64,000 bases of DNA from contig JASBSY010000023.1 in NCBI GenBank assembly GCA_030148705.1, positions 62,001 to 126,000 on the forward strand, written 5' to 3'. The notes beneath the pieces are model-generated. The model ran no database searches and was not told the DNA's origin. It worked only from the letters and a program-made list of their open reading frames with translations. This DNA comes from Pukyongia sp. (GTDB taxonomy: Bacteria; Bacteroidota; Bacteroidia; Flavobacteriales; Flavobacteriaceae). Below, piece after piece: positions 1 to 64,000 of the stretch (positions are counted from its first letter, which is position 1; every line of letters starts with the position of its first letter). The position numbers were made by a program, and so were the translations under genes.

Positions 1-2591
1 GTGATCCTGAAAGTGGCTCCGGCTTTCGACTGCATCGTGTTTTCAGCCGACCGCTGATCGTACACCTTTATTTTTTTTCCATTGCTGAAATTATAAATAT
101 CATTATTCTGCCCGCCAATTATTCTGATAAAAATAAGATCCCTGCCTTCACCTTTAACTTCAAAGACATCGTCGTCGTCAAGGCCATAGATCCACAGCTC
201 CTTAGTTTCAGAGCTGTTGTAATTCCTGTCCACTATTAGATCTGCCTTCGCTCCATCCTTTATTCGGTACACCTTTACATTGGTAATCCCATTGTCCAGA
301 CGGGTGATCTCGAAATAATCGTCCTTATCGGTTCCGGTAACGGTCTGTAATCTTGAAAAGTAATCGAAGTACTCCCCTGCTATCTTCACCAGGTTGTCGC
401 GTCTTCCTTTTAGCTTGGATTTTATATCGGCTGCGGTTTCATCCTGAACTTCCGCCGGCAGGTCATTAAACGCACTTTCAATTACTTCATCGGTTATATT
501 ATTCTGAAGGATTCTCGCCTGTTCCAGCCAGGAGTCACGCCCGTGATTCTCAATAAGGGCTCTGTCCAGTTTGATTCCCGCCAGGTTGAACCATTTGGTG
601 TGTTCCAGCTCGGCTCCGTAAACCTGAAATTGCCTTGCCGTGCTAAATAAGGTACGTACCACGTTCAGCAATCCTCCGTCAAAATTAGCGTAAACCTGAT
701 CCCTGTCTCTGGGAATGGGCACAAACAGGTCTTTCCCTTCCTGGTCCTTGTATTCAGCAAATCGCCACTGATCGTTATGCCTGTCCCAATCACCAATTAG
801 CATATCGAATACTCGTGCCCTGATATAGGCCTCCTCATCCAGTACATTTTCTTCATCCGTCCGTAATTTATCCAGGAGGTCGTCAGTACTTTCAATATCG
901 TCGGCATAATTAAATATTGCACCATCATAAGGTTCGTCCGGACGTTCCACTATCATGTATAGTTCATCCCCGTAGTTCTCATTGAATTTACCAAGCGCCG
1001 GCTGTTTGGGCACATAGTATAACTTCGGATTGGTGTGGAACACACCCGCGGCAGCTGAAAGTTTCGGGATGGTAAACGCCCCATAGGGATGTGCTGCCGT
1101 ATAAAAGTCCATGATGAGGTCTTCAGGAATCGTATTTCTGAAGTCGTCCTCAATTTCCTTATCCTTGATAATTACTGTTTGCAGGAATTGTACAGCACTT
1201 TTTTTAAGCGCTCTCATATTGTAATCCTTACCTTCGCTGTCCTGTAAGCGTAACGAACGCGTTTGATGCCCTCCTCCTTCTCTTACCACTTTCAGCCCTC
1301 CGTACAGTGTGTCCAGTAAAACTGTTTTGGCGGTAACCTCAGTGCCATACACCTCGCGATAGTGATCACCCCACACGGTTTTGAAAAATCCTGATCTGTT
1401 CACCAGTTCGTCTTCATACACAGCTGCTTTAACCGTAGCGGGATAGCCGGATGGAAAATCCTGTTTTATATATTCCTTTTCTTTAGGAATTATCTGTTGC
1501 TGATAAACCATTTCTGAAGTTCCGTCCTCATTGGCCTTAAAGAATCGAACATTTACCGAACCATCCTTATACACATCAAGCGCCGTAAACCCTGCTGTTC
1601 CGTAACTAAATAGACCATGTCGGCTTAAGTCGGCCCTTGTAGCCGAACCCCCTGATCCCGATACCAGTTGCTTTACATTACCTTTTTGCGAAAACTGCAA
1701 GGAGCGGTCGTGAGCCGAAATAACCACCAGTCTTTTGTGGTCTTTTATCATTACTTCAAGCCTTCGGGCCAATTCATCATACTGTTCATTAAATCTGTCC
1801 TGTTTGCTTAAAGCTCCCTGAGAACGCAGCTGGGATACCAGCGTTCCAACAACCGGAATCGGTAGTAGCTGTGCTGTAGCTCCGTATTTTCCTCCGTAAT
1901 AACCATTGGTTATCAAGGGGTGGTGCATGGCCAGTATGATCGTCTTGTGTTTATTCTTTTTTAATTCTCCTTCCAGTTCAATAAAGAATTTTGAACGCGT
2001 CTTGATCTCGCATTTATCGTTCATTTTAGGGTGTTTGTCCCAATCCTCAAGGTACCACTGGCTGTCTATAGTGATCAAAGTGATCTCATCCCCTATATCC
2101 CGGGTATCAAGCGGGCAACCATTATTTGGTTGCAGTACGTCCTCTTGTTCAAACCACTCTTCTAACAGATCTTCTTCTCTTTCTAATCCATCTACACTGG
2201 AGCCCCAGTCCAGATTACCGGGTACGTAAACCACCTGTCCTTTAAATTCCGCTAAAGCAGTTCGGACGTTTTCGAACTTGGCCATTGCGGTATTATAATC
2301 GGGTTTATCTTTTTTCGGAAGGCCAGATGGATAGAAGGCGTTGCCCATCAACAGGGCCACACTTTTTTTTGAATTGTGCTCGGCGACATATCTTTTATAT
2401 GCTGCTACGGCACTGTGTTGGTTATCCTTTGTAATCCCGGGGTTACCCAAAATATAGAATGACCGTTCCAGGTCATTTTCAGAAGTCATATCAGCAGTCG
2501 TTGAAGAATCGGCGTACTTCGGATGGTAGGTAGCACAGGCCGATAACAGTAAGAATGCGATAAAAGTTATAATGATGTTAATTTTTCCCAT
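1..2591 (-). CDS. Degenerate metallophosphoesterase-like lipoprotein with C-terminal surface domain (3' partial)
   Basis: Open reading frame reading leftwards from ATG at 2591 and running off the window edge, so at least 863 codons are present and the C-terminus is missing. The N-terminus is a lipoprotein signal with lipobox LSAC around residue 19. The first ~300 residues follow the calcineurin-like metallophosphoesterase pattern, but the metal-binding blocks are altered: the first Asp block reads LGNPG, the GDN block reads GNAFYP, GNHD reads GNLDW, and the last histidine block reads AHDRS. Only AMHHPL is intact. The rest resembles the long C-terminal part of flavobacterial phosphoesterase/surface-antigen proteins, probably ending in an outer-membrane barrel outside this window (inference). 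It is likely a cell-envelope protein without phosphoesterase activity. The family call is fairly firm; the loss of activity is inferred from the missing ligands. Confidence 0.75.
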   Translation of the reverse strand, partial: MGKINIIITFIAFLLLSACATYHPKYADSSTTADMTSENDLERSFYILGNPGITKDNQHSAVAAYKRYVAEHNSKKSVALLMGNAFYPSGLPKKDKPDYNTAMAKFENVRTALAEFKGQVVYVPGNLDWGSSVDGLEREEDLLEEWFEQEDVLQPNNGCPLDTRDIGDEITLITIDSQWYLEDWDKHPKMNDKCEIKTRSKFFIELEGELKKNKHKTIILAMHHPLITNGYYGGKYGATAQLLPIPVVGTLVSQLRSQGALSKQDRFNEQYDELARRLEVMIKDHKRLVVISAHDRSLQFSQKGNVKQLVSGSGGSATRADLSRHGLFSYGTAGFTALDVYKDGSVNVRFFKANEDGTSEMVYQQQIIPKEKEYIKQDFPSGYPATVKAAVYEDELVNRSGFFKTVWGDHYREVYGTEVTAKTVLLDTLYGGLKVVREGGGHQTRSLRLQDSEGKDYNMRALKKSAVQFLQTVIIKDKEIEDDFRNTIPEDLIMDFYTAAHPYGAFTIPKLSAAAGVFHTNPKLYYVPKQPALGKFNENYGDELYMIVERPDEPYDGAIFNYADDIESTDDLLDKLRTDEENVLDEEAYIRARVFDMLIGDWDRHNDQWRFAEYKDQEGKDLFVPIPRDRDQVYANFDGGLLNVVRTLFSTARQFQVYGAELEHTKWFNLAGIKLDRALIENHGRDSWLEQARILQNNITDEVIESAFNDLPAEVQDETAADIKSKLKGRRDNLVKIAGEYFDYFSRLQTVTGTDKDDYFEITRLDNGITNVKVYRIKDGAKADLIVDRNYNSSETKELWIYGLDDDDVFEVKGEGRDLIFIRIIGGQNNDIYNFSNGKKIKVYDQRSAENTMQSKAGATFRI

Positions 2592-2644
2592 ATAAAATAG
2601 CTCGACAGTTATTTTTAGTAATTTGGTTCATTATATTATAGGCT

Positions 2645-3868
2645 ATGAGCGATATCATAAAAGAGACAGACGAATTCATTCTGGAGCTGTTTAAAAATGA
2701 ACTTTCACCAACGTTTTTATATCATAACTATACGCACTCAAAACGTGTATATAAAAGTATAAACGAAATTATTGAAGACTCCCAAATTAATGTTAAAGAT
2801 GCAACTATATTGCGACTTGCCGCATTATTGCATGATACCGGATATATTCATAAGCGGGAAGGACATGAAGAAGAAAGTGTGAAAATAGCACGGGATTTTC
2901 TCGAGTCCAAAGACGTAGAAGCGGATATTATTGATGGGGTGGAAAAATGCATCATGGCGACCAAATTCAAAGGTACACCCAACGATAAAATGGAAGAATT
3001 TATCAGGGATGCCGATGCCTCTCATTTTGGGAAGGATTACTTCGAAGAAGCCAGTGAATTCCTTAGACAGGAATTAATGTCTCAGGACATTGAAAACTTT
3101 AGTCCAAGGGAATGGCGGGATGAGAACATTGATGTACTTGTAAAAAAGCACCAGTATTACAGTGATTATGCGCTGAAAAACTGGCAGCCCGTTAAGGAAA
3201 AAAACCTGGCGAAACTTATGAAAGCCCGTAAAAAGGATAACAAAAAACTTAAGAAGGAACAAATAAAGGCACAGTATAAGGCCAAATACAAGGATGCCAG
3301 CCCCGAACGCGGCATTCAGACGTTTTACAGGGTTGCCCTTAGAAACCATATTAAATTGAGTGATATTGCCGATACCAAGGCGAACATCCTACTATCGGTT
3401 AATGCCATTATTATTTCTCTTATCCTGGCAAACCTGTTCTCTAAACTGGATTCGAATACGTACCTCGTATGGCCTACCATTGTATTCGTTGTTTCCAGTA
3501 CAGTTACCATGATCCTCGCTGTAATTGCCACTAGGCCAAACGTTACCCGCGGTCAATTCACAAAAGAGGATGTGAAGAACAAATCGGTGAACCTCACCTT
3601 TTTCGGAAATTTTCATAAAATGGAATTGTCTGAATACCAGTGGGCAATAGACGAATTGCTGAAAGACAGGAATTATGTATACTCATCCCTAACCAAGGAC
3701 CTTTACTTCCTTGGGAAAGTACTCGACAGAAAATACAGAATACTTCGACTCACCTATACGATTTTTGTTATTGGTACCATAATATCCATCCTGGCCTTCG
3801 GAATTTCGCTGGCGGTCTTCGATGTAACAGTAGAAGAGGTCACAAAGATAGTCGAGCCTACTGGCTAA
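2645..3868 (+). CDS. HD-domain phosphohydrolase fused to a PycTM-like (DUF5706) membrane module
   Basis: 407 residues. Residues ~20-140 form an HD hydrolase domain: H31, the H63-D64 pair in LLHDTGY, H74 and the RDAD motif at 121-124 are plausible metal ligands. A lysine-rich linker (~185-215) follows, then residues ~225-395 match my memory of the membrane module of Pycsar effectors (PycTM, formerly DUF5706): the motif SDIADTKANILLSVNA leading into two transmembrane helices (~247-265, ~275-295) and a third near 370-392. HD domains of this type often cleave nucleotides or cyclic nucleotides, and PycTM effectors respond to cyclic pyrimidines in phage defence. No cyclase gene lies nearby, so a defence role is not shown; such fusions may be a core gene in Flavobacteria. 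It converges on the GAF gene, with stop codons three bases apart. Confidence 0.8.
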   Translation: MSDIIKETDEFILELFKNELSPTFLYHNYTHSKRVYKSINEIIEDSQINVKDATILRLAALLHDTGYIHKREGHEEESVKIARDFLESKDVEADIIDGVEKCIMATKFKGTPNDKMEEFIRDADASHFGKDYFEEASEFLRQELMSQDIENFSPREWRDENIDVLVKKHQYYSDYALKNWQPVKEKNLAKLMKARKKDNKKLKKEQIKAQYKAKYKDASPERGIQTFYRVALRNHIKLSDIADTKANILLSVNAIIISLILANLFSKLDSNTYLVWPTIVFVVSSTVTMILAVIATRPNVTRGQFTKEDVKNKSVNLTFFGNFHKMELSEYQWAIDELLKDRNYVYSSLTKDLYFLGKVLDRKYRILRLTYTIFVIGTIISILAFGISLAVFDVTVEEVTKIVEPTG

Positions 3869-3871
3869 TGC

Positions 3872-6253
3872 CTAGTTATTATTGATCTGGGACATCAGAT
3901 CGTCGTAAGTGTAATATTCTGAATTCTTATCGGATTCTTTACTGTATAGAACGCTTACCCGAATCGCCATCAGGCCGGTCACTCCCTGCAGATCTTCCAA
4001 TTCGAAGATTTCTACATCCTTATCGAGCAGCTGTTTATGCTGAAGAAATTTGATATATTTTAAGTATTCTTTTTCATCGGCTCGCTGGGAATATACAATA
4101 GTGATTTTTCCCGGTTGAGTAATACGCTCTTCTGTACCCTTGATATTGGCTTTATCCACCCGCTTCTTAACCACCTCATACCTTGCGTTATACGTACCGT
4201 CAACATCGAATCGCTTTTCGTCCATCCGGAACCTCAGTGAAAGGGATGAATTGAAAACGAGGATCATGGAAGATACATTTACCTGTACCGGTAAGGCATC
4301 CTTGATCTGATAAAAACTATTCTCCATTTCGCACATCACCTGCAATTGCCATAGCCTGAGGTTATAGAGATATATCTTATTAAAACTCTTGTGTTTTGTA
4401 ATAGATTCACCAATGTACAGGTTGTGTTCCACACCGTCGGTCTTAAAGCGCTCGAAATAATGCGGATACATTGCCTGTGCATTGTTTTGCTTCGAATCGA
4501 TGATATTGGCCAGGGCTTTGTTAATAAGGGTAACCGATTCGTCGTAATCTTTTCGGTGCTTATAGATAAAACCTTTGGAATCGTCTATTTTTTTGTAATA
4601 CTCATCTATAAGGGTTTTTAAGGCACCGCTTTTCCTACTTAGGTGATCGTATAGCGGAATGATCTCATCCCTTAGAAAAGTGAGTACCTTTCGTTCGGTA
4701 TCTACTTCAAGAGTGTCTTTAATTTGTTTGAGGAACCTGGTGATCTCGAAATTTATTTGTTCATAGATAGGAAGTTCATCGATCGCATAGATCTTCTCAA
4801 TGATCTTTCTCACGTGTTTCAGCTGAAGGATTAAATCCTTCTTCGTGGCTTCATTTCGCGCAAGGGATGATCCTTTTATATCGATCTGTCCGTAGAGCGG
4901 GTACACATCTTCGAAGGTTACTTCTCTGAACGACAAGGGAGCGTCCGTGTTCCGGGAATCGATTACTCGTTCGGCCTCTTTCTTGAACTTCCAGTGAACG
5001 CTGGGATGGATAGCGGTACATTCATCCTGTATGAGCAATTCGATCTCATTGGCACGACGTTCCTTCTTCTGACGAATATAATCGACCAGATAAGGAAGTA
5101 TATCCTGCAGTTTGCTTGCGTTTACCGTGTTCAGAGCCCGCGGGCTAAAAGATATCAGTTCCATGACCCCCAAAAAGCTACCTCTCGAAACCAGGGGAAC
5201 AAGGATGGCACTGCCAATTTCTTGCTCGTACAAACGTTTATATAGTTCATTTTCCGGATACAGTTTAAAGTACTTGGGTATATCCGATACTATGTAGGGT
5301 TCATTTCGATTGAAGAGAAACTCGTAGGAAGTATCGCATAGTGCGGTCCTGGAAGATTCACTATCCTTGCCGTGTAGAATATAGCTTCGTCCTCCTGAAA
5401 TTCCCGGGGGACATTCAAAAACCAGTTCTTCTTCATTATAGGTGGTAAAGCCTACTTCCAGTGAGCCTATTGAAAATATTCCCTGGATAATTTTTTTAAA
5501 ATCGACGAGAAACTCTTCCTTCTCCCCTTCGTTACTAATTAAGTTTTCCTTGAACCGGGAGATGGAAACATCCATGGTAGCATCGTACATATTGGCGATC
5601 ACAAATCCGCGGAAAAGCCAGCTTTCGGGCGGAAACTTCTCTTTCCAAATCTCAATATTGTGAAAATTATCGATTAATTCGGCTACATCATCATCGGTAA
5701 TTTCCTTGCTGTTTTTAGTTTTTTCTATCTGTACATAATCCGCATTGTAAAGCACCTTATAATATCTCATAATGCCATGTGCATCGGGAATACTGTAATA
5801 AAACGGCCTTCTAAAATCGATTTTATATCCATAATAGGCATTGAGGATGATAGAACAGCCCATTATATATGCTTCATCCTGGTTGAAATCGTTTAACTGG
5901 GCTTCAAAATCATCACCTGCCTTACTCGTAATATCGTCGAAGCGCTTGGAAGTGCGAAAAATAATATAGCGATAAGGAATAGATGCAATCTTTATTTCGT
6001 TGCTGCCTAAAACATCGGCAAAGAAGTCTGCCAGTACGAAATTCACCTGTTCCTGATATTCGGCCAGTTGTTCAGGCGAATCAATTCCTTCCGACAGCAC
6101 CGGGTATTCTTCGGCCAGTTCAAGGATTTTCTTCGCCCTGTCCTGCTGCAGCTCACTGAATGATTCCATATCATCCCTGTATTTCGCGAACAACTTATCG
6201 AAACTGATAAGAATTTTAAGCGGAAATTCAGATTCTACACCTTTTACCTTCAT
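3872..6253 (-). CDS. Large GAF domain-containing cytoplasmic protein
   Basis: 793 residues from ATG at 6253; a TTG two codons upstream is the alternative start. No signal peptide or membrane segment is visible. Residues ~255-395 look like a GAF sensor domain, with ILVPLVSRGSFLGVMELIS as its typical late strand-helix part. The N-terminal ~230 residues and C-terminal ~400 residues are charged and mostly helical, with no family I can name and no kinase, cyclase, EAL or HTH motif. GAF domains often bind cyclic nucleotides or other small molecules, so a sensory role is likely, but ligand and output are unknown. It converges with the HD-PycTM gene, leaving almost no intergenic DNA. I believe it is a conserved flavobacterial family, from memory only. 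Confidence 0.75.
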   Translation of the reverse strand: MKVKGVESEFPLKILISFDKLFAKYRDDMESFSELQQDRAKKILELAEEYPVLSEGIDSPEQLAEYQEQVNFVLADFFADVLGSNEIKIASIPYRYIIFRTSKRFDDITSKAGDDFEAQLNDFNQDEAYIMGCSIILNAYYGYKIDFRRPFYYSIPDAHGIMRYYKVLYNADYVQIEKTKNSKEITDDDVAELIDNFHNIEIWKEKFPPESWLFRGFVIANMYDATMDVSISRFKENLISNEGEKEEFLVDFKKIIQGIFSIGSLEVGFTTYNEEELVFECPPGISGGRSYILHGKDSESSRTALCDTSYEFLFNRNEPYIVSDIPKYFKLYPENELYKRLYEQEIGSAILVPLVSRGSFLGVMELISFSPRALNTVNASKLQDILPYLVDYIRQKKERRANEIELLIQDECTAIHPSVHWKFKKEAERVIDSRNTDAPLSFREVTFEDVYPLYGQIDIKGSSLARNEATKKDLILQLKHVRKIIEKIYAIDELPIYEQINFEITRFLKQIKDTLEVDTERKVLTFLRDEIIPLYDHLSRKSGALKTLIDEYYKKIDDSKGFIYKHRKDYDESVTLINKALANIIDSKQNNAQAMYPHYFERFKTDGVEHNLYIGESITKHKSFNKIYLYNLRLWQLQVMCEMENSFYQIKDALPVQVNVSSMILVFNSSLSLRFRMDEKRFDVDGTYNARYEVVKKRVDKANIKGTEERITQPGKITIVYSQRADEKEYLKYIKFLQHKQLLDKDVEIFELEDLQGVTGLMAIRVSVLYSKESDKNSEYYTYDDLMSQINNN

Positions 6254-6313
6254 AGTCAATTGTTTAACCTACTAATTTAAGCATTATTACGGGAATTGAT
6301 CCCTTTATTTTTA

Positions 6314-6339
6314 TTGTAATGAAATTACAATTATTTTTG
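6314..6339 (+). promoter_or_regulatory. Putative promoter with inverted repeat before the TlpA-like gene
   Basis: A perfect inverted repeat TTGTAAT-GAA-ATTACAA (6314-6330) is followed at once by TATTTTTG (6332-6339), which fits the Bacteroidota -7 element TAnnTTTG, 19 bases before the ATG at 6359. The TTG in the left arm could serve as the -33 box, but the 15-base spacer is shorter than usual. The repeat could be an operator. Confidence 0.4.
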
Positions 6340-6358
6340 CTACTTAATAATCTTATTT

Positions 6359-7474
6359 ATGAGACGATTAATTCCCCTTTTCATTACACTGCTGCTTCTT
6401 TCCTGTGCGAATGATTCAGACACCTATAAGCTAATTGGAAATGCGCACGGTTTCGAAGATGGTGCTAAGCTGTACGTTTACAATGTGGAAGACAATAACC
6501 AGCCTGAGGTGGTGGACACCCTGGTGGTTCAACAGCAGAAATTTGAAGCATCATATCCCAAGACCGATAAACTGTTGTTGGGATATCTCGGGGTGGAGAA
6601 TCCAAGGGGAACAGTGGTCTTTTTTCCTGAAAATGAAGATTTAACCGTGCATATTTACAAGGATAGCCTGGCAGCATCTTATGTAACAGGAAGTAAACTC
6701 AATGAAGCCTATTCGGATTTTCTAAGAACAGTAAATGCGTATGCACAGCGGAAGCAGGAATTAGGCATGCGTTTTCAGGTAGCACGACAGCAACAAGACC
6801 TTGAACTTGCGAGGCAAATTCAATTGGAAAATGCACAACTGGTAGAGGAAGAAGCGGCTTATAAAATGAATTTTGCAAGGGAAAACAACAATTCTATCTA
6901 TTCGATTATGCTGGTTAATGAAATGCTTAATCGAAAAGAAATTACTGCAGCCGAAGCAAGGGAACTCATTGACAATCTCCCACCTAAATTTGCGGCATCC
7001 TTACTGGCTTCAGACCTTAAGGCAACCCTGGCCCAGATGAAAAAGGCAGACATAGGTGAATTAGCACCCGATTTCTCGGCTCCGACGCCCGAAGGAGAAA
7101 TGCTTTCACTAAAAGAGACCTTAGGAAAATACACCATTGTCGATTTCTGGGCTTCCTGGTGTAAACCCTGTAGAATTGAAAATCCTAATGTAGTTCGTGT
7201 CTATGAAAAATATCACGACAAGGGATTAAACATCATTAGTGTTTCTCTTGACCGAGACGGGCAAAAGGAACGATGGTTACAGGCCATTGAGGACGATAAC
7301 ATGGACTGGTATCACGTTTCCAATTTAAAATTTTGGCAGGATCCCATCGCCAAGGCTTACAATGTTCGATCGATCCCGGCCACCTTCCTATTGGATGAAA
7401 ATGGCAGGATCATCGACAAGGATTTGCGCGGTCCGGCACTGGAAGCTAAGATAGCTTCCCTGTTGGGAGAATGA
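6359..7474 (+). CDS. TlpA/ResA-like thiol-disulfide oxidoreductase lipoprotein
   Basis: 371 residues. An N-terminal signal with lipobox LLSC (Cys near residue 16) points to an envelope lipoprotein. Residues ~20-110 resemble the DUF4369 domain common in Bacteroidota thioredoxin-like lipoproteins; a helical, Gln-rich stretch (~125-200) follows, then a thioredoxin fold from ~235 to the end. The redox site is WASWCKPC, a CxxC motif, and the cis-Pro loop is probably RSIPATFLL. Such proteins reduce or exchange disulfides of exported proteins, for example in cytochrome c maturation; the actual substrate is unknown. It converges on the SIMPL gene with directly abutting stop codons. Confidence 0.9.
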   Translation: MRRLIPLFITLLLLSCANDSDTYKLIGNAHGFEDGAKLYVYNVEDNNQPEVVDTLVVQQQKFEASYPKTDKLLLGYLGVENPRGTVVFFPENEDLTVHIYKDSLAASYVTGSKLNEAYSDFLRTVNAYAQRKQELGMRFQVARQQQDLELARQIQLENAQLVEEEAAYKMNFARENNNSIYSIMLVNEMLNRKEITAAEARELIDNLPPKFAASLLASDLKATLAQMKKADIGELAPDFSAPTPEGEMLSLKETLGKYTIVDFWASWCKPCRIENPNVVRVYEKYHDKGLNIISVSLDRDGQKERWLQAIEDDNMDWYHVSNLKFWQDPIAKAYNVRSIPATFLLDENGRIIDKDLRGPALEAKIASLLGE

Positions 7475-8155
7475 TTAGTTAAGCTCGAAGGTTACATAGA
7501 CGATCACTTTGATCTCCATTTCCCCCGGGGCCATACTTTGCCCTCCGGAACTTTCCGAATCCATCATCATGGCTGTTTTGTACATTGGCTGAGGCATAGC
7601 TGGCGGGTTATCCTCCCTGATAAACATGGCCTTCCCTATGGTTTGGTTTAATACCGAGGCATACTCTTCAACTTTCATCTTGGCTTGCCTAACAGCTTTT
7701 TTCCTGGCCTCAGACTCTAATTCGGCTCTCTTTGAGGATGAAAACTCGATCCCGTCTATACGGTTGATCCCACTTTCCATTAAGCCGTTCATTAAACTTT
7801 CATACTTGCTAAGGTCGGTTAGCTTAACCGTGATGGACTGATTAGCTGCATAACTGTAGGTCTTGGTATTGTAATCGTAATTCTTATTCAGCCTGATGTA
7901 CTCGGTCCTTACATTCTTATCGGGAATTCCCTGCGATTTGATAAAGGCCAGGACATTATTGATGATCCTGTCGTTCTGCTGTTTTAGTTCCCTGGCATTC
8001 TTGCCCTCATTCTCAACGCGGACACTAACAGTGACCTCATCGGGTACCACGTTTACTATCCCCTCTCCGGAAACTTCGGCTGAAGGTTTTAAGTTGTGTT
8101 GGGCCAAAAGGCCGGTGCTTAAAAGCAGGATGCATAATAAAGATATTGTTCTCAT
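7475..8155 (-). CDS. SIMPL (DUF541) domain secreted protein
   Basis: 226 residues from ATG at 8155. A signal peptide ends near LLAQ (residue ~19). The body fits the SIMPL/DUF541 family: it opens with SAEVSGEGIVNVVPDEVTVSV, has the mid-protein ARKKAVRQAKMKVEEYA helix and ends in a beta strand (VIVYVTFELN). Family members are periplasmic or outer-membrane-associated and form oligomeric rings in some species; no enzyme activity is established. It lies just downstream of the rhomboid gene on the same strand (13 bases apart), so the two may be co-transcribed. Confidence 0.9.
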   Translation of the reverse strand: MRTISLLCILLLSTGLLAQHNLKPSAEVSGEGIVNVVPDEVTVSVRVENEGKNARELKQQNDRIINNVLAFIKSQGIPDKNVRTEYIRLNKNYDYNTKTYSYAANQSITVKLTDLSKYESLMNGLMESGINRIDGIEFSSSKRAELESEARKKAVRQAKMKVEEYASVLNQTIGKAMFIREDNPPAMPQPMYKTAMMMDSESSGGQSMAPGEMEIKVIVYVTFELN

Positions 8156-8168
8156 GGGTTTTTTAAAT

Positions 8169-8819
8169 TTAGATCTTGTTCATTTTATGGAGTATAAATA
8201 ATAGAATAATTGGTCCGGCCAGAATAGCAACTATCCAAAGGCTGGTTTGCAGTAAGGACGGTACAAAAGAAATTGTAAGCAGGTAACCAGCGATCGCACC
8301 ACCGAAGTGAGCATCGTGCCCGATGTTTCCCATTCGCGATCGCATCCCGTAGATCGAATACAGTAAATAAAGTAAGCCAAAGATCCAGGCAGGAATAGGA
8401 ATGGGTATAAAGAACAGGTAGAGGGACATATCGGGAAATAATAAGATGGCCGAATAGAGCACTCCGGTTACTGCTCCACTGGCACCCACAGCACTGTAGT
8501 GGTATTCTTCTTTATGAAAATAAAAGGACAGCAGGTTTCCTACCAGCAGGCTGAGCAGGTAAATAATTATAAATTTCACCGCCCCTACAGAACCTATCAC
8601 AACATTAGCGAAGAAATACAAGGTAAGCATGTTAAAGAACAAGTGGGTATAATCTACGTGTAAAAACCCCGATGTAAACATCCGAATTTGCTCGCCCCGT
8701 CTAATACCGGCAACGTTGAATTTGTATTTTTCGAAAAATGTAAAGTCGCTAAAGCCTTTTAAAGAAATGATGATGTTTGCGGCGATGATTACAATTGTAG
8801 CCAGATGGAGGTTTTGCAT
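8169..8819 (-). CDS. Rhomboid-family intramembrane serine protease
   Basis: 216 residues with about six hydrophobic helices. The catalytic serine sits in GASGAVTG (S114) and the partner histidine in HDAHFGGAIAGY (most likely H171). The conserved HxxxN block appears as HLFFNMLTLYFF around residue 59. This is the expected size for a basic six-helix bacterial rhomboid. It cleaves membrane proteins within the bilayer; the substrate is unknown. Its start codon faces the divergent acyltransferase gene, with about 65 bases of shared promoter space. Confidence 0.92.
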   Translation of the reverse strand: MQNLHLATIVIIAANIIISLKGFSDFTFFEKYKFNVAGIRRGEQIRMFTSGFLHVDYTHLFFNMLTLYFFANVVIGSVGAVKFIIIYLLSLLVGNLLSFYFHKEEYHYSAVGASGAVTGVLYSAILLFPDMSLYLFFIPIPIPAWIFGLLYLLYSIYGMRSRMGNIGHDAHFGGAIAGYLLTISFVPSLLQTSLWIVAILAGPIILLFILHKMNKI

Positions 8820-8885
8820 ATCTGTTCTTGTCTTATTCTTGGTTACTATGCGATAAATTTAGTTAGTTTTGCTGTAAATAATTGT

Positions 8886-9779
8886 ATGCAGCGTCTTGTT
8901 TATCTGTTAATATTTCCAATATTGTGGCTTACCTCCATAATGCCGCTGCGGCTGTTGTATATCAAATCGGATGTGCTGTGTTTTCTCACGTACCACGTAT
9001 TCGGATACAGAAAGAAAGTGGTGTTTTCAAATTTAGAACTCGCATTACCCGAGAAATCTGAAAAAGAACGAAAACTCATCGCTAAAAAGTTCTACAAACA
9101 CCTCTGTGATATTATTTTCGAAACCATAAAGCAGTTAACGATTTCAGAAAAGGAAATACGCAGGCGGTTCAATTTTCAAAACCCCCAACTTCTTCAATCG
9201 CTATATGAGAAGGATAAAAGCGTTTTACTGCTGTGCGGTCACTATGCCAGCTGGGAATGGAGTGGCATTATGTCCAGGCAATTCCCTCATAAAGGCCTGG
9301 CTGTGTACAAAAAACTGGATAATCCCTCTTTCGATTCGCTTGTAAAAAGAATAAGAGGACGTTTTGGCGGAACCATAGTCTCCAATAAAAAGATCGTTCC
9401 CTTGCTCTATAGGCTCGATAAAAAAAATATAAAAACACTTACCCTTATCCTGGCCGACCAGACTCCAAAGGCCGGCGCATACAAGCATCGGGATAACTTT
9501 ATGGGAATAGATGTGCCTGTCTTTACAGGTTCGGAAGAGTTGGCTAAACGACTGGGATTCGCTACCATGTACCTGCAGGTGGAAAAAGTTAAACGAGGCT
9601 ATTATTCGGCGACCGTGGAACTTCTGGCCGAGAACCCTAATGAAGTTCCGGATTACCGGATTACCCGTGCCTTTCTCGATCGCATTGAAGCACAAATACA
9701 CAAGGCCCCGGAGTTCTACCTCTGGTCGCATAAGCGGTGGAAGCTCAGGGCGAATCCTGAGAATTCTACTGAGAAATAG
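8886..9779 (+). CDS. LpxL/HtrB-type lipid A acyltransferase
   Basis: 297 residues from ATG at 8886. A longer frame opens at 8805, but it would overlap the divergent rhomboid start, and the segment from 8886 begins with the usual hydrophobic anchor. The acyltransferase HxxxxE motif is CGHYASWEW at about residue 120. Later blocks include ILADQTPK and MGIDVPVFTGSEELAKRLG, typical of the family. It transfers a secondary acyl chain to lipid A or a related lipid at the inner membrane. It converges with glmM; the two genes overlap by 14 bases at their 3' ends. Confidence 0.9.
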   Translation: MQRLVYLLIFPILWLTSIMPLRLLYIKSDVLCFLTYHVFGYRKKVVFSNLELALPEKSEKERKLIAKKFYKHLCDIIFETIKQLTISEKEIRRRFNFQNPQLLQSLYEKDKSVLLLCGHYASWEWSGIMSRQFPHKGLAVYKKLDNPSFDSLVKRIRGRFGGTIVSNKKIVPLLYRLDKKNIKTLTLILADQTPKAGAYKHRDNFMGIDVPVFTGSEELAKRLGFATMYLQVEKVKRGYYSATVELLAENPNEVPDYRITRAFLDRIEAQIHKAPEFYLWSHKRWKLRANPENSTEK

Positions 9780-11151
9780 TTCTGATTTCTGCGATGAACC
9801 TGTCTGCAAGCTCATCGGCGGTTTGTTGTGTTGCAGCCTCCGCATAGATACGGATAATCGGCTCGGTGTTGGATTTTCTCAGGTGCACCCAGTTTTCGGG
9901 AAAGTCGATTTTTACACCGTCTACCGTACTGATATCCTCTGCAGCGTATTTTTTAGCCATTGCAGCTAAGATGCCATCCACATCCAGTTCAGGGGTGAGT
10001 TCGATCTTTTTCTTACTGAAGAAATAGGCAGGGTACGTTTTACGAAGCTCGCTAACCGATATGTTCAGTTCTGCCAGATAACTAAGAAATAAGGCAATAC
10101 CTACCAGGCTGTCCCTTCCGTAGTGCAGCTCCGGGTAAATAATTCCGCCGTTACCCTCACCTCCTATCACCGCATTGGTCTCCTTCATTGTTTGAACTAC
10201 ATTTACCTCTCCAACGGCACTTGCGGTATAGTTGCTGCCATGTTTTTCAGTGACGTCTCTAAGCGCACGTGAGGACGACATATTGGAAACAGTATTACCG
10301 GATCTGTGTTTCAGGATATAATCGGCTACCGCGACCAGGGTATACTCCTCGCCAAACATCGCTCCATTCTCATCAACAAATGCGAGTCGGTCCACATCCG
10401 GATCGACCACTATTCCAAAATCGGCTTTTTCGGCTACCACCAACTCCATCAGGTCGGTAAGGTGTTCCGCCAGGGGTTCAGGATTGTGAGGAAACAGTCC
10501 GTTTGGTTCACAATAAAGCTTTACGGCATGCACTCCAAGCGCATTGAGCAAAAGCGGAACAGCGATCCCGCCGGTAGAGTTCACCCCGTCGACAACCACC
10601 CTGAAATTGGCTTTTTTGATGGCTTCGGTATTGACTAGGTCCAGGTCCAGTATTTCATCGATATGCATATCGATATAAGCCTCATTCTTCGCTATTTCTC
10701 CCAGCTTATGCACTTCAGAAAAAACAATATCCCCCGAATCGGCGATTTCAAGTATTTTCTTACCCTCATCGGCATTTAAAAATTCACCATCGTGATTCAG
10801 TAGTTTTAAAGCATTCCACTGTGCCGGATTATGACTTGCCGTAAGGATGATACCGCCGTCTGCCTTCTCCATGATTACCGCCATTTCCACCGTGGGTGTG
10901 GTCGATAGTCCCAGGTCGACAACGTCAATGCCCATGGCTGTGAGGGTGTTCATCACCAATTGTTGTAACATCTCTCCCGAAATTCTGGCATCACGGCCCA
11001 CGACTATCCTATAGTTTTCTTTATTCCTGTGGTTCTTTATAAAAGTACCATAGGCAGCAGCGTACAGTACGGTGTCGATTGGCGTGAGATTTTCTCCCCG
11101 AGCACCGCCTATGGTCCCGCGTATTCCGGAGATGGATTTGATAAGAGTCAT
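9766..11151 (-). CDS. glmM: Phosphoglucosamine mutase
   Basis: 461 residues from ATG at 11151; an in-frame start seven codons upstream is possible but would add a non-conserved tail. The phosphoserine loop is TASHNPAQWNALK with the catalytic serine at residue 106, and the metal-binding loop is DPDVDRLAF. The C-terminal phosphate-binding loop is RKSNTEPIIRIYAEA. It converts glucosamine-6-phosphate to glucosamine-1-phosphate for UDP-GlcNAc, and hence peptidoglycan and lipid A; the acyltransferase next door acts on the same envelope route. Bacteroidota GlmM and phosphomannomutase are close, so mannose or glucose activity is a lesser alternative. A TATCTTTG box lies about 18 bases upstream of the ATG. 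Confidence 0.88.
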   Translation of the reverse strand: MTLIKSISGIRGTIGGARGENLTPIDTVLYAAAYGTFIKNHRNKENYRIVVGRDARISGEMLQQLVMNTLTAMGIDVVDLGLSTTPTVEMAVIMEKADGGIILTASHNPAQWNALKLLNHDGEFLNADEGKKILEIADSGDIVFSEVHKLGEIAKNEAYIDMHIDEILDLDLVNTEAIKKANFRVVVDGVNSTGGIAVPLLLNALGVHAVKLYCEPNGLFPHNPEPLAEHLTDLMELVVAEKADFGIVVDPDVDRLAFVDENGAMFGEEYTLVAVADYILKHRSGNTVSNMSSSRALRDVTEKHGSNYTASAVGEVNVVQTMKETNAVIGGEGNGGIIYPELHYGRDSLVGIALFLSYLAELNISVSELRKTYPAYFFSKKKIELTPELDVDGILAAMAKKYAAEDISTVDGVKIDFPENWVHLRKSNTEPIIRIYAEAATQQTADELADRFIAEIRTISQ

Positions 11152-11221
11152 GCTTTTTCCAATTTTGCACAAAGATACTTTTTATAGCTATAAAACATTC
11201 CCCATTTTGTAAATTGTGCTA

Positions 11222-11806
11222 ATGAATTTTCTCGCACACATTTACCTATCCGGGGAGGAAGAGGGCGTCATACTGGGTAATTTCTTTGCCGATTCCATTA
11301 AGGGAAGCCGATACTTGAAATACCCGCCAACCATACAAAAAGGAATATTACTGCACCGCGAGATCGATACCTTCACCGACGCTCATCAAACCGTAAGACA
11401 GAGTACGGCGAGACTTCATAAGAATTACGGACATTACAGCGGGGTGATAGTAGATATTCTCTACGATCATTTTCTGGCCAAGAACTGGGACCAATATCAC
11501 GAGCAGCCACTGGCCGAGTTCGTAGATGAGTTCTACGAGCTGCTGAGACGGAATTTTACCATTTTACCAATGCGAATAAAGCGTATGATGCCGTATATGA
11601 TTACCGACAACTGGTTGTTGAATTATGCCAGTGTGCAAGGAATAAGCACCATACTTGCTCAAATGAATGTGCGTACAAAGAACAGGTCTAAAATGAATTT
11701 TGCGGTGATCGAACTCGAAGAATTCTATACCGAATTTGAAGAAGAATTTACCTCCTTCTTTGCCGAACTCATTACCTTCTCCAAAACAAAACTTGCCGAA
11801 TTATGA
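11222..11806 (+). CDS. acpH: Acyl carrier protein phosphodiesterase
   Basis: 194 residues from ATG at 11222; a GTG two codons earlier is the alternative. The start MNFLAHIYLS, the acidic loop GNFFADSIKG, the LHREIDTFTDAH block and YDHFLAKNW match AcpH, a member of the HD-like fold that removes 4'-phosphopantetheine from acyl carrier protein. Its stop overlaps the start of the next gene by four bases (ATGA), which indicates translational coupling with the gamma-glutamyltransferase gene. Confidence 0.87.
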   Translation: MNFLAHIYLSGEEEGVILGNFFADSIKGSRYLKYPPTIQKGILLHREIDTFTDAHQTVRQSTARLHKNYGHYSGVIVDILYDHFLAKNWDQYHEQPLAEFVDEFYELLRRNFTILPMRIKRMMPYMITDNWLLNYASVQGISTILAQMNVRTKNRSKMNFAVIELEEFYTEFEEEFTSFFAELITFSKTKLAEL

Positions 11807-13503
11807 GATTAATTCTTTTGTCTCTTGCCCTTTCCCTTATAGTTTGCTGCGAAAACACAAGCAAAAAGCCGGCCGAGGCTTTAGCTGTTCGAGGGCTGGT
11901 GACCGACAGCGCCATGGTTGTTTCAGCGAGAGAAGAAGCGTCCAGGATTGGTGTTGAAATTCTGAAACAAGGAGGTAATGCATACGATGCTGCGGTGGCG
12001 GTGGAATTCGCCCTGGCCGTTTCTTATCCCTATGCCGGGAACCTGGCCGGCGGGGGCTTTCTGGTTTACAGGACACAATACGGCGAACGGGGAACTATCG
12101 ATTTTCGGGAAAAGGCACCCCTTGCAGCCCATCGGGACATGTACCTTGATGATACGGGAAATTATATAAGGGATAAAAGTTCGAAAGGCGCACTGGCAGT
12201 AGGAGTCCCGGGGACAGTGGCAGGCTTGTTTGAAATTCACCACAAATTGGGCTCCCTGCCCATGGAAGTACTCATCAGGCCGGCGATTGAACTGGCGCGA
12301 AAAGGAGTCCCGGTAACCGCTCACCAACTCGAGCATCTCGATAAATTCAGAGATGAAATAGAGCGTATTTCAGGGGAATCTTCACTTTATACAGCCGAAT
12401 ACCGGGTAGGAGATACTATTGTAAATTCGGCCCTGGCAAATACCCTGGAGCGAATTTCCCAAAATGGTGTGGCCGAATTCTACAGAGGCGAAACGGCTAC
12501 TATCCTGGTGGATTATATACAGTCGAAAGGAGGTATAATCAGTATGGAGGATATGGCAATCTATGAGCCGCAGTTCCGGAAACCTATGGAATTCTCTTAC
12601 AAAGACCTCAATATTATCACCATGCCGCTTCCTTCCAGTGGTGGGGTTTGTATGGCCCAGATCCTTGGGATGCTGGAAGCCTACCCTCTTGTTAATTACG
12701 GGCATAACAGCATTAAATATATCCAAGTCCTTGCTGAGGCTGAAAGACGGGCTTATGCCGACCGAAGTTACTACCTGGGCGATCCGGATTTTGTCGATAT
12801 TCCGGTAGATAGCCTCACTCATCCCGATTACCTGAAGTCCAGGATGGAATCATTTAGTTTCGACCGGGCTACCCCCTCTTCGGACGTAAGGCCCGGAGGG
12901 GTCACAACCTACGAAAGTGCTGAAACTACTCATTTTTCCATAATCGATCAGTTTGGGAATGCCGCTGCCCTTACAACCACCCTAAATTCAGGATATGGGT
13001 CCAAACTCTATATAAGTGAGTTGGGGTTATTTCTCAATAACCAGATGGACGATTTTAGTGCGAAACCCGGCGAGCCCAATATATACGGACTTTTAGGAGG
13101 AGAATCGAACGCAATTGAGCCTCAAAAACGCATGCTGAGCTCGATGACTCCCACGATCATCGAAAAAGAAGGGAAACTCTGGATGGTTGTAGGAACTCCG
13201 GGGGGCGCAACCATAATTACCACTGTGGTACAAACCATATTGAATGTGTATGAATTCAACATGCACATGCAGCAGGCCGTGAATGTACCGAGATTTCATC
13301 ACCAATGGCTTCCCGATGCCCTACGCTATGAGAAAGACCGGTTTTCGCCGGAGTTGATCGCCGAGCTCGAAGCCTTGGGATATCCTGAAAATCTTACTGC
13401 AGACCCCGTTATTGGAAAGGTGGACGCCATTTTAATCCTGCCGAACGGTAAGCTGGAAGGCGGAGCAGACCCACGTGGCGACGATAAATCCGTAGGGTTT
13501 TAA
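11803..13503 (+). CDS. ggt: Gamma-glutamyltransferase lipoprotein
   Basis: 566 residues. The signal ends in a lipobox (IVCC, Cys15/16), so the enzyme is probably anchored in the envelope and faces the periplasm or surface. The N-terminal large-subunit signature GGNAYDAAVAVEFALAV is present, and the autoprocessing site is ETTHFS with the nucleophile at T375, followed by small-subunit motifs LNSGYGSK and MLSSMTPT. The family cleaves glutathione and other gamma-glutamyl compounds. The C-terminal block GGADPRGDDKSVGF is intact. It is translationally coupled to acpH. No clear terminator follows. Confidence 0.93.
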   Translation: MRLILLSLALSLIVCCENTSKKPAEALAVRGLVTDSAMVVSAREEASRIGVEILKQGGNAYDAAVAVEFALAVSYPYAGNLAGGGFLVYRTQYGERGTIDFREKAPLAAHRDMYLDDTGNYIRDKSSKGALAVGVPGTVAGLFEIHHKLGSLPMEVLIRPAIELARKGVPVTAHQLEHLDKFRDEIERISGESSLYTAEYRVGDTIVNSALANTLERISQNGVAEFYRGETATILVDYIQSKGGIISMEDMAIYEPQFRKPMEFSYKDLNIITMPLPSSGGVCMAQILGMLEAYPLVNYGHNSIKYIQVLAEAERRAYADRSYYLGDPDFVDIPVDSLTHPDYLKSRMESFSFDRATPSSDVRPGGVTTYESAETTHFSIIDQFGNAAALTTTLNSGYGSKLYISELGLFLNNQMDDFSAKPGEPNIYGLLGGESNAIEPQKRMLSSMTPTIIEKEGKLWMVVGTPGGATIITTVVQTILNVYEFNMHMQQAVNVPRFHHQWLPDALRYEKDRFSPELIAELEALGYPENLTADPVIGKVDAILILPNGKLEGGADPRGDDKSVGF

Positions 13504-13760
13504 GAGGGAAATAGTCCAACTTCTGTCCCTTTATCGATAAACTTCAACAGATAATCGAATTGTAGGTAAATTACTACATTTTGCCGATTAAATGGCTATT
13601 TTTGGTATAGTTATTAACTCAATGAAAGATACATCGCAAAGACCTTAGCGTATAGAAAGAAAGATACTTTAACCCTGTGATAATAAGGCATATACTTAAC
13701 ATGTCGGTACAGGATACGAACAGCAACCCCCGCTAAATATCCCCATTGCGATACTTATGT

Positions 13761-14774
13761 ATGAGAAGGAAATCTTTCTTTAAGGATTTGTATGCCGTTA
13801 TTCCATTGGTTCTTAGCGGGCTGCTGTGTATTGCCTTAGTTTTCTTTCTTCAGCAAAAGGTTGCATCTACCATCGAATTTGCCCAAACCCTTCGGGATCT
13901 GGCATCAATTTTCATCGGAATAAGCGGTTTCCTTGCGGCAGTGGTAATGATCTATCTTGCAAACGCAGCACTTCAGCTAAAGAGCTCGAAGACAACCATA
14001 GTGGATCATCTTTCCCGCGTTACCGAACAAATGCATCATTTCAGAAGTATAATAGATATACTCTTCCGTTCGAAAATGTGGCTGCCCGGCTTAAAGGAGT
14101 ACATCGATGATGAATTTGAAGGACTTACGTTTTTCGATGTAAAGGAATTTTATAAGGGCCGTTCAAAACTGGCTATTGAATTTCTTCAGGAAAACAACAA
14201 ATTCGAAGATACGGAGAACCTATATCTCGAACTGAAGTCCTTATTAATGACTTCCCCGAGAGATAAGCGAATTCCGGAGGAAATCGAGTATCCCAGGGTT
14301 TATAACCAGGATATTGTAGAAAAGTGGATGCAGCATAAATGCGGATCGGGTTTATGGTATTACTTCGGTTATAAATACGGGATTTTTAAAGACGCCCTTA
14401 ATTATGAAGCTGTTTTCGAACGTCACCAGGATAAGGTGATGGAGCTGGCAGTGCAAATAGACAGTGAAACTTTCGAAGATTCGTCCTTCAACGAAGTATT
14501 CTTTTCTAAACTGGGCGAATACGCCACCAAAGAAATCATACCTAAACTCTTCCAGTTCCAGCAGAAATCAACAGGCGGGGTTCCAAGAATGATTTTCTAC
14601 CTCTACTTAATCTTCGCCTCTTCCCTTGCGATAGGCGTTCTTCTTCCCCTGGCAGTTTTACTATTCGGCCTGCCGGTCATTGCGCTGATCATCAGTTTCT
14701 CCTTTGTGATAAGCCTGGTGTTCTTTATCGCCACTACATTCTACCAGTTCCTGTCTTCAGAAATAAACAGCTAA
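13761..14774 (+). CDS. Unrecognised membrane protein
   Basis: 337 residues from ATG at 13761 (a TTG five codons upstream is in frame). Two hydrophobic helices lie near the N-terminus (~13-33 and ~45-70), then a soluble, charged central region of about 200 residues and two hydrophobic helices near the C-terminus (~275-330). No catalytic motif is evident. The layout (helix hairpin, cytoplasmic helical body, helix hairpin) suggests a regulatory or structural inner-membrane protein. The 257 bases upstream hold no gene I can support; a TATTTTTG box lies at 13597-13604 without a good -33 partner. Confidence 0.65.
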   Translation: MRRKSFFKDLYAVIPLVLSGLLCIALVFFLQQKVASTIEFAQTLRDLASIFIGISGFLAAVVMIYLANAALQLKSSKTTIVDHLSRVTEQMHHFRSIIDILFRSKMWLPGLKEYIDDEFEGLTFFDVKEFYKGRSKLAIEFLQENNKFEDTENLYLELKSLLMTSPRDKRIPEEIEYPRVYNQDIVEKWMQHKCGSGLWYYFGYKYGIFKDALNYEAVFERHQDKVMELAVQIDSETFEDSSFNEVFFSKLGEYATKEIIPKLFQFQQKSTGGVPRMIFYLYLIFASSLAIGVLLPLAVLLFGLPVIALIISFSFVISLVFFIATTFYQFLSSEINS

Positions 14775-14841
14775 ATCTTCATCCAGAATAAAATAAAATG
14801 CTTGAAGAATACCTACGGTATAATTTTTCATTCCATTTGAG

Positions 14842-14849
14842 TACCTTTG
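14842..14849 (+). promoter_or_regulatory. TAnnTTTG box six bases before the uvrA ATG
   Basis: TACCTTTG fits the Bacteroidota -7 promoter element. The ATG begins six bases after its last G, so transcription would start at or very near the initiation codon and the mRNA would be almost leaderless. A -33 TTG at proper spacing is not obvious. Confidence 0.4.
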
Positions 14850-14855
14850 CAAATT

Positions 14856-17687
14856 ATGGCAGAAAACGCAGGATTTATCGAAGTTTTAGGGGCTAGAGTC
14901 CATAATTTGAAGAATATCGATGTACGCATTCCACGAGAACAACTGGTGGTAATAACCGGACTCTCCGGCAGTGGAAAGTCATCACTTGCTTTCGACACTA
15001 TTTATGCCGAAGGGCAGCGTCGGTACATTGAAACATTTTCTGCTTATGCCAGGCAGTTTTTAGGAAGTCTGGAAAGACCCGATGTTGATAAAATTGAAGG
15101 GCTATCCCCTGTTATCGCCATCGAACAAAAGACCACCAGTAAAAGTCCGCGTTCCACAGTGGGAACCATTACCGAAATCTACGACTTCCTCCGCCTGTTT
15201 TACGCCCGCGCAAGTGACGCTTACAGTTATAACTCCGGAGAGAAAATGGTGAGTTACAGCGACGAGCAGATAAAGCAGCTTATCATTGATGATTTTTCAG
15301 GGAAGAAAATCACTGTTCTCGCGCCTGTGATCCGCTCGAGGAAGGGCCATTACCGCGAATTGTTCGAACAAATCGCAAAACAGGGTTTTCTTAAGGTCCG
15401 TGTAGACGGAGAGATCATCGATCTGGTAAAAGGAATGCGTATAGACCGCTATAAGACCCACGATATTGAAATCGTTATCGATCGACTTAAGGTTTCGGAA
15501 GACAGTGACCAGGATAAACGTCTTACTGAAACCATTCTAACCGCGATGTACCACGGAGACGATGTGCTGATGGTACTCGATAACGAAACCGAAGAACTGC
15601 GCTATTTCAGCAGATCCCTGATGTGCCCCACTTCTGGTATCTCCTACCCTAACCCGGAACCAAATAATTTCTCCTTTAACTCACCCAAAGGAATGTGCCT
15701 TGTTTGCAAAGGACTGGGACGCCTGCATAAAGTAAATCTCGAAAAAATAGTCCCCAACCCCGAACTATCCATCAAACAGGGAGCCCTTGCACCCCACGGG
15801 CCGCAAAAGAGTAATTGGATCTTTAAACAACTCGAATTAATAGCCGAACGCTTTAATTTTAAGTTGAGCGATCCGTTTAAAGACATTCCGGACGAAGCTA
15901 AAGAGATGATCTTTCACGGTGGTAACGAAAAATTCGATGTCGAGTCGAAAACCCTGGGTATAACCCGTTCGTACAAGATCGATTTTGAAGGGGTTGCTAC
16001 CTTTCTGCAGAATACCTATGAAGCCAATGAATCTAAATCCCTGAGGCGCTGGGCAAAAGAATACATGGACAGGATCCCCTGTCCTGAATGTCAGGGAACA
16101 CGCCTTAGGAAGGAATCCTTGTACTTTAAGGTAAACGGCAAGAACATCGCCGAACTGGCGAATATGGATATTGTTGAACTTCATGACTGGTTCTCTAAAC
16201 TGGAAGGCAACTTAAGTGATACCCAACTGAAGATAGCTTCGGAAATTATTAAAGAGGTGAAAAGCCGACTGCAGTTCCTCATTGATGTGGGGCTAACCTA
16301 TCTCGCGCTGGATCGCAGTTCCAAATCGCTTTCGGGAGGGGAAGCACAGCGAATTCGGCTGGCCACTCAAATAGGATCCCAGTTGGTGGGAGTGCTCTAT
16401 ATTCTCGATGAACCGAGTATAGGACTGCATCAGCGGGATAATGAAAAATTAATTCAATCCCTTATTTCCTTAAGAAACATCGGAAATTCTGTCATTGTGG
16501 TTGAACACGACAAGGATATGATCTGTCATGCCGACTACGTGATCGATATAGGACCGGCGGCAGGTAGGCATGGGGGAGAGATAGTTTCGGAAGGTAACCC
16601 CGATGAAATATTAAAACACAACACCCTAACCTCGGCCTACCTGAACGGATCCAAAGAGATAGAGATTCCTAAGAAACGCAGAAAGGGCAACGGAAAAACC
16701 CTGAAATTATCAGGGGCGACCGGGAATAACCTAAAGGATGTTTCTGTAGAATTTCCGCTGGGAACCATGATTGGCGTAACCGGGGTTTCCGGCAGTGGAA
16801 AATCCACCCTAATAAACGAGACCCTCTACCCCATCCTAAATGCGCATTTCTTCAACGGGGTAAAGAAACCGCTTCCCTATTCAACCATCACGGGTTTAAA
16901 GGAGATCGACAAGGTTATCGATATCAACCAATCTCCCATCGGGCGTACGCCCAGGTCTAATCCGGCTACCTATACAGGGGTGTTTTCGGAAATTCGTTCG
17001 CTATTTGCTAAGATACCGGAAGCCCAGATTCGGGGATACAAACCCGGGCGATTTAGTTTTAATGTTTCCGGAGGTCGCTGCGAAACCTGTAAAGGCGGTG
17101 GTTTAAGAGTAATAGAGATGAATTTCCTTCCCGATGTTTACGTGGAGTGCGAAACCTGTCTCGGTAAGCGCTTCAACAGGGAAACCTTGGAAATACGGTA
17201 TAAAGGACAATCCATATACGACGTACTGGAGATGACCATTAACGAAGCCTGTGCGTTCTTCGAACATATTCCTAAAATTTACAGGAAGTTAAAGACCATC
17301 CAGGATGTTGGCCTGGGATACATCACCCTTGGGCAGCAGTCTACCACCCTTTCGGGAGGTGAAGCCCAACGGATCAAGCTTGCGACCGAATTATCAAAAC
17401 GCGATACAGGAAATACATTCTATATTCTCGACGAGCCTACCACCGGATTGCACTTTGAAGACATACGGGTGTTACTGGTGGTTCTGAATAAACTGGTCGA
17501 TAAAGGAAATACCGTTGTGATTATAGAGCACAACCTCGATGTAATCAAAACGGTCGACTATATCATCGATATAGGACCGGAGGGTGGAAAAAAGGGTGGA
17601 ACCATCACAGGCCTTGGTACACCTGAGGAATTGGTGAGTAAGAACGGGGGTCATACTGCACATTTCCTTAAAAAAGAATTACATTAG
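14856..17687 (+). CDS. uvrA: Excinuclease ABC subunit A
   Basis: 943 residues from ATG at 14856; the frame extends three codons upstream to a TTG that is less likely. Two ABC ATPase modules are visible: Walker [13 protein letters not shown] near the N-terminus and [10 protein letters not shown] in the second half, each with a signature ([26 protein letters not shown]) and Walker B ([24 protein letters not shown]). Zinc-finger cysteines occur in [15 protein letters not shown] and CETCKGGG...CETCLGKR. It recognises bulky DNA lesions with UvrB in nucleotide excision repair. The length is normal. The LOG-family gene follows 16 bases downstream. Confidence 0.98.
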
Positions 17688-17703
17688 CTGTTGAAAAGGA
17701 AGT

Positions 17704-18393
17704 ATGAGAAACGAAAGTAAGAATAAGAATTGGAATGAAGTTAAAACAAACGACTCATGGGCTATCTTTAAGATCATGGGTGAATTTGTTAACGGGTACG
17801 AGAAATTAAGCCGTATAGGGCCCTGTGTCTCTATCTTCGGATCTGCCCGAACCAAGCCCGATAACCCGTATTACGAACTGGCCGAGCGAATTGCGAGAAA
17901 GATCACCGAAAATGGGTACGGAGTCATTACCGGGGGTGGACCCGGAATTATGGAAGCCGGTAACAAAGGAGCTCACCTGGCAGGTGGAACCTCGGTTGGC
18001 TTGAATATTGTATTGCCTTTCGAACAACACGATAATCCGTATATAGACTCCGATAAAAGCATCGATTTCGATTATTTCTTCGTACGAAAAGTGATGTTCG
18101 TAAAATACTCCCAGGGATTTATCGTAATGCCCGGAGGATTCGGAACACTGGATGAGTTCTTTGAGGCCTTTACCCTCATACAGACTCATAAAATAGAACC
18201 TTTCCCGCTTATTCTGGTAGGAACCGAATTCTGGACCGGTTTGATCGATTGGATTCGTGACACGGTGCTTGAGCGAAATAATAACATAAGTCCCGAGGAT
18301 CTCGACCTGGTACACGTCGTGGACACCGAGGACGAAGTGCTCGAAATTCTCAACGACTTCTACAACAAGTATAAACTTAGTCCGAACTTCTAA
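17704..18393 (+). CDS. LOG-family (TIGR00730) nucleotide 5'-monophosphate phosphoribohydrolase
   Basis: 229 residues, soluble. The diagnostic motif PGGFGTLDE is present (about residue 141), as is the Rossmann glycine run GGGPGIMEAGNKGA. LOG enzymes release the base from cytokinin or other nucleoside 5'-monophosphates; in bacteria the usual role is nucleotide salvage or is unknown. It begins 16 bases after uvrA and may share its transcript. Confidence 0.9.
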   Translation: MRNESKNKNWNEVKTNDSWAIFKIMGEFVNGYEKLSRIGPCVSIFGSARTKPDNPYYELAERIARKITENGYGVITGGGPGIMEAGNKGAHLAGGTSVGLNIVLPFEQHDNPYIDSDKSIDFDYFFVRKVMFVKYSQGFIVMPGGFGTLDEFFEAFTLIQTHKIEPFPLILVGTEFWTGLIDWIRDTVLERNNNISPEDLDLVHVVDTEDEVLEILNDFYNKYKLSPNF

Positions 18394-18502
18394 TGCAACA
18401 ATATATAAGGAATAATAGTTCTCAATTCGCAATTGGGTTGAAAGCGTCTTGCAGAACGACCTACACCCTCCTATTTAATTTATTCTCTAAATTGGTTCCA
18501 AC

Positions 18503-21322
18503 TTGTTAAGGTTGAAATACTTCATAGTTACGATTTTACTGGCAGTTGCCGGCTTTCAATGTTTAGCACAGGACGAGATTAATATTGAGGTTGTACTGGA
18601 TGCTTCTGAAAAAACCATTGCGAATAACCAGGAAGTACTGTTCAGGAACCATTCCTCCGAAACCTTGAACGAGATCTACTTTAACGATTGGGCAAACAGC
18701 TTTTCTTCTAAAACTTCACCCCTGGCCGAAAGATTTGCCGAAAATTACAACAGTTCCTTTCATTTCGAAAAAGAGGAAGACAGGGGTAAGACAACCATCT
18801 TAGGTGTTCAGAACGACAAAGGAGACCCACTAACCTGGAGCCGGGGCGACGAGGTTGATATACTGAAGGTGGTCTTAGACAGGCCCCTTCCCCCCGGTGA
18901 ATCTTACAGATTAAAACTAAACTATACCATAAAATTACCGAACGATAAATTCACCCGTTTTGGAATAAATGATATGGGGGACATTGCCCTTCGGTACTGG
19001 TTCCTGTCCCCCGCGGTATACAATGAAGGCTGGAAAGTCTACAGCAATAAAAATACGGAAGACCTCTACGCACTGCCGTCAACTTTCGATGTGACCTTCG
19101 TTATTCCTACAGTTTATCATCTCACCAGCAGTCTGGATATTGCTTCCGAAGAATTTCAAAAAGACAAAAAAGTAATCCGGGTGGTAGGGAACAACAGAAT
19201 GAACCCTAATATCTTCCTGCAAAAGAGAAATTCGTTTGAATCCATTGTCACAGATAAGTTCGAGGTGGTTACAAATATTCAGGATGGTAAGGTGAATGCC
19301 CCGTTTCGGGCCCTAGCAGTAGACCGTGTTGTACATTTTATCGATGAGAAGTTAGGGCCTTATCCCTTCCAAAAAATGATGGTCACCGAGCAGGATTACC
19401 GCAACAATCCCGTTTATGGCTTAAACCAACTGCCCAATTTCATCAGTCCGTTCCCCGATGGATTTGAGTATGACATTGAGATTCTGAAAACCGCAACGGC
19501 CGAGTACCTGGACAATACACTCTTTTTACACCCCCGTAAAGATCATTGGCTATACGGCGCGATCCAGATCTATCTCATGATGGAATATGTAGATAGGTAT
19601 TACCCTCGCATGAAAATTATAGGAAAGCTTAGCGATTGGTGGGTTATTCGCTGGTCGCACGCATCCGATCTGGAATTTAATGATCAATACCCTTTGCTAT
19701 TTATGAATATGGCGCGGAATAACCTTCACCAATCACTTACCACCCCGAAAGATTCATTGGTGAAATTCAACCTTGAAATAGCCAACGACTATTACGGGGG
19801 AACCGGCCTGAGATACCTGGCCGACTATATAGGTAAAGAGAAACTGGAAGAGGCAATAAAGGAATTTAGTACCTCCGGAAGACTTAAAGCGTCAAGTTCG
19901 GATGATTTTGAGGAAATTCTCAATAAACATACCGAGCGGCCGGTTGATTGGTTTTTTGAAAACTTTGTGGGCAAACGTCGAACCATCGATTTTAAGATCA
20001 AGAGTGTTCAGCGACAGGGCGACTCTTTACAGGTATTGGTAAAGAATTTAAAAGGGAATCCAATGCCCGTCTCCTTGTATGGAATCAACAAAGACAGTAC
20101 TGTCTTTAAAAAATGGTTGCCGCCCATTGACAGCACATTTAGAGTTACGGTTCCGGCGAGGAATGTGGAAAAACTGGTCCTAAACCTCGAGCAAAAGATT
20201 CCCGAATACAACCAACGAAACAACTATAAGACCGTTAGCGGGCTGTTAAACAGACCTGTGCAGTTTAGATTATTCCAGGACGTTGAAGATCCCGATTACA
20301 ATCAATTGTTCTTTATGCCCATCTTCGAATACAATTTATACGACGGGCTGACGCTGGGGATGAAACTTTACAACAAAACGGTGCTTCCCAAGGGAATTCA
20401 TTACAAACTGGAGCCTCAGTTTGGTTTCGGATCCAAGGCATTGGTAGGAAATGGTTCGATAGTATACACACAGTTAAAACAGGACAGCAACCTCTATGCG
20501 ATGCGCTATGGCCTGTCGGGTAGTTATTTCTCATACGACACCGATTTGTTTTACAAACGGATATCTCCTTTCGTTACCCTGGCATTCAGAAATTCCGACC
20601 TTAGAAACAATGAGAAGCAGTACATCAATTTGCGAAACGTTAATGTGTATCGCGACTCGAGCCCTATGAGGCCTAATGACGAGCCAAATTACAGCATTGT
20701 TAATTTTCAGTACGTTTACAGCAATCCGAATCTTATCAATTATTTCAGGGCGGTGGTCGACAACCAGTTTGCCAACAAATTCGGAAAGCTTTCAGCAACC
20801 ATTGAATATCGGAAACTCTTTCTAAACAATCGGCAGTTAAACCTGCGATTCTTCGGCGGATTTTTCCTCTATAACAAAACGGCCGAAACTGACGACTATT
20901 TCAGCTTTGCGCTCGATCGGCCCACAGATTATCTCTTCGATTACAATTACTACGGGAGAAGTGAAGACAGCGGACTTTTCAGTCAACAACTAATCATAGC
21001 CGAGGGCGGGTTTAAATCGCAGCTGGAGCCCGCATTTGCAAATAACTGGATTGCCACGGTTAATGCGAGTACCAATATCTGGAAATGGATCTACGCATAT
21101 GGCGATGCGGGATTGGTTCACAATAAAGCCCGGGGAACCAAAGCAGTCTTCGATACGGGGGTACGACTAAGCCTGGTGGCCGATTATTTCGAATTATACT
21201 TTCCGTTGTACTCCAGCCTGGGCTGGGAACCGGGCTTGGGTGAATACGATCAGCGGATACGGTTTATTGTTACGCTCAGTCCGAAAACTCTCCTTGGGCT
21301 GTTCACAAGGAAATGGTACTAA
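18503..21322 (+). CDS. M1-peptidase-like protein without HEXXH, fused to an outer-membrane beta barrel
   Basis: 939 residues; the start is a TTG (18503, or 18512), chosen because a good signal peptide follows (ends GFQCLAQ). Residues ~25-510 follow the M1 aminopeptidase layout: an N-terminal beta domain, then LGPYPFQKMMVTEQ, and a helical C-domain ending ERPVDWFFENFVGKRR. At the zinc site, where HEXXH is expected, the sequence reads TATAEYLDNTLF, and the downstream Glu block (WLNEG-type) reads WLYGAIQIYLMMEY. No HEXXH occurs anywhere in the protein. From ~600 to the end the sequence alternates as a beta barrel and closes with an aromatic residue (TRKWY). It is probably a non-catalytic surface or outer-membrane protein. 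Confidence 0.78.
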   Translation: MLRLKYFIVTILLAVAGFQCLAQDEINIEVVLDASEKTIANNQEVLFRNHSSETLNEIYFNDWANSFSSKTSPLAERFAENYNSSFHFEKEEDRGKTTILGVQNDKGDPLTWSRGDEVDILKVVLDRPLPPGESYRLKLNYTIKLPNDKFTRFGINDMGDIALRYWFLSPAVYNEGWKVYSNKNTEDLYALPSTFDVTFVIPTVYHLTSSLDIASEEFQKDKKVIRVVGNNRMNPNIFLQKRNSFESIVTDKFEVVTNIQDGKVNAPFRALAVDRVVHFIDEKLGPYPFQKMMVTEQDYRNNPVYGLNQLPNFISPFPDGFEYDIEILKTATAEYLDNTLFLHPRKDHWLYGAIQIYLMMEYVDRYYPRMKIIGKLSDWWVIRWSHASDLEFNDQYPLLFMNMARNNLHQSLTTPKDSLVKFNLEIANDYYGGTGLRYLADYIGKEKLEEAIKEFSTSGRLKASSSDDFEEILNKHTERPVDWFFENFVGKRRTIDFKIKSVQRQGDSLQVLVKNLKGNPMPVSLYGINKDSTVFKKWLPPIDSTFRVTVPARNVEKLVLNLEQKIPEYNQRNNYKTVSGLLNRPVQFRLFQDVEDPDYNQLFFMPIFEYNLYDGLTLGMKLYNKTVLPKGIHYKLEPQFGFGSKALVGNGSIVYTQLKQDSNLYAMRYGLSGSYFSYDTDLFYKRISPFVTLAFRNSDLRNNEKQYINLRNVNVYRDSSPMRPNDEPNYSIVNFQYVYSNPNLINYFRAVVDNQFANKFGKLSATIEYRKLFLNNRQLNLRFFGGFFLYNKTAETDDYFSFALDRPTDYLFDYNYYGRSEDSGLFSQQLIIAEGGFKSQLEPAFANNWIATVNASTNIWKWIYAYGDAGLVHNKARGTKAVFDTGVRLSLVADYFELYFPLYSSLGWEPGLGEYDQRIRFIVTLSPKTLLGLFTRKWY

Positions 21323-21375
21323 CATATCTCAAAGGCCTACGCTAATACGGACAGCTTTTAGAATTAAATAATTGT

Positions 21376-21591
21376 ATGAAAATAATTAACGATTGGCGGT
21401 TTATCGTTGTGGCCTGTCTTACGCTGGGGCTGGCACCCTTCTTTCCCGAACCCCATATTTGGGGCAAAATTCGATGGGTAATCGGTGGGGCAAACGGAAT
21501 GAAGACTATGGATTGGTTCGATTTAGGGCTGCATTCATTGCCTTTTTTTCTCCTAATAAGACTTATCGTTATAAAATTCATAAAAAAATGA
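21376..21591 (+). CDS. Small conserved membrane protein of unknown function
   Basis: 71 residues from ATG at 21376. Two hydrophobic segments (~8-22 and ~50-68) flank a short loop with PEPHIWGKIRWVIGGANGM. I recall similar short proteins in other Flavobacteriaceae with the same PEPH-WGK core, which supports a real gene, but no function is known to me. It stands alone between the M1-like barrel gene and the E1 dehydrogenase gene. Confidence 0.65.
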   Translation: MKIINDWRFIVVACLTLGLAPFFPEPHIWGKIRWVIGGANGMKTMDWFDLGLHSLPFFLLIRLIVIKFIKK

Positions 21592-21695
21592 TGTGTTTTC
21601 GCGATTTTATTAAGAATAATGTAAATTACCATAAGTGGCAGTAATTGTCCATCTCACCGAGTTTTATTATTTTTGTCAAGCCTAAATTCCTGAAT

Positions 21696-24107
21696 ATGCA
21701 ATCGAACCCCGAAACAAAAAAAAACCTCTCTTTCGAAGACTTCAAATCGGAGGTGCTCAACGATTACAGAATCGCGGTTACAAGCAGGGAATGCAGTTTA
21801 CTGGGAAGGCGGGAAGTATTAACCGGAAAGGCAAAATTCGGGATTTTTGGCGACGGCAAGGAAGTGCCTCAGCTTGCGTGGGCAAAAGCATTTCAGAATG
21901 GGGACTGGCGCTCGGGTTATTATCGGGACCAAACCTTTATGATGGCTATTGGCAAGCTTACGATACAACAGTTTTTCGCGGGTTTATACGCTCATACCGA
22001 TATAGAAGCAGACCCGATGAGTGCGGGGAGACAGATGGGAGGGCACTTCGCTACTCACAGTCTCAATGAAGATGGTAGTTGGAAGAATCTTACCACCCAG
22101 AAGAACAGCAGTGCCGATATCTCTCCTACGGCGGGCCAAATGCCCAGGCTGCTGGGACTGGCACAGGCCTCGAAGATATTCAGGAATGTAAAAGGCATAG
22201 ACACAACTAATTTTTCGATCAACGGGAATGAGGTTGCCTGGGGCACTATAGGGAATGCCAGCACAAGTGAAGGCCTGTTCTGGGAAACGATAAATGCAGC
22301 CGGTGTGCTGCAGGTGCCTATGGTGATGAGTGTTTGGGATGACGAATACGGTATTTCGGTACACGCTAAACATCAAACCACAAAAGAGAATATTTCAGAA
22401 ATATTAAAAGGCTTCCAGCGAACTGAAGACGAAAAGGGCTACGAGATCATGCGCGTGTCGGGCTGGGATTACGGAGCCTTGATCGAGACCTATAAGAAAG
22501 CCGGCGAGATAGCCAGATCCGAGCATGTACCGGTGCTAATTCATGTCCAGGAACTCACTCAACCTCAGGGACATTCCACCAGTGGTTCGCACGAGCGATA
22601 CAAAAGCCAAGAGCGCCTTCAATGGGAACGGGAATACGATTGTAACCTTAAGATGCGCGAATGGATACTGGTGAATAATATAGCCACTGAAGAAGAACTT
22701 TCCGAAATGGAAGCTTCGATAAAGAAGCAGGTAAGGGATGGTAAGAAAGCGGCATGGCAGGCATTTCTTGCGCCACAGCAGAAAGAACAGCAGGAGGCCG
22801 GTACCCTTATATCTCAATTGGCGGAAAGTTCGCCCAATAAGAACTTCATCGAAAAACTGAATAACGACCTCCTGGCTGAAAAGGAGCCGTTGCGGAGGGA
22901 TATAATTGCCACTGCCCGAAAAGCACTTCGATATGTAGTGGCTGAAGCTACTGCCGAAAAAAGACAGTTACAGGATTGGATAGACAATTATTTTGAACTT
23001 ATTCAGCCCAAATACAGTAGTCATCTCTATTCGGAAGCGGAAAACAAAGCAACTTCAATTAAGGAAGTCAAACCACAATACGATACTGATTCTGAAGAGG
23101 TGGACGGACGTGTGGTACTCCGGGATAATTTCGACCAGATCTTCAGCAATTACCCCCAGGCAATGGTATTTGGAGAAGACAGTGGTACAATCGGGGATGT
23201 GAATCAGGGACTTGAAGGCTTACAGGAAAAACACGGGGAATTAAGAGTCGCCGATGCCGGAATTCGGGAAGCCACCATCCTGGGACAGGGAATTGGCCTT
23301 GCTATGCGGGGACTGCGTCCTATTGCAGAGATTCAATATCTGGATTATATACTGTATTGTTTGCAGATAATGAGTGACGACCTTGCGACCATCCGGTACC
23401 GTACCCTTGGCAAACAAAAAGCCCCGTTGATAGTGCGCACCCGAGGTCACCGACTGGAAGGTATATGGCATAGCGGCTCGCAGATGGGTGGATTGATACA
23501 CCTGCTGAGAGGAATGTATTTCCTTGTCCCGCGAAACATGACAAAGGCGGCAGGCTTTTATAATACACTTTTGGAAAGCGATGAACCCGCCGTTGTGGTA
23601 GAATGCCTGAACGGTTACAGGCTTAAAGAAAAGATGCCAAAAAACCTGGCGGATATTAGAACGCCCATTGGTCGCGTTGAAACCATTAAAGAAGGAAGCG
23701 ATATTACCCTTGTTTCTTACGGAAGTACCCTAAGAATCGTTGAAGAAGCTGCTAAAGAACTTCAGCAGGTTGGAATAGATGCCGAAATCATCGATGTACA
23801 ATCGCTGCTGCCACTCGACCTGGAGGAAGATATGGTAAAAAGCGTTCAAAAGACCAATCGATTGATGGTTATCGATGAAGATGTTCCGGGTGGAGCATCT
23901 GCCTATATCCTTCAGAGAATAATAGACGAACAAGGAGGTTACAAATATCTGGACAGTAAGCCCCAGACCCTTTGTGCCAAACCGCACCGACCGGCCTACG
24001 GAACAGATGGCGATTATTTTTCAAAGCCTTCAGCCGAAGATATATTTGAAAAGGTGTACGACCTAATGCACGAAGTTAATCCGGCTGATTTTCCGAAGCT
24101 GCGATAA
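21696..24107 (+). CDS. 2-oxo acid dehydrogenase E1 component, fused alpha and beta subunits
   Basis: 803 residues from ATG at 21696; the frame extends upstream but without conservation-like sequence. The first ~430 residues are the E1-alpha thiamine-diphosphate domain (GNASTSEGLFWE, then VWDDEYGIS). A Gln/Glu-rich linker follows, and from ~470 the E1-beta transketolase domain (FGEDSGTIGDVNQG, ending PAYGTDGDYFSKP). The usual role is decarboxylation of branched-chain 2-oxo acids (or pyruvate) with lipoylated E2. The single-chain fusion is a known Bacteroidota arrangement. The E2 gene is not in the window. Confidence 0.92.
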   Translation: MQSNPETKKNLSFEDFKSEVLNDYRIAVTSRECSLLGRREVLTGKAKFGIFGDGKEVPQLAWAKAFQNGDWRSGYYRDQTFMMAIGKLTIQQFFAGLYAHTDIEADPMSAGRQMGGHFATHSLNEDGSWKNLTTQKNSSADISPTAGQMPRLLGLAQASKIFRNVKGIDTTNFSINGNEVAWGTIGNASTSEGLFWETINAAGVLQVPMVMSVWDDEYGISVHAKHQTTKENISEILKGFQRTEDEKGYEIMRVSGWDYGALIETYKKAGEIARSEHVPVLIHVQELTQPQGHSTSGSHERYKSQERLQWEREYDCNLKMREWILVNNIATEEELSEMEASIKKQVRDGKKAAWQAFLAPQQKEQQEAGTLISQLAESSPNKNFIEKLNNDLLAEKEPLRRDIIATARKALRYVVAEATAEKRQLQDWIDNYFELIQPKYSSHLYSEAENKATSIKEVKPQYDTDSEEVDGRVVLRDNFDQIFSNYPQAMVFGEDSGTIGDVNQGLEGLQEKHGELRVADAGIREATILGQGIGLAMRGLRPIAEIQYLDYILYCLQIMSDDLATIRYRTLGKQKAPLIVRTRGHRLEGIWHSGSQMGGLIHLLRGMYFLVPRNMTKAAGFYNTLLESDEPAVVVECLNGYRLKEKMPKNLADIRTPIGRVETIKEGSDITLVSYGSTLRIVEEAAKELQQVGIDAEIIDVQSLLPLDLEEDMVKSVQKTNRLMVIDEDVPGGASAYILQRIIDEQGGYKYLDSKPQTLCAKPHRPAYGTDGDYFSKPSAEDIFEKVYDLMHEVNPADFPKLR

Positions 24108-24189
24108 TAATTTCAGAAAAATCCTTCAAAAAATTTCATTTATTCAGAAATAATCTGATATTTGACTAACAAACAAACAACTACAAGTT

Positions 24190-24228
24190 ATGCTATCCAG
24201 CATTTTAAATAATAATACCCTGCCGTAG
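24190..24228 (+). CDS. Candidate leader peptide of the asnB attenuator (M-L-S-S-I-L-N-N-N-T-L-P)
   Basis: A 12-codon reading frame ATG...TAG. Codons 7-9 are three consecutive AAT (Asn) codons at 24208-24216. The stop lies 23 bases before an intrinsic terminator, and the next gene is asparagine synthetase. This is the classic geometry of ribosome-mediated attenuation: abundant charged tRNA-Asn lets the ribosome finish and the terminator form, while shortage stalls it at the Asn codons. The placement before asnB makes chance unlikely. There is no strong ribosome-binding site, which is normal in this phylum. No expression evidence exists here. Confidence 0.7.
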   Translation: MLSSILNNNTLP

Positions 24229-24251
24229 CAAAAACTTGTCGCGATATACAG

Positions 24252-24282
24252 CCCGTCAGGTTTTAATCTGACGGGTTTTTTT
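24252..24282 (+). terminator. Intrinsic terminator/attenuator before asnB
   Basis: Arms CCCGTCAG (24252-24259) and CTGACGGG (24268-24275) pair perfectly around an 8-base loop and are followed by seven T (24276-24282). It could simply end E1 transcription, but the Asn-rich leader peptide just upstream and asnB just downstream suggest conditional termination. A competing pairing, CCTGCCG (24219-24225) with CGTCAGG (24254-24260), six of seven pairs, would block the left arm. Confidence 0.85.
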
Positions 24283-24300
24283 ATGACCAAACAAACTAAC

Positions 24301-24322
24301 AATTCAGCCGGATTGCTGAATT
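24301..24322 (+). promoter_or_regulatory. Perfect inverted repeat in the asnB untranslated leader
   Basis: AATTCAGC (24301-24308) and GCTGAATT (24315-24322) form an eight-base-pair stem with a six-base loop, between the terminator and the asnB ATG. It may be an extra RNA structure of the leader or an operator; the role is unknown. Confidence 0.4.
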
Positions 24323-24345
24323 CAACTAACTAAACCACCCATGAT

Positions 24346-26019
24346 ATGTGCGGAATCGTATGTGCCTTCGACCTAAAGCAGTCCTCAGAGAGCCTGCGAC
24401 CCCAACTCTTAACCATGGCAAAGTGCATCAGGCACCGAGGCCCTGACTGGAGTGGAATTTTCGATAATGAAAAGGCCATCCTGGCCCACGAAAGGCTGGC
24501 TATTGTGGATCCAACCTCCGGGAAACAACCCCTTTATTCAGAAGATAAAAAGATAATCCTGGCTGCCAACGGCGAAATATACAATCATCGGGAATTGAAA
24601 AGACAATTCGAAGGCAATTACAATTTTCAAACGCAGTCTGATTGCGAAGTTATCCTTGCACTTTACAGGAAGAAAGGCGCCGGCTTCCTCGACGATCTCA
24701 ACGGAATTTTTGGCTTTGCACTATACGATAGTGAACTGGACACCTATTTAATTGCTCGCGACCATATGGGCATAATCCCATTGTACATAGGGTGGGATCA
24801 AAATGGAACCTTTTACGTGGCTTCCGAACTTAAAGCCCTGGAAGGAGTTTGTACTAAAATTGAGCTCTTTCCTCCCGGTCATTATCTTCACAGTGCGGAC
24901 GGTGAATTGAAACGATGGTATAAGCGAGACTGGATGGAATACGAAAATGTAAAAGACAACACCTCCTCTATCGAAGAATTGCGAGCCGCCCTGGATGCTG
25001 CTGTGCACCGTCAGCTGATGAGTGATGTACCGTATGGTGTATTGTTGTCAGGAGGTCTCGATTCATCCATTACTTCCGCCCTGGCTAAAAAATATGCCGA
25101 CAAGCGGATAGAAACCGACGATACTGCTGCTGCATGGTGGCCCCGGCTTCATTCTTTTGCCACAGGTCTGGAAGGCTCACCCGATCTCAAAGCAGCAAGG
25201 TTAGTTGCCGAACACCTGGGTACTGTGCACCATGAAGTGAAATTTACAATCCAGGAAGGCATCGATGCAATACGAGATGTGATCTATCATCTGGAAACTT
25301 ACGATATTACCACCATACGTGCTTCCACACCCATGTACCTAATGGCTCGGGCCATCAAGGCTATGGGAATTAAGATGGTGCTGAGTGGCGAAGGAAGTGA
25401 TGAGATATTTGGAGGATACCTGTATTTTCACAAGGCGCCCAATGCTGAAGAATTTCACAAAGAAACTGTGCGTAAGCTCGACAAACTGCACCAGTACGAC
25501 TGCCTCAGGGCAAACAAATCCTTAGCCGCCTGGGGTATTGAAGGCCGTGTACCGTTTCTCGACAAGGAGTATATGGATGTGGCTATGCGACTGAACCCTG
25601 CCGATAAGATGATTGACAAGGACAGGATGGAAAAATGGATACTGCGCAAAGCCTTCGAGGATATGATCCCGGAGCAGGTGGCGTGGCGACAAAAGGAACA
25701 ATTCAGTGATGGGGTTGGCTACAGCTGGATAGACAGCTTAAAAGAACTCGTCAATGAAGAAGTTACGGATGAACAAATTAAAAATGCCAGGTATCGTTTT
25801 CCCATTCAAACTCCAACTACAAAAGAAGAATTCTATTACCGCAGTATCTTTGAAACGCATTTTCCAAGCGATACGGCTGCCCTGAGCGTGCCTTCGGTTC
25901 CCTCGGTAGCTTGCAGCAGTCCGGTTGCCCTGGAATGGGATGAAAGTTTTAAGAATATGAACGATCCATCCGGCCGGGCGGTGAAGACGGTACATTCGGA
26001 TGCGTATTCAGACAAATAA
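24346..26019 (+). CDS. asnB: Asparagine synthetase (glutamine-hydrolysing)
   Basis: 557 residues starting MCGIVCAFD, so Cys2 becomes the N-terminal nucleophile of the glutaminase domain (~2-190). The synthetase domain has the ATP-pyrophosphatase loop LLSGGLDSSITSALA near residue 228 and the GEGSDEIFGGY block near 348. It makes asparagine from aspartate, glutamine and ATP. The length matches E. coli AsnB-type enzymes. Its leader carries an Asn-codon leader peptide and a terminator, suggesting regulation by tRNA-Asn charging. The SRAP gene converges on it. Confidence 0.97.
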   Translation: MCGIVCAFDLKQSSESLRPQLLTMAKCIRHRGPDWSGIFDNEKAILAHERLAIVDPTSGKQPLYSEDKKIILAANGEIYNHRELKRQFEGNYNFQTQSDCEVILALYRKKGAGFLDDLNGIFGFALYDSELDTYLIARDHMGIIPLYIGWDQNGTFYVASELKALEGVCTKIELFPPGHYLHSADGELKRWYKRDWMEYENVKDNTSSIEELRAALDAAVHRQLMSDVPYGVLLSGGLDSSITSALAKKYADKRIETDDTAAAWWPRLHSFATGLEGSPDLKAARLVAEHLGTVHHEVKFTIQEGIDAIRDVIYHLETYDITTIRASTPMYLMARAIKAMGIKMVLSGEGSDEIFGGYLYFHKAPNAEEFHKETVRKLDKLHQYDCLRANKSLAAWGIEGRVPFLDKEYMDVAMRLNPADKMIDKDRMEKWILRKAFEDMIPEQVAWRQKEQFSDGVGYSWIDSLKELVNEEVTDEQIKNARYRFPIQTPTTKEEFYYRSIFETHFPSDTAALSVPSVPSVACSSPVALEWDESFKNMNDPSGRAVKTVHSDAYSDK

Positions 26020-26044
26020 TGGTTATACTAAGCCTTTATACAGA

Positions 26045-26821
26045 TTAGTCTGTGGGAGAAACTTGCAATTCGGGATAGGTTACTTCCTCGCACACTTCTT
26101 TTATATTTCCCACATACGAAGCTCCTCTCAGCCTGTTTACCGGAAAGGCTTCCAGTTCATCATCGGGATAGGCTGTTATAAGTTCCTGAATCGCCTTTAC
26201 ATCCAACTCCTCCTCCACCGGCTTTAACCACTGCTCTTCGATTACCTGAGGCAGAATGAGCGGCATACGCGGACTCTTTAATTTCGGATTGTTATGAATC
26301 TTGCCCATTAATCTGTTAGCTTCAGTTGTAACTATGCTAAAACTGTTGATGATCTCTCCGGTTGACTCGTCCACCCATTCCGACCAAAGTCCTGCCAGGC
26401 AAAGCGGATGGTTTTGTTTCTGAAAAATATAAAACGGGTAGGTCTTTCCTTTGTAATGATGATGTTCATAGAATCCATCCACATAGACCAGACAGCGATG
26501 GTGCCTGGCCGAATTCCGGAAAGACGGTTTTTCGAATATGGTTTCTCCCCGAGCATTCAGTGTATTGTTCCAGTATTTTTTTAGTTGTTCCCTGTCCTTT
26601 ACCCAATGAGGCACAAGACCCCATATTGCGAGTTCCGGCAGATCGGGGGACCGATCGGGGTAAATAAAGATTTTAGGATGCTGAAAGCCGGAAACGTGGT
26701 AAAGCGGCAGGTCGGAGAGTGGAGCTAATTTTTCCATTATCTCACGGACTGCCTGTTCATCGCCCTTTCGCCGGGCGCGATTCAACTGAGATTCTAAACT
26801 GGCCTTAATATCGTAGCACAT
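26045..26821 (-). CDS. SOS response-associated peptidase (SRAP/HMCES/YedK family)
   Basis: 258 residues. It begins MCYDIKAS, so Cys2 is exposed after Met removal and can form the covalent link to abasic sites in single-stranded DNA. Other family marks are NARGETIFEKPSFR, the CLVYVDGFYEHH block and SPRMPLILP. Members shield abasic sites during replication. It lies convergent to asnB and upstream of a separate TerC gene on the same strand. Confidence 0.93.
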   Translation of the reverse strand: MCYDIKASLESQLNRARRKGDEQAVREIMEKLAPLSDLPLYHVSGFQHPKIFIYPDRSPDLPELAIWGLVPHWVKDREQLKKYWNNTLNARGETIFEKPSFRNSARHHRCLVYVDGFYEHHHYKGKTYPFYIFQKQNHPLCLAGLWSEWVDESTGEIINSFSIVTTEANRLMGKIHNNPKLKSPRMPLILPQVIEEQWLKPVEEELDVKAIQELITAYPDDELEAFPVNRLRGASYVGNIKEVCEEVTYPELQVSPTD

Positions 26822-26910
26822 AATCTAATTTCTCCATTTTCACGATTCCTAAAATTACTAAAGGTGTGGCTTTTGAAATAATTTTCAGGCTAAAATGTCA
26901 CTGATTATGC

Positions 26911-27855
26911 CTAGGAAGTAGGCTCATTCGACGCGCGCAGGGAAATCAAGATTCCTATCGACAAGGACAAGCCTATAAACATCAGCGAGAACCATTCCGG
27001 TATATCGACATACCCTGTAGTCATTAACTTGAGCGAGACAAAGATCAGAATGGCAAAAACACTGAATTTCAAGTATTTGAATTTCTGAAGCATATTTGCC
27101 AGGAAGAAATACAATGAACGAAGTCCCATTATGGCAAAAATGTTCGAGCTGTAAACAATAAATGGATCTGTGGTAACTGCAAGTATGGCCGGAATACTGT
27201 CCAGTGCGAACAGCAGGTCGGTTAATTCGATAGCTACCAAAGCCCCGAATAATGCAGTAAAAACTCGTTTTCCATTTACTCTGGTGGTGAATTTCCCACC
27301 GTCAATTACCGAACTGAATCTAAGATATTTCATAATACCCTTTGGTTCTGTATTGGCATTAGGCTCTACTTCCTTCTTTAACATCTTAAAGGCAGTAAAC
27401 AAAAGAAACAGACCGAAAATTATACTCATTCCATGGATCTTGTTTATAAGTACCAATCCGAGACCGATAAGCAATGCCCTAAAAATAATGGCCCCAAGGA
27501 TCCCCAAAAACAACAACCGGTGCTGATACTGTGCCGGAACCTTAAATGACGTGAATATGATGGCTATAACAAAGAGGTTGTCTACACTAAGTGAAAGCTC
27601 GATAAGGTAGCCGGTAATATATTTTACTACGGCATCTCCAGCTGACAGATTATTGATATTATCTACTGCATTATTGCTGAAGGCCCAGTAAATGACACCT
27701 GCAAACAGAAATGCGTTAACCACAAAGAAAAGGGTTTCATAGAAAGCTTTTCGTACAGAAACGGGACGATTCTTCTTATGAAGTACAAAAAAATCTATGA
27801 ACAAGAGTAACAGGACGTATCCTATAAAACCAATCCAGGGTAAGGGGTAAGACAT
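26911..27855 (-). CDS. TerC-family integral membrane protein
   Basis: 314 residues with about eight or nine hydrophobic helices. Typical TerC blocks are visible: ELSLSVDNLFVIAIIF early and ELTDLLFALDSIPAILAVT in the second half, both with membrane-embedded Asp. The family (TerC/Alx) is linked to manganese or other metal export and to loading of exported metalloproteins. It is transcribed away from the small secreted gene region with about 130 bases of non-coding DNA upstream in which I see no other feature. Confidence 0.92.
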   Translation of the reverse strand: MSYPLPWIGFIGYVLLLLFIDFFVLHKKNRPVSVRKAFYETLFFVVNAFLFAGVIYWAFSNNAVDNINNLSAGDAVVKYITGYLIELSLSVDNLFVIAIIFTSFKVPAQYQHRLLFLGILGAIIFRALLIGLGLVLINKIHGMSIIFGLFLLFTAFKMLKKEVEPNANTEPKGIMKYLRFSSVIDGGKFTTRVNGKRVFTALFGALVAIELTDLLFALDSIPAILAVTTDPFIVYSSNIFAIMGLRSLYFFLANMLQKFKYLKFSVFAILIFVSLKLMTTGYVDIPEWFSLMFIGLSLSIGILISLRASNEPTS

Positions 27856-27986
27856 GTATTAATTAGTCAAGATTATGCTCGAAACAACATCCAAATTTAG
27901 CGGAAAAATTGGTCGGCCACTAAGGTTTAGCACGAATTTAAGAATCTTTCTCGATTCCTTTATAAACTAGGGATGCTGAGATAGAC

Positions 27987-28373
27987 TTATTCGATTTTTT
28001 CTATTCTGCTTTTATATTTGAATTCGTCTTCATTAATTAACCTGGCTTCCTGCATATAAGCGTCACCATCAACCTGGACGATGCGCACAATCATATCGGG
28101 AGTAGGCATGTCTTTTGGTCGTGACTTCCAGAATGCGTCGTTACCTTCCAGTAAGGAAAGTTGATATGAACAATCATTCAGCCAGGTAACTTTCAGTGTT
28201 ATTTCCCGATCTCCAAACTTTTCGTATTGCAATGAATCTGTTCGCTCAATTCTGGATTTTACCACCCCATCTTCCACGTTTTGGAATTTTCCGGTTTTGA
28301 ATTTTGAACAATCTGTTTGTCCCACCATTGCTGAAGTGAACATTAAAAACAGGATAAAGGATAAATTTCTCAT
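27987..28373 (-). CDS. Small secreted protein of unknown function
   Basis: 128 residues with a signal peptide ending near AMVGQ (residue ~19), then a compact domain rich in beta strands and containing two cysteines (TDCSKF and NDCSYQ) that could form a disulfide. I recall similar flavobacterial proteins sometimes mislabelled 'DNA topoisomerase IV', but the export signal and small size do not fit that name. No function can be assigned. Confidence 0.7.
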   Translation of the reverse strand: MRNLSFILFLMFTSAMVGQTDCSKFKTGKFQNVEDGVVKSRIERTDSLQYEKFGDREITLKVTWLNDCSYQLSLLEGNDAFWKSRPKDMPTPDMIVRIVQVDGDAYMQEARLINEDEFKYKSRIEKIE

Positions 28374-28466
28374 CAGATACTAATTTAATTTTCAACAATA
28401 TAAGAACAAATTTGGTCGTGGCGGTAACATTCTTCAAGATCAGAATTTTTCCATTGCCTCAAGCTT

Positions 28467-29306
28467 CTAAGGCAACCATTTTTTGTCGAAATTGGGTTTC
28501 CGTTTCTCCAGGAATGCATCTCTTCCTTCTTTAGCCTCATCGGTCATGTATGCCAGCCGTGTTGCTTCACCTGCAAAAACCTGTTGCCCCACCATACCGT
28601 CATCAGTAAGATTCATGGCGAATTTCAGCATTTTAATGGAGGTAGGGGATTTAGCCAGAATTTCCTGTGCCCATTCAAAGGCGGTATTTTCGAGTTCTGA
28701 ATGCGGGACCACGGCATTTACCATTCCCATGTCGAAGGCTTCCCTGGCACTGTAATTCCTTCCGAGGAAAAAGATCTCTCGGGCCCTCTTCTGCCCCACC
28801 ATCTTTGCGAGGTATGCACTGCCGTAACCTCCGTCGAAACTGGTTACATCGGCATCGGTTTGTTTAAAGATAGCGTGTTCCTCGCTGGCAAGGGTAATAT
28901 CGCAAACGACATGCAGGCTGTGACCTCCCCCTACAGCCCATCCGGGTACCACGGCAATTACTGCTTTTGGCATAAACCGTATTAACCGTTGAACCTCAAG
29001 AATATTGAGCCGATGATAGCCGTCTTCTCCTACATAACCCTGATGCCCTCGCACACTTTGATCCCCACCACTGCAAAAACTGTACACGCCGTCCCTGGGC
29101 GAAGGACCCTCTGCCGAGAGCAACACAACTCCAATTGAAGTATCTTCCTGGGCATCGTGAAAGGCATCGAGTAGCTCGGAAGTGGTTTTTGGCCTGAATG
29201 CGTTTCTAACTTCGGGCCGATTGAAAGCAATTCGGGCAACCCCGTCACACTTTTTATAGGTGATGTCTGAATATTCCTTTGCAGTTTTCCAATTCGGTGT
29301 GCTCAT
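28467..29306 (-). CDS. menB: 1,4-dihydroxy-2-naphthoyl-CoA synthase
   Basis: 279 residues, a crotonase-fold enzyme. MenB-specific stretches are FCSGGDQSVRGHQGYVG, the VPGWAVGGGHSLHVVCD oxyanion block, TDADVTSFDGGYGSAY and the C-terminal FLEKRKPNFDKKWLP. It closes the second ring of menaquinone from o-succinylbenzoyl-CoA. The other menaquinone genes present (menD, menF, a hotdog thioesterase) lie 5.5 kb away on the same strand. Confidence 0.97.
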   Translation of the reverse strand: MSTPNWKTAKEYSDITYKKCDGVARIAFNRPEVRNAFRPKTTSELLDAFHDAQEDTSIGVVLLSAEGPSPRDGVYSFCSGGDQSVRGHQGYVGEDGYHRLNILEVQRLIRFMPKAVIAVVPGWAVGGGHSLHVVCDITLASEEHAIFKQTDADVTSFDGGYGSAYLAKMVGQKRAREIFFLGRNYSAREAFDMGMVNAVVPHSELENTAFEWAQEILAKSPTSIKMLKFAMNLTDDGMVGQQVFAGEATRLAYMTDEAKEGRDAFLEKRKPNFDKKWLP

Positions 29307-29399
29307 ATTTTTTATTTTAGCATAAAGATAATCATACTAAACGGTATATCTAAGCATCAGGGCTTAGACAGACATAAGTTCTCCACTAAAATTTTAACT

Positions 29400-30518
29400 A
29401 TGCGCTCACTTATTCTCTATTTCAGCATTTTATGTTCGTTATCACTTTTTGCACAGCAACCTTATAATTTTTCAACGGTTATAGACCTTCAGGCAACCCC
29501 GGTGATCAGCCAGGGAAATACCGGTACTTGTTGGAGTTTTTCCGGCACCTCTTTTCTTGAATCGGAAATTATCCGACAAAGTGGTAAGCAGATCGATCTT
29601 TCTGAAATGTACACAGTGCGGAATACATATCCGAAGAAAGCGGAAAATTATATAATGCGTCATGGTAAAGCCCAGTTCAGTGAAGGTGGTCTCGCTCATG
29701 ATGTTCTCAACTCGGTTGCTGAATACGGTCTAGTACCCCAGCAAGCCTACAGTGGACTTTTTGCTGAAGAATCCGGTCATAATCACGCCGAGCTAGTGGC
29801 GGTACTGACGTCCATGCTAAAGACGTATGTCGATAATCCGGGAAGGCGTTTAAGTAAAAAATGGCGGCCTGCAGTTGATGCTGTACTGGATATATACTTA
29901 AACGGAAACCCTAAATCTTTTACGTATGAAGGTAAACAGTATACCCCTTTATCCTTCCTCGAGTTTACGGGGATCAATCCTGCAGATTATGTTTCGGTGA
30001 CCTCTTTTACCCATGCACCTTTTTATTCTGAATTTATCCTGAATATCCCCGATAACTGGAGCAATGGCAGTTTTTACAACCTGCCTCTGGATGAAATGAT
30101 CAACACTATCGATCACGCCCTGCAAAATGGATTTACGGTGGAACTGGATTGCGATGTTAGTGAGCGAACCTTTTCGTCTAAAGACGGGGTGGCAGTGATA
30201 CCCGGCGATTCTGAAAATAACGCTAAGGCGTTGCAAGGTATCTATCCTGAGATGAATATCACCCAACAATACCGGCAAGATGAGTTTGAGAATTATGCGA
30301 CAACAGATGATCACCTAATGCATATAACCGGTATACTGCGCGACCAGAACGGCACAAAATATTATAAGGTGAAAAACAGTTGGGGCTCTGACGAATCGCG
30401 AAATGCCAACGGAGGTTACGTCTACTTTAGCGAAGCATATATGCGGCTTAAAGCTATTAGTATTACGGTTCATAAGGACGCAGTACCACAGGCAACGGCA
30501 AAAAAGCTCAATCTTTAG
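29400..30518 (+). CDS. Secreted C1 (papain/bleomycin hydrolase-like) cysteine peptidase
   Basis: 372 residues with a signal peptide ending SLFAQ. The active-site block is QGNTGTCWSFSGTSFLESE with oxyanion Q38 and nucleophile C44. The catalytic His is in DDHLMHITGI and Asn in KNSWG near residue 333. The layout, with a long insert between the Cys and His parts, matches the C1B aminopeptidase C/bleomycin hydrolase branch, here exported. Substrates are unknown. It is divergent from menB and sits at the left end of the segment that separates the menaquinone genes. Confidence 0.92.
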   Translation: MRSLILYFSILCSLSLFAQQPYNFSTVIDLQATPVISQGNTGTCWSFSGTSFLESEIIRQSGKQIDLSEMYTVRNTYPKKAENYIMRHGKAQFSEGGLAHDVLNSVAEYGLVPQQAYSGLFAEESGHNHAELVAVLTSMLKTYVDNPGRRLSKKWRPAVDAVLDIYLNGNPKSFTYEGKQYTPLSFLEFTGINPADYVSVTSFTHAPFYSEFILNIPDNWSNGSFYNLPLDEMINTIDHALQNGFTVELDCDVSERTFSSKDGVAVIPGDSENNAKALQGIYPEMNITQQYRQDEFENYATTDDHLMHITGILRDQNGTKYYKVKNSWGSDESRNANGGYVYFSEAYMRLKAISITVHKDAVPQATAKKLNL

Positions 30519-30566
30519 AATCGTGTTGTTAACTTTTTTTGGTGTGATTTTTGCTAGATTTGAGCT

Positions 30567-31007
30567 GTGAGAATACTTGTTTCTTTATTATTATTGTTAC
30601 CGACGGCTGTATTTTCGCAGACCGATTTCAACACGCGTTATTTTACCATAACATCTGAATCCCTGCCTGAGATCCAGGACATATCAACCTTTAAGTTATA
30701 CACCGCGCCGTTTGTGAAACGCAGTATCAAGGACTTTCAGATGAATGCGGATAATTACCGGCAGACGGTGGATATGACTTCGGTTGTGAATGAGGATTAT
30801 GTCGATTCACCTCAAAACGTCAATCTGCAGGCTATTCAATCTAAGTACTTTAATTTCGGCAGCACCCCTGCTTATATCCCTGATGGTAGTACAGGCGTGA
30901 AGAATACCGTTTATAAGGAGATGCGTGGATTAACATTTATGGATGCCTGTCCTCCATTCGGAATTTGCCCTCGATGCGCTCCCTATCGCGTGGGGCGAGG
31001 ATATTAA
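30567..31007 (+). CDS. Secreted protein of unknown function, possibly frameshifted at its 3' end
   Basis: 146 residues from a GTG start. A clear signal peptide ends TAVFSQ. No family recognised. The last ~24 residues are Cys- and Pro-rich (ACPPFGICPRCAPY) and stop abruptly, while a different frame from about 30943 gives a more protein-like continuation (FALDALPIAWGEDIKSITIY) up to the repeat array. This could be a +1/-1 frameshift near 30940-31000 or a chance open frame. TAGATTTG at 30555-30562 is a promoter-like box four bases before the GTG. Confidence 0.5.
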   Translation: MRILVSLLLLLPTAVFSQTDFNTRYFTITSESLPEIQDISTFKLYTAPFVKRSIKDFQMNADNYRQTVDMTSVVNEDYVDSPQNVNLQAIQSKYFNFGSTPAYIPDGSTGVKNTVYKEMRGLTFMDACPPFGICPRCAPYRVGRGY

Positions 31008-31132
31008 GAGTATTACTATTTATAGATCGGATAAAACGTTTTTTGAATTCCTTCTAATCAACGCCGGCTTTAGACTTCTTACCTTTCACTTCCCGGCTCG
31101 CTCTTCACGCTTCACTCTTCACCAAAAGCACT

Positions 31133-31184
31133 TCTCGATACTAATATGAAGTAGCTTGCGCACTTCATATTCACTCGAAGTGAC
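31133..31184 (-). repeat. 52-bp hairpin repeat element, copy 1
   Basis: Outer boxes TCTCGATA and CACTCGAAGTGAC flank the inverted repeat ATATGAAGT-agcttgcgc-ACTTCATAT. The minus strand reads in the GTCACTTCGAGTG to TATCGAGA direction used for the family. Confidence 0.85.
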
Positions 31185-31329
31185 AATTTCCCCTGTCCGC
31201 CGAAGCTCTTCAGCCGCCATAACCAAGCTACTTCGGCGAAGGAGGCCTGCGAAGGCGGGCCGGCTTTAGACTTCTTACCTTTCACTTCCCGGCTCGCTCT
31301 TCACGCTTCACTCTTCTCCAAAAGCACTT

Positions 31330-31381
31330 CTCGATACTAATATGAAGTAGCTTGCGCACTTCATATTCACTCGAAGTGACA
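31330..31381 (-). repeat. 52-bp hairpin repeat element, copy 2
   Basis: Identical in the outer boxes and the inner stem to copy 1, inside the second tandem unit. Confidence 0.85.
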
Positions 31382-31551
31382 ATTTCCCCTGTCCGCCGAA
31401 GCTCTTCAGCCGCCGTAGCCTTATACGCTTTCGCTAAAGCTTCAGCGACACGAGGATGGCGAAGGAGGCCTGCGAAGGCGGGCCGGCTTTAGACTTCTTA
31501 CCTTTCACTTCCCGGCTCACTCTTCACGCTTCACTCTTCTCCAAAAGCACT

Positions 31552-31603
31552 TCTCGATACTAATATGAAGTAGCTTGCGCACTTCATATTCACTCGAAGT
31601 GAC
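31552..31603 (-). repeat. 52-bp hairpin repeat element, copy 3
   Basis: Identical in the outer boxes and the inner stem to copies 1 and 2, inside the third tandem unit. Confidence 0.85.
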
Positions 31604-31708
31604 AATTTCCCACGTCCGCCGAAGCGCTTCAGCCGCCGTAGCCTTATACGCTTTCGCTAAAGCTTCAGCGACACGAGGGTTGCGAAGGCGGAGACTTCCA
31701 GCATTAAC

Positions 31709-33436
31709 CTATTTATACCTCCAGCTTTTAAGGTCGGCTCCCGGAGGTGCTGTTTCTTTAATTCGCTTCATGATCTTGGGTACATACATACTGTTATAAC
31801 GCAACCGTGAAATGTGGTTGGGATTTTCCTGATCACCGTTCCAGCAATGCTCGGCCCTGTCGCCATAATCCACTTCTCCGTCGTAATACGGATCGGTGGT
31901 GCTTTCAAGAAAATCTTCCATCAGGTAAACCGCATTGTTCAGGTAATAGTTATCCATGTCGCCGCAGTAAATATGGATCTTACCTCTCAGGTCATTTCCT
32001 AATTTGGCCCAGTCCCGTTCCAGTATATACCGAAGGTCGTAGTTTTCCCTCCAGTACTCGGCTACTTCCGCATCGATCTCACCTGTATACTTGTCCCAAA
32101 TTCGCTGGGGATAACCATCGTCTCCCAAAGGCGAATAAGTGGCTTCCCAGATATCCCATTGCTGTCCCGACCTGGACTTATCTCCCAATACCAGTTCCAG
32201 GTGGTTATAATCCTTGATGGTAGTACTTATATCTCCGAGATAATTCCTATGGCCGGGTTTTTCTATTTGCCTGAAATCGCTTTCGTAGTAATAGGCATTT
32301 TTATCTTCATAAATATTCGTGAGACAATAGGCCCGAAAATCGATAGGGTCCGGGCAGGCCGCAAAACAACCATTGTATTCGTCGGGATACTTTACCTGTA
32401 CGGCGAGCGCTTCCCAGCCACCTGTAGATCCGCCATAAAGGAACCTCGCCCAGCCTTCACCTATACCCTGGAATTTTTCTTCTATGTACGGAATAAGTTC
32501 ATAGGTGATCGCATCGCCATAAGGACCCTGGGCAGCCGAATTCACAGCGTAGCTGTCGTCGTAGTACGGGGTTGGATGCTGAATCTCGATAATGATAAAC
32601 CTGGGAAAATCCGGGCTGTTCCATCTTTTATAGAAATCGTATGCTTCCTGCTGCTGAATAATGTTGTATCCTTCCACACCGAAACGTTCCGAATACTCAG
32701 GCTCCAGATCCGGGTCTGGCGGAGTGGTTCGCCAGTCTCCAAAATCGGATGGAAAATGTCCGTGAAAAACCATTAGCGGAAATCGCGCTTCCGGGTGATC
32801 ACTAAAATCTTTAGGCAACAACACATGTGCTCCAAGATACATGTCCCTGCCCCAGAACTCGCTTAACTTTTCCGATTTGATTTTAACATGCTTAACCCAT
32901 TTGGTATCTTCCGGTTCCTCTATCGGAGGGATGATCTTATCGATAGTAACAGTTTGTGTGGAAGCTGTTCCGGGATCTATATTCATAGGCAGAGGCAGGT
33001 TGTAAATATTTCCGGGCGATCGGTTCCACTGCTGCCCTTCTCCATTATCCATTGGCAGTTTTACAGTGTGACCGGTTGAAAGATTAAAGGTTTCGTATAC
33101 ATGCAATAAGGCCTGCACCTGGAATGTTCCGGCAGGAACATCGGCAATGCTCTCTATGGGATAGCCAAAATCCTGCGCAGTGAAGTGAATCGATTCGCCA
33201 GGTTTCCAGTTTTCAACATTCTTTCCGAAGATCAACTGAGAATCTAATCCCCCGTTGATCTGAAACCGGGGTTCGTCATCTTCGTTATTCGACAACATCA
33301 GCAATAACCTGCCGTCCAAACCTTCGGTTTGTATGGAATCGCTTAGGGTAACGGAGATAGTGAATTGTCTTGGTTCTTTTTCGGAACAGGAAAGTAAAAA
33401 CAGTCCGAAACTGAGCAGCAATAGCAGTTGTTTCAT
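31709..33436 (-). CDS. Lipoprotein esterase-like alpha/beta hydrolase
   Basis: 575 residues with a lipoprotein signal (lipobox LLSC near residue 17). The N-terminal ~190 residues are beta-rich and may be a carbohydrate- or polymer-binding domain. The C-terminal part is an esterase D-like alpha/beta hydrolase: the nucleophile elbow is LYGGSTGGWEALA, and EIQHPTPYYDDSY and GDMDNYYLNNAV are plausible oxyanion and acid regions. The final His may be in DRAEHCWNGD. The substrate is unknown; polysaccharide or ester side chains are possible. Its stop codon abuts the tandem repeat array. Confidence 0.8.
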   Translation of the reverse strand: MKQLLLLLSFGLFLLSCSEKEPRQFTISVTLSDSIQTEGLDGRLLLMLSNNEDDEPRFQINGGLDSQLIFGKNVENWKPGESIHFTAQDFGYPIESIADVPAGTFQVQALLHVYETFNLSTGHTVKLPMDNGEGQQWNRSPGNIYNLPLPMNIDPGTASTQTVTIDKIIPPIEEPEDTKWVKHVKIKSEKLSEFWGRDMYLGAHVLLPKDFSDHPEARFPLMVFHGHFPSDFGDWRTTPPDPDLEPEYSERFGVEGYNIIQQQEAYDFYKRWNSPDFPRFIIIEIQHPTPYYDDSYAVNSAAQGPYGDAITYELIPYIEEKFQGIGEGWARFLYGGSTGGWEALAVQVKYPDEYNGCFAACPDPIDFRAYCLTNIYEDKNAYYYESDFRQIEKPGHRNYLGDISTTIKDYNHLELVLGDKSRSGQQWDIWEATYSPLGDDGYPQRIWDKYTGEIDAEVAEYWRENYDLRYILERDWAKLGNDLRGKIHIYCGDMDNYYLNNAVYLMEDFLESTTDPYYDGEVDYGDRAEHCWNGDQENPNHISRLRYNSMYVPKIMKRIKETAPPGADLKSWRYK

Positions 33437-33462
33437 AAGAATGATGGTTAATTCCTATAAAA

Positions 33463-34302
33463 TTACGAATTATCAGCTAACTCTATTCCATCCTCCTTTA
33501 TTAAAATTTGTTTGTCGCGGTAAAGGCTGCCAATGGCTTTTTTAAAACTCTTTTTACTCAGTCCCAGTTCGTTCTTGATTTGTTCGGGATCCGATTTGTC
33601 GTGAAGCGGCATAAACCCACCGGCGGCCTTTAGCTCATCAAGGACGTAATTGGCGTTGGGTTCTATGCTTTTGTACCCGGGAGTTTGGAGTACGATATCC
33701 AACTTATTGTCTTCACGGATCTTTTTTACATAAGCTTTCAGGCGATCTCCACTCCTTATATCTTCAAATATATCTTCTAAGTAGATCAACCCTTTATGCT
33801 TGCCGTTTACAATTACATTTGCCCCTTTTTCGGTAAGATGAGTAACCATAATATTGACCTCATCGAATTTCTCGACCGTAAGATTTTCATTGTTGAGAAA
33901 TTTATTGGTTTTGCTCGATCCCGTAAGTCGATTCGACTGTTCATCAAGATACATATAAACTATATACCAACTACCTACTTTCATAGGCCTGGCCTGTTCC
34001 TTAAACGGAACGAAAAGTTGCTTTTCGAGGCCCCAATCCATAAAAGCCCCGTATTCATTTACGTCACTACAACAGAGGTAGCCAAATTCGTTTAATTTAA
34101 TATAAGGATCGAGGGTTGTGGCTACCGGTCGTTCCTCGTGATCGAGGTAAACAAAAACATTCAGCACATCGCCAATATCGAATGATTCCGGTTTATATTT
34201 TTGCGGAAGTAAGACTTCGTCCCCCTCTTCATTACCAAGATATAAACCCGGGTCGGTGTCTCTTAGAATGCTTAGCTGCTGGTATTCGCCTAATTGTAAC
34301 AT
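33463..34302 (-). CDS. S1-domain RNA-binding protein, CvfB/YitL family
   Basis: 279 residues, soluble. It has the CvfB layout of several S1-like beta-barrel units (around 1-65, 66-135 and 140-215) and a C-terminal winged-helix-like end (NELGLSKKSFKKAIGSLYRDK). Family members bind RNA and in Gram-positives influence virulence gene expression; the role here is unknown. The gene sits just downstream of menD on the same strand but has its own promoter-like box five bases before the ATG. Confidence 0.88.
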   Translation of the reverse strand: MLQLGEYQQLSILRDTDPGLYLGNEEGDEVLLPQKYKPESFDIGDVLNVFVYLDHEERPVATTLDPYIKLNEFGYLCCSDVNEYGAFMDWGLEKQLFVPFKEQARPMKVGSWYIVYMYLDEQSNRLTGSSKTNKFLNNENLTVEKFDEVNIMVTHLTEKGANVIVNGKHKGLIYLEDIFEDIRSGDRLKAYVKKIREDNKLDIVLQTPGYKSIEPNANYVLDELKAAGGFMPLHDKSDPEQIKNELGLSKKSFKKAIGSLYRDKQILIKEDGIELADNS

Positions 34303-34307
34303 AGTTG

Positions 34308-34315
34308 CAAAGGTA
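34308..34315 (-). promoter_or_regulatory. TAnnTTTG box five bases before the CvfB-family ATG
   Basis: On the minus strand TACCTTTG is followed by CAACT and then ATG. This spacing would put the transcription start at the initiation codon. A TTG lies 13 bases upstream, shorter than the usual spacer. Confidence 0.4.
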
Positions 34316-34375
34316 GCTATTAAATCTACAAAAATCTGCTGTCGGTTTTAAGAAATTACGTAATTTCACGTGCGT

Positions 34376-34798
34376 ATGAGCGCAAAAAACCCTCACAATC
34401 TTCCGGATGGTATTTCCCCGGATCACGTCCTGGAATCGACTGTCGGGAAAATTTATTTTTGTAAAAATATTGTGATAGTTGAAGCCAAAGAAGGAATTAC
34501 CCTTTCTTATAAAAACGGCTTTCCTGTATTGATATCCGGGTTACAGCATATGGGGACCAAACCTTTCGTTTATATTTCTAACAGGGTACATTCGTATTCT
34601 GTCAATCCGAATGATTATAAGTATCTGGAAAAGGTTCCAACATTAATGGGGCTGGCCATTGTAACCCCCACCGAACTAGGTAAAAAGAATGCCGAGATGG
34701 AACTGAATTTTTTTGGTAAGCCCATGACCATTTTTAGCACCGTCGATGAAGCATTCGCCTGGGCGGAGAACCTACTCACACAAAGCACTACTTCCTAG
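34376..34798 (+). CDS. Conserved hypothetical protein, possibly SpoIIAA/STAS-like
   Basis: 140 residues from ATG at 34376 (a GTG two codons earlier is in frame). No signal or membrane segment. The alternation of short strands and helices (KIYFCKNIVIVEAKEG, PFVYISNRVHSYSV, FSTVDEAFAWAENLL) resembles small STAS/SpoIIAA-like proteins, but no diagnostic motif is visible. It is divergent from the CvfB gene and converges on menD. Confidence 0.65.
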   Translation: MSAKNPHNLPDGISPDHVLESTVGKIYFCKNIVIVEAKEGITLSYKNGFPVLISGLQHMGTKPFVYISNRVHSYSVNPNDYKYLEKVPTLMGLAIVTPTELGKKNAEMELNFFGKPMTIFSTVDEAFAWAENLLTQSTTS

Positions 34799-34826
34799 CT
34801 AGGCGAAAGCATATTACCGATTACAG

Positions 34827-36491
34827 TTAACTTATCGATTTAAAATAATCCTGCAGCACTATATCGTTTATTTCAGCGGGCGTAAAAATCTCGAGTAATC
34901 CTGCAGTTTCGGATGGATTGTAAAAATCTTTAAGTTGCTGCTGAAGATCCCCGGGATTATTTACCGAACGATAACTAAGATTAAACATTTCGCAAAGGTG
35001 CCGGGCATTGAGATCATGGCGGGTTTCAAAGTACTGAGAAAAATCTTTAACTTCTTTCGCACCCGGCAAAATCCTGAAAATTCCCCCTCCGGAATTATTT
35101 ACGATTATAATTCGGAAGTTCCTGGGGATATATGAATTCCAAAGGGCATTGCTGTCATAGAAAAAACTCAGGTCTCCGCTTAACAGTACCACAGGTTTTG
35201 TAGATGCCACGGCAGCACCAATGGCAGTGCTGGTACTTCCGTCTATTCCGCTTGTCCCGCGGTTGCAATACACCTCTATGTCCGCATTTATAGAAAAAAG
35301 CTGGGCATACCTTATAGCCGCACTGTTTGCCACCTGCAATTGCGATTCCAGCGGTAAACTGCGAAACACGATTTCATAGGCCTTAAGATCGGAGAATGGG
35401 ACCTGCTCCAGGAAATCCCGGTGTTTCTGTAACTTCAACTGTTTCCGCGTTAACCAAAAATCGCGATATCCGCTATCGGCTGGCCTGGAGTTTTCAGTCA
35501 TGGCCTTCAGAAAGTAATCGGGCGAATTCCGAAAATGCTCCGAGAGTGCGAAGAAGGTATCGTAGGCTTTCTTGCTGTCTATATGCCAGTGATGTGCAGG
35601 TGGATTGGCACGTAAAAATGCTTTAATCCTTTTTGAAACGATCATTCCCCCAAAAGTAATCAACAGCTCAGGACTCAATTCGCTGATTTGCCGGGGAGGT
35701 AAGTTGGTAATCAACTGGTCGATGGCAGGAAAGAACTTCTCGTGATGAAGGTTGGATGTTGTTTCTGTTAGAACGATCAGTGACGGATCCTGAGCCAGCT
35801 TTTCGATTACTCGCCTATCTATCGACTGGGGCTCCATTACCCCGCTGAGTATCATTTTACGACTCGAGTCATTCCACAATTGCCGGAATGTTTCAAAATC
35901 GGACGGAAGACTCTCAATATTCGTTCGTGCCGGAACGTGTTGCGGCCGCAGCAGCAGGTCGTCTACGGTTTCGTACAGCGGTTCTGAAAACGGCACATTA
36001 ATATGAACCGGTCCTTTCAGTTCAATGGCGGTGTTCAATGCGGCATTGATTGCAGTTTCATTGTGTTGCCGATGTTCCTCGCCTTCCTTGCAATTTGCAC
36101 TGTAGAGGATATGATTGGCAAAAACGCCCTCCTGAATTATGGTCTGCCCGTCCCCTATTTCAACAAGATGCTCGGGACGATCGGCCGAAATCACCACCAG
36201 CGGGATATCACTGTAAAATGCTTCGGCCACAGCCGGGTAATAGTTTAGTAAGGCCGAACCGGAGGTGCATACCACGGCCACAGGCCTTCCTAATTGCTGC
36301 GCCAGGCCAAGTGCGAAAAAAGCTGCACAGCGCTCATCAACAATGCTGAAATTTGTGAAACCATCCTGCTCGGTAAATCCGATAACCAAAGGCGCATTCC
36401 GCGAGCCAGGTGATATTACAATGTGATCTATGTCTTTTATTAGACATAATTGTGTGATGGTCTGGGAGAGACTTTTGCTGGAAAATTTCAT
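34827..36491 (-). CDS. menD: SEPHCHC synthase (menaquinone biosynthesis)
   Basis: 554 residues from ATG at 36491; a GTG at 36536 would overlap the end of menF and is less likely. The thiamine-diphosphate enzyme marks are present: SPGSRNAPLVIGF and the CTSGSALLNYYPAVAEA block in the N-domain, and LSGDLSFFYDSNAL plus NNSGGGIF in the cofactor-binding C-domain. It joins isochorismate and 2-oxoglutarate in menaquinone synthesis. It follows menF on the same strand, 31 bases downstream of its stop. Confidence 0.96.
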   Translation of the reverse strand: MKFSSKSLSQTITQLCLIKDIDHIVISPGSRNAPLVIGFTEQDGFTNFSIVDERCAAFFALGLAQQLGRPVAVVCTSGSALLNYYPAVAEAFYSDIPLVVISADRPEHLVEIGDGQTIIQEGVFANHILYSANCKEGEEHRQHNETAINAALNTAIELKGPVHINVPFSEPLYETVDDLLLRPQHVPARTNIESLPSDFETFRQLWNDSSRKMILSGVMEPQSIDRRVIEKLAQDPSLIVLTETTSNLHHEKFFPAIDQLITNLPPRQISELSPELLITFGGMIVSKRIKAFLRANPPAHHWHIDSKKAYDTFFALSEHFRNSPDYFLKAMTENSRPADSGYRDFWLTRKQLKLQKHRDFLEQVPFSDLKAYEIVFRSLPLESQLQVANSAAIRYAQLFSINADIEVYCNRGTSGIDGSTSTAIGAAVASTKPVVLLSGDLSFFYDSNALWNSYIPRNFRIIIVNNSGGGIFRILPGAKEVKDFSQYFETRHDLNARHLCEMFNLSYRSVNNPGDLQQQLKDFYNPSETAGLLEIFTPAEINDIVLQDYFKSIS

Positions 36492-36496
36492 CTGTT

Positions 36497-36504
36497 CAAA
36501 GGTA
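36497..36504 (-). promoter_or_regulatory. TAnnTTTG box five bases before the menD ATG
   Basis: On the minus strand TACCTTTG, then AACAG, then ATG. It suggests an internal promoter of the menF-menD unit with a nearly leaderless transcript. Confidence 0.35.
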
Positions 36505-36522
36505 CGAACTAGCACATTATAA

Positions 36523-37584
36523 TTAAAGGAACTCACTGAGGACTTTCAGCATGACAGTCTGCTTATTACAGGTTTCCTCCCATTCTGATTCCGCCTCAGA
36601 CTGGGCCGTAATACCACCTCCTACATAAATCCCTGCTTCTTTCTCCCCGATCTGCGCGCATCTCAGGTTTACATAGAGGGAAGCGCTTAATTCTTTATGG
36701 TCTACCGGACCCAGGTAACCCGCATAAAACTCTCTGTTGTAGCTCTCATTCAGTAAGATATATTCCATTGCAGCTCGCATTGGCGTTCCGCATACCGCAG
36801 GGGTAGGATGTAATTTTTTTAAAACATCTTCTATCGCAATAGTGTCTTTCAGGATTCCTTCTATGGCGGTACAAAGATGTAGCAGGTTACCTGCCTTATG
36901 ATCGTGCAATTCTCCAACTTCTAAACTTTGAGAAAAAGGCTCTAAGACATTTTGGATGTAGTTACTAACAAATTGCTGTTCTTTCAACTCCTTATCGGTC
37001 CATGGCCGATTGCTTTCGGTCGAGGTCTTGGTAGCAGCCAATGCCATCGTTGAAAATTTTCCATTCTCTATTTTAAACAGTGTTTCCGGGCTTGCCCCGC
37101 ACCACAAACCGGTATCCGGGTGAAACCACAGATACTTAAAAGCTATGAGATCTGATAAAAACAGGGACGACAAAAATCTTTCAATTGAAAACTCCCTTAA
37201 CTTATAAGATGCGCGGCGGGAAATCACGACTTTTTCAAGATCTGAAGCTTTTATTGTTTCCACTGTGCGATCTATAAGTTGGATATATCCTTGATGGTCG
37301 GCTTCCCTGTTTATCGCGGGAACTTGCCGATCTGAAACCGGTTCGGGAAGATCAGTGCGAAAAACATTACTATTGGATTCAGCAATAAAATACGAGGGTT
37401 TATCTTGCCGAAAAGGTGAAAATACAAACCCTTTTCGCCCCTTGATAAAGTGATCGGATTCAACTGTTTGCTTTTCAGCAACAATGCAACAAACTGTCCC
37501 GGCATAAGGTTCGGAGTAGATTACAACAGCTGTTTGCGCATAATAACTATCGCGGACGATTTGAAGCACATTCTCGAAATTCAT
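36523..37584 (-). CDS. menF: Isochorismate synthase
   Basis: 353 residues of the chorismate-binding family. Key blocks are EKVVISRRASYK, LWCGASPETLFK, STMALAATK, the HPTPAVCGTPMRAAMEYI helix and YAGYLGPVD...IYVGGGITAQSEAESEWEET. It converts chorismate to isochorismate, the first step of the menaquinone branch. The thioesterase gene ends three bases before its start, so thioesterase-menF-menD is probably one operon. The N-terminal ~90 residues are short and poorly conserved, which is usual for Bacteroidota. Confidence 0.94.
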   Translation of the reverse strand: MNFENVLQIVRDSYYAQTAVVIYSEPYAGTVCCIVAEKQTVESDHFIKGRKGFVFSPFRQDKPSYFIAESNSNVFRTDLPEPVSDRQVPAINREADHQGYIQLIDRTVETIKASDLEKVVISRRASYKLREFSIERFLSSLFLSDLIAFKYLWFHPDTGLWCGASPETLFKIENGKFSTMALAATKTSTESNRPWTDKELKEQQFVSNYIQNVLEPFSQSLEVGELHDHKAGNLLHLCTAIEGILKDTIAIEDVLKKLHPTPAVCGTPMRAAMEYILLNESYNREFYAGYLGPVDHKELSASLYVNLRCAQIGEKEAGIYVGGGITAQSEAESEWEETCNKQTVMLKVLSEFL

Positions 37585-37587
37585 CGC

Positions 37588-38004
37588 TTATTTTTTCAGG
37601 GAAATTGTAGTGAGCTTTACCATAGACACAAGTTCCTCCTGCTCATTTTCAATCCGAATTTGCCATAACTGAATGGTACGGCCTTTATGGATCATTTTTG
37701 CTTTGGCATACACATACCCCTCTCGTACAGCTTTTACATGATTGGCCGAGATCTCTATCCCCCTGATGCTAACTTCGGGGCCGAAAAGGCATATAGCCGC
37801 AAAGCTGCCAACCGTTTCCGCCAGCGCTACCGAAGCTCCACCGTGCAAAACACCATCAGGTTGATGTACTTTGGCGTTCACCGGCATACGTGCCACGACC
37901 CCGTCCTCCAGTATATCTATGAATTCTATTTCGAGGGTCTCAATAAGTGTATTTTTTCCAATCTTATTACCGGCTGCAAGCAGTTCTTCTTTTGAGTAGT
38001 TCAT
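37588..38004 (-). CDS. Hotdog-fold PaaI/MenI-like thioesterase
   Basis: 138 residues. The hotdog signature is HQPDGVLHGGASVALAETVGS, with the Gly-Gly helix start and catalytic-type Glu, and the fold ends in RTIQLWQIRIENEQEELV. Because it heads the menF-menD unit, the likely role is hydrolysis of 1,4-dihydroxy-2-naphthoyl-CoA (MenI function). This is inferred from context; a general acyl-CoA thioesterase is the alternative. Confidence 0.88.
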   Translation of the reverse strand: MNYSKEELLAAGNKIGKNTLIETLEIEFIDILEDGVVARMPVNAKVHQPDGVLHGGASVALAETVGSFAAICLFGPEVSIRGIEISANHVKAVREGYVYAKAKMIHKGRTIQLWQIRIENEQEELVSMVKLTTISLKK

Positions 38005-38022
38005 AGGTTTCAGTTACTTTTG
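37992..38022 (+). promoter_or_regulatory. Promoter before the esterase at 38045
   Basis: TTG (37992-37994), a 20-base spacer and TACTTTTG (38015-38022) match the Bacteroidota -33/-7 consensus well. The predicted start lies about 15 bases before the ATG. It overlaps the 5' end of the divergent thioesterase gene. Confidence 0.55.
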
Positions 38023-38044
38023 TAAAAATACGAATTGTACATAG

Positions 38045-38686
38045 ATGTCTAAAGAAAAAAGAGCGGTTTACACAGCATCCTCATCCTATTTAACACAGAA
38101 TGAACTTAACGAGACCACCCGGAATATCTGGATAATCTTCCATGGGATGGGCTATTTAAGCCGATATTTTTTGCGGTATTTCTCATCCCTGAACGCGGAA
38201 GAGAATTACCTCATCGCTCCTCAGGCTCCTTCCAAGTACTATATCGGACCGGAAAACAAACATGTAGGTGCTTCATGGCTTACAAAAGAAGACACCTTAG
38301 AAGAAACGAAAAATGTACTCGCCTATGTAGATGCAGTGTGGCAAGCCGAGCAACTTCCGCCCGATAAAAGACTTATCATACTTGGTTACAGCCAGGGAGT
38401 ATCCATTGCCACCAGATGGATCGCGAGCAGAGAGATAGATTGCGACAAGCTCATTTTACATTCAGGCGGAATACCCAAAGAGCTGGATGCCTCCCATTTC
38501 GAATACCTGGAGAAGGCAAGGGTGTATTTCCATTACGGACTGAATGATCAATATATAACTGCAAACCGGGCAGAAGAAGAAAAAGTGCGGGCTTCAGATT
38601 TATTTGGAAGCAAAGTAACCCTTAGCAACTTCCCCGGAATCCATGAAGTAGATGTAGATTTCTTACATAAAATGAGCAATTTCTAA
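38045..38686 (+). CDS. Phospholipase/carboxylesterase-type alpha/beta hydrolase
   Basis: 213 residues, no signal peptide. It starts its fold with WIIFHGMGYLSRYF and has the nucleophile elbow LGYSQGVSIATRW; the acid and His are probably in YGLNDQYIT and FPGIHEVDVDF. The size fits small bacterial carboxylesterases (YpfH-like). It is divergent from the thioesterase-menF-menD unit. The substrate is unknown. Confidence 0.88.
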   Translation: MSKEKRAVYTASSSYLTQNELNETTRNIWIIFHGMGYLSRYFLRYFSSLNAEENYLIAPQAPSKYYIGPENKHVGASWLTKEDTLEETKNVLAYVDAVWQAEQLPPDKRLIILGYSQGVSIATRWIASREIDCDKLILHSGGIPKELDASHFEYLEKARVYFHYGLNDQYITANRAEEEKVRASDLFGSKVTLSNFPGIHEVDVDFLHKMSNF

Positions 38687-38778
38687 AAATTTTGTGCATT
38701 TCATCGAATTTATTTGCTTAATATCTATATTATTAAAAATTATTTCTGATATTGTAGGTAAATTCTTAAGCCCCTATT

Positions 38779-39486
38779 ATGAAGACTACACTACTAACCT
38801 CCATCATGTTGCTGTGCGTAACCTTTTGCATGGCAGAAGTTTCAGTTAAAGAAAAACAAGCACTTATAGACTTTTATCACAGCACCAGGGGTTCCGAGTG
38901 GACCCAGCAATGGGATATTAACTCCCCTGTAGCGGAGTGGCCGGGAGTTTCGGTTGAAAATAATCGCGTTACAGCAATAAGCCTACTGTTTAATAACCTA
39001 CAGGGTAGCCTGCCCGAATCGATTGGAGACCTCGTCCATTTGCGAATAATAGAACTTTCGTTCAATAAACTCAGTGGATCACTGCCTGCCGCAATAGGAA
39101 AACTTGTAAATCTGGAAGTACTGGCATTTAACGGTAATTACCTTTCCGGTACGATTCCTTCTACAATTGGAAATCTAACCAGATTAAAGCAGCTACATTT
39201 AAGTAGTAACCAATTAAGTGGTGAAATTCCAACGCTAATTGGAAATTTATCCCATCTTGAAGTGTTGAATGTGTTCGACAATAAACTAAGTGGTGATATT
39301 CCTCCGCAGATTGCCGGTATTTCAAGTCTAAAAGAATTGGTGGTAGCAGAGAATAACTTCACCAATACTGAAACCCTATCATCTGTTCTACTTCTAAATA
39401 CGGCAAAGCTTGACTTACGGGAAACGGGAATTGTACCCGCTATAAACTCCGTAATAGCAATAGAAACAGAAGAAGACGGCAACTAA
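38779..39486 (+). CDS. Secreted plant-type leucine-rich-repeat protein
   Basis: 235 residues with a signal peptide ending FCMA. After an N-terminal cap with WTQQWDI and WPGVSVENN, there are about six LRR units of the 24-residue plant-specific pattern, for example NYLSGTIPSTIGNLTRLKQL and NQLSGEIPTLIGNLSHLEVL. No T9SS sorting domain or membrane anchor is visible at the C-terminus, unlike several neighbours. Such repeats usually bind proteins or glycans. A terminator follows directly. Confidence 0.88.
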   Translation: MKTTLLTSIMLLCVTFCMAEVSVKEKQALIDFYHSTRGSEWTQQWDINSPVAEWPGVSVENNRVTAISLLFNNLQGSLPESIGDLVHLRIIELSFNKLSGSLPAAIGKLVNLEVLAFNGNYLSGTIPSTIGNLTRLKQLHLSSNQLSGEIPTLIGNLSHLEVLNVFDNKLSGDIPPQIAGISSLKELVVAENNFTNTETLSSVLLLNTAKLDLRETGIVPAINSVIAIETEEDGN

Positions 39487-39507
39487 ATATTAATTAAGTG
39501 TAATTTA

Positions 39508-39536
39508 AAAGCGGTTTCACTAGAAGCCGCTTTTTT
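39508..39536 (+). terminator. Intrinsic terminator after the LRR gene
   Basis: AAAGCGGTTTC and GAAGCCGCTTT pair around a short loop, followed by a run of T (39531-39536). It lies about 20 bases after the LRR stop codon. Confidence 0.8.
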
Positions 39537-39585
39537 ATTTCTTGTAGTTAGTACTATATTTATGAAAATTAAAACTCACTCATAA

Positions 39586-40995
39586 ATGAAAAGATTTTTA
39601 CTTCTTGCTTTAACCCTAAGTGCGACTCAGGTTTTTGCTCAAATCACATTCGATCCGAACCTCGTGGACAATATGCAGCAAACCGCAAATGCTGCGAATA
39701 CGGTAACCACCGGCGATTTTGACGGCGACGGTGATATCGATTTTGTAGGCGGATCATTCCAGTCGGATTATTTTTCACTTTACATTAATGACGGTGCAGG
39801 AAATTTTACCAGGAATACGATCGACAACGGATCCACGGCCGACGGCGCCCGGTTTGCAAAGGCCTTCGACCTGGATGAGGACGGCGATCTGGACGTGCTT
39901 GCAACCTCTTCAACCGCCGATCTGTACCTCTGGTACGAGAATGACGGCAGTGGTTTGTTCTCCATACACGTAATCGACGATTCTGCCTTTTCTGTAGAAG
40001 CTTACGGTATCGATGCGGCCGATTTCAACAATGATGGCACTATGGACATCGTAGGTGGTGCAAACCAGGGAGATGCCCTGGTGATTTACGCCAATGACGG
40101 AAATGAGAATTTTACACTTCACAGCGTATTGAGTGTTGGTGATAACCGAACCGATGGAGTTCGCGTTGTAAAAGCAGTCGACCTTGACCAGGACTCCGAT
40201 ACGGATATCGTGGTAGCCGCCTTTACCGGGGATACCTTTTCATGGTATGAAAATGACGGCAATGGAATTTTTACACCGCATACCATAGACGATACTGCCG
40301 ATGCCAACGGAGCGACAGCCATTGAAGCTGCAGATCTTGATGGCGACGGCGATATAGACCTGGCAGCCGGCAGCAATAACGCCAATCATTTTCTATGGTA
40401 TGAAAATGACGGTAATGAGAATTTTACTTCTCATATTATCGATAACACAAGCTCTTACTCCCTCGGCCCAAGAGGTCTTGCCTTAGTTGATCTTGAACAG
40501 GACGGCGATATGGATATAGTAACCGCTACGATTTCGGGGGATGCCTTTGCCTGGTATGAGAATGACGGCAGCGGGATTTTCAGTGGAGCTGTTATAAGTA
40601 ATGATCCTACCTATAGCAACGGTGCATTCGCAATTACTACCGGCGATATTGATGGAGACCTGGTTGACGACATCGTCGGCGCTGCTAATATTAGCGATGC
40701 CTTCAGTTGGTTTAAAACCGAAGGAATAGTTATTCTGGCCGTTCCTTCAAACCCCCTTGAACTAATCGAGATCTATCCGAACCCTGTGGCCGATCAATTA
40801 AACATTTCTTTAGCTGAAGGGATTTCAGAAATTTCAATCGAATTATACGATAACTTAGGAAAATTGCTCCTAGGAAGAAGCTTTTCCGGAGATCGAATCC
40901 ATGAACTGAACACCGCTTCCCTGCGTTCCGGGGTTTACACCCTGAAGATATCCACACCCGAAAATACCACGAGCAGGAAGTTTATAAAATTATAA
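39586..40995 (+). CDS. FG-GAP/VCBS repeat surface protein with T9SS sorting domain
   Basis: 469 residues. A signal peptide ends QVFAQ. Residues ~30-380 hold about seven repeats with calcium-binding-like DxDxDGDxD loops (for example DFDGDGDIDFVGG) and the recurring YENDG motif, consistent with a beta-propeller. The last ~80 residues are a type A T9SS C-terminal domain (EIYPNPVADQLNI ... GVYTLKI ... RKFIKL). It is expected to be exported by type IX secretion and attached or released at the surface; the ligand is unknown. Confidence 0.93.
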   Translation: MKRFLLLALTLSATQVFAQITFDPNLVDNMQQTANAANTVTTGDFDGDGDIDFVGGSFQSDYFSLYINDGAGNFTRNTIDNGSTADGARFAKAFDLDEDGDLDVLATSSTADLYLWYENDGSGLFSIHVIDDSAFSVEAYGIDAADFNNDGTMDIVGGANQGDALVIYANDGNENFTLHSVLSVGDNRTDGVRVVKAVDLDQDSDTDIVVAAFTGDTFSWYENDGNGIFTPHTIDDTADANGATAIEAADLDGDGDIDLAAGSNNANHFLWYENDGNENFTSHIIDNTSSYSLGPRGLALVDLEQDGDMDIVTATISGDAFAWYENDGSGIFSGAVISNDPTYSNGAFAITTGDIDGDLVDDIVGAANISDAFSWFKTEGIVILAVPSNPLELIEIYPNPVADQLNISLAEGISEISIELYDNLGKLLLGRSFSGDRIHELNTASLRSGVYTLKISTPENTTSRKFIKL

Positions 40996-41055
40996 AACTA
41001 CGATACTGAAAGTGGCAGAATGTATCTCACATGCTACTCCCCATCCAAACACAAG

Positions 41056-41082
41056 CAGCCCGTTTACCGGGCTGTTTGCTTT
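41056..41082 (+). terminator. Intrinsic terminator after the FG-GAP gene
   Basis: CAGCCCG (41056-41062) and CGGGCTG (41068-41074) form a seven-base-pair stem with a five-base loop, followed by TTTGCTTTT. Confidence 0.8.
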
Positions 41083-41123
41083 TGATTATTAATTCCTATT
41101 TTTATAACACTAAAACCATCCGA

Positions 41124-44100
41124 ATGATCCGTATAGCTTTTCTCCTGACTTTCATTTTTACCTTTTCCATATCAACCTTCGCACAAGACCCCGAAAACGA
41201 CGAATCCCCTACCTCCGATAAAACTTTCAGCAGCTTGAAGTGGCGTAATATAGGTCCGTTCCGGGGTGGAAGAAGCGTGGCTTCAACCGGAGTGGTTAAA
41301 CAACCGGGCGTTTGGTATATGGGCGCTACGGGCGGTGGTGTCTTTAAAAGTACCGACGACGGGATAAGCTGGAAGAATATTTCCGACGGCTTTTTTCAAA
41401 CAGGAACAGTAGGAGCCATTGCTGTTTCTGATAGCGATCCAAATGTGGTAGTAGTGGGAATGGGAGAACACGCCGCCAGAGGAGTTATGACCTCCATGGG
41501 TGATGGGGTATACAAATCCACAGACGCCGGGAAGACCTGGAAACACATGGGTTTAGATTATACAAGACATATTTCCGACGTCATCATCCACCCTACAAAC
41601 CCGGACGTGATTTTCGTCGCTGCCCAGGGAGCTCAATACGGTCCTTCGAAAGACAGAGGCATATACAAATCTATCGATGGAGGGAAGTCCTGGAGTAAAG
41701 TACTTTTTGTAGATGAAAACACCGGAGCCTCATCGCTTTCAATGGATATGAACAATCCTATGATCCTGTATGCTGCTATGTGGCAGCACCGCCGCTACCC
41801 CTGGACTATGGAGTCCGGCGGGAAAAGTTCGGCAATTTATAAATCGACAGATGGAGGTGAGAACTGGGAAAAACTTAAAAACGGGCTGCCGGAAGAATTC
41901 GGGAAAACGGGGTTGTCGGTATCCAGGGCCAATTCGGAACGAGTCTTCGCCGTAATAGAGGCCGAAGGCGATAAAGGAGGCGTTTACCGAAGTGATAATG
42001 CCGGAAAAAGCTGGCAACAGGTTAACAAGGACAGGGTAAATATTGCCCGTTCCTGGTACTATATGGAAATTTTCGCAGATACCCGGGATGAGAATACCGT
42101 CTATGTTTTAAATGCGCCCGTCATGAAGTCTATTGATGGTGGAAAGAATTTCACTCCCCTACCCACCCCTCACGGCGACAACCATCATCTTTGGATACAT
42201 CCGGAAAACAACCGGGTGATGATCAATTCGAACGACGGGGGCGCCAATGTCTCGAATAACGGAGGCCTATCCTGGAGTACGCAAACCAACCAGGCAACCG
42301 CACAATTCTACAGGGTTATTACAGACAACCTCTTTCCTTATAACGTTTATGGGGGGCAACAAGACAATTCGGCCATTGCCATTGCGAGCAGGACGAACGG
42401 AGGTGGAATCGACTGGAAGGACTGGTATTCGGTGGCAGGTTGCGAAAGTGCCTACCTGGCATTCGACCCGGATGACCCCAAAGTTGTCTATGGAGGCTGT
42501 TACCAGGGAATTATAGACCGCTGGATAAAGAAGACCGGCGACAGCAAACCCATTAATCAATACCCCGAACTAGGTTTAAGTAAAGCCCCTGAAGACGCCA
42601 AATACCGTTTTAACTGGAATGCACCCATAATCAGTTCACCTCACGATAGGAATACTATCTATCATGCCGGAAACATAGTTTTTAAAACAACCGATGGTGG
42701 TATTTCATGGACACCAATAAGTCCGGATCTTACCCGTAACCAAAAGGAAAAGCACGGCCCGGGTGGAGGGCCCTATACCAATGAAGCCGCCGGGGGAGAG
42801 AATTACAACACCATTATGTACCTGGTAGAATCACCCCACCAGGCCGGGTTGATGTATGCCGGAACCGATGATGGCCTGGTTCATATTACACGAAATGGCG
42901 GAGCCAGCTGGACGAATATCACACCGGGGAACTTTGGAGAAGGGATTGTAAACAGCATTGAAGTTTCTCCCCATGATCCCGCCACTGCCTATGTAGTGGT
43001 GATGCGTTACAAAAATATGGACCTTACGCCTTACATTTTCAAAACTAATGATTTCGGAGGTTCATGGAAATCGATCACAGAAGGAATAGACGGAGCGCAC
43101 AACTTTGTACGTGTGGTACGCGAAGACAAAAAACGCAAAGGCTTGTTATACGCAGGAACAGAAACCGGCTTGTTCGTTTCCTGGAACGACGGAGCACAGT
43201 GGGAACGCCTTCAGCTTAACCTGCCTATCGTGCCAATAAATGATCTCACTATCCGGGACAATGATCTTATTGCCGCCACTGCAGGCCGTTCGTTCTGGAT
43301 TCTGGACGATCTTGGGGCTATTCAGAATAAAGATCGGGTTTCCGGTCCGCTTTCAATCATTAAACCAAAAGACACTTATCTGTTCTTTGGCGGAAACAGC
43401 AGTGATCCTGCTGTGGGAAAGAATCCTCCCACTGGAGTCACCATCGATTATCACATTGCGAAACCCATCGACTCACTTGAGGTGTTACTCCAGGTCTACC
43501 AGGGAGAAGAACTCCTTAGAACAATCTCCAGTAAGCCCGATAAAAAGTTCCAATCATGGCCCGGAGGCCCTTCGAAACCACAGGTCTTACCGGCCAAAAA
43601 GGGCTTCAACAGGTTTACCTGGAACTTTCAAAGAGATCCTTTGCCAGCTGTTAACGATGTCTTTGTTTTTGGAGGGCTCAACGGTTCGCATGTGGGACCC
43701 GGAAATTACAGGATTGTGCTGAAACAAGGTGATACTAAGGCTGAATCCACGGTAACCATCAAACCCAATCCCAGCCTGGAGGTAAATCCTGACAATTTTG
43801 TTGAACAACAACGAATGCTGGCGGAAATCGCTGCGCTGGTGAAGGAAATTCACGAGTCGGTAAATAATATGCGTTCAGCCAAAGCTCAGCTTTCAACGTA
43901 TAAGGAGCTTCTGAAGGACAAGAAGGAGGCAGAAGAGTTGCTTAAGAAAGGGGATTCCCTTAGCCAGCGAATTACAAGTTGGGAAGAAAACCTGATCCAG
44001 GCCAAACAAAAGACCTTTCAGGATGTTATTAACTTCAATAATAAATTGAATTCAGAATTACTCTTTCTGAAAGGGTTTGTGGAAGGACCCATTCCAAAGG

Positions 44101-44252
44101 TCACTCAGGGCGCAAAAGAGCGATTTGCCGACCTGCAGCAAGACTGGAAGACCTATGAAACAGAACGCAATGCAATTATCAATACAGAAATGGCAGAATT
44201 TAATGCGATGTACAGGGCGTTGAATTTACCGGCCATTATATTGAAAGAGTAA
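41124..44252 (+). CDS. Secreted sortilin/BNR-type beta-propeller protein
   Basis: 1042 residues from ATG at 41124; an upstream extension to 41031 would read through the terminator. A signal peptide ends ISTFAQ. The protein carries many BNR/Asp-box-like repeats (S-TDGG-SW and similar: [33 protein letters not shown]) of the VPS10/sortilin type across ~50-760. A beta domain follows, and the C-terminal ~150 residues are helical with coiled-coil character. Such proteins are common in marine Bacteroidota, often labelled glycosyl hydrolase, but no catalytic site is shown. No T9SS domain is evident. Confidence 0.88.
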
Positions 44253-44258
44253 TTAACA

Positions 44259-45530
44259 TTAAATGTTGTTTCGTTTTAACTTTCGCTGGATCTTATTAAT
44301 TGCGGATTCTATGGATTTTTCAGGCTCTATAACGTTGTAAGCTCCCCAAAAATCCGGATCGCTAAAACCGGAAACCGCGTCCGACATAATAACCGTTGGT
44401 CTTAACCGGTCTCTTGACCTTAAGCGGCCACTTTCTTCGTCCAGTTCCCAATCGGTAACGGCCATTTCACTTTGAAGTGTATACACCGAATTGAACAATT
44501 TCCCTTTCTTATCAACTTTAAAGGTTAGCGAAACATTACCGTAGCCATAATACCACTGTCCGTTCTTTTCTCTGTAATCCACCTTGTAAGCGGCTTCGAG
44601 GGGGGTAACCTTAACATCACGTGGTTTTCGTTCGACGAACAGGTTTTCGAGATGTCGATCCATATCCTCTAAATTCAAACGATATTCCGCACTACTCAAG
44701 GCCAGTGTCTCGGCATCAATGAAAAGGCTACCGTAATAGCGAGGTAATTCTATATGAGATCTCTGTTTAAAATTTACTACATAAACAGCTTTATTATTGA
44801 TTGTAGTGGGATTTGCAAAACTGAATTCGTATTCTCCTAACGTTTCGCTGGTAAAGATATATTCGGGATATTTCATTATATCCAGGTAGAGGGTAGAGAA
44901 AGGCCCGCCCTGCAATTTTAATGCAACTGTGTCTAATTTCCTGTAATCGGTGCTTTTTCTGGCCTTATGTAATGCTATCGCATCCTTTTCCGAAGATTGA
45001 TAAGGCTTTTTGTATAAATTCACAACTGCTTCAGTAAGTGAAACGTTTCTGTTTCGCCTTTTAATGGTCTCCCTGTAAAAGGCCGTCATTACAGTGGCTT
45101 TATTTAAATTGTTCACCGATTTTTTCTCAAAAACTGCTCTCACCAGGGCTTCGGCATTTTTAAAGGAGGAAATGTTTACTTGTGATAATTCGGTTACGTT
45201 CATTTTAAGGCTAATTCTGTTATCGGTGGTTTTAAGTTCCGACAGCATATAGGTCTCAGGCTCGTAACCCAACAGGGAAAAGGTAATCGAGGTAATATCC
45301 CTCTCCTCCGGAACTTTTATACTGAAATCCCCTTCCCTGTTGGTAATTGTTCCCAGATTCGTACCATTTAATTTAATACTTACAGATTCCAGTGGTTTTT
45401 CCGATCCTTCTTCCACCACTACCCCACTGAATTCTTTGTAATTTAAGATCTGGGCATCCATCTGAACAGCGAAAAACAGATTACAAATAATGGTTACGAT
45501 TAAGATCTGAATGAGCAATACATTTTTCAT
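44259..45530 (-). CDS. Carboxypeptidase-regulatory-like domain protein
   Basis: 423 residues with an N-terminal signal. Residues ~33-115 are a CarboxypepD_reg-like beta sandwich (FSGVVVEEGSEKPLESVSIKL ... REGDFSIKVP), the domain often found at the start of TonB-linked outer-membrane proteins. The rest is beta-rich with no TonB-dependent barrel visible, and ends in a basic tail. It is likely a periplasmic or outer-membrane-associated protein; the function is unknown. Its stop faces that of the propeller gene, six bases apart. Confidence 0.78.
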   Translation of the reverse strand: MKNVLLIQILIVTIICNLFFAVQMDAQILNYKEFSGVVVEEGSEKPLESVSIKLNGTNLGTITNREGDFSIKVPEERDITSITFSLLGYEPETYMLSELKTTDNRISLKMNVTELSQVNISSFKNAEALVRAVFEKKSVNNLNKATVMTAFYRETIKRRNRNVSLTEAVVNLYKKPYQSSEKDAIALHKARKSTDYRKLDTVALKLQGGPFSTLYLDIMKYPEYIFTSETLGEYEFSFANPTTINNKAVYVVNFKQRSHIELPRYYGSLFIDAETLALSSAEYRLNLEDMDRHLENLFVERKPRDVKVTPLEAAYKVDYREKNGQWYYGYGNVSLTFKVDKKGKLFNSVYTLQSEMAVTDWELDEESGRLRSRDRLRPTVIMSDAVSGFSDPDFWGAYNVIEPEKSIESAINKIQRKLKRNNI

Positions 45531-45646
45531 AGCGGTAGGATTAAATTAAACAACGCAATCAACTCGTTAATTCTTAGCAGGTTGCAATTAAATGTACGAA
45601 AAAAGTAGCCCTCACATACATATAATATTAAGGTGGAACTCGTGAT

Positions 45647-46711
45647 TTATAAATCGTCGGTTCCACTGGATTTTCGGTAAACCGATGGGGTAATGTCCAG
45701 GAACTTCGTAAATGCCTTGTAAAAGGTAACTTTGTTGTTAAAACCCGCTTCCCTGGCAATCGCTTCTATTTTTAAATGATGGTGATCGGGACTTCGCAGC
45801 AGGCTCTGTGAATAATAAACCCTATGCCGGTTTACAAAATCATTGAAACTTTCCTTAAAGCTCTCGGAAAACGTTTGGGTAATGTAATAAGGGTTTTCGT
45901 CTATATGTTCAGCAAGACTTTTAATGGACAGATCATTTCTGAGAAAAATGGCCTCCTCGTGAAATGCAGTCCGAATCTTTTCACTTATTTGGGCGATACG
46001 ACGCGCATCCAGCGAGGAAGTAAAGTACTTCTTCCTGATAATACTGAAATAATAAGTATCTGCATAAAGTATATAACCTACACCAAAAATGAGAAGACTC
46101 AGAACCAGGTAATAAATTGAAAAATCTCGCCATCCCTCGGCGAACCAGGTAAGCCAGACAATCACCAGAGTTGCGGCAATATAAATCCCTACCATGCCAA
46201 GCGCATAGGCAATTTGTCTGCGCAAGATCTGATGCTTAAATCTAATAATTATAAAAAGACATAAGAGTGCATATATCAACAATTGAATGGCAAGCAGGTA
46301 ATTCCAGGTCATAGTCCGACTCAGGAAATGTTCTCTAACATAAGCCCGCCTCAATTCTCCCGGCATTAATAGTACGTCGCCATAACCTAACCAAAAGATC
46401 AGAATGGGAAGTAAATGCAATAGATCCTTCCATCCTATTCTATTCTTATGGAATATTATTGCCTGCAGATGTAAAAATAAAACCGGACCGAAAAGCAATC
46501 CAATCTCATAGTAGAACCAACTGCTATATTCAGGAAAAATTCTTACCAAACTCCCCGAGCCGTAAAGGAACAATAACATATGAGCCCCGAACAAAGCCAT
46601 AAGGATGCCAATTGTAACACTCTTTAAGTTTGATTCCCGAAAAAATAATCCCCCGGCTACAAAGAATGCCAGGAGCGCATGGAAAAAAATAATGAATCGG
46701 ATTACTTCCAT
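45647..46711 (-). CDS. Membrane-anchored AraC-family regulator
   Basis: 354 residues. The N-terminal ~225 residues carry about seven hydrophobic helices; the C-terminal ~110 residues are an AraC-type double helix-turn-helix (SLAEHIDENPYYITQTFSES, then IEAIAREAGFNNKVTFYKAF). This membrane-sensor/AraC design is common in Bacteroidota. Targets are unknown; the neighbouring secreted propeller genes are candidates because the gene is divergent from the propeller gene at 46890. Confidence 0.92.
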   Translation of the reverse strand: MEVIRFIIFFHALLAFFVAGGLFFRESNLKSVTIGILMALFGAHMLLFLYGSGSLVRIFPEYSSWFYYEIGLLFGPVLFLHLQAIIFHKNRIGWKDLLHLLPILIFWLGYGDVLLMPGELRRAYVREHFLSRTMTWNYLLAIQLLIYALLCLFIIIRFKHQILRRQIAYALGMVGIYIAATLVIVWLTWFAEGWRDFSIYYLVLSLLIFGVGYILYADTYYFSIIRKKYFTSSLDARRIAQISEKIRTAFHEEAIFLRNDLSIKSLAEHIDENPYYITQTFSESFKESFNDFVNRHRVYYSQSLLRSPDHHHLKIEAIAREAGFNNKVTFYKAFTKFLDITPSVYRKSSGTDDL

Positions 46712-46833
46712 TGCCTCTAAATTAGTAAAACACTTTATTTGAGAGTTCCGGTGAACCGCCTAATTGTAAAGAATAAGTATTCTTTATCGGTTAATCCGCA
46801 TACTGTGGAGCGTACTAAATTCACTCAACTTTT

Positions 46834-46864
46834 TTGGTTCTGTGAATTTATAAACGTATCTTTC
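46834..46864 (+). promoter_or_regulatory. Putative promoter of the first T9SS propeller paralogue
   Basis: TTG (46834-46836), a 20-base spacer and TATCTTTC (46857-46864), one mismatch from TAnnTTTG. The gene starts 25 bases later. Confidence 0.45.
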
Positions 46865-46889
46865 TGAATACTAACCAATTATAGATCTC

Positions 46890-48062
46890 ATGGAAAAGGT
46901 AACCCACTTTCTTTGTGCTATCTCCCTTCTGTTGCTGTGCACAATTTCCGCAGAATCACAAACCTCAATTACAGAACTACTTGAAAGACTGGAAGAAAAT
47001 CACATGGGTGGAATTACCGAAGTCTTCACCCCTGCTGAAATCAAGCTCTTAAGAGCGCACTTCGATGCAAAATCCGAATCTATTCTTAAAGCGGTGCCGG
47101 ACAATGTTGGAGTTTACATTTACGCTCCCGAGAACGTCAACCTGGATATAGGTGGTTTTTTTAATGAAGATCCCTCGAATTTTACGGTTTATGGTCCCTC
47201 GGGAACAGCCGATTTTGAAGGTGCCGGAGCTTATAACCCAATTACAGATATGTACTTCGTGGTCGACAATGCAGGCAATGCCTACGACCTGCACGCCATG
47301 AATTACGGGTATACGCTCCGAGGTGTTGTTTCGGCACCTCCCGGCGAATCGTACGTAGGATTGGAATTCGATCCCACCAGTAACACCCTTTATGGCCTTT
47401 CAACCGATGGTGCCGGGAATACCGGCCTGTCAACCATCGATCCAATAAGCCTGGATGTCTCCTATAAGGGAAACACCGGACTTACCCTGGGAATTGCCCT
47501 TGGATTCGATCTTGATGGAGATGCCTATGCCATTGATATAGACACAGACCAGGCCTATAAAATCGACAAGAACGATGCATCCGCAACCCTGCTAGGAAGT
47601 ATTGGGTATAATGCGAACTTCGGACAGGGTATCGGGCTAAGCCGTTCTCTGGGGGATATCTATATTACTGCATTTAATAATTCAATCTTTAACTCCGAAT
47701 TGAGAACTCTCGATACTACAACGGGCAACACGGTTTCCTGGGGGCTGATAGGCGACATGATGCCCGGGGGTACGTTACAGTTTGCATGGAACGGCGCACG
47801 GGAAATGGGGCTGGGCAGAACGGATCCCGCCTTTGGCAACTTTATTTACTATCCCAGTCCGGTGAAATCGGAACTGTATCTACAGGCCGACACCGAAATA
47901 AGCTCAATTCAGGTTATCAACCTATTAGGGCAAACCGTTATTCAAAAAGATATTCTCGCCTTACAGTCGCGTATAGCTATGAATCATCTCAGTTCGGGAT
48001 ATTATTTAATGCGGGTAACCATCGAAGATAGCAGCAAAACATTCAAATTATTAAAAGATTAA
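46890..48062 (+). CDS. T9SS-exported propeller-like protein, paralogue 1
   Basis: 390 residues. A signal peptide ends SAESQ, then a helical pre-domain (SITELLERLEEN ... FTPAEIKLLRAHF). Residues ~70-300 are beta-rich repeats with motifs such as FEGAGAYN, GLEFDPTSNTLYGL and FNNSIFNSELRTLD. The last ~75 residues are a T9SS type A sorting domain (YYPSPVKSELYLQ ... SGYYLMRVTI ... FKLLKD). It is clearly paralogous to the gene at 50794. Ligand and role are unknown. Confidence 0.85.
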   Translation: MEKVTHFLCAISLLLLCTISAESQTSITELLERLEENHMGGITEVFTPAEIKLLRAHFDAKSESILKAVPDNVGVYIYAPENVNLDIGGFFNEDPSNFTVYGPSGTADFEGAGAYNPITDMYFVVDNAGNAYDLHAMNYGYTLRGVVSAPPGESYVGLEFDPTSNTLYGLSTDGAGNTGLSTIDPISLDVSYKGNTGLTLGIALGFDLDGDAYAIDIDTDQAYKIDKNDASATLLGSIGYNANFGQGIGLSRSLGDIYITAFNNSIFNSELRTLDTTTGNTVSWGLIGDMMPGGTLQFAWNGAREMGLGRTDPAFGNFIYYPSPVKSELYLQADTEISSIQVINLLGQTVIQKDILALQSRIAMNHLSSGYYLMRVTIEDSSKTFKLLKD

Positions 48063-48170
48063 TTTGAGAATCATCATCAAGGCCTATTCTGAATGATTCA
48101 CTATCTTGCTTAGCAGGGAAATCATTCCAAAACTATTCAGAATACCTATTATTAATTGAAACTACAGAAA

Positions 48171-48716
48171 ATGATCAGACAAATTTCTCTCTTAAATCCT
48201 ATAATTCCTACCGGCCTGTGCATGGTGATTCTAATGCTGATGGGCACAACTGTAATGATGGGGCAGTCGGATGATACAAGCTTTGTAGCTGAAATCAACG
48301 AACAGGTATGGGCACCTTTCAAACACGCATATGAAACTCGCAATGCCGAATTGTTTAACAGCCTTCATACCGATGATGCCCTTCGTATCACCGAAGGTGG
48401 CATTACCCCCGGTCCTGAGTATAAGGCACGAATCACTGAGGGATTTCAACGCAAATTCGACGGCACGATCACTATCGATTTTGCGCATGAACACAGGTTG
48501 TATTACGGAGACCTGGGCTACGAGGTAGGATATTATCGCATTAGCTACAATCGGCCTGGCCAGGAAGAAACAAATAGTTATGGCAGGTTTCATGTTTTGC
48601 TCAGGAAGATTGACGGAACCTGGAAAATCGCTCAAGACTGGGATACAGAGATGGTGGGTTCACATAAAATATCGGAAATCGAATTTCTGGGTGCTCAATC
48701 CCTGAAAGTCGATTAA
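48171..48716 (+). CDS. Secreted SnoaL/DUF4440-like (NTF2-fold) protein
   Basis: 181 residues from ATG at 48171 (an in-frame TTG lies at 48156). A hydrophobic export signal ends near VMMGQ. The mature part has the NTF2-like pattern: VWAPFKHAYETRNAELFNSLHTDDALRI, then a long strand pair and GRFHVLLRKIDGTWKIAQDWDTE. These folds bind small molecules or catalyse isomerisation; the role here is unknown. Confidence 0.82.
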   Translation: MIRQISLLNPIIPTGLCMVILMLMGTTVMMGQSDDTSFVAEINEQVWAPFKHAYETRNAELFNSLHTDDALRITEGGITPGPEYKARITEGFQRKFDGTITIDFAHEHRLYYGDLGYEVGYYRISYNRPGQEETNSYGRFHVLLRKIDGTWKIAQDWDTEMVGSHKISEIEFLGAQSLKVD

Positions 48717-48788
48717 GTATGTTTCTTAGTCACGGAACCGGACGATTTACCTCCTTGAAAATTATCTAACTTAAATTTTTCAGAAGAA

Positions 48789-49676
48789 ATGAAATCGCTT
48801 AAAAAAGAAGATATCCGGCAAGAGGTGTTCGATCTTTACGACGATTATGCCCATAACAAAATCGAACGAAGGGAATTTATGGAAAAAATTTCCCTCTTTG
48901 CTGTTGGAGGGATCACCCTCCCCTCACTTCTCAGTTTTGTCATGCCTAATTACAAAGATGCCATTACTGTTTCCCCCGAAGACCCACGAATAATTTCAGA
49001 ATACATAATTTATAAATCCGCTAAAGGTGGAGGCGAAATCAGAGGACTGCTGAGTCGACCGGCCAAGATGGATGAAAAATTGCCCGGGGTGGTTGTAGTT
49101 CATGAAAACAGAGGGCTAAACCCATATATTGAAGACGTAGGACGACGAGTCGCATTAGAAGGATTTATCAGCCTCGCCCCTGATGCTCTCTGGCCTCTCG
49201 GTGGATACCCGGGTAATGACGACGATGGTAGAGCCTTGCAAAGACAGCGGGACCGGAATGAAATGCTTGAAGATTTTATTGCGGGTTACGACTATTTACA
49301 CGCGCTTGATAGCTGTAGCGGAAAAATTGGTGTGGTGGGTTTTTGTTTTGGTGGCTGGATCTCGAACATGATGGCTGTTAGGGTGAATAATTTAGGTGCA
49401 GCAGTACCGTTTTACGGAGGGCAACCGGAGATTTCGGAAGTGCCTGAAATAAAGGCACCGCTAATGCTTCAACACGCCGGCCTTGACGAACGGGTAAACG
49501 CCGGACTGGCCGAATACGAAAAAGCACTGATAGCAAATAATAAAGAATTTTCCGTGCATTTTTATCCCGACGTAAACCACGGGTTCCACAACAATACCAC
49601 AGCCCGTTACGACGAAGCGGCGGCGAAACTGGCTTGGCGCAGGACGATCGATTTCTTTAATGAAAAACTCCGGTAA
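48789..49676 (+). CDS. Dienelactone hydrolase family protein
   Basis: 295 residues. The nucleophile is the cysteine in VGFCFGGW, with His in DVNHGFHNN and a likely Asp in HAGLDERVN, the Cys-His-Asp triad of dienelactone hydrolases. An N-terminal extension of ~60 residues with one hydrophobic segment (FAVGGITLPSLLSFVM) may be an export signal or membrane anchor. The natural substrate is unknown. It lies between the NTF2-like gene and the GDPD gene. Confidence 0.9.
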   Translation: MKSLKKEDIRQEVFDLYDDYAHNKIERREFMEKISLFAVGGITLPSLLSFVMPNYKDAITVSPEDPRIISEYIIYKSAKGGGEIRGLLSRPAKMDEKLPGVVVVHENRGLNPYIEDVGRRVALEGFISLAPDALWPLGGYPGNDDDGRALQRQRDRNEMLEDFIAGYDYLHALDSCSGKIGVVGFCFGGWISNMMAVRVNNLGAAVPFYGGQPEISEVPEIKAPLMLQHAGLDERVNAGLAEYEKALIANNKEFSVHFYPDVNHGFHNNTTARYDEAAAKLAWRRTIDFFNEKLR

Positions 49677-49765
49677 GTCTTGTCTAAAATATGATGGGTG
49701 CTATGAGCTGAGTGTTAAATGAGTTCCTTCAGAATTCATTAATTTAGCTGCCCAGAATCACTGCT

Positions 49766-50662
49766 ATGACGAAAATAATCCTCTTTGGAATCGCACTTCT
49801 TTCCCTTAACTATTGTGGATCACCAATCAATAACGACAAAGAATTCGAAATACATGCACACCGCGGAGGGCGGGGTCTAATGCCCGAAAATACAATTCCG
49901 GCCTTTTTAAAGGCAGCGGAAATGGGCGTAGTAATAGAGATGGATGTGGTTATAACCAAGGACTATAAAGTTTTGGTTTCACATCATCCCTGGTTCGACA
50001 ACGATATTTCCCTGGATGCGCAGGGAAACAGCATAGCAGAAGAAGATTTTAGCCAACACAACATATTCAGAATGCGGTATGCTGAAACACAGGTATATGA
50101 CGTTGGTATGAAGCCCCATCCCGACTTTCCCGAACAGCAAAGAATACCGGCAAAAAAGCCTTTGTTTGAAGAGGCTGTAAAGATCATCGAAAGTGAGGCT
50201 GCCAAAAACGATTATAAAACTCCACGCTACAATATCGACATTCGTTTCAGGTCTGAACAGGAGGCGATCTTTCTGCCCAGTCCTCAGGAATTCGGGCAAT
50301 TAATGGTGCAGGCCATTTCAGAAACAGGGATAAAAGACCGTATTCTCATTAGTTCATATTCGGAAGTAATGTTGCATATTATCAAGGACTTAGAGCCTGA
50401 AATTCCCCTGGCACTTATAGTAGAAACCGATTTTCCCCCTGAAGAAAATATAGACTTTCTCGGGTTCGTGCCCGCTGTTTACAGTCCCGACTACAAGCTG
50501 GTGGATGAAGCTTTAGTTAGGTTGTGTAGAGAGAAAAATATGAAACTCATTCCATGGACGGTTAATGAAAAAGAGGCTATGCAGGCGATGATCGAGCTTG
50601 GGGTTGATGGTCTTATCACAGATTACCCGGACCGTTTAAAGATACTGCTCGAGGAATTTTAG
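49766..50662 (+). CDS. Glycerophosphodiester phosphodiesterase lipoprotein
   Basis: 298 residues with a lipoprotein signal (Cys in LNYCGS, residue ~17). The GDPD signature is HAHRGGRGLMPENTIPAF, with metal ligands in EMDVV and HHPW. It ends GVDGLITDYPDRLKILL, the usual C-terminal block. It hydrolyses glycerophosphodiesters to glycerol-3-phosphate and an alcohol, in the periplasm or at the surface, probably for phosphate or lipid scavenging. Confidence 0.94.
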   Translation: MTKIILFGIALLSLNYCGSPINNDKEFEIHAHRGGRGLMPENTIPAFLKAAEMGVVIEMDVVITKDYKVLVSHHPWFDNDISLDAQGNSIAEEDFSQHNIFRMRYAETQVYDVGMKPHPDFPEQQRIPAKKPLFEEAVKIIESEAAKNDYKTPRYNIDIRFRSEQEAIFLPSPQEFGQLMVQAISETGIKDRILISSYSEVMLHIIKDLEPEIPLALIVETDFPPEENIDFLGFVPAVYSPDYKLVDEALVRLCREKNMKLIPWTVNEKEAMQAMIELGVDGLITDYPDRLKILLEEF

Positions 50663-50793
50663 TAATAAGGCTGCCGCTTCCTGTAAATTACATAATCTGT
50701 CAACTTTACTTAAAGGCAGTGGGTTATTTTGGCCTGAATTCTTACGATAGAATTTCGTATCTTGTTAAGGATTAACCAATTAAACTTTCAGTC

Positions 50794-51954
50794 ATGCGAT
50801 GTTCTTTACTATTTCTCATGGGCCTGTTGTTTGTTTCCCTTCCCGCATCAGCCCAGTCGTCCGCCTCAATTTCCGAACTATTAGAACGCAAGAATAAAAC
50901 CACCCACGAATGTGTTTCCACGATCTTCACTCCTGAAGAAATTGCATTACTGCGGGCTCATTATGGTCATGAAGACACAGGGATTCCGGTTATGGCAGAT
51001 GGCCCAAAGACTTTTGTCTATGGCATAGAAAACGTTACTCAACGATATGGATTCTTCGATGCCAATGATCCTTCAACCTTTAATACTACTTCAAATTCGC
51101 CTATACAGGATCCCAATTTTGAAGGTGCCGGAGCCATCAATGAAGATGGAACCATGGCTTATGTGATCGACAATGAGAACAATTTATATCAGCTGGCAGT
51201 ACTCACCGGCATCTACACACTATTGGGGGTCCTTGTACCACCTTCCGGGATGAGTTTTACCGGCTTAGAGTTCGATCCGATATCCGGTTTACTCTATGCG
51301 CTTGCCACAGACGCAATACAAACGGCATTAATGATCATTAACTTCGTCGCCGTTACGGCTACCCTTGTGGGGATAACCGGAATGGTGCTTGGTATTGCCT
51401 TGGCCGCCAGTCCTGCGGGCGATTTGTACGCTGTCGACATAGACGACGACAACCTTTATCGAATCGATAAAGCCACCGCAATTGCTACCCTAATCGGTTT
51501 TATAGGCTTCAATGCCAACTTCGCCCAGGGGATGGCCCTCAACTTCATTGCCGGCGTAATACTATTTGCCGCATTCAATAATTCGGTCTTCGATTCCGAA
51601 CTTAGAACGGTGGATATACTAACCGGGCTTACAACACTCATTGGCGTTATCATAATTGGTACAATCGCCCAATTCGGGTGGATAGGTGTACCTAATCCCG
51701 AACTCGGAGTGGATGAGCACACCAATCAATTGTTCAGTATGTTTCCAAACCCGGCCGGAGATTCGGTCTTCCTGCAAGCCACCGACAGGATCGAAAGTGT
51801 GAGTATTTACGATATGTCCGGACGCAAAGTGATGTATCAACCTGTAGATGCGGTTACTTCCGAAGTAAATCTGTCATATCTGGCTGCCGGTAATTATATC
51901 TGTACAGCTATTGTGAACGGTGAAACCGGGACCTATAAGATTGTTAAGCAGTAA
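50794..51954 (+). CDS. T9SS-exported propeller-like protein, paralogue 2
   Basis: 386 residues. A signal peptide ends LPASAQ. The pre-domain SISELLERKN ... FTPEEIALLRAHY and core motifs FEGAGAIN, GLEFDPISGLLYAL and FNNSVFDSELRTVD repeat those of the gene at 46890. The C-terminus is a T9SS type A domain (MFPNPAGDSVFLQ ... AGNYICTAIVNGE). The two paralogues bracket three unrelated secreted genes. Function unknown. Confidence 0.85.
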   Translation: MRCSLLFLMGLLFVSLPASAQSSASISELLERKNKTTHECVSTIFTPEEIALLRAHYGHEDTGIPVMADGPKTFVYGIENVTQRYGFFDANDPSTFNTTSNSPIQDPNFEGAGAINEDGTMAYVIDNENNLYQLAVLTGIYTLLGVLVPPSGMSFTGLEFDPISGLLYALATDAIQTALMIINFVAVTATLVGITGMVLGIALAASPAGDLYAVDIDDDNLYRIDKATAIATLIGFIGFNANFAQGMALNFIAGVILFAAFNNSVFDSELRTVDILTGLTTLIGVIIIGTIAQFGWIGVPNPELGVDEHTNQLFSMFPNPAGDSVFLQATDRIESVSIYDMSGRKVMYQPVDAVTSEVNLSYLAAGNYICTAIVNGETGTYKIVKQ

Positions 51955-52018
51955 TTTGATGTTAAAAGCGATATAAATTGCTCCCGGCTCCGGCCAAAAA
52001 CGCTTATATTAATCCCTT

Positions 52019-52198
52019 ATGTACAACAAATCAATGTGGTTAGGAATTGTCATGGGGGCTCTGGTCGGTTTGGCCATAGGCGCCTGGATGAATAAGATAC
52101 CTATTGGTCTGGGTATAGGAATAGCAATAGGAGTGGTGATCGGGGTCGGACTGGCTGCTGTGAAGCGCAGAAAGAAAGATGAGGACAGCTCTGAATAG
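52019..52198 (+). CDS. Small glycine-zipper membrane protein
   Basis: 59 residues from ATG at 52019. Two glycine-rich hydrophobic segments (LGIVMGALVGLAIGAW and LGIGIAIGVVIGVGLAAV) are separated by MNKIPIG, and the tail is charged (KRRKKDEDSSE). The GxxxG spacing suggests tightly packed helices. No function is known. It starts 65 bases after the T9SS gene on the same strand. Confidence 0.65.
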   Translation: MYNKSMWLGIVMGALVGLAIGAWMNKIPIGLGIGIAIGVVIGVGLAAVKRRKKDEDSSE

Positions 52199-52289
52199 TT
52201 TATTACTCCGGTTCAGGCAGTTAAGGTTTTTTCACTATCTTTAATTACACTAGCAACACTAGCAAACCAATAATTAAAGATTGTAAGTT

Positions 52290-52721
52290 ATGAAACACGA
52301 TTCTTCCAATTTCTATTTCGAACTATCTGCCAATGGCGAGCATACCAGGTTCAATGCTGTCGACGGAGTTTCTACAACTGTAACCCTGCCGGGCAACCTC
52401 AATCCGGGAGATAATCCATACAAGTTCAGGGTGCCGAGTCTACCGAAATCCAGACACCTCGTACTTAAGAACGGTGAATCTTCCGATAGCTCTAAGCTGA
52501 TGCAGTGGTGTGCGCAATGTGAGAATCCGGAGGCTGCTCCTGAACGATCCAGGGCCATGTTAACCCTCAAGGACAGTGCGGGCAAACCATTAGTTGAGTG
52601 GACCTTGTACAACGCATATCCGCAGCAGGCAAAATCGGTAAAGCCGAATCCTAAATCGGCCAATCGTACAATCGAAGATCTGCAATTGGGCTATTCATTC
52701 TATACTCTTAATCGCAGGTAA
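52290..52721 (+). CDS. Orphan phage/contractile-system tail-tube-like protein (gp19 family)
   Basis: 143 residues, no signal peptide. It follows the T4 gp19 / eCIS inner-tube pattern from memory: start NFYFELSANG with FNAVDGVSTTV, then YKFRVPSLPKSRHLVLKNGES, the KLMQWCAQC helix, LTLKDSAGKPLVEWTLYNAYP and a final EDLQLGYSFYTLN. No sheath, baseplate, spike or ATPase gene occurs within the window, so it is an orphan here. It may be a remnant, part of a system encoded elsewhere, or a repurposed tube protein. Confidence 0.72.
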   Translation: MKHDSSNFYFELSANGEHTRFNAVDGVSTTVTLPGNLNPGDNPYKFRVPSLPKSRHLVLKNGESSDSSKLMQWCAQCENPEAAPERSRAMLTLKDSAGKPLVEWTLYNAYPQQAKSVKPNPKSANRTIEDLQLGYSFYTLNRR

Positions 52722-52826
52722 ATAAGAACTCTTTCTGCCGTTTTCTATCAACCGAATCCGTAGCGGGGAATTGAATTAGAGCGGAATAATCGTTATATTC
52801 CGAAAAAAATCACGAACGCCCGAACT

Positions 52827-54482
52827 ATGAGAACCTATATTTCCCTACTGTTTGCCTTTGTTTCAATGGCTGCATATTCGCAACTTGTCTTTTTACCTGC
52901 TTCAGATAATCAACCAGTTACAAACCGGGCAGCCGCGACACAAATTGTAGCCACCATTGGTTACCAGGGCTATGAAGAGATTCAGGAATATTTTGGGGAA
53001 GGTGAATACGAGGTTTTTGTCGATAATATTGACGGAGTTCTTGACAACCCGATTATTGTACTGGACGGCTTCGATCCCGGGGATGAACGAGATATTACGG
53101 GACTGTACAACAGTCTTAGTTTTGGCGGACAAAATATGGCCGATATCCTTAGGGACGAAGGTTACGATATTGTTATTCTGAATGCCCCGCAATACAGCAC
53201 CGGAGGAAAGGATATCGACGGAGGAGCCGATTATATTCAGCGAAATGCCATGGTGTTAATTGCCCTTATTGAGCTGCTGAACGATCAGAAAGTGGGAGAT
53301 GAGGAATTGGTGGTACTCGGTCCCAGTATGGGCGGTCTTATAGCTCGTTATGCCCTTGCTTATATGGAGCAAAACAGTCTGGACCCGGAAACCAGACTCT
53401 TTATTTCCTTCGATTCCCCGCACAGGGGAGCAAATATTCCTATTAGCTTCCAGTACCTGGTAAATTATCTCGCTCAGCAAGTTGGCGATCCGGATGCATT
53501 GGCTATAGTTGAAAATGTGCTGAATTCCCCTGCAGCCAAAGAAATGTTATACGATCATTTACTGGCTCATCTCGATGCGGGTTCTACCTACGAACAAGAC
53601 CCGACAAAATTGCTTCCGGCCGGAGCTCCCGGTTTCAGGGATGAGTTCCAGGCCGAATTAAATGCTCTTGGATTTCCGGCAAACGTACGCAACGTGGCAA
53701 TGGTAAACGGGAGTGCCCTGGGTACCACCACCGGTAATCCCGGCGATCAGATTGTGGACACCACCCTGGACCTGGGCAGTGGGCTTACAGCCGATATCGC
53801 CCTCCACTTTACCCCTGAAGCAGGAGCATCGAATAATGTAACCAGCGTGGATTCTTTTCTTTTCGGAATACCGGTTGGAACCTTCGACACCCTTGCTGAA
53901 GCGTTTAGCTTTACCGATGGGGTGGACAGTGCTCCGGGAGGAACAACCAGTTTATCAGAATCGCTGGGCAATTCCACCAACCCTGCTATTCTGGCATTTA
54001 TCGACGCCATAGAGCAGGACGAATACTGTTTTATTCCACTTATAAGCAGTCTTGCAATAGAGAACGAAGACAATTGGTATGCCGTTCCTGATATAGGCGG
54101 AACTCACAGTTCAGCTTTTGTTAATACTTATATTCCGGAAGAGAACGAACCGCATGTTTTTGTCTCGGCAGCAAGCGCACAGTTTGCACTGGATGAGATC
54201 CGCGGGGATGTGCTCGCAATTTCCGATCTGGACCGTGACAACAGGTATATCCTTGCATCTAACCCCGTTGGACATCAGATAGATGTGCGACTTGATCCAG
54301 GGCAGACCTACGAAATGGTGAATATCGAAATATTCTCGGTAACCGGGCGTAAAATTATATCGCATGAAGTTCAAAATCCGGTTCAAACCATCACCATACC
54401 CCAGCAACTTTCAACGGGGATGTATATTATGAACATCCGCGATACGCTTACAAGTTTATCCTTAAAATTCTTCGTGAACTAA
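52827..54482 (+). CDS. T9SS-exported lipase/esterase-like alpha/beta hydrolase
   Basis: 551 residues with a signal peptide ending MAAYSQ. The nucleophile elbow is LGPSMGGLIARYALAYME, with DGFDPG before it and SFDSPHRGANIP after, like PGAP1/DUF676 lipases. The catalytic His may be in GGTHSSAF. The C-terminal ~80 residues are a T9SS sorting domain (ASNPVGHQIDVRL ... STGMYIMNIRD ... FFVN). It is likely a surface lipase or esterase; the substrate is unknown. Confidence 0.88.
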   Translation: MRTYISLLFAFVSMAAYSQLVFLPASDNQPVTNRAAATQIVATIGYQGYEEIQEYFGEGEYEVFVDNIDGVLDNPIIVLDGFDPGDERDITGLYNSLSFGGQNMADILRDEGYDIVILNAPQYSTGGKDIDGGADYIQRNAMVLIALIELLNDQKVGDEELVVLGPSMGGLIARYALAYMEQNSLDPETRLFISFDSPHRGANIPISFQYLVNYLAQQVGDPDALAIVENVLNSPAAKEMLYDHLLAHLDAGSTYEQDPTKLLPAGAPGFRDEFQAELNALGFPANVRNVAMVNGSALGTTTGNPGDQIVDTTLDLGSGLTADIALHFTPEAGASNNVTSVDSFLFGIPVGTFDTLAEAFSFTDGVDSAPGGTTSLSESLGNSTNPAILAFIDAIEQDEYCFIPLISSLAIENEDNWYAVPDIGGTHSSAFVNTYIPEENEPHVFVSAASAQFALDEIRGDVLAISDLDRDNRYILASNPVGHQIDVRLDPGQTYEMVNIEIFSVTGRKIISHEVQNPVQTITIPQQLSTGMYIMNIRDTLTSLSLKFFVN

Positions 54483-54680
54483 GATATTCTAACTGAGGCT
54501 CTAAATGTGAAAAAGCCCTAATTTTCTGTTAAGGGCGGACTAAAATCTTGGATTATAGTCAATTTTTTGAGTATCTTTCTACTACTCCCTAATTACTTGG
54601 AATTCGCATGGCTGGCGATTTCCGTAGTAGGGAGCTTTTTATGCTCTTCAGAAAATATAACAAACCTAATTCATAAAACC

Positions 54681-55295
54681 ATGAAGCATAAGATAATTCT
54701 CCCCGCGCAACAAAAAGGAATGAACGACCTCAAAAATGATCTTGAGGCATACGATTTGAATATCAAAACTGCCGAAAAGATCTTGATTCAGGCGGCTGAG
54801 AAAAGTTCCAGAATAACCGGAAAGGCATGCGATCATATTGGCGAGATTGTAAAGAACAACAGAGGAAACTGGCTGGAAGAATACAACAGCGATAAATTGT
54901 TGTGTAAATGGTTCGGGAAGGCAGAAGATCCGATTCATATACGCGGGGTACACAATAGAATGGAATCTGCCTGCAACCGGATCGATGAAGGATTGACGCT
55001 ACATTTAAGACCTCAGAATAAATTGCCTAAGACGGCAAGTGGAAATGAAACTCATTTCGGACCTAAGGCAATGAAAGTCTTTCCTTCGGTATTCCGTAAT
55101 GGTACTGGATCCAAAGAAGTGGCTTCCGTAATTATTCACAATTTGTTGCTTTTGTGGTTCCGCGATCTCAAAGCCAAGGATACAGAGTTGAACAAAGTCG
55201 AATTTGCGCGTAAACTGGCCCAAGAATCCCCAAAGAAAGCACGGTTGAATGCGGCTAATTATGAGCGTTTCTTCAAAGAGTTATCAGATGCGTAA
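54681..55295 (+). CDS. Unrecognised cytoplasmic protein
   Basis: 204 residues from ATG at 54681; the frame extends upstream to 54567 but through an unlikely hydrophobic stretch. No signal, no membrane helix and no familiar motif. The sequence is helical and basic: KGMNDLKNDLEAYDLNIKTAE near the start, KWFGKAEDPIHIRGVHNRME in the middle, and FARKLAQESPKKARLNAANY near the end. The about 200 bases upstream hold no other gene. Confidence 0.6.
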   Translation: MKHKIILPAQQKGMNDLKNDLEAYDLNIKTAEKILIQAAEKSSRITGKACDHIGEIVKNNRGNWLEEYNSDKLLCKWFGKAEDPIHIRGVHNRMESACNRIDEGLTLHLRPQNKLPKTASGNETHFGPKAMKVFPSVFRNGTGSKEVASVIIHNLLLLWFRDLKAKDTELNKVEFARKLAQESPKKARLNAANYERFFKELSDA

Positions 55296-55399
55296 TTGTA
55301 AGCATTCGTAAAACTGGCATAGAATAATTTAACAATCTTTAATCGTAACACGTGTCCGGTCCTTGCGTCTAATGGAACATTATACCATTTATTTTTTAT

Positions 55400-57286
55400 A
55401 TGAAGACACTATTTAACTCCCTCCTTGTTCTGGCCGTACTATCGTTTCAGGTCAGTCTTGCCGAAATCAATCCGGAAACCCCAATAACTGAATCCGATGT
55501 CGTCGTCACTATCGACCTTACGTCCGTCGACAATGATCGGGTGCCTGTAACAGTGAACCCGGGAAAATTCCAACAGGACAATGTTACCTATCGCCTGCCC
55601 AAAGTGGTACAGGGAACGTATTCCATTAGTGATTTTGGGAAATATGTGGAAGAATTTAAGGCAATCGACTATTCCGGAAAAGAACTCGAATTCACCAAAA
55701 CAGATACCAACAGCTGGTTAATTCCCAATGGTGCTCAATTGGACTACATCACCTATTACGTAAACGACACCTTCGATGTAGAAACAACCTCCGGAGGGAA
55801 TATTCCATTTTCTCCTGCCGGCACAAATATTGAGGATGATAACTACGTGCTTAACCTGCACGGGTTCATCGGCTACTTCGACTCCCTGAAGAACGGGTCC
55901 TACTCCCTTGATATTACCGCTCCTGCCGAATTTGTGCGGACCTCGGCACTTCAAACCACCGGAACTAAAGAAAATAAAGAATTTAACACCGTAACTACAA
56001 GTTACTATGCCGCCCGTTATTTCGATATAACCGACAATCCTATGATGTATGGGAATCTTTCCGTGGAAGAAATTGAACTGGACGGAATAAGGGTGGTACT
56101 CAGTGTTTATTCACCCAACGGATTGCATTCGGCTTCCAGTCTGAAAGAGGCCATGACAACCATGATGCAGGCTCAAAAAGAATACCTGGGTGATATCGAC
56201 AGTACCCCGCGATACGACATATACTTGTACTTGTCTGAAGGTACGCCCGACTCACCAACCGGGTTTGGAGCTTTGGAACACCACACCTCTACAGTCATGG
56301 TTATGCCCGAAGGTATGCCCGGACAGGCTTTGGCCAAAAGCATGGTAGATATCGTTTCCCACGAGTTCTTTCATATCGTAAGTCCGCTTTCAATCCACTC
56401 AGAAGATGTACATTATTTCGATTACAACGAACCGACGTTCTCCAAGCACCTTTGGCTTTATGAGGGCGTTACCGAGTACTTTGCACATCATTTCCAGGTA
56501 TACGAAGGCCTGATAAGTGAACAAGAGTTCTACGCCAACATGATGAGCAAGATACAAACCTCACTGCAACTAAATGACAGTATGAGTTTTACCGAGATGA
56601 GTGAGAACATCTTAATGGAACCCTATGCTTCTCAGTACTATAATGTCTATATGAAAGGCGCGCTTATCGGTATGTGTATCGATATCCTTATGCGGGAGGA
56701 GAGCAACGGTCAACGGGGCATATTGTCACTTATGAAGGAATTGTCTAATCGTTACGGAAAAAACAAGCCTTTCGAGGACGACAAGCTCTTCGACGAGATC
56801 TCAGAACTCACCTATCCTTCCGTACGTCAGTTCCTCGACACCCACGTAGCCGGTAGCACCCCAATCGATTACAGCCTTATCTTCGATAAAGTTGGGCTTG
56901 AATTCGTAAACGATCGAATCGAAACCAATTATATACTTAACAACGGAACTCCCATCGTTGATGGTGACGCTGAGCGCGCAGTAGTGTTCTTCTCCGAATT
57001 GGCTCTGGAAAACAGCTTCTGGGCCGATCAGGGCGTTCAGCCCGGAGATATCATTAGAGAAGTGAACGGGGAAACCGTAACCCTGGCGACGGCCGAAGGG
57101 ATCTTTCAGAAGGTATATTCCTGGACCCCCGGCATGGAGATTAGTGTTATACTGGAAAGAGACGGAGAGGAAATTGCAATTGAGACCGTGACAACCCAGC
57201 CGTATACCCAAGGGACCTCCCTCCAGGTCAAACCGAACCAGACAGAGGCCCAGATTGCGCTTCGCAAAGCCTGGCTTAAAGGCTAG
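55400..57286 (+). CDS. M61-family glycyl aminopeptidase with PDZ domain
   Basis: 628 residues with a signal peptide ending SLAE. Beta-rich N-domain, then the gluzincin site VSHEFFHIVSPLS (HEXXH) with a third ligand in LWLYEGVTEYF about 40 residues on, then a C-terminal PDZ domain (QGVQPGDIIREVNGETVTLA). This is the standard M61 layout. It probably acts in the periplasm on peptides with N-terminal Gly or Ala. A strong terminator follows. Confidence 0.95.
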   Translation: MKTLFNSLLVLAVLSFQVSLAEINPETPITESDVVVTIDLTSVDNDRVPVTVNPGKFQQDNVTYRLPKVVQGTYSISDFGKYVEEFKAIDYSGKELEFTKTDTNSWLIPNGAQLDYITYYVNDTFDVETTSGGNIPFSPAGTNIEDDNYVLNLHGFIGYFDSLKNGSYSLDITAPAEFVRTSALQTTGTKENKEFNTVTTSYYAARYFDITDNPMMYGNLSVEEIELDGIRVVLSVYSPNGLHSASSLKEAMTTMMQAQKEYLGDIDSTPRYDIYLYLSEGTPDSPTGFGALEHHTSTVMVMPEGMPGQALAKSMVDIVSHEFFHIVSPLSIHSEDVHYFDYNEPTFSKHLWLYEGVTEYFAHHFQVYEGLISEQEFYANMMSKIQTSLQLNDSMSFTEMSENILMEPYASQYYNVYMKGALIGMCIDILMREESNGQRGILSLMKELSNRYGKNKPFEDDKLFDEISELTYPSVRQFLDTHVAGSTPIDYSLIFDKVGLEFVNDRIETNYILNNGTPIVDGDAERAVVFFSELALENSFWADQGVQPGDIIREVNGETVTLATAEGIFQKVYSWTPGMEISVILERDGEEIAIETVTTQPYTQGTSLQVKPNQTEAQIALRKAWLKG

Positions 57287-57308
57287 TTTTATTTTTTATA
57301 AAAGTTCA

Positions 57309-57334
57309 ACCCCGCCGGCTGGTGGGGTTTTTTT
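57309..57334 (+). terminator. Intrinsic terminator after the M61 gene
   Basis: ACCCCGCC (57309-57316) and GGTGGGGT (57321-57328) pair with one G-T, and seven T follow (57328-57334). Confidence 0.88.
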
Positions 57335-57422
57335 GTTCCATTAATTTAACCACCGGAGAGAAAAGTCGAGGCTGGGGGATTTAAATATTTTATAAAATTT
57401 CAATCCAATCGCTAAATATTTC

Positions 57423-57452
57423 TTGTTTTCATCCGGGACATTGTTACCTTAG
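57423..57452 (+). promoter_or_regulatory. Putative promoter of the PLD-like gene
   Basis: TTG (57423-57425), a 19-base spacer and TACCTTAG (57445-57452), one mismatch from TAnnTTTG. The predicted transcript would have a leader of about 100 bases that includes a 27-residue open frame (57468-57551), for which I see no other support. Confidence 0.4.
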
Positions 57453-57561
57453 TGTCAGAATTTCAGAATGGCAAGTCCCCCGGCTTATACAAGAAATTTA
57501 ACGCCATCTGAATGTTCCCCGGATGCTTATGAATTGAATGTGCAAAATTAATAATTCGTAA

Positions 57562-58167
57562 ATGGCAAACTTTATTAAAGGCAGCATGATGATCGCCTGC
57601 CTTCAGGAGATACTCGAAGACGCAAAATCGGAGATCATCCTTATCTCCCCCGATATCAGACTGCAGGACTGGATAAAGGAAGCGCTGTCTTCAAAAACAG
57701 ATGAACCCCAGGTGAAGATCACTGTGGTCTTTGGGAACGAGGAAGAAGCAATTCCCAACAGCCTGAGCAAGGAGGATTTTAAATTCCTGGCACAGTTTCC
57801 CAACATAGAAATCAGGCACGAATCGCGACTGCACGCCAGATACTACGCCAATGAGAATAAGGTACTGCTCAGCACCATGGATCTCAATGATTTTTACCTG
57901 AATAATAACAATATTGAATTTGGGATACTTGTTAGTCAGTCGTTTATTGGAGGAATCACCGGACATACCTTAGACACCGATGCCTGGAATTATTTCGAAA
58001 ACGTCATTGAACACAGCAACCTGCTCTTTTTGCGCAAACCGGCCTTCGAAGATAAGATGATGGGGCTGTCTAAGAAATACAAATCCTCCGAAACAGAAAT
58101 GGATAACCTGAGCAAGCTTCTTCGGGCGCGGGTAAACAAAAAACCTAAACCAGACGAAACTGTGTAA
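57562..58167 (+). CDS. PLD-like domain protein with a variant HKD motif
   Basis: 201 residues, no signal peptide. Residues ~5-135 resemble one half of a phospholipase D fold: SEIILISPDIRL is the usual strand that leads in, and LHARYYANENKVLLSTMDLND is where H-x-K-x4-D is expected; here Lys is replaced by Arg. The final ~40 residues are basic. A single half-site suggests a dimer. It may be a nuclease-like or non-catalytic member; the role is unknown. Confidence 0.7.
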   Translation: MANFIKGSMMIACLQEILEDAKSEIILISPDIRLQDWIKEALSSKTDEPQVKITVVFGNEEEAIPNSLSKEDFKFLAQFPNIEIRHESRLHARYYANENKVLLSTMDLNDFYLNNNNIEFGILVSQSFIGGITGHTLDTDAWNYFENVIEHSNLLFLRKPAFEDKMMGLSKKYKSSETEMDNLSKLLRARVNKKPKPDETV

Positions 58168-58243
58168 ACCGAATAATGAGCCGGCTTTGACAACTTCAAT
58201 AGCCAGCATATGTTTCCGCCTAAAATTATAAATTAACAATCCT

Positions 58244-58585
58244 ATGTCTGAAGAAATGAAGCCCTGCCCTGTTTGTAAGTCGCCCTACGGTTATTCGTTA
58301 AGGGAGGATATCTATGCATGCCCTGTATGTGGCCATGAGTGGAACCCCGAGCAACTTCAAGTAGAATCGGCAACCAAGGTTTTGGATTCCAACGGCAATG
58401 AACTCACCACCGGGGACTCGGTAATCATTATAAAGGACCTGCCGGTAAAAGGGGCAGCAAAACCCATTAAAGCCGGCACCAAAGTAAAGAATATCCGCCT
58501 CACAGACGGCGATCATAATATCGATTGCAAGATTGACGGCTTTGGTTCCATGGCGTTGAAATCGGAGTTTGTAAAGAAAGCGTAG
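58244..58585 (+). CDS. YjdM/PhnA-type zinc ribbon protein
   Basis: 113 residues. An N-terminal zinc ribbon with two CxxC pairs (KPCPVCKS and [10 protein letters not shown]) precedes a small beta barrel ([20 protein letters not shown] ... [13 protein letters not shown]). This matches YjdM, once called PhnA in the alkylphosphonate literature; a phosphonate role is not established. It begins 76 bases after the PLD-like gene. Confidence 0.9.
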
Positions 58586-58629
58586 TGCTGTGTTTTTCAT
58601 GGATTGATTTCTCCATATTCTTTGAACTC

Positions 58630-58664
58630 TCAGTTCGAGTGCCGGGTGAAGCGACGTGTATCGA
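58630..58664 (+). repeat. Short repeat element of the GTCAgTTCGAGTG...TATCGA family
   Basis: CAGTTCGAGTG, a degenerate centre, then TGTATCGAT. It lies in the 420-base gene-free stretch between the YjdM and Crp/Fnr genes. Confidence 0.65.
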
Positions 58665-58667
58665 TCC

Positions 58668-58758
58668 GCCGGCGCCAGGCTCCTTTGCCCACCTCATGTC
58701 GCTGAAGCATTAACGCAAGCGTAAGTGGCAGCGTTGGCTGAAAAGCTTTGGCGGACAG
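58668..58758 (-). repeat. Diverged copy of the module found in the 31.4-31.7 kb array
   Basis: Read on the minus strand it gives GTCCGCCAAAGC, TTCAGCC, an internal insert with TTACGCTTGCG, GCTTCAGCGACATGAGG and GGCAAAGGAGCC, in the same order as GTCCGCCGAAGC, TTCAGCC, TATACGCTTTCGC, GCTTCAGCGACACGAGG and GGCGAAGGAGGCC in array units 2 and 3. The order and spacing show common descent. Confidence 0.7.
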
Positions 58759-58766
58759 GGAACCAT

Positions 58767-58805
58767 GTCAGTTCGAGTGTTCCCGAAGGACGCAATATCG
58801 AGAAC
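58767..58805 (+). repeat. Short hairpin repeat element
   Basis: GTCAGTTCGAGTG, an imperfect centre with TTCCC, then TATCGAGAAC. The rest of the gene-free stretch up to 59004 shows nothing else I can support. Confidence 0.75.
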
Positions 58806-59004
58806 TACCTATTAATTCCATAAAACCACCCCCCGAAATATTCTTTGCCCTTCATAAGTAATTTATAAGTAGATACTTAAGCATAAATTGTTTTACATTT
58901 AATAAGACGGAAATAAAAGAGAACTTAGCTGGTGTTTTGCAGGGCTTAGACGCCGCGTGGCGAAATACCGAATCTGTCCATAAGGAGAACTAATTTTTTC
59001 CCAG

Positions 59005-59589
59005 ATGCGTGAAATACTAATTCAGAACATTAAAGAGCTTGTTCACTTGGATGAAGCAGAAGCCGCTGTGATAGCGAGCGCCTTCGACACTGTTAGCCTA
59101 AAGAAAAAGGATTTCCTTCTGCGCGCCGGAGACCGCTCCAACCATATGCGTTTTATTACCGAGGGCTGCCTCAGGCTCTATAATATCGATGCTTCCGGAA
59201 AAGAGCACATCCTTCAGTTCGGGATTCAGGGCTGGTGGATAAACGACCTGTTTGCCTATCTCACCGAAAAACCGGCCACCTACTTCATTCAGGCCATAAC
59301 CAACAGTGCAGTGCTTCAAATTCAAAGAGAGCGGTTGAATGAACTCTTCGATCAAATCCCCAAACTGGACCGTTTTTTCAGGATCAAAACCCAAAACGGT
59401 TACGTGGCATTGCAGGAGAGAACCATTCATTCCATGAGTCAGCCTGCCGAAGAACGCTATACGGCTTTTATAGAACGCTACCGCAGCATGGAGCAGGAAA
59501 TTCCCCAGTATATGATTGCCTCCTACCTCGGAATTACCCCTGAACATCTCAGCGCCATCAGAAAAAACAGGGGTCGCATCCTTTCTTAA
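59005..59589 (+). CDS. Crp/Fnr-family transcriptional regulator
   Basis: 194 residues. N-terminal cyclic-nucleotide-binding-type barrel (LRAGDRSNHMRFITEGCLRLY), then a long helix and a C-terminal helix-turn-helix (MIASYLGITPEHLSAIRKN). No Fnr-type cysteine cluster is seen, and the ligand loop lacks the clear Arg-Ser pair of a cAMP site, so the ligand is unknown. It is followed by the cyclase and DUF1330 genes on the same strand and may control them. Confidence 0.92.
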   Translation: MREILIQNIKELVHLDEAEAAVIASAFDTVSLKKKDFLLRAGDRSNHMRFITEGCLRLYNIDASGKEHILQFGIQGWWINDLFAYLTEKPATYFIQAITNSAVLQIQRERLNELFDQIPKLDRFFRIKTQNGYVALQERTIHSMSQPAEERYTAFIERYRSMEQEIPQYMIASYLGITPEHLSAIRKNRGRILS

Positions 59590-59650
59590 GATACCTTAAT
59601 GAAATCCGTAAGCATGCATTAGATATTTGTACCATCAAAATATTCTAATC

Positions 59651-60628
59651 ATGAAAACAAAACACATTCTTTTAAGCATGCTGCTGGCTACGCAATTTTC
59701 CCTTGTGGCCCAGCTCGGTGAAGCTGTAGGGGAAAGTCCCTGGGGCCCGGAAGATGAGATCGGCCGTCTTAACTTAATGACCGACCAATCCCGCTTTGAA
59801 ATTTTATGTCAGATTGCTTCCGGCAAAACCTACGACCTCAGTGTTCCTTATTTTGTGGGCATGCCCAGTTTCGACCTGCTGGGTGATCCCGGCTACCAAT
59901 ACTGGCTTACCCATACGCCCAGGGGTACTGTAGTAGACAATCCCAATCAACTTGGGGTTGAAATGAATTCCAAGGTGAGTTATACCGGCGATGCCATCTC
60001 CATGTATACCCATATGGGAACCCATATCGATGCCCTCAATCATTTTGGACTCGCCGGAAAAATATGGAATGGGTTTACAGCCGATGTCCACCTGGGGGAC
60101 AAGGGCTGGAAAAAGACAGGTGCCGAAACCATCCCTCCCATCATCGCCAGGGGGGTACTGATCGACATTAAAGGGCTGAAAGGCTCTATGCCGGAAAACT
60201 ACCGCATAACCACTATAGACCTGCAGCAGGCATTGGCAAAGCAGGGCACTACTCTTAAGAAAGGTGATGTGGTGTTAATTCGAACCGGGCAGGCAGCACA
60301 TTATAAAACCGCCAACCACTATCTGGATAATTATCCCGGCATCGGACTGGAAGCCACAAGGTGGTTAGTGGAAGACCGGGAAGTAATGTTGCTTGGGGCC
60401 GACAACCTGAGTTTCGAGGCTTTCCCCCCTGAACGCGCCGACAACTGGGTGCCTGTACACACCTACCTGCTCGCGGAAAAAGGCGTAATGTTTATGGAGC
60501 AGCTGGACCTGGAAGCGCTGGCTCAAGACGGCGTATATGAATTCGCCTTTATTGCGGCCTCACTCAAACTCACAGGCGCCAGCGGTTCCCCCATGCGACC
60601 CCTGGCAATCCCTATCAAAACTGAATAG
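59651..60628 (+). CDS. Secreted cyclase-family (kynurenine formamidase-like) hydrolase
   Basis: 325 residues from ATG at 59651; an upstream frame from 59627 would spoil the signal peptide, which ends FSLVAQ. Metal-binding blocks of the cyclase family are present: HMGTHIDALNHF (HxGTHxDxxxH) in the middle, with RGVLIDIKGLKG and GDVVLIRTGQA after it. Family members hydrolyse formamides, lactones or similar. It is exported, which is less common. The context is a regulator upstream and DUF1330 downstream. Confidence 0.92.
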   Translation: MKTKHILLSMLLATQFSLVAQLGEAVGESPWGPEDEIGRLNLMTDQSRFEILCQIASGKTYDLSVPYFVGMPSFDLLGDPGYQYWLTHTPRGTVVDNPNQLGVEMNSKVSYTGDAISMYTHMGTHIDALNHFGLAGKIWNGFTADVHLGDKGWKKTGAETIPPIIARGVLIDIKGLKGSMPENYRITTIDLQQALAKQGTTLKKGDVVLIRTGQAAHYKTANHYLDNYPGIGLEATRWLVEDREVMLLGADNLSFEAFPPERADNWVPVHTYLLAEKGVMFMEQLDLEALAQDGVYEFAFIAASLKLTGASGSPMRPLAIPIKTE

Positions 60629-60674
60629 GCAGCAACATGATACTAGTATTCATTTAAAATTAAATATGTAAAAT

Positions 60675-60965
60675 ATGGCAACTTATTGTTTATTTCAGAA
60701 CCTGGAGATTACCGATCAGGACAAAATGAAAAAATATATTTCAAAGGTGTTTCCTATAACCACTTCCTTTGGCGGGGAATATGTGCTAAGCGGCGGCGCG
60801 GTGGAGTTAAAAGAAGGCGACTGGACCCCTACTTGGCCGGTGATGATAAAATTCCCGACCATGGAACAGGCTCTGGCCTGGTACGATGCGAAGGAATACC
60901 AACCCCTAAAAGCCCTGAGGCAATCCGCCGGCAGGTTTTCTGCGGTGTTCATGGAGGGGGTATAG
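60675..60965 (+). CDS. DUF1330 domain protein
   Basis: 96 residues, one ferredoxin-like DUF1330 domain (ALAWYDAKEYQPLKALRQSA is the diagnostic block). Related to EthD/ABM-type small proteins; function unknown. It follows the cyclase gene by 46 bases and probably belongs to the same unit. A repeat island begins right after its stop. Confidence 0.88.
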   Translation: MATYCLFQNLEITDQDKMKKYISKVFPITTSFGGEYVLSGGAVELKEGDWTPTWPVMIKFPTMEQALAWYDAKEYQPLKALRQSAGRFSAVFMEGV

Positions 60966-60996
60966 AATTCTACTGTTTCGACACCCTTATTACTTC

Positions 60997-61023
60997 GAGT
61001 GTTCCCGCGCTGCGGGAACACTC
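60997..61023. repeat. Perfect 12-bp-arm palindromic repeat element
   Basis: GAGTGTTCCCGC (60997-61008), loop GCT, GCGGGAACACTC (61012-61023). It is preceded by CTTC so that the outer TTCGAGTG box of the family is kept. It could also act as a terminator-like structure for the DUF1330 gene, although no T-run follows. Confidence 0.8.
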
Positions 61024-61044
61024 AATCCCCTCGTCTATAACTAT

Positions 61045-61088
61045 CTCTTCACCCTTAACTCTTCACTATTCACTATTCACTATTCACC
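61045..61088. repeat. Heptamer-like TTCACNN microsatellite, block A
   Basis: Runs of TTCAC at seven-base spacing (ACTATTCACTATTCACTATT). Similar blocks occur at 61196-61231 and 61271-61318, and inside each unit of the 31 kb array. Confidence 0.75.
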
Positions 61089-61140
61089 AACTTCAGGCTT
61101 CAGGCTTCCGGCTTTAGACTTTAAACTCCCTACACGGTGA

Positions 61141-61235
61141 TTTCGATACACTCCCGCTTTGCGGGATCACTCAATCACCTCGTCTACAACTATCTCTTCA
61201 CACTTCACACTTCACTATTCACCCTCCTCACCAAA
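61141..61235. repeat. Second, diverged copy of the 60.99-61.09 kb unit
   Basis: TTTCGATACACTCCCGCTTT, GCGGGA, then ACTCAATCACCTCGTCTACA and ACTATCTCTTCAC repeat the order seen from 60997 (ACTCAATCCCCTCGTCTATA, ACTATCTCTTCAC). This indicates a local tandem duplication of about 140 bp. Confidence 0.7.
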
Positions 61236-61318
61236 ACCACTTCCAATATGAAGTGCGCAAGCTACTTCATGTCACCTTTCACCCTTCACGCTTCACTATT
61301 CACCCTTCACTCTTCACC
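61196..61318. repeat. TTCAC-rich low-complexity blocks B and C with a partial hairpin element between
   Basis: Two TTCAC-rich stretches (61196-61231 and 61271-61318) flank AATATGAAGTGCGCAAGCTA-CTTCAT (about 61244-61270), a partial copy of the 52-bp hairpin element. I see no gene in this stretch. Confidence 0.7.
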
Positions 61319-61333
61319 AGTGACAAAACAGCG

Positions 61334-61365
61334 AAAAAAAACCCCGCAACTTCCGTTACGGGGTT
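61334..61365 (-). terminator. Intrinsic terminator of dnaK
   Basis: AACCCCG (61340-61346) and CGGGGTT (61359-61365) pair around a 12-base loop. On the minus strand the hairpin is followed by a run of eight T (61334-61341). It lies about 70 bases beyond the dnaK stop, on the far side of a hairpin repeat element. Confidence 0.8.
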
Positions 61366-61380
61366 ATTATTTTTATGCCT

Positions 61381-61432
61381 TCTCGATACAAATTTGAAGT
61401 TGCTCTCGCACTTCAAATTCACTCGAAGTGAC
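61381..61432 (-). repeat. 52-bp hairpin repeat element, copy 4, at the dnaK stop codon
   Basis: TCTCGATA, inner inverted repeat AATTTGAAGT-tgctctcgc-ACTTCAAATT, then CACTCGAAGTGAC. The copy ends two bases before the dnaK stop codon and is expected to be transcribed in its 3' untranslated region. Compared with copies 1-3 the stem changes A to T on one side and T to A on the other, keeping the pairing. Confidence 0.85.
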
Positions 61433-61434
61433 AA

Positions 61435-63351
61435 TTATTTAACTTCCTCGAAGTCTACGTCTTCCACATCGGCATTCTCACTGCCGTTCTGAGAGGCGCT
61501 GTCGTCTGTACCGGCTCCTGCATCAGCTCCGGGTTGTCCTTGGGCTTCTGCCTGTGCCTTGTACATTTCCTCTGAAGCGACCTTCCAGGCTTCGTTGATC
61601 TTCTCCAGTGCGGGTTCGATCGTCTCAACCTCTTTGGTCTCATAAGCCTTCTTCAAGTCTTCCAAAGCATCCTCGATAGGCTTCTTCTTGTCGTCGCTCA
61701 GCTTATCGCCAAACTCTTTCAGTTGCTTCTCGGTCTGGAAGATCATGGCATCTGCTTCGTTTATCTTCTCAGCCTTTTCCTTGGCCTTCTTATCGGCTTC
61801 AGCATTGGCTTCCGCTTCAGCTTTCATCTTCTTGATCTCTTCTTCGGTAAGACCTGAACTCGCCTCGATACGGATATCCTGAGATTTTCCTGTGGCCTTG
61901 TCGGTCGCACTTACCTTGATGATACCGTTCGCATCGATATCGAAAGTTACCTCGATCTGAGGAGTCCCTCTTGGTGCTGGTGGAATTCCGTCCAGGTGGA
62001 ACCGTCCAATAGTCTTGTTGTCGGTTGCCATCGGGCGTTCACCCTGTAACACGTGGATCTCCACACTTGGCTGGTTGTCGGCCGCCGTACTGAAGATCTG
62101 CGACTTCTTGGTCGGGATCGTCGTATTGGCCTCGATCAGCTTTGTCATCACAGACCCCATGGTCTCGATTCCCAGTGAAAGCGGAGTAACATCCAGTAAG
62201 AGTACATCTTTTACGTCTCCGGTAAGTACCCCACCCTGAATGGCAGCTCCAATGGCTACTACCTCATCGGGGTTTACACCCTTGCTCGGTGCCTTTCCGA
62301 AGAAATTCTGCACGGCTTCCTGCACTGCAGGAATACGGGTTGAACCACCTACGAGGATGATCTCGTCGATATCGCTCTTCTTAAGTCCGGCTGCTTTCAG
62401 CGCTTTCTCACATGGCTCGATGGTTCTCTTTACAAGATCCTCGATCAATTGCTCGAATTTGGCGCGACTCAGTGTCTTCACCAAGTGCTTGGGCCCGCTG
62501 GAAGTAGCGGTTATATAAGGTAAATTAATTTCAGTTTGAGTAGAAGACGACAATTCGATCTTCGCTTTTTCGGCCGCTTCTTTCAGGCGTTGTAGCGCCA
62601 TCGGGTCCTTGCGAAGGTCCATGCTCTCTTCTTTCTCGAATTCGTCTGCAAGCCAGTTGATGATCTTCTGGTCTACATCGTCACCACCCAGGTGTGTATC
62701 CCCGTCGGTAGACAGTACTTCAAATACGCCGTCTCCCAGTTCAAGGATAGAAACGTCGTGGGTACCACCACCAAAGTCGAATACCACGATCTTCTGGTCG
62801 GTGCTCTTCTTATCAAGGCCATAGGCAAGTGCCGCTGCAGTAGGTTCGTTGATAATACGCTCTACTTTCAGCCCGGCGATCTCCCCGGCTTCTTTTGTAG
62901 CCTGTCGCTGACTGTCGTTAAAGTATGCAGGTACGGTAATCACGGCACGTGTAACATCCTGTCCCAGATAATCTTCGGCGGTCTTCTTCATTTTCTGAAG
63001 GATCATCGCGCTCAGTTCCTGAGGGGTGTACAGTCGGCCGTCGATATCCACACGAGGGGTATCGTTGTCGCCCTTTACTACTTTATAAGCAGCGCGTTCG
63101 GCTTCTTTTTTAGATTCAGAATATTTATTCCCCATAAAACGCTTGATGGAAGCGATGGTCTTGGTCGGGTTGGTTACGGCCTGCCGTTTAGCAGGGTCAC
63201 CCACCTTGATTTCACCATCTTCCACAAATGCGATCACAGAGGGAGTTGTTCGTTTTCCTTCGGCATTAGGGATCACGGTTGGCTCGCTACCTTCCATTAC
63301 GGCGACACACGAGTTCGTGGTTCCTAAGTCGATTCCAATTATTTTACTCAT
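61435..63351 (-). CDS. dnaK: Chaperone DnaK (Hsp70)
   Basis: 638 residues. Start [18 protein letters not shown] with the phosphate-1 motif, [17 protein letters not shown], the [14 protein letters not shown] phosphate-2 motif and [14 protein letters not shown], then the substrate-binding domain, lid, and an acidic tail ending [11 protein letters not shown]. Normal length. It folds and protects proteins with DnaJ and GrpE, neither of which is in the window. TGACA/TGTCA palindromes upstream may be operators. Confidence 0.98.
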
Positions 63352-63403
63352 AGCGTTATAGTATATATTATTTGTGTTTTCAAAAATCGTTTACGCCCGT
63401 TAT

Positions 63404-63446
63404 ATGACAATCATTATGCCATCGGATTTTATATGACAGCGTGTCA
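63404..63446 (-). promoter_or_regulatory. TGACA/TGTCA box cluster upstream of dnaK
   Basis: A perfect palindrome TGACA-GCG-TGTCA (63434-63446) and a near-palindrome ATGACA-atcatta-TGCCAT (63404-63422, one mismatch) lie 53-95 bases upstream of the dnaK ATG. They look like operator sites or a repeated activator site. This is not the CIRCE sequence. Confidence 0.45.
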
Positions 63447-63469
63447 GTTTTATTCTTAGGGCAATCCCC

Positions 63470-63600
63470 CGTGAAATGTGCTCCGCTCACTTCACGCGGT
63501 CGGGCTATCCGCTATATCCCTAAAGTAGAAAATCTCACTTTAGGGGATGCCGCTCCTACAAGCCCACCATAGCTAAAGCGACGGCGGGTCCCTATTGCAG
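63470..63600. repeat. Second type of structured intergenic repeat
   Basis: Inverted repeats CGTGAA/TTCACG (63470-63475 and 63491-63496) and CCCTAAAGT/ACTTTAGGG (63518-63526 and 63537-63545), with GGCGGGTCCC near the end. It does not share the TTCGAGTG boxes. Gene-free. Confidence 0.55.
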
Positions 63601-63602
63601 CT

Positions 63603-63654
63603 GTCACTTAGAGTGATATGAAGTAGCTTACGCACTTCATATTTGTATCGAGAA
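63603..63654 (+). repeat. 52-bp hairpin repeat element, copy 5
   Basis: GTCACTTAGAGTG, the inner stem ATATGAAGT-agcttacgc-ACTTCATAT, and TGTATCGAGAA, in plus orientation. One box base differs (TTAGAG for TTCGAG). Confidence 0.85.
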
Positions 63655-63658
63655 CCCC

Positions 63659-63698
63659 GTCAGTTCGAGTGTCACGCAAGGCGTGATGTATCGAGAAC
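63659..63698 (+). repeat. Short hairpin repeat element with a different inner stem
   Basis: GTCAGTTCGAGTG, inner stem TCACGC-aag-GCGTGA, and TGTATCGAGAAC. It has the same outer boxes as copy 5 four bases upstream but an unrelated inner stem. Confidence 0.8.
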
Positions 63699-63788
63699 CA
63701 ACGGGTCAATTGATTTTTTAAAAACCACTTCTCCCTACACTTTTTCATTTCCTTTTGAATTTTAAAAAACACTATCTTGTATAGTGCA

Positions 63789-64000
63789 TGATAAAAAAGC
63801 TCCTGGCCTCGCTTTACCGGTTTCTCACAAACCATAGACCGTATATCGTTTTAACGGCTGTAGCAGCTGGTCTATACCCCCTGGTCTACAACTACGATTC
63901 TAATTTTACCCTTGTCAGTTCCTGGCAGCAATTCCTCAACTTCACTGTCGTATGCCTGCTCTTACCGATCATAATCGTTACGCTTTCATATTGGACAGTG
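63789..64000 (+). CDS. N-terminus of an unrecognised membrane protein (3' partial)
   Basis: 70 codons from ATG at 63789, cut by the window end. Two hydrophobic segments (YIVLTAVAAGLYPLVYN and FTVVCLLLPIIIVTLSYW) follow a basic start MIKKLLASLYR. This could be the membrane part of a larger envelope enzyme such as a sulfatase-like transferase, but nothing diagnostic is present. Confidence 0.55.

Follow-up and report, generated by a model that had tools for sequence, protein, structure and literature searches.

How is the asnB gene of Pukyongia sp. (Flavobacteriaceae) controlled, and does the short asparagine-rich reading frame that precedes it take part in this control? Leader-peptide (ribosome-mediated) attenuation is a textbook mechanism for amino-acid operons; to our knowledge, few leader-peptide attenuators have been worked out in Bacteroidota. 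The initial annotation of the DNA analyzed here, a stretch of 64,000 nucleotides of contig JASBSY010000023.1 (hereafter the window, to which all positions refer), had placed asnB under the control of charged tRNA-Asn by means of a leader peptide and a terminator. The regulated gene (24346–26019, plus strand) encodes a glutamine-hydrolysing asparagine synthetase of 557 amino acids, beginning with MCGIV. Its product matches the NCBIfam model for asparagine synthase B (NF006949) with 931.6 bits against a cut-off of 499, its best solved relative is E. coli AsnB (1ct9), and the nearest named AsnB relatives belong to the Flavobacteriaceae. The 2.89-Mb host genome also encodes AsnS (576.4 bits, cut-off 342.6), so that tRNA-Asn charging can depend on free asparagine.

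Direct reading of the region upstream of asnB confirmed exactly the annotated 12-codon frame with three consecutive AAT codons. The leader ORF (24190–24228, plus strand) reads ATG CTA TCC AGC ATT TTA AAT AAT AAT ACC CTG CCG TAG and encodes the peptide MLSSILNNNTLP. The AAT codons (24208–24216, plus strand) are the proposed sensor, and the stop codon TAG (24226–24228, plus strand) lies three codons past the last of them. Upstream, the sequence GATATTTG (24157–24164, plus strand), found at a similar place in several members of the genus, fits at 7 of 8 positions the Bacteroidota −7 promoter box, TAnnTTTG; it is a possible −7 element, from which the transcript start would fall a few bases downstream.

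Between the leader and the gene lies an intrinsic terminator (plus strand, 24250–24282). The hairpin had also been described accurately: 23 bases after the stop codon begins a perfect eight-pair, GC-rich stem, CCCGTCAG/CTGACGGG (24252–24259/24268–24275), followed by seven T (24276–24282). The terminator scan, which counts weaker outer and inner pairs, gives a 12-pair stem (24250–24277). The upstream region folds with a z-score of −4.72, and six terminator pairs show two-sided changes among relatives. A separate inverted repeat, AATTCAGC...GCTGAATT (24301–24322), is located between the terminator and asnB; it was scored by the scan as a weak minus-strand terminator-like site, and was not seen by eye in the genus relatives.

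The choice between termination and read-through appears to lie with three strands flanking the leader. Strand 1, ACAAGTT (24183–24189, plus strand), sits immediately 5′ of the leader ATG and pairs with AACTTGT (24233–24239) within strand 2, AAAACTTGT (24231–24239, plus strand). This helix 1:2, which belongs to the minimum-energy fold, extends through the start codon by pairing TGCTAT (24191–24196, plus strand) with GTAGCA (24225–24230), and could thereby lock the leader's own start. By reading, TGTTAC/GTAGCA and similar pairs are found in relatives. Alternatively, AAAACTTG (24231–24238), just past the leader stop, pairs with strand 3, CAGGTTTT (24257–24264, plus strand), which lies within the terminator, in the inner part of its left arm and in its loop. 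This antiterminator helix 2:3 would exclude the terminator while leaving free the outer terminator stem CCCGT:ACGGG.

Both helices were compared with shuffled sequences in 54 unique related elements. Mean duplex energies were −11.1 kcal/mol for 1:2 and −10.6 for 2:3, against −4.8 and −4.4 for the shuffles. Helix 1:2 was better than at least 95% of its own shuffles in 45 of the 54 elements and helix 2:3 in 51, nine and three elements, respectively, falling short of this mark; with 53 elements and fewer shuffles the counts were 48 and 51. Swapping strand 1 between species had a small cost (mean −9.6 vs. −11.2 kcal/mol). In alignment A3 (35 sequences), 99.3% of the 279 cells of helix 2:3 are standard pairs, against 25 to 70% in slid versions. 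Covariation in 2:3 is limited: two-sided change is found in eight cells, all at one pair, where A-U becomes G-C in eight sequences. As most of strand 2 is invariant, column shuffles match both the number of 2:3 pairs with two-sided change (one) and that of pair types (six), 487 of 500 shuffles reaching values as high, and are exceeded only in the 2:3 cell counts. The protector helix 1:2 is weak in some relatives.

Taking into account that the initial annotation had suggested aligning related asnB upstream regions, we searched these with a detector whose only requirements are a short ORF containing an Asn cluster and a terminator downstream of it. Both were present before asnB in 25 of 115 family regions and in 22 of 80 named loci, and in one of 585 control regions obtained by first-order Markov resampling, which is not an exact dinucleotide shuffle. 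The 115 regions comprise seven from the genus and a family sample of 108, one of them taken from a 51% paralogue (L116); four near full-length AsnB genes (G088, G137, G041, G073) were left out. The two sets overlap, since seven of the 22 named-locus elements are letter-identical to elements of the other set, and some of the 80 named loci have little upstream DNA (L154, 7 bases). In all seven genus genomes the Asn-run leader is accompanied by a terminator and by a block around CCGTAGCAAAARCTTGTCGCGATATA (in L007, CCGTAACA...). Among the 22 named carriers are Aequorivita, Thermobacterium, Luteirhabdus, Planktosalinus, Gilvibacter, Cochleicola, Altibacter, Patiriisocius and a Marixanthomonas MAG.

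An Asn-run ORF occupies the leader position in all 54 unique elements, the window's own included. In 53 of these leaders (the same set without L028), 255 Asn codons are AAT and 101 AAC, and 47 leaders mix the two, which indicates that the amino acid is kept and not a DNA repeat. The number of Asn codons ranges from 3 to 10 per leader; as the 53 elements were chosen for having at least three, these counts are not unbiased. The window leader, with three Asn among 12 codons, has the lowest count in the set, shared by three of the 53 elements in total.

The unbiased test is a covariance model (R1) built on the core alone, that is, the last codon, stop, strand 2, linker and terminator, without the Asn codons. 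Searched against 397 family genomes, it gave 39 matches of at least 55 bits, and all 39 lie directly before asnB and behind an in-frame Asn-run leader. Twenty of the genomes with these strong matches are outside the first sample, and 16 unique elements that this search was the first to reveal were absent from the training set. Ten matches of 40.6 to 48.5 bits (L238–L247) resemble, by reading, ordinary gene-end terminators with a similar stem, and one of 46.8 bits (G048) is a real element, L015. The window's own genome contains one strong match, of 77.6 bits, the next reaching 29.4 bits; when the core was sought before other genes of this genome, the next four matches resembled ordinary gene-end terminators by eye.

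The distribution of the element follows the AsnB phylogeny. In a tree of 127 rows, which leaves out loci whose gene does not start with ATGTG[TC]GG, the 38 carriers form one clade that requires one change, and no row of the clade is without the element. The remaining 89 rows lack it. The expectation of the initial annotation that related asnB genes should share the Asn codons and the hairpin is thus borne out throughout the clade and fails outside it. In Flavobacterium, two named species on the tree (L189, L193) are without the element, and a MAG labelled Flavobacterium sp. (L141) has it. At the order level no element was found among 25 loci (L250–L274; start of L261 unreadable), and at the class level one candidate (L288) was found among 20 (L283–L302; start of L284 unreadable). 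The ORF, its Asn codons, the alternative helices and the link to asnB are established by sequence and comparison, as is a fixed spacing between the codons and strand 2.

This spacing is largely uniform. Counted from the first base of the last Asn codon, the strand 2 core is 19 nt away in 48 of 53 elements; the last Asn codon is three codons from the leader stop in 48, and the stop 4 nt from the strand 2 core in 49. L028, outside this set, also shows three codons and 4 nt. L120 and L237 likewise keep the 19 nt: the leader end has one codon fewer, and three additional bases in the gap make up for it. In the textbook footprint, a ribosome reaches some 15 bases past the first base of its P-site codon. 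A ribosome whose A site contains the last Asn codon would accordingly extend as far as the stop codon; one stalled on any of the three AAT codons would leave strand 2 free, and one on the stop codon would cover it.

We modeled folding of the nascent RNA with an assumed 5′ end at 24172 and a ribosome footprint from −13 to +15. With the ribosome on the first AAT codon, the probability of 2:3 is 0.93–0.97 at RNA ends 24264–24270; with the ribosome on the stop codon it is 0.00, and the terminator reaches 1.00 by 24276. On the third AAT codon, at the same ends, 2:3 has 0.23–0.63 and 1:2 has 0.33–0.73, the latter competing because outer strand 1 stays free. When no ribosome is present, 1:2 (0.95) and the terminator (1.00) form together at full length; at ends 24264–24270, 2:3 is still found at 0.16–0.54, so that in the model 1:2 does not cleanly exclude 2:3. 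At full length the terminator beats 2:3 in every ribosome state, from which it follows that the switch must operate kinetically. A comparable calculation for E. coli trpL gives a similar picture, with 2:3 present only until strand 4 is out.

Considering these data together, the element very probably controls asnB as a ribosome-mediated transcription attenuator responding to charged tRNA-Asn, and comparison with relatives strongly supports this main proposal of the initial annotation. The ribosome positions, stalling, read-through and response to asparagine that we infer are as follows. When Asn-tRNA is ample, the leading ribosome would pass the Asn codons and reach the leader stop, where its footprint would cover strand 2; strand 3 would then be free, the terminator would form and transcription would end before asnB. 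When Asn-tRNA is short, the ribosome would pause at the Asn codons, some 19 nt short of strand 2, leaving this strand free and covering strand 1 wholly or in part; 2:3 would consequently pair, the terminator would not be formed in time and asnB would be transcribed. If the leader is not translated, 1:2 would pair, shutting the leader start codon and occupying strand 2, and the terminator would form.

Four other explanations of the region deserve consideration. The hairpin might be a mere terminator of the upstream 2-oxoacid dehydrogenase E1 gene (21645–24107), the leader being a chance frame in AT-rich DNA. The hairpin starts 143 bases past the E1 stop, the E1 gene lies upstream of asnB in 20 of the 22 element-bearing named loci, so that the neighbourhood is largely conserved, and the weaker core-model matches elsewhere look like ordinary gene-end terminators. 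A chance frame would nevertheless leave unexplained that Asn runs survive AAT/AAC exchange at a fixed 19-nt spacing, that every strong core match is before asnB, and that such an arrangement is so rare in the resampled regions. Moreover, an extra ORF separates E1 from the element in several of the 22 loci, and the first ORF upstream in L147 has the opposite orientation, the element still accompanying asnB; it is thus linked to asnB and not to any single upstream gene. We consider this explanation extremely unlikely. Independently of this, one ORF of about 170 aa is often found between E1 and asnB in the carrier clade. Attenuation by a different antiterminator, in which CCTGCCG at the leader end pairs with CGTCAGG of the left terminator arm, as the initial annotation had drawn it, is hardly more credible than a chance frame. 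Six of seven pairs can indeed be drawn in the window, but 43 of 200 shuffles are as good there, the pairing beats 95% of shuffles in two of 54 elements, its mean energy in relatives is no better than that of shuffled sequences, and CCTGCCG would in large part be hidden beneath a ribosome located at the Asn codons. The RNA switch originally proposed hence retains its terminator and loses its antiterminator strand, the supported strand being AAAACTTG past the stop; with this replacement, the difficulty recognized at the outset, that a stalled ribosome might cover CCTGCCG, disappears.

The two remaining explanations keep the RNA anatomy and change what acts on it. The leader might sense its own nascent chain or translation in general, by self-stalling of poly-Asn or by any slowed translation, instead of tRNA-Asn charging. 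The same anatomy would serve, and leaders have up to ten Asn; against this, a search blind to Asn codons found every strong match with an Asn run before an asparagine synthetase, leader residues other than Asn vary among relatives, and AsnS is present. We regard such a sensor as very improbable. A protein or a trans-acting RNA might instead bind the conserved linker between strand 2 and the terminator (24240–24250, plus strand; CGCGATATACA) and pick the helix, the leader being a modulator. Alignment A3 shows the linker types CGCGATAT, CGAGATAT and ACCCTATAC, and the CGCGATATA or ACCCTATAC types are conserved beyond pairing needs, no pairing explaining them. Conversely, there are two main linker types, the linker is changed in L141, L146, L104 and L235, and no such linker is seen in the second lineage described below; control by a factor at this site is therefore very improbable. 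Given that its distance behind helix 1:2 is presumably about that of hairpin-type pause sites, the linker is possibly, by analogy, an RNA polymerase pause site.

An attenuator reading tRNA-Asn is probably not confined to the window's clade. In the genus designated g11, all three genomes have Asn-run leaders before asnB, MIKNNNINSNNNSCHT, MSLNNNIRINNNFLQR and MSLNNNIRINNNSLQT, while their strand 2 and terminator are quite unlike the window type in sequence. By eye, the pairings AAGTAGA/TCTACTT (L281), GGGTAGA/TCTACCT (L282) and GAGTAGA/TCTGCTT (L280) can be drawn, and the number of shuffles as good is 2, 11 and 2 of 500 for L280, L281 and L282, respectively. Between L281 and L282, one A-U pair is replaced by G-C, with both sides changed. 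Against this, swapping does not always weaken the duplex: strand 2 of L281 finds a better partner in the strand 3 of either L280 or L282 than in that of L281 itself. From these sequences, g11 appears to have a second asparagine attenuator of the same logic and unrelated sequence. L288 (genome G660, from the same class and another family) has a leader-like ORF, MKTQTHNNNRFFALASR, before a terminator and asnB, with a potential pairing between GGCGAGCC, at the end of the leader, and GGCTTGCC in the terminator. It may be a further case; being a single sequence, it could also be due to chance.

We put forward, as a tentative proposal whose prospects we judge somewhat below even, a broader reading. 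Asparagine attenuators would have arisen at least twice in the Flavobacteriaceae on unrelated sequences, in the window's clade and in g11, L288 being perhaps a further case; the window type would moreover be a variant in which helix 1:2 locks the leader start codon and the conserved linker of 9–11 nt behind 1:2 is a hairpin-type RNA polymerase pause site timing the ribosome.

Many element-free asnB genes have AT-rich imperfect inverted repeats, such as TTATGTTTTTAAATTGAAACTTTAA, near a TATTTG box. They were noted by eye within the 150 bases immediately upstream of asnB in L012, L016, L019, L023, L025, L026, L035 and others of L037–L103, and look like a DNA operator, that is, a different control of asnB. 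No divergent AsnC/Lrp-type regulator gene was recognised by eye among the ORFs of nine loci, seven of them without the element. In six genomes of one genus (G133, G322, G452, G504, G514, G518), another asparagine-synthase-like gene, with 46 to 50% identity to the query, lies about 0.2 to 2.3 kb away from the first.

For Flavobacterium psychrophilum, a member of the same bacterial family as the window's host, strong indications of leader-peptide attenuation have been reported in front of operons for amino-acid biosynthesis, in a study whose main text does not contain the word asparagine (PMC9723704). Leader genes from many phyla, Bacteroidetes included, are the subject of PMC4833913. By title and abstract opening, we found no published description of an asparagine leader-peptide attenuator in open-licence literature without supplements, a coverage that leaves priority unsettled. 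If confirmed, the element would add asparagine and asnB to the leader-peptide attenuators. The 54 unique elements constitute natural variants that serve as a ready-made mutant series, the 19-nt rule lets the footprint of a stalled ribosome in Bacteroidota be gauged from natural sequences, and the separate g11 version suggests that attenuation control can evolve anew.

T-box riboswitches read tRNA directly, without a leader ORF. Those of Asn genes resemble the element in that uncharged tRNA would be sensed and a terminator or an antiterminator chosen, and differ from it in that here a leader ORF is present. A T-box, with its T-box sequence and specifier loop, was considered for the element and rejected: an Rfam scan gave no family at gathering score; at a lax threshold, three weak sRNA matches far below their gathering scores appeared, with no T-box among them. 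No T-boxes were reported in seven Bacteroidetes/Chlorobi genomes (PMC2494555). Close counterparts are the leader-peptide attenuators of amino-acid operons such as E. coli trpL, which likewise has a short ORF in which codons for the regulated amino acid follow one another, helices 1:2, 2:3 and 3:4 and a terminator before the biosynthetic gene, and which folds similarly side by side with the window's element. Unlike trpL, the amino acid here is asparagine and the gene asnB; strand 1 takes in the start codon of the leader and the bases preceding it, where it could lock the start, and strand 2 lies behind the leader stop.
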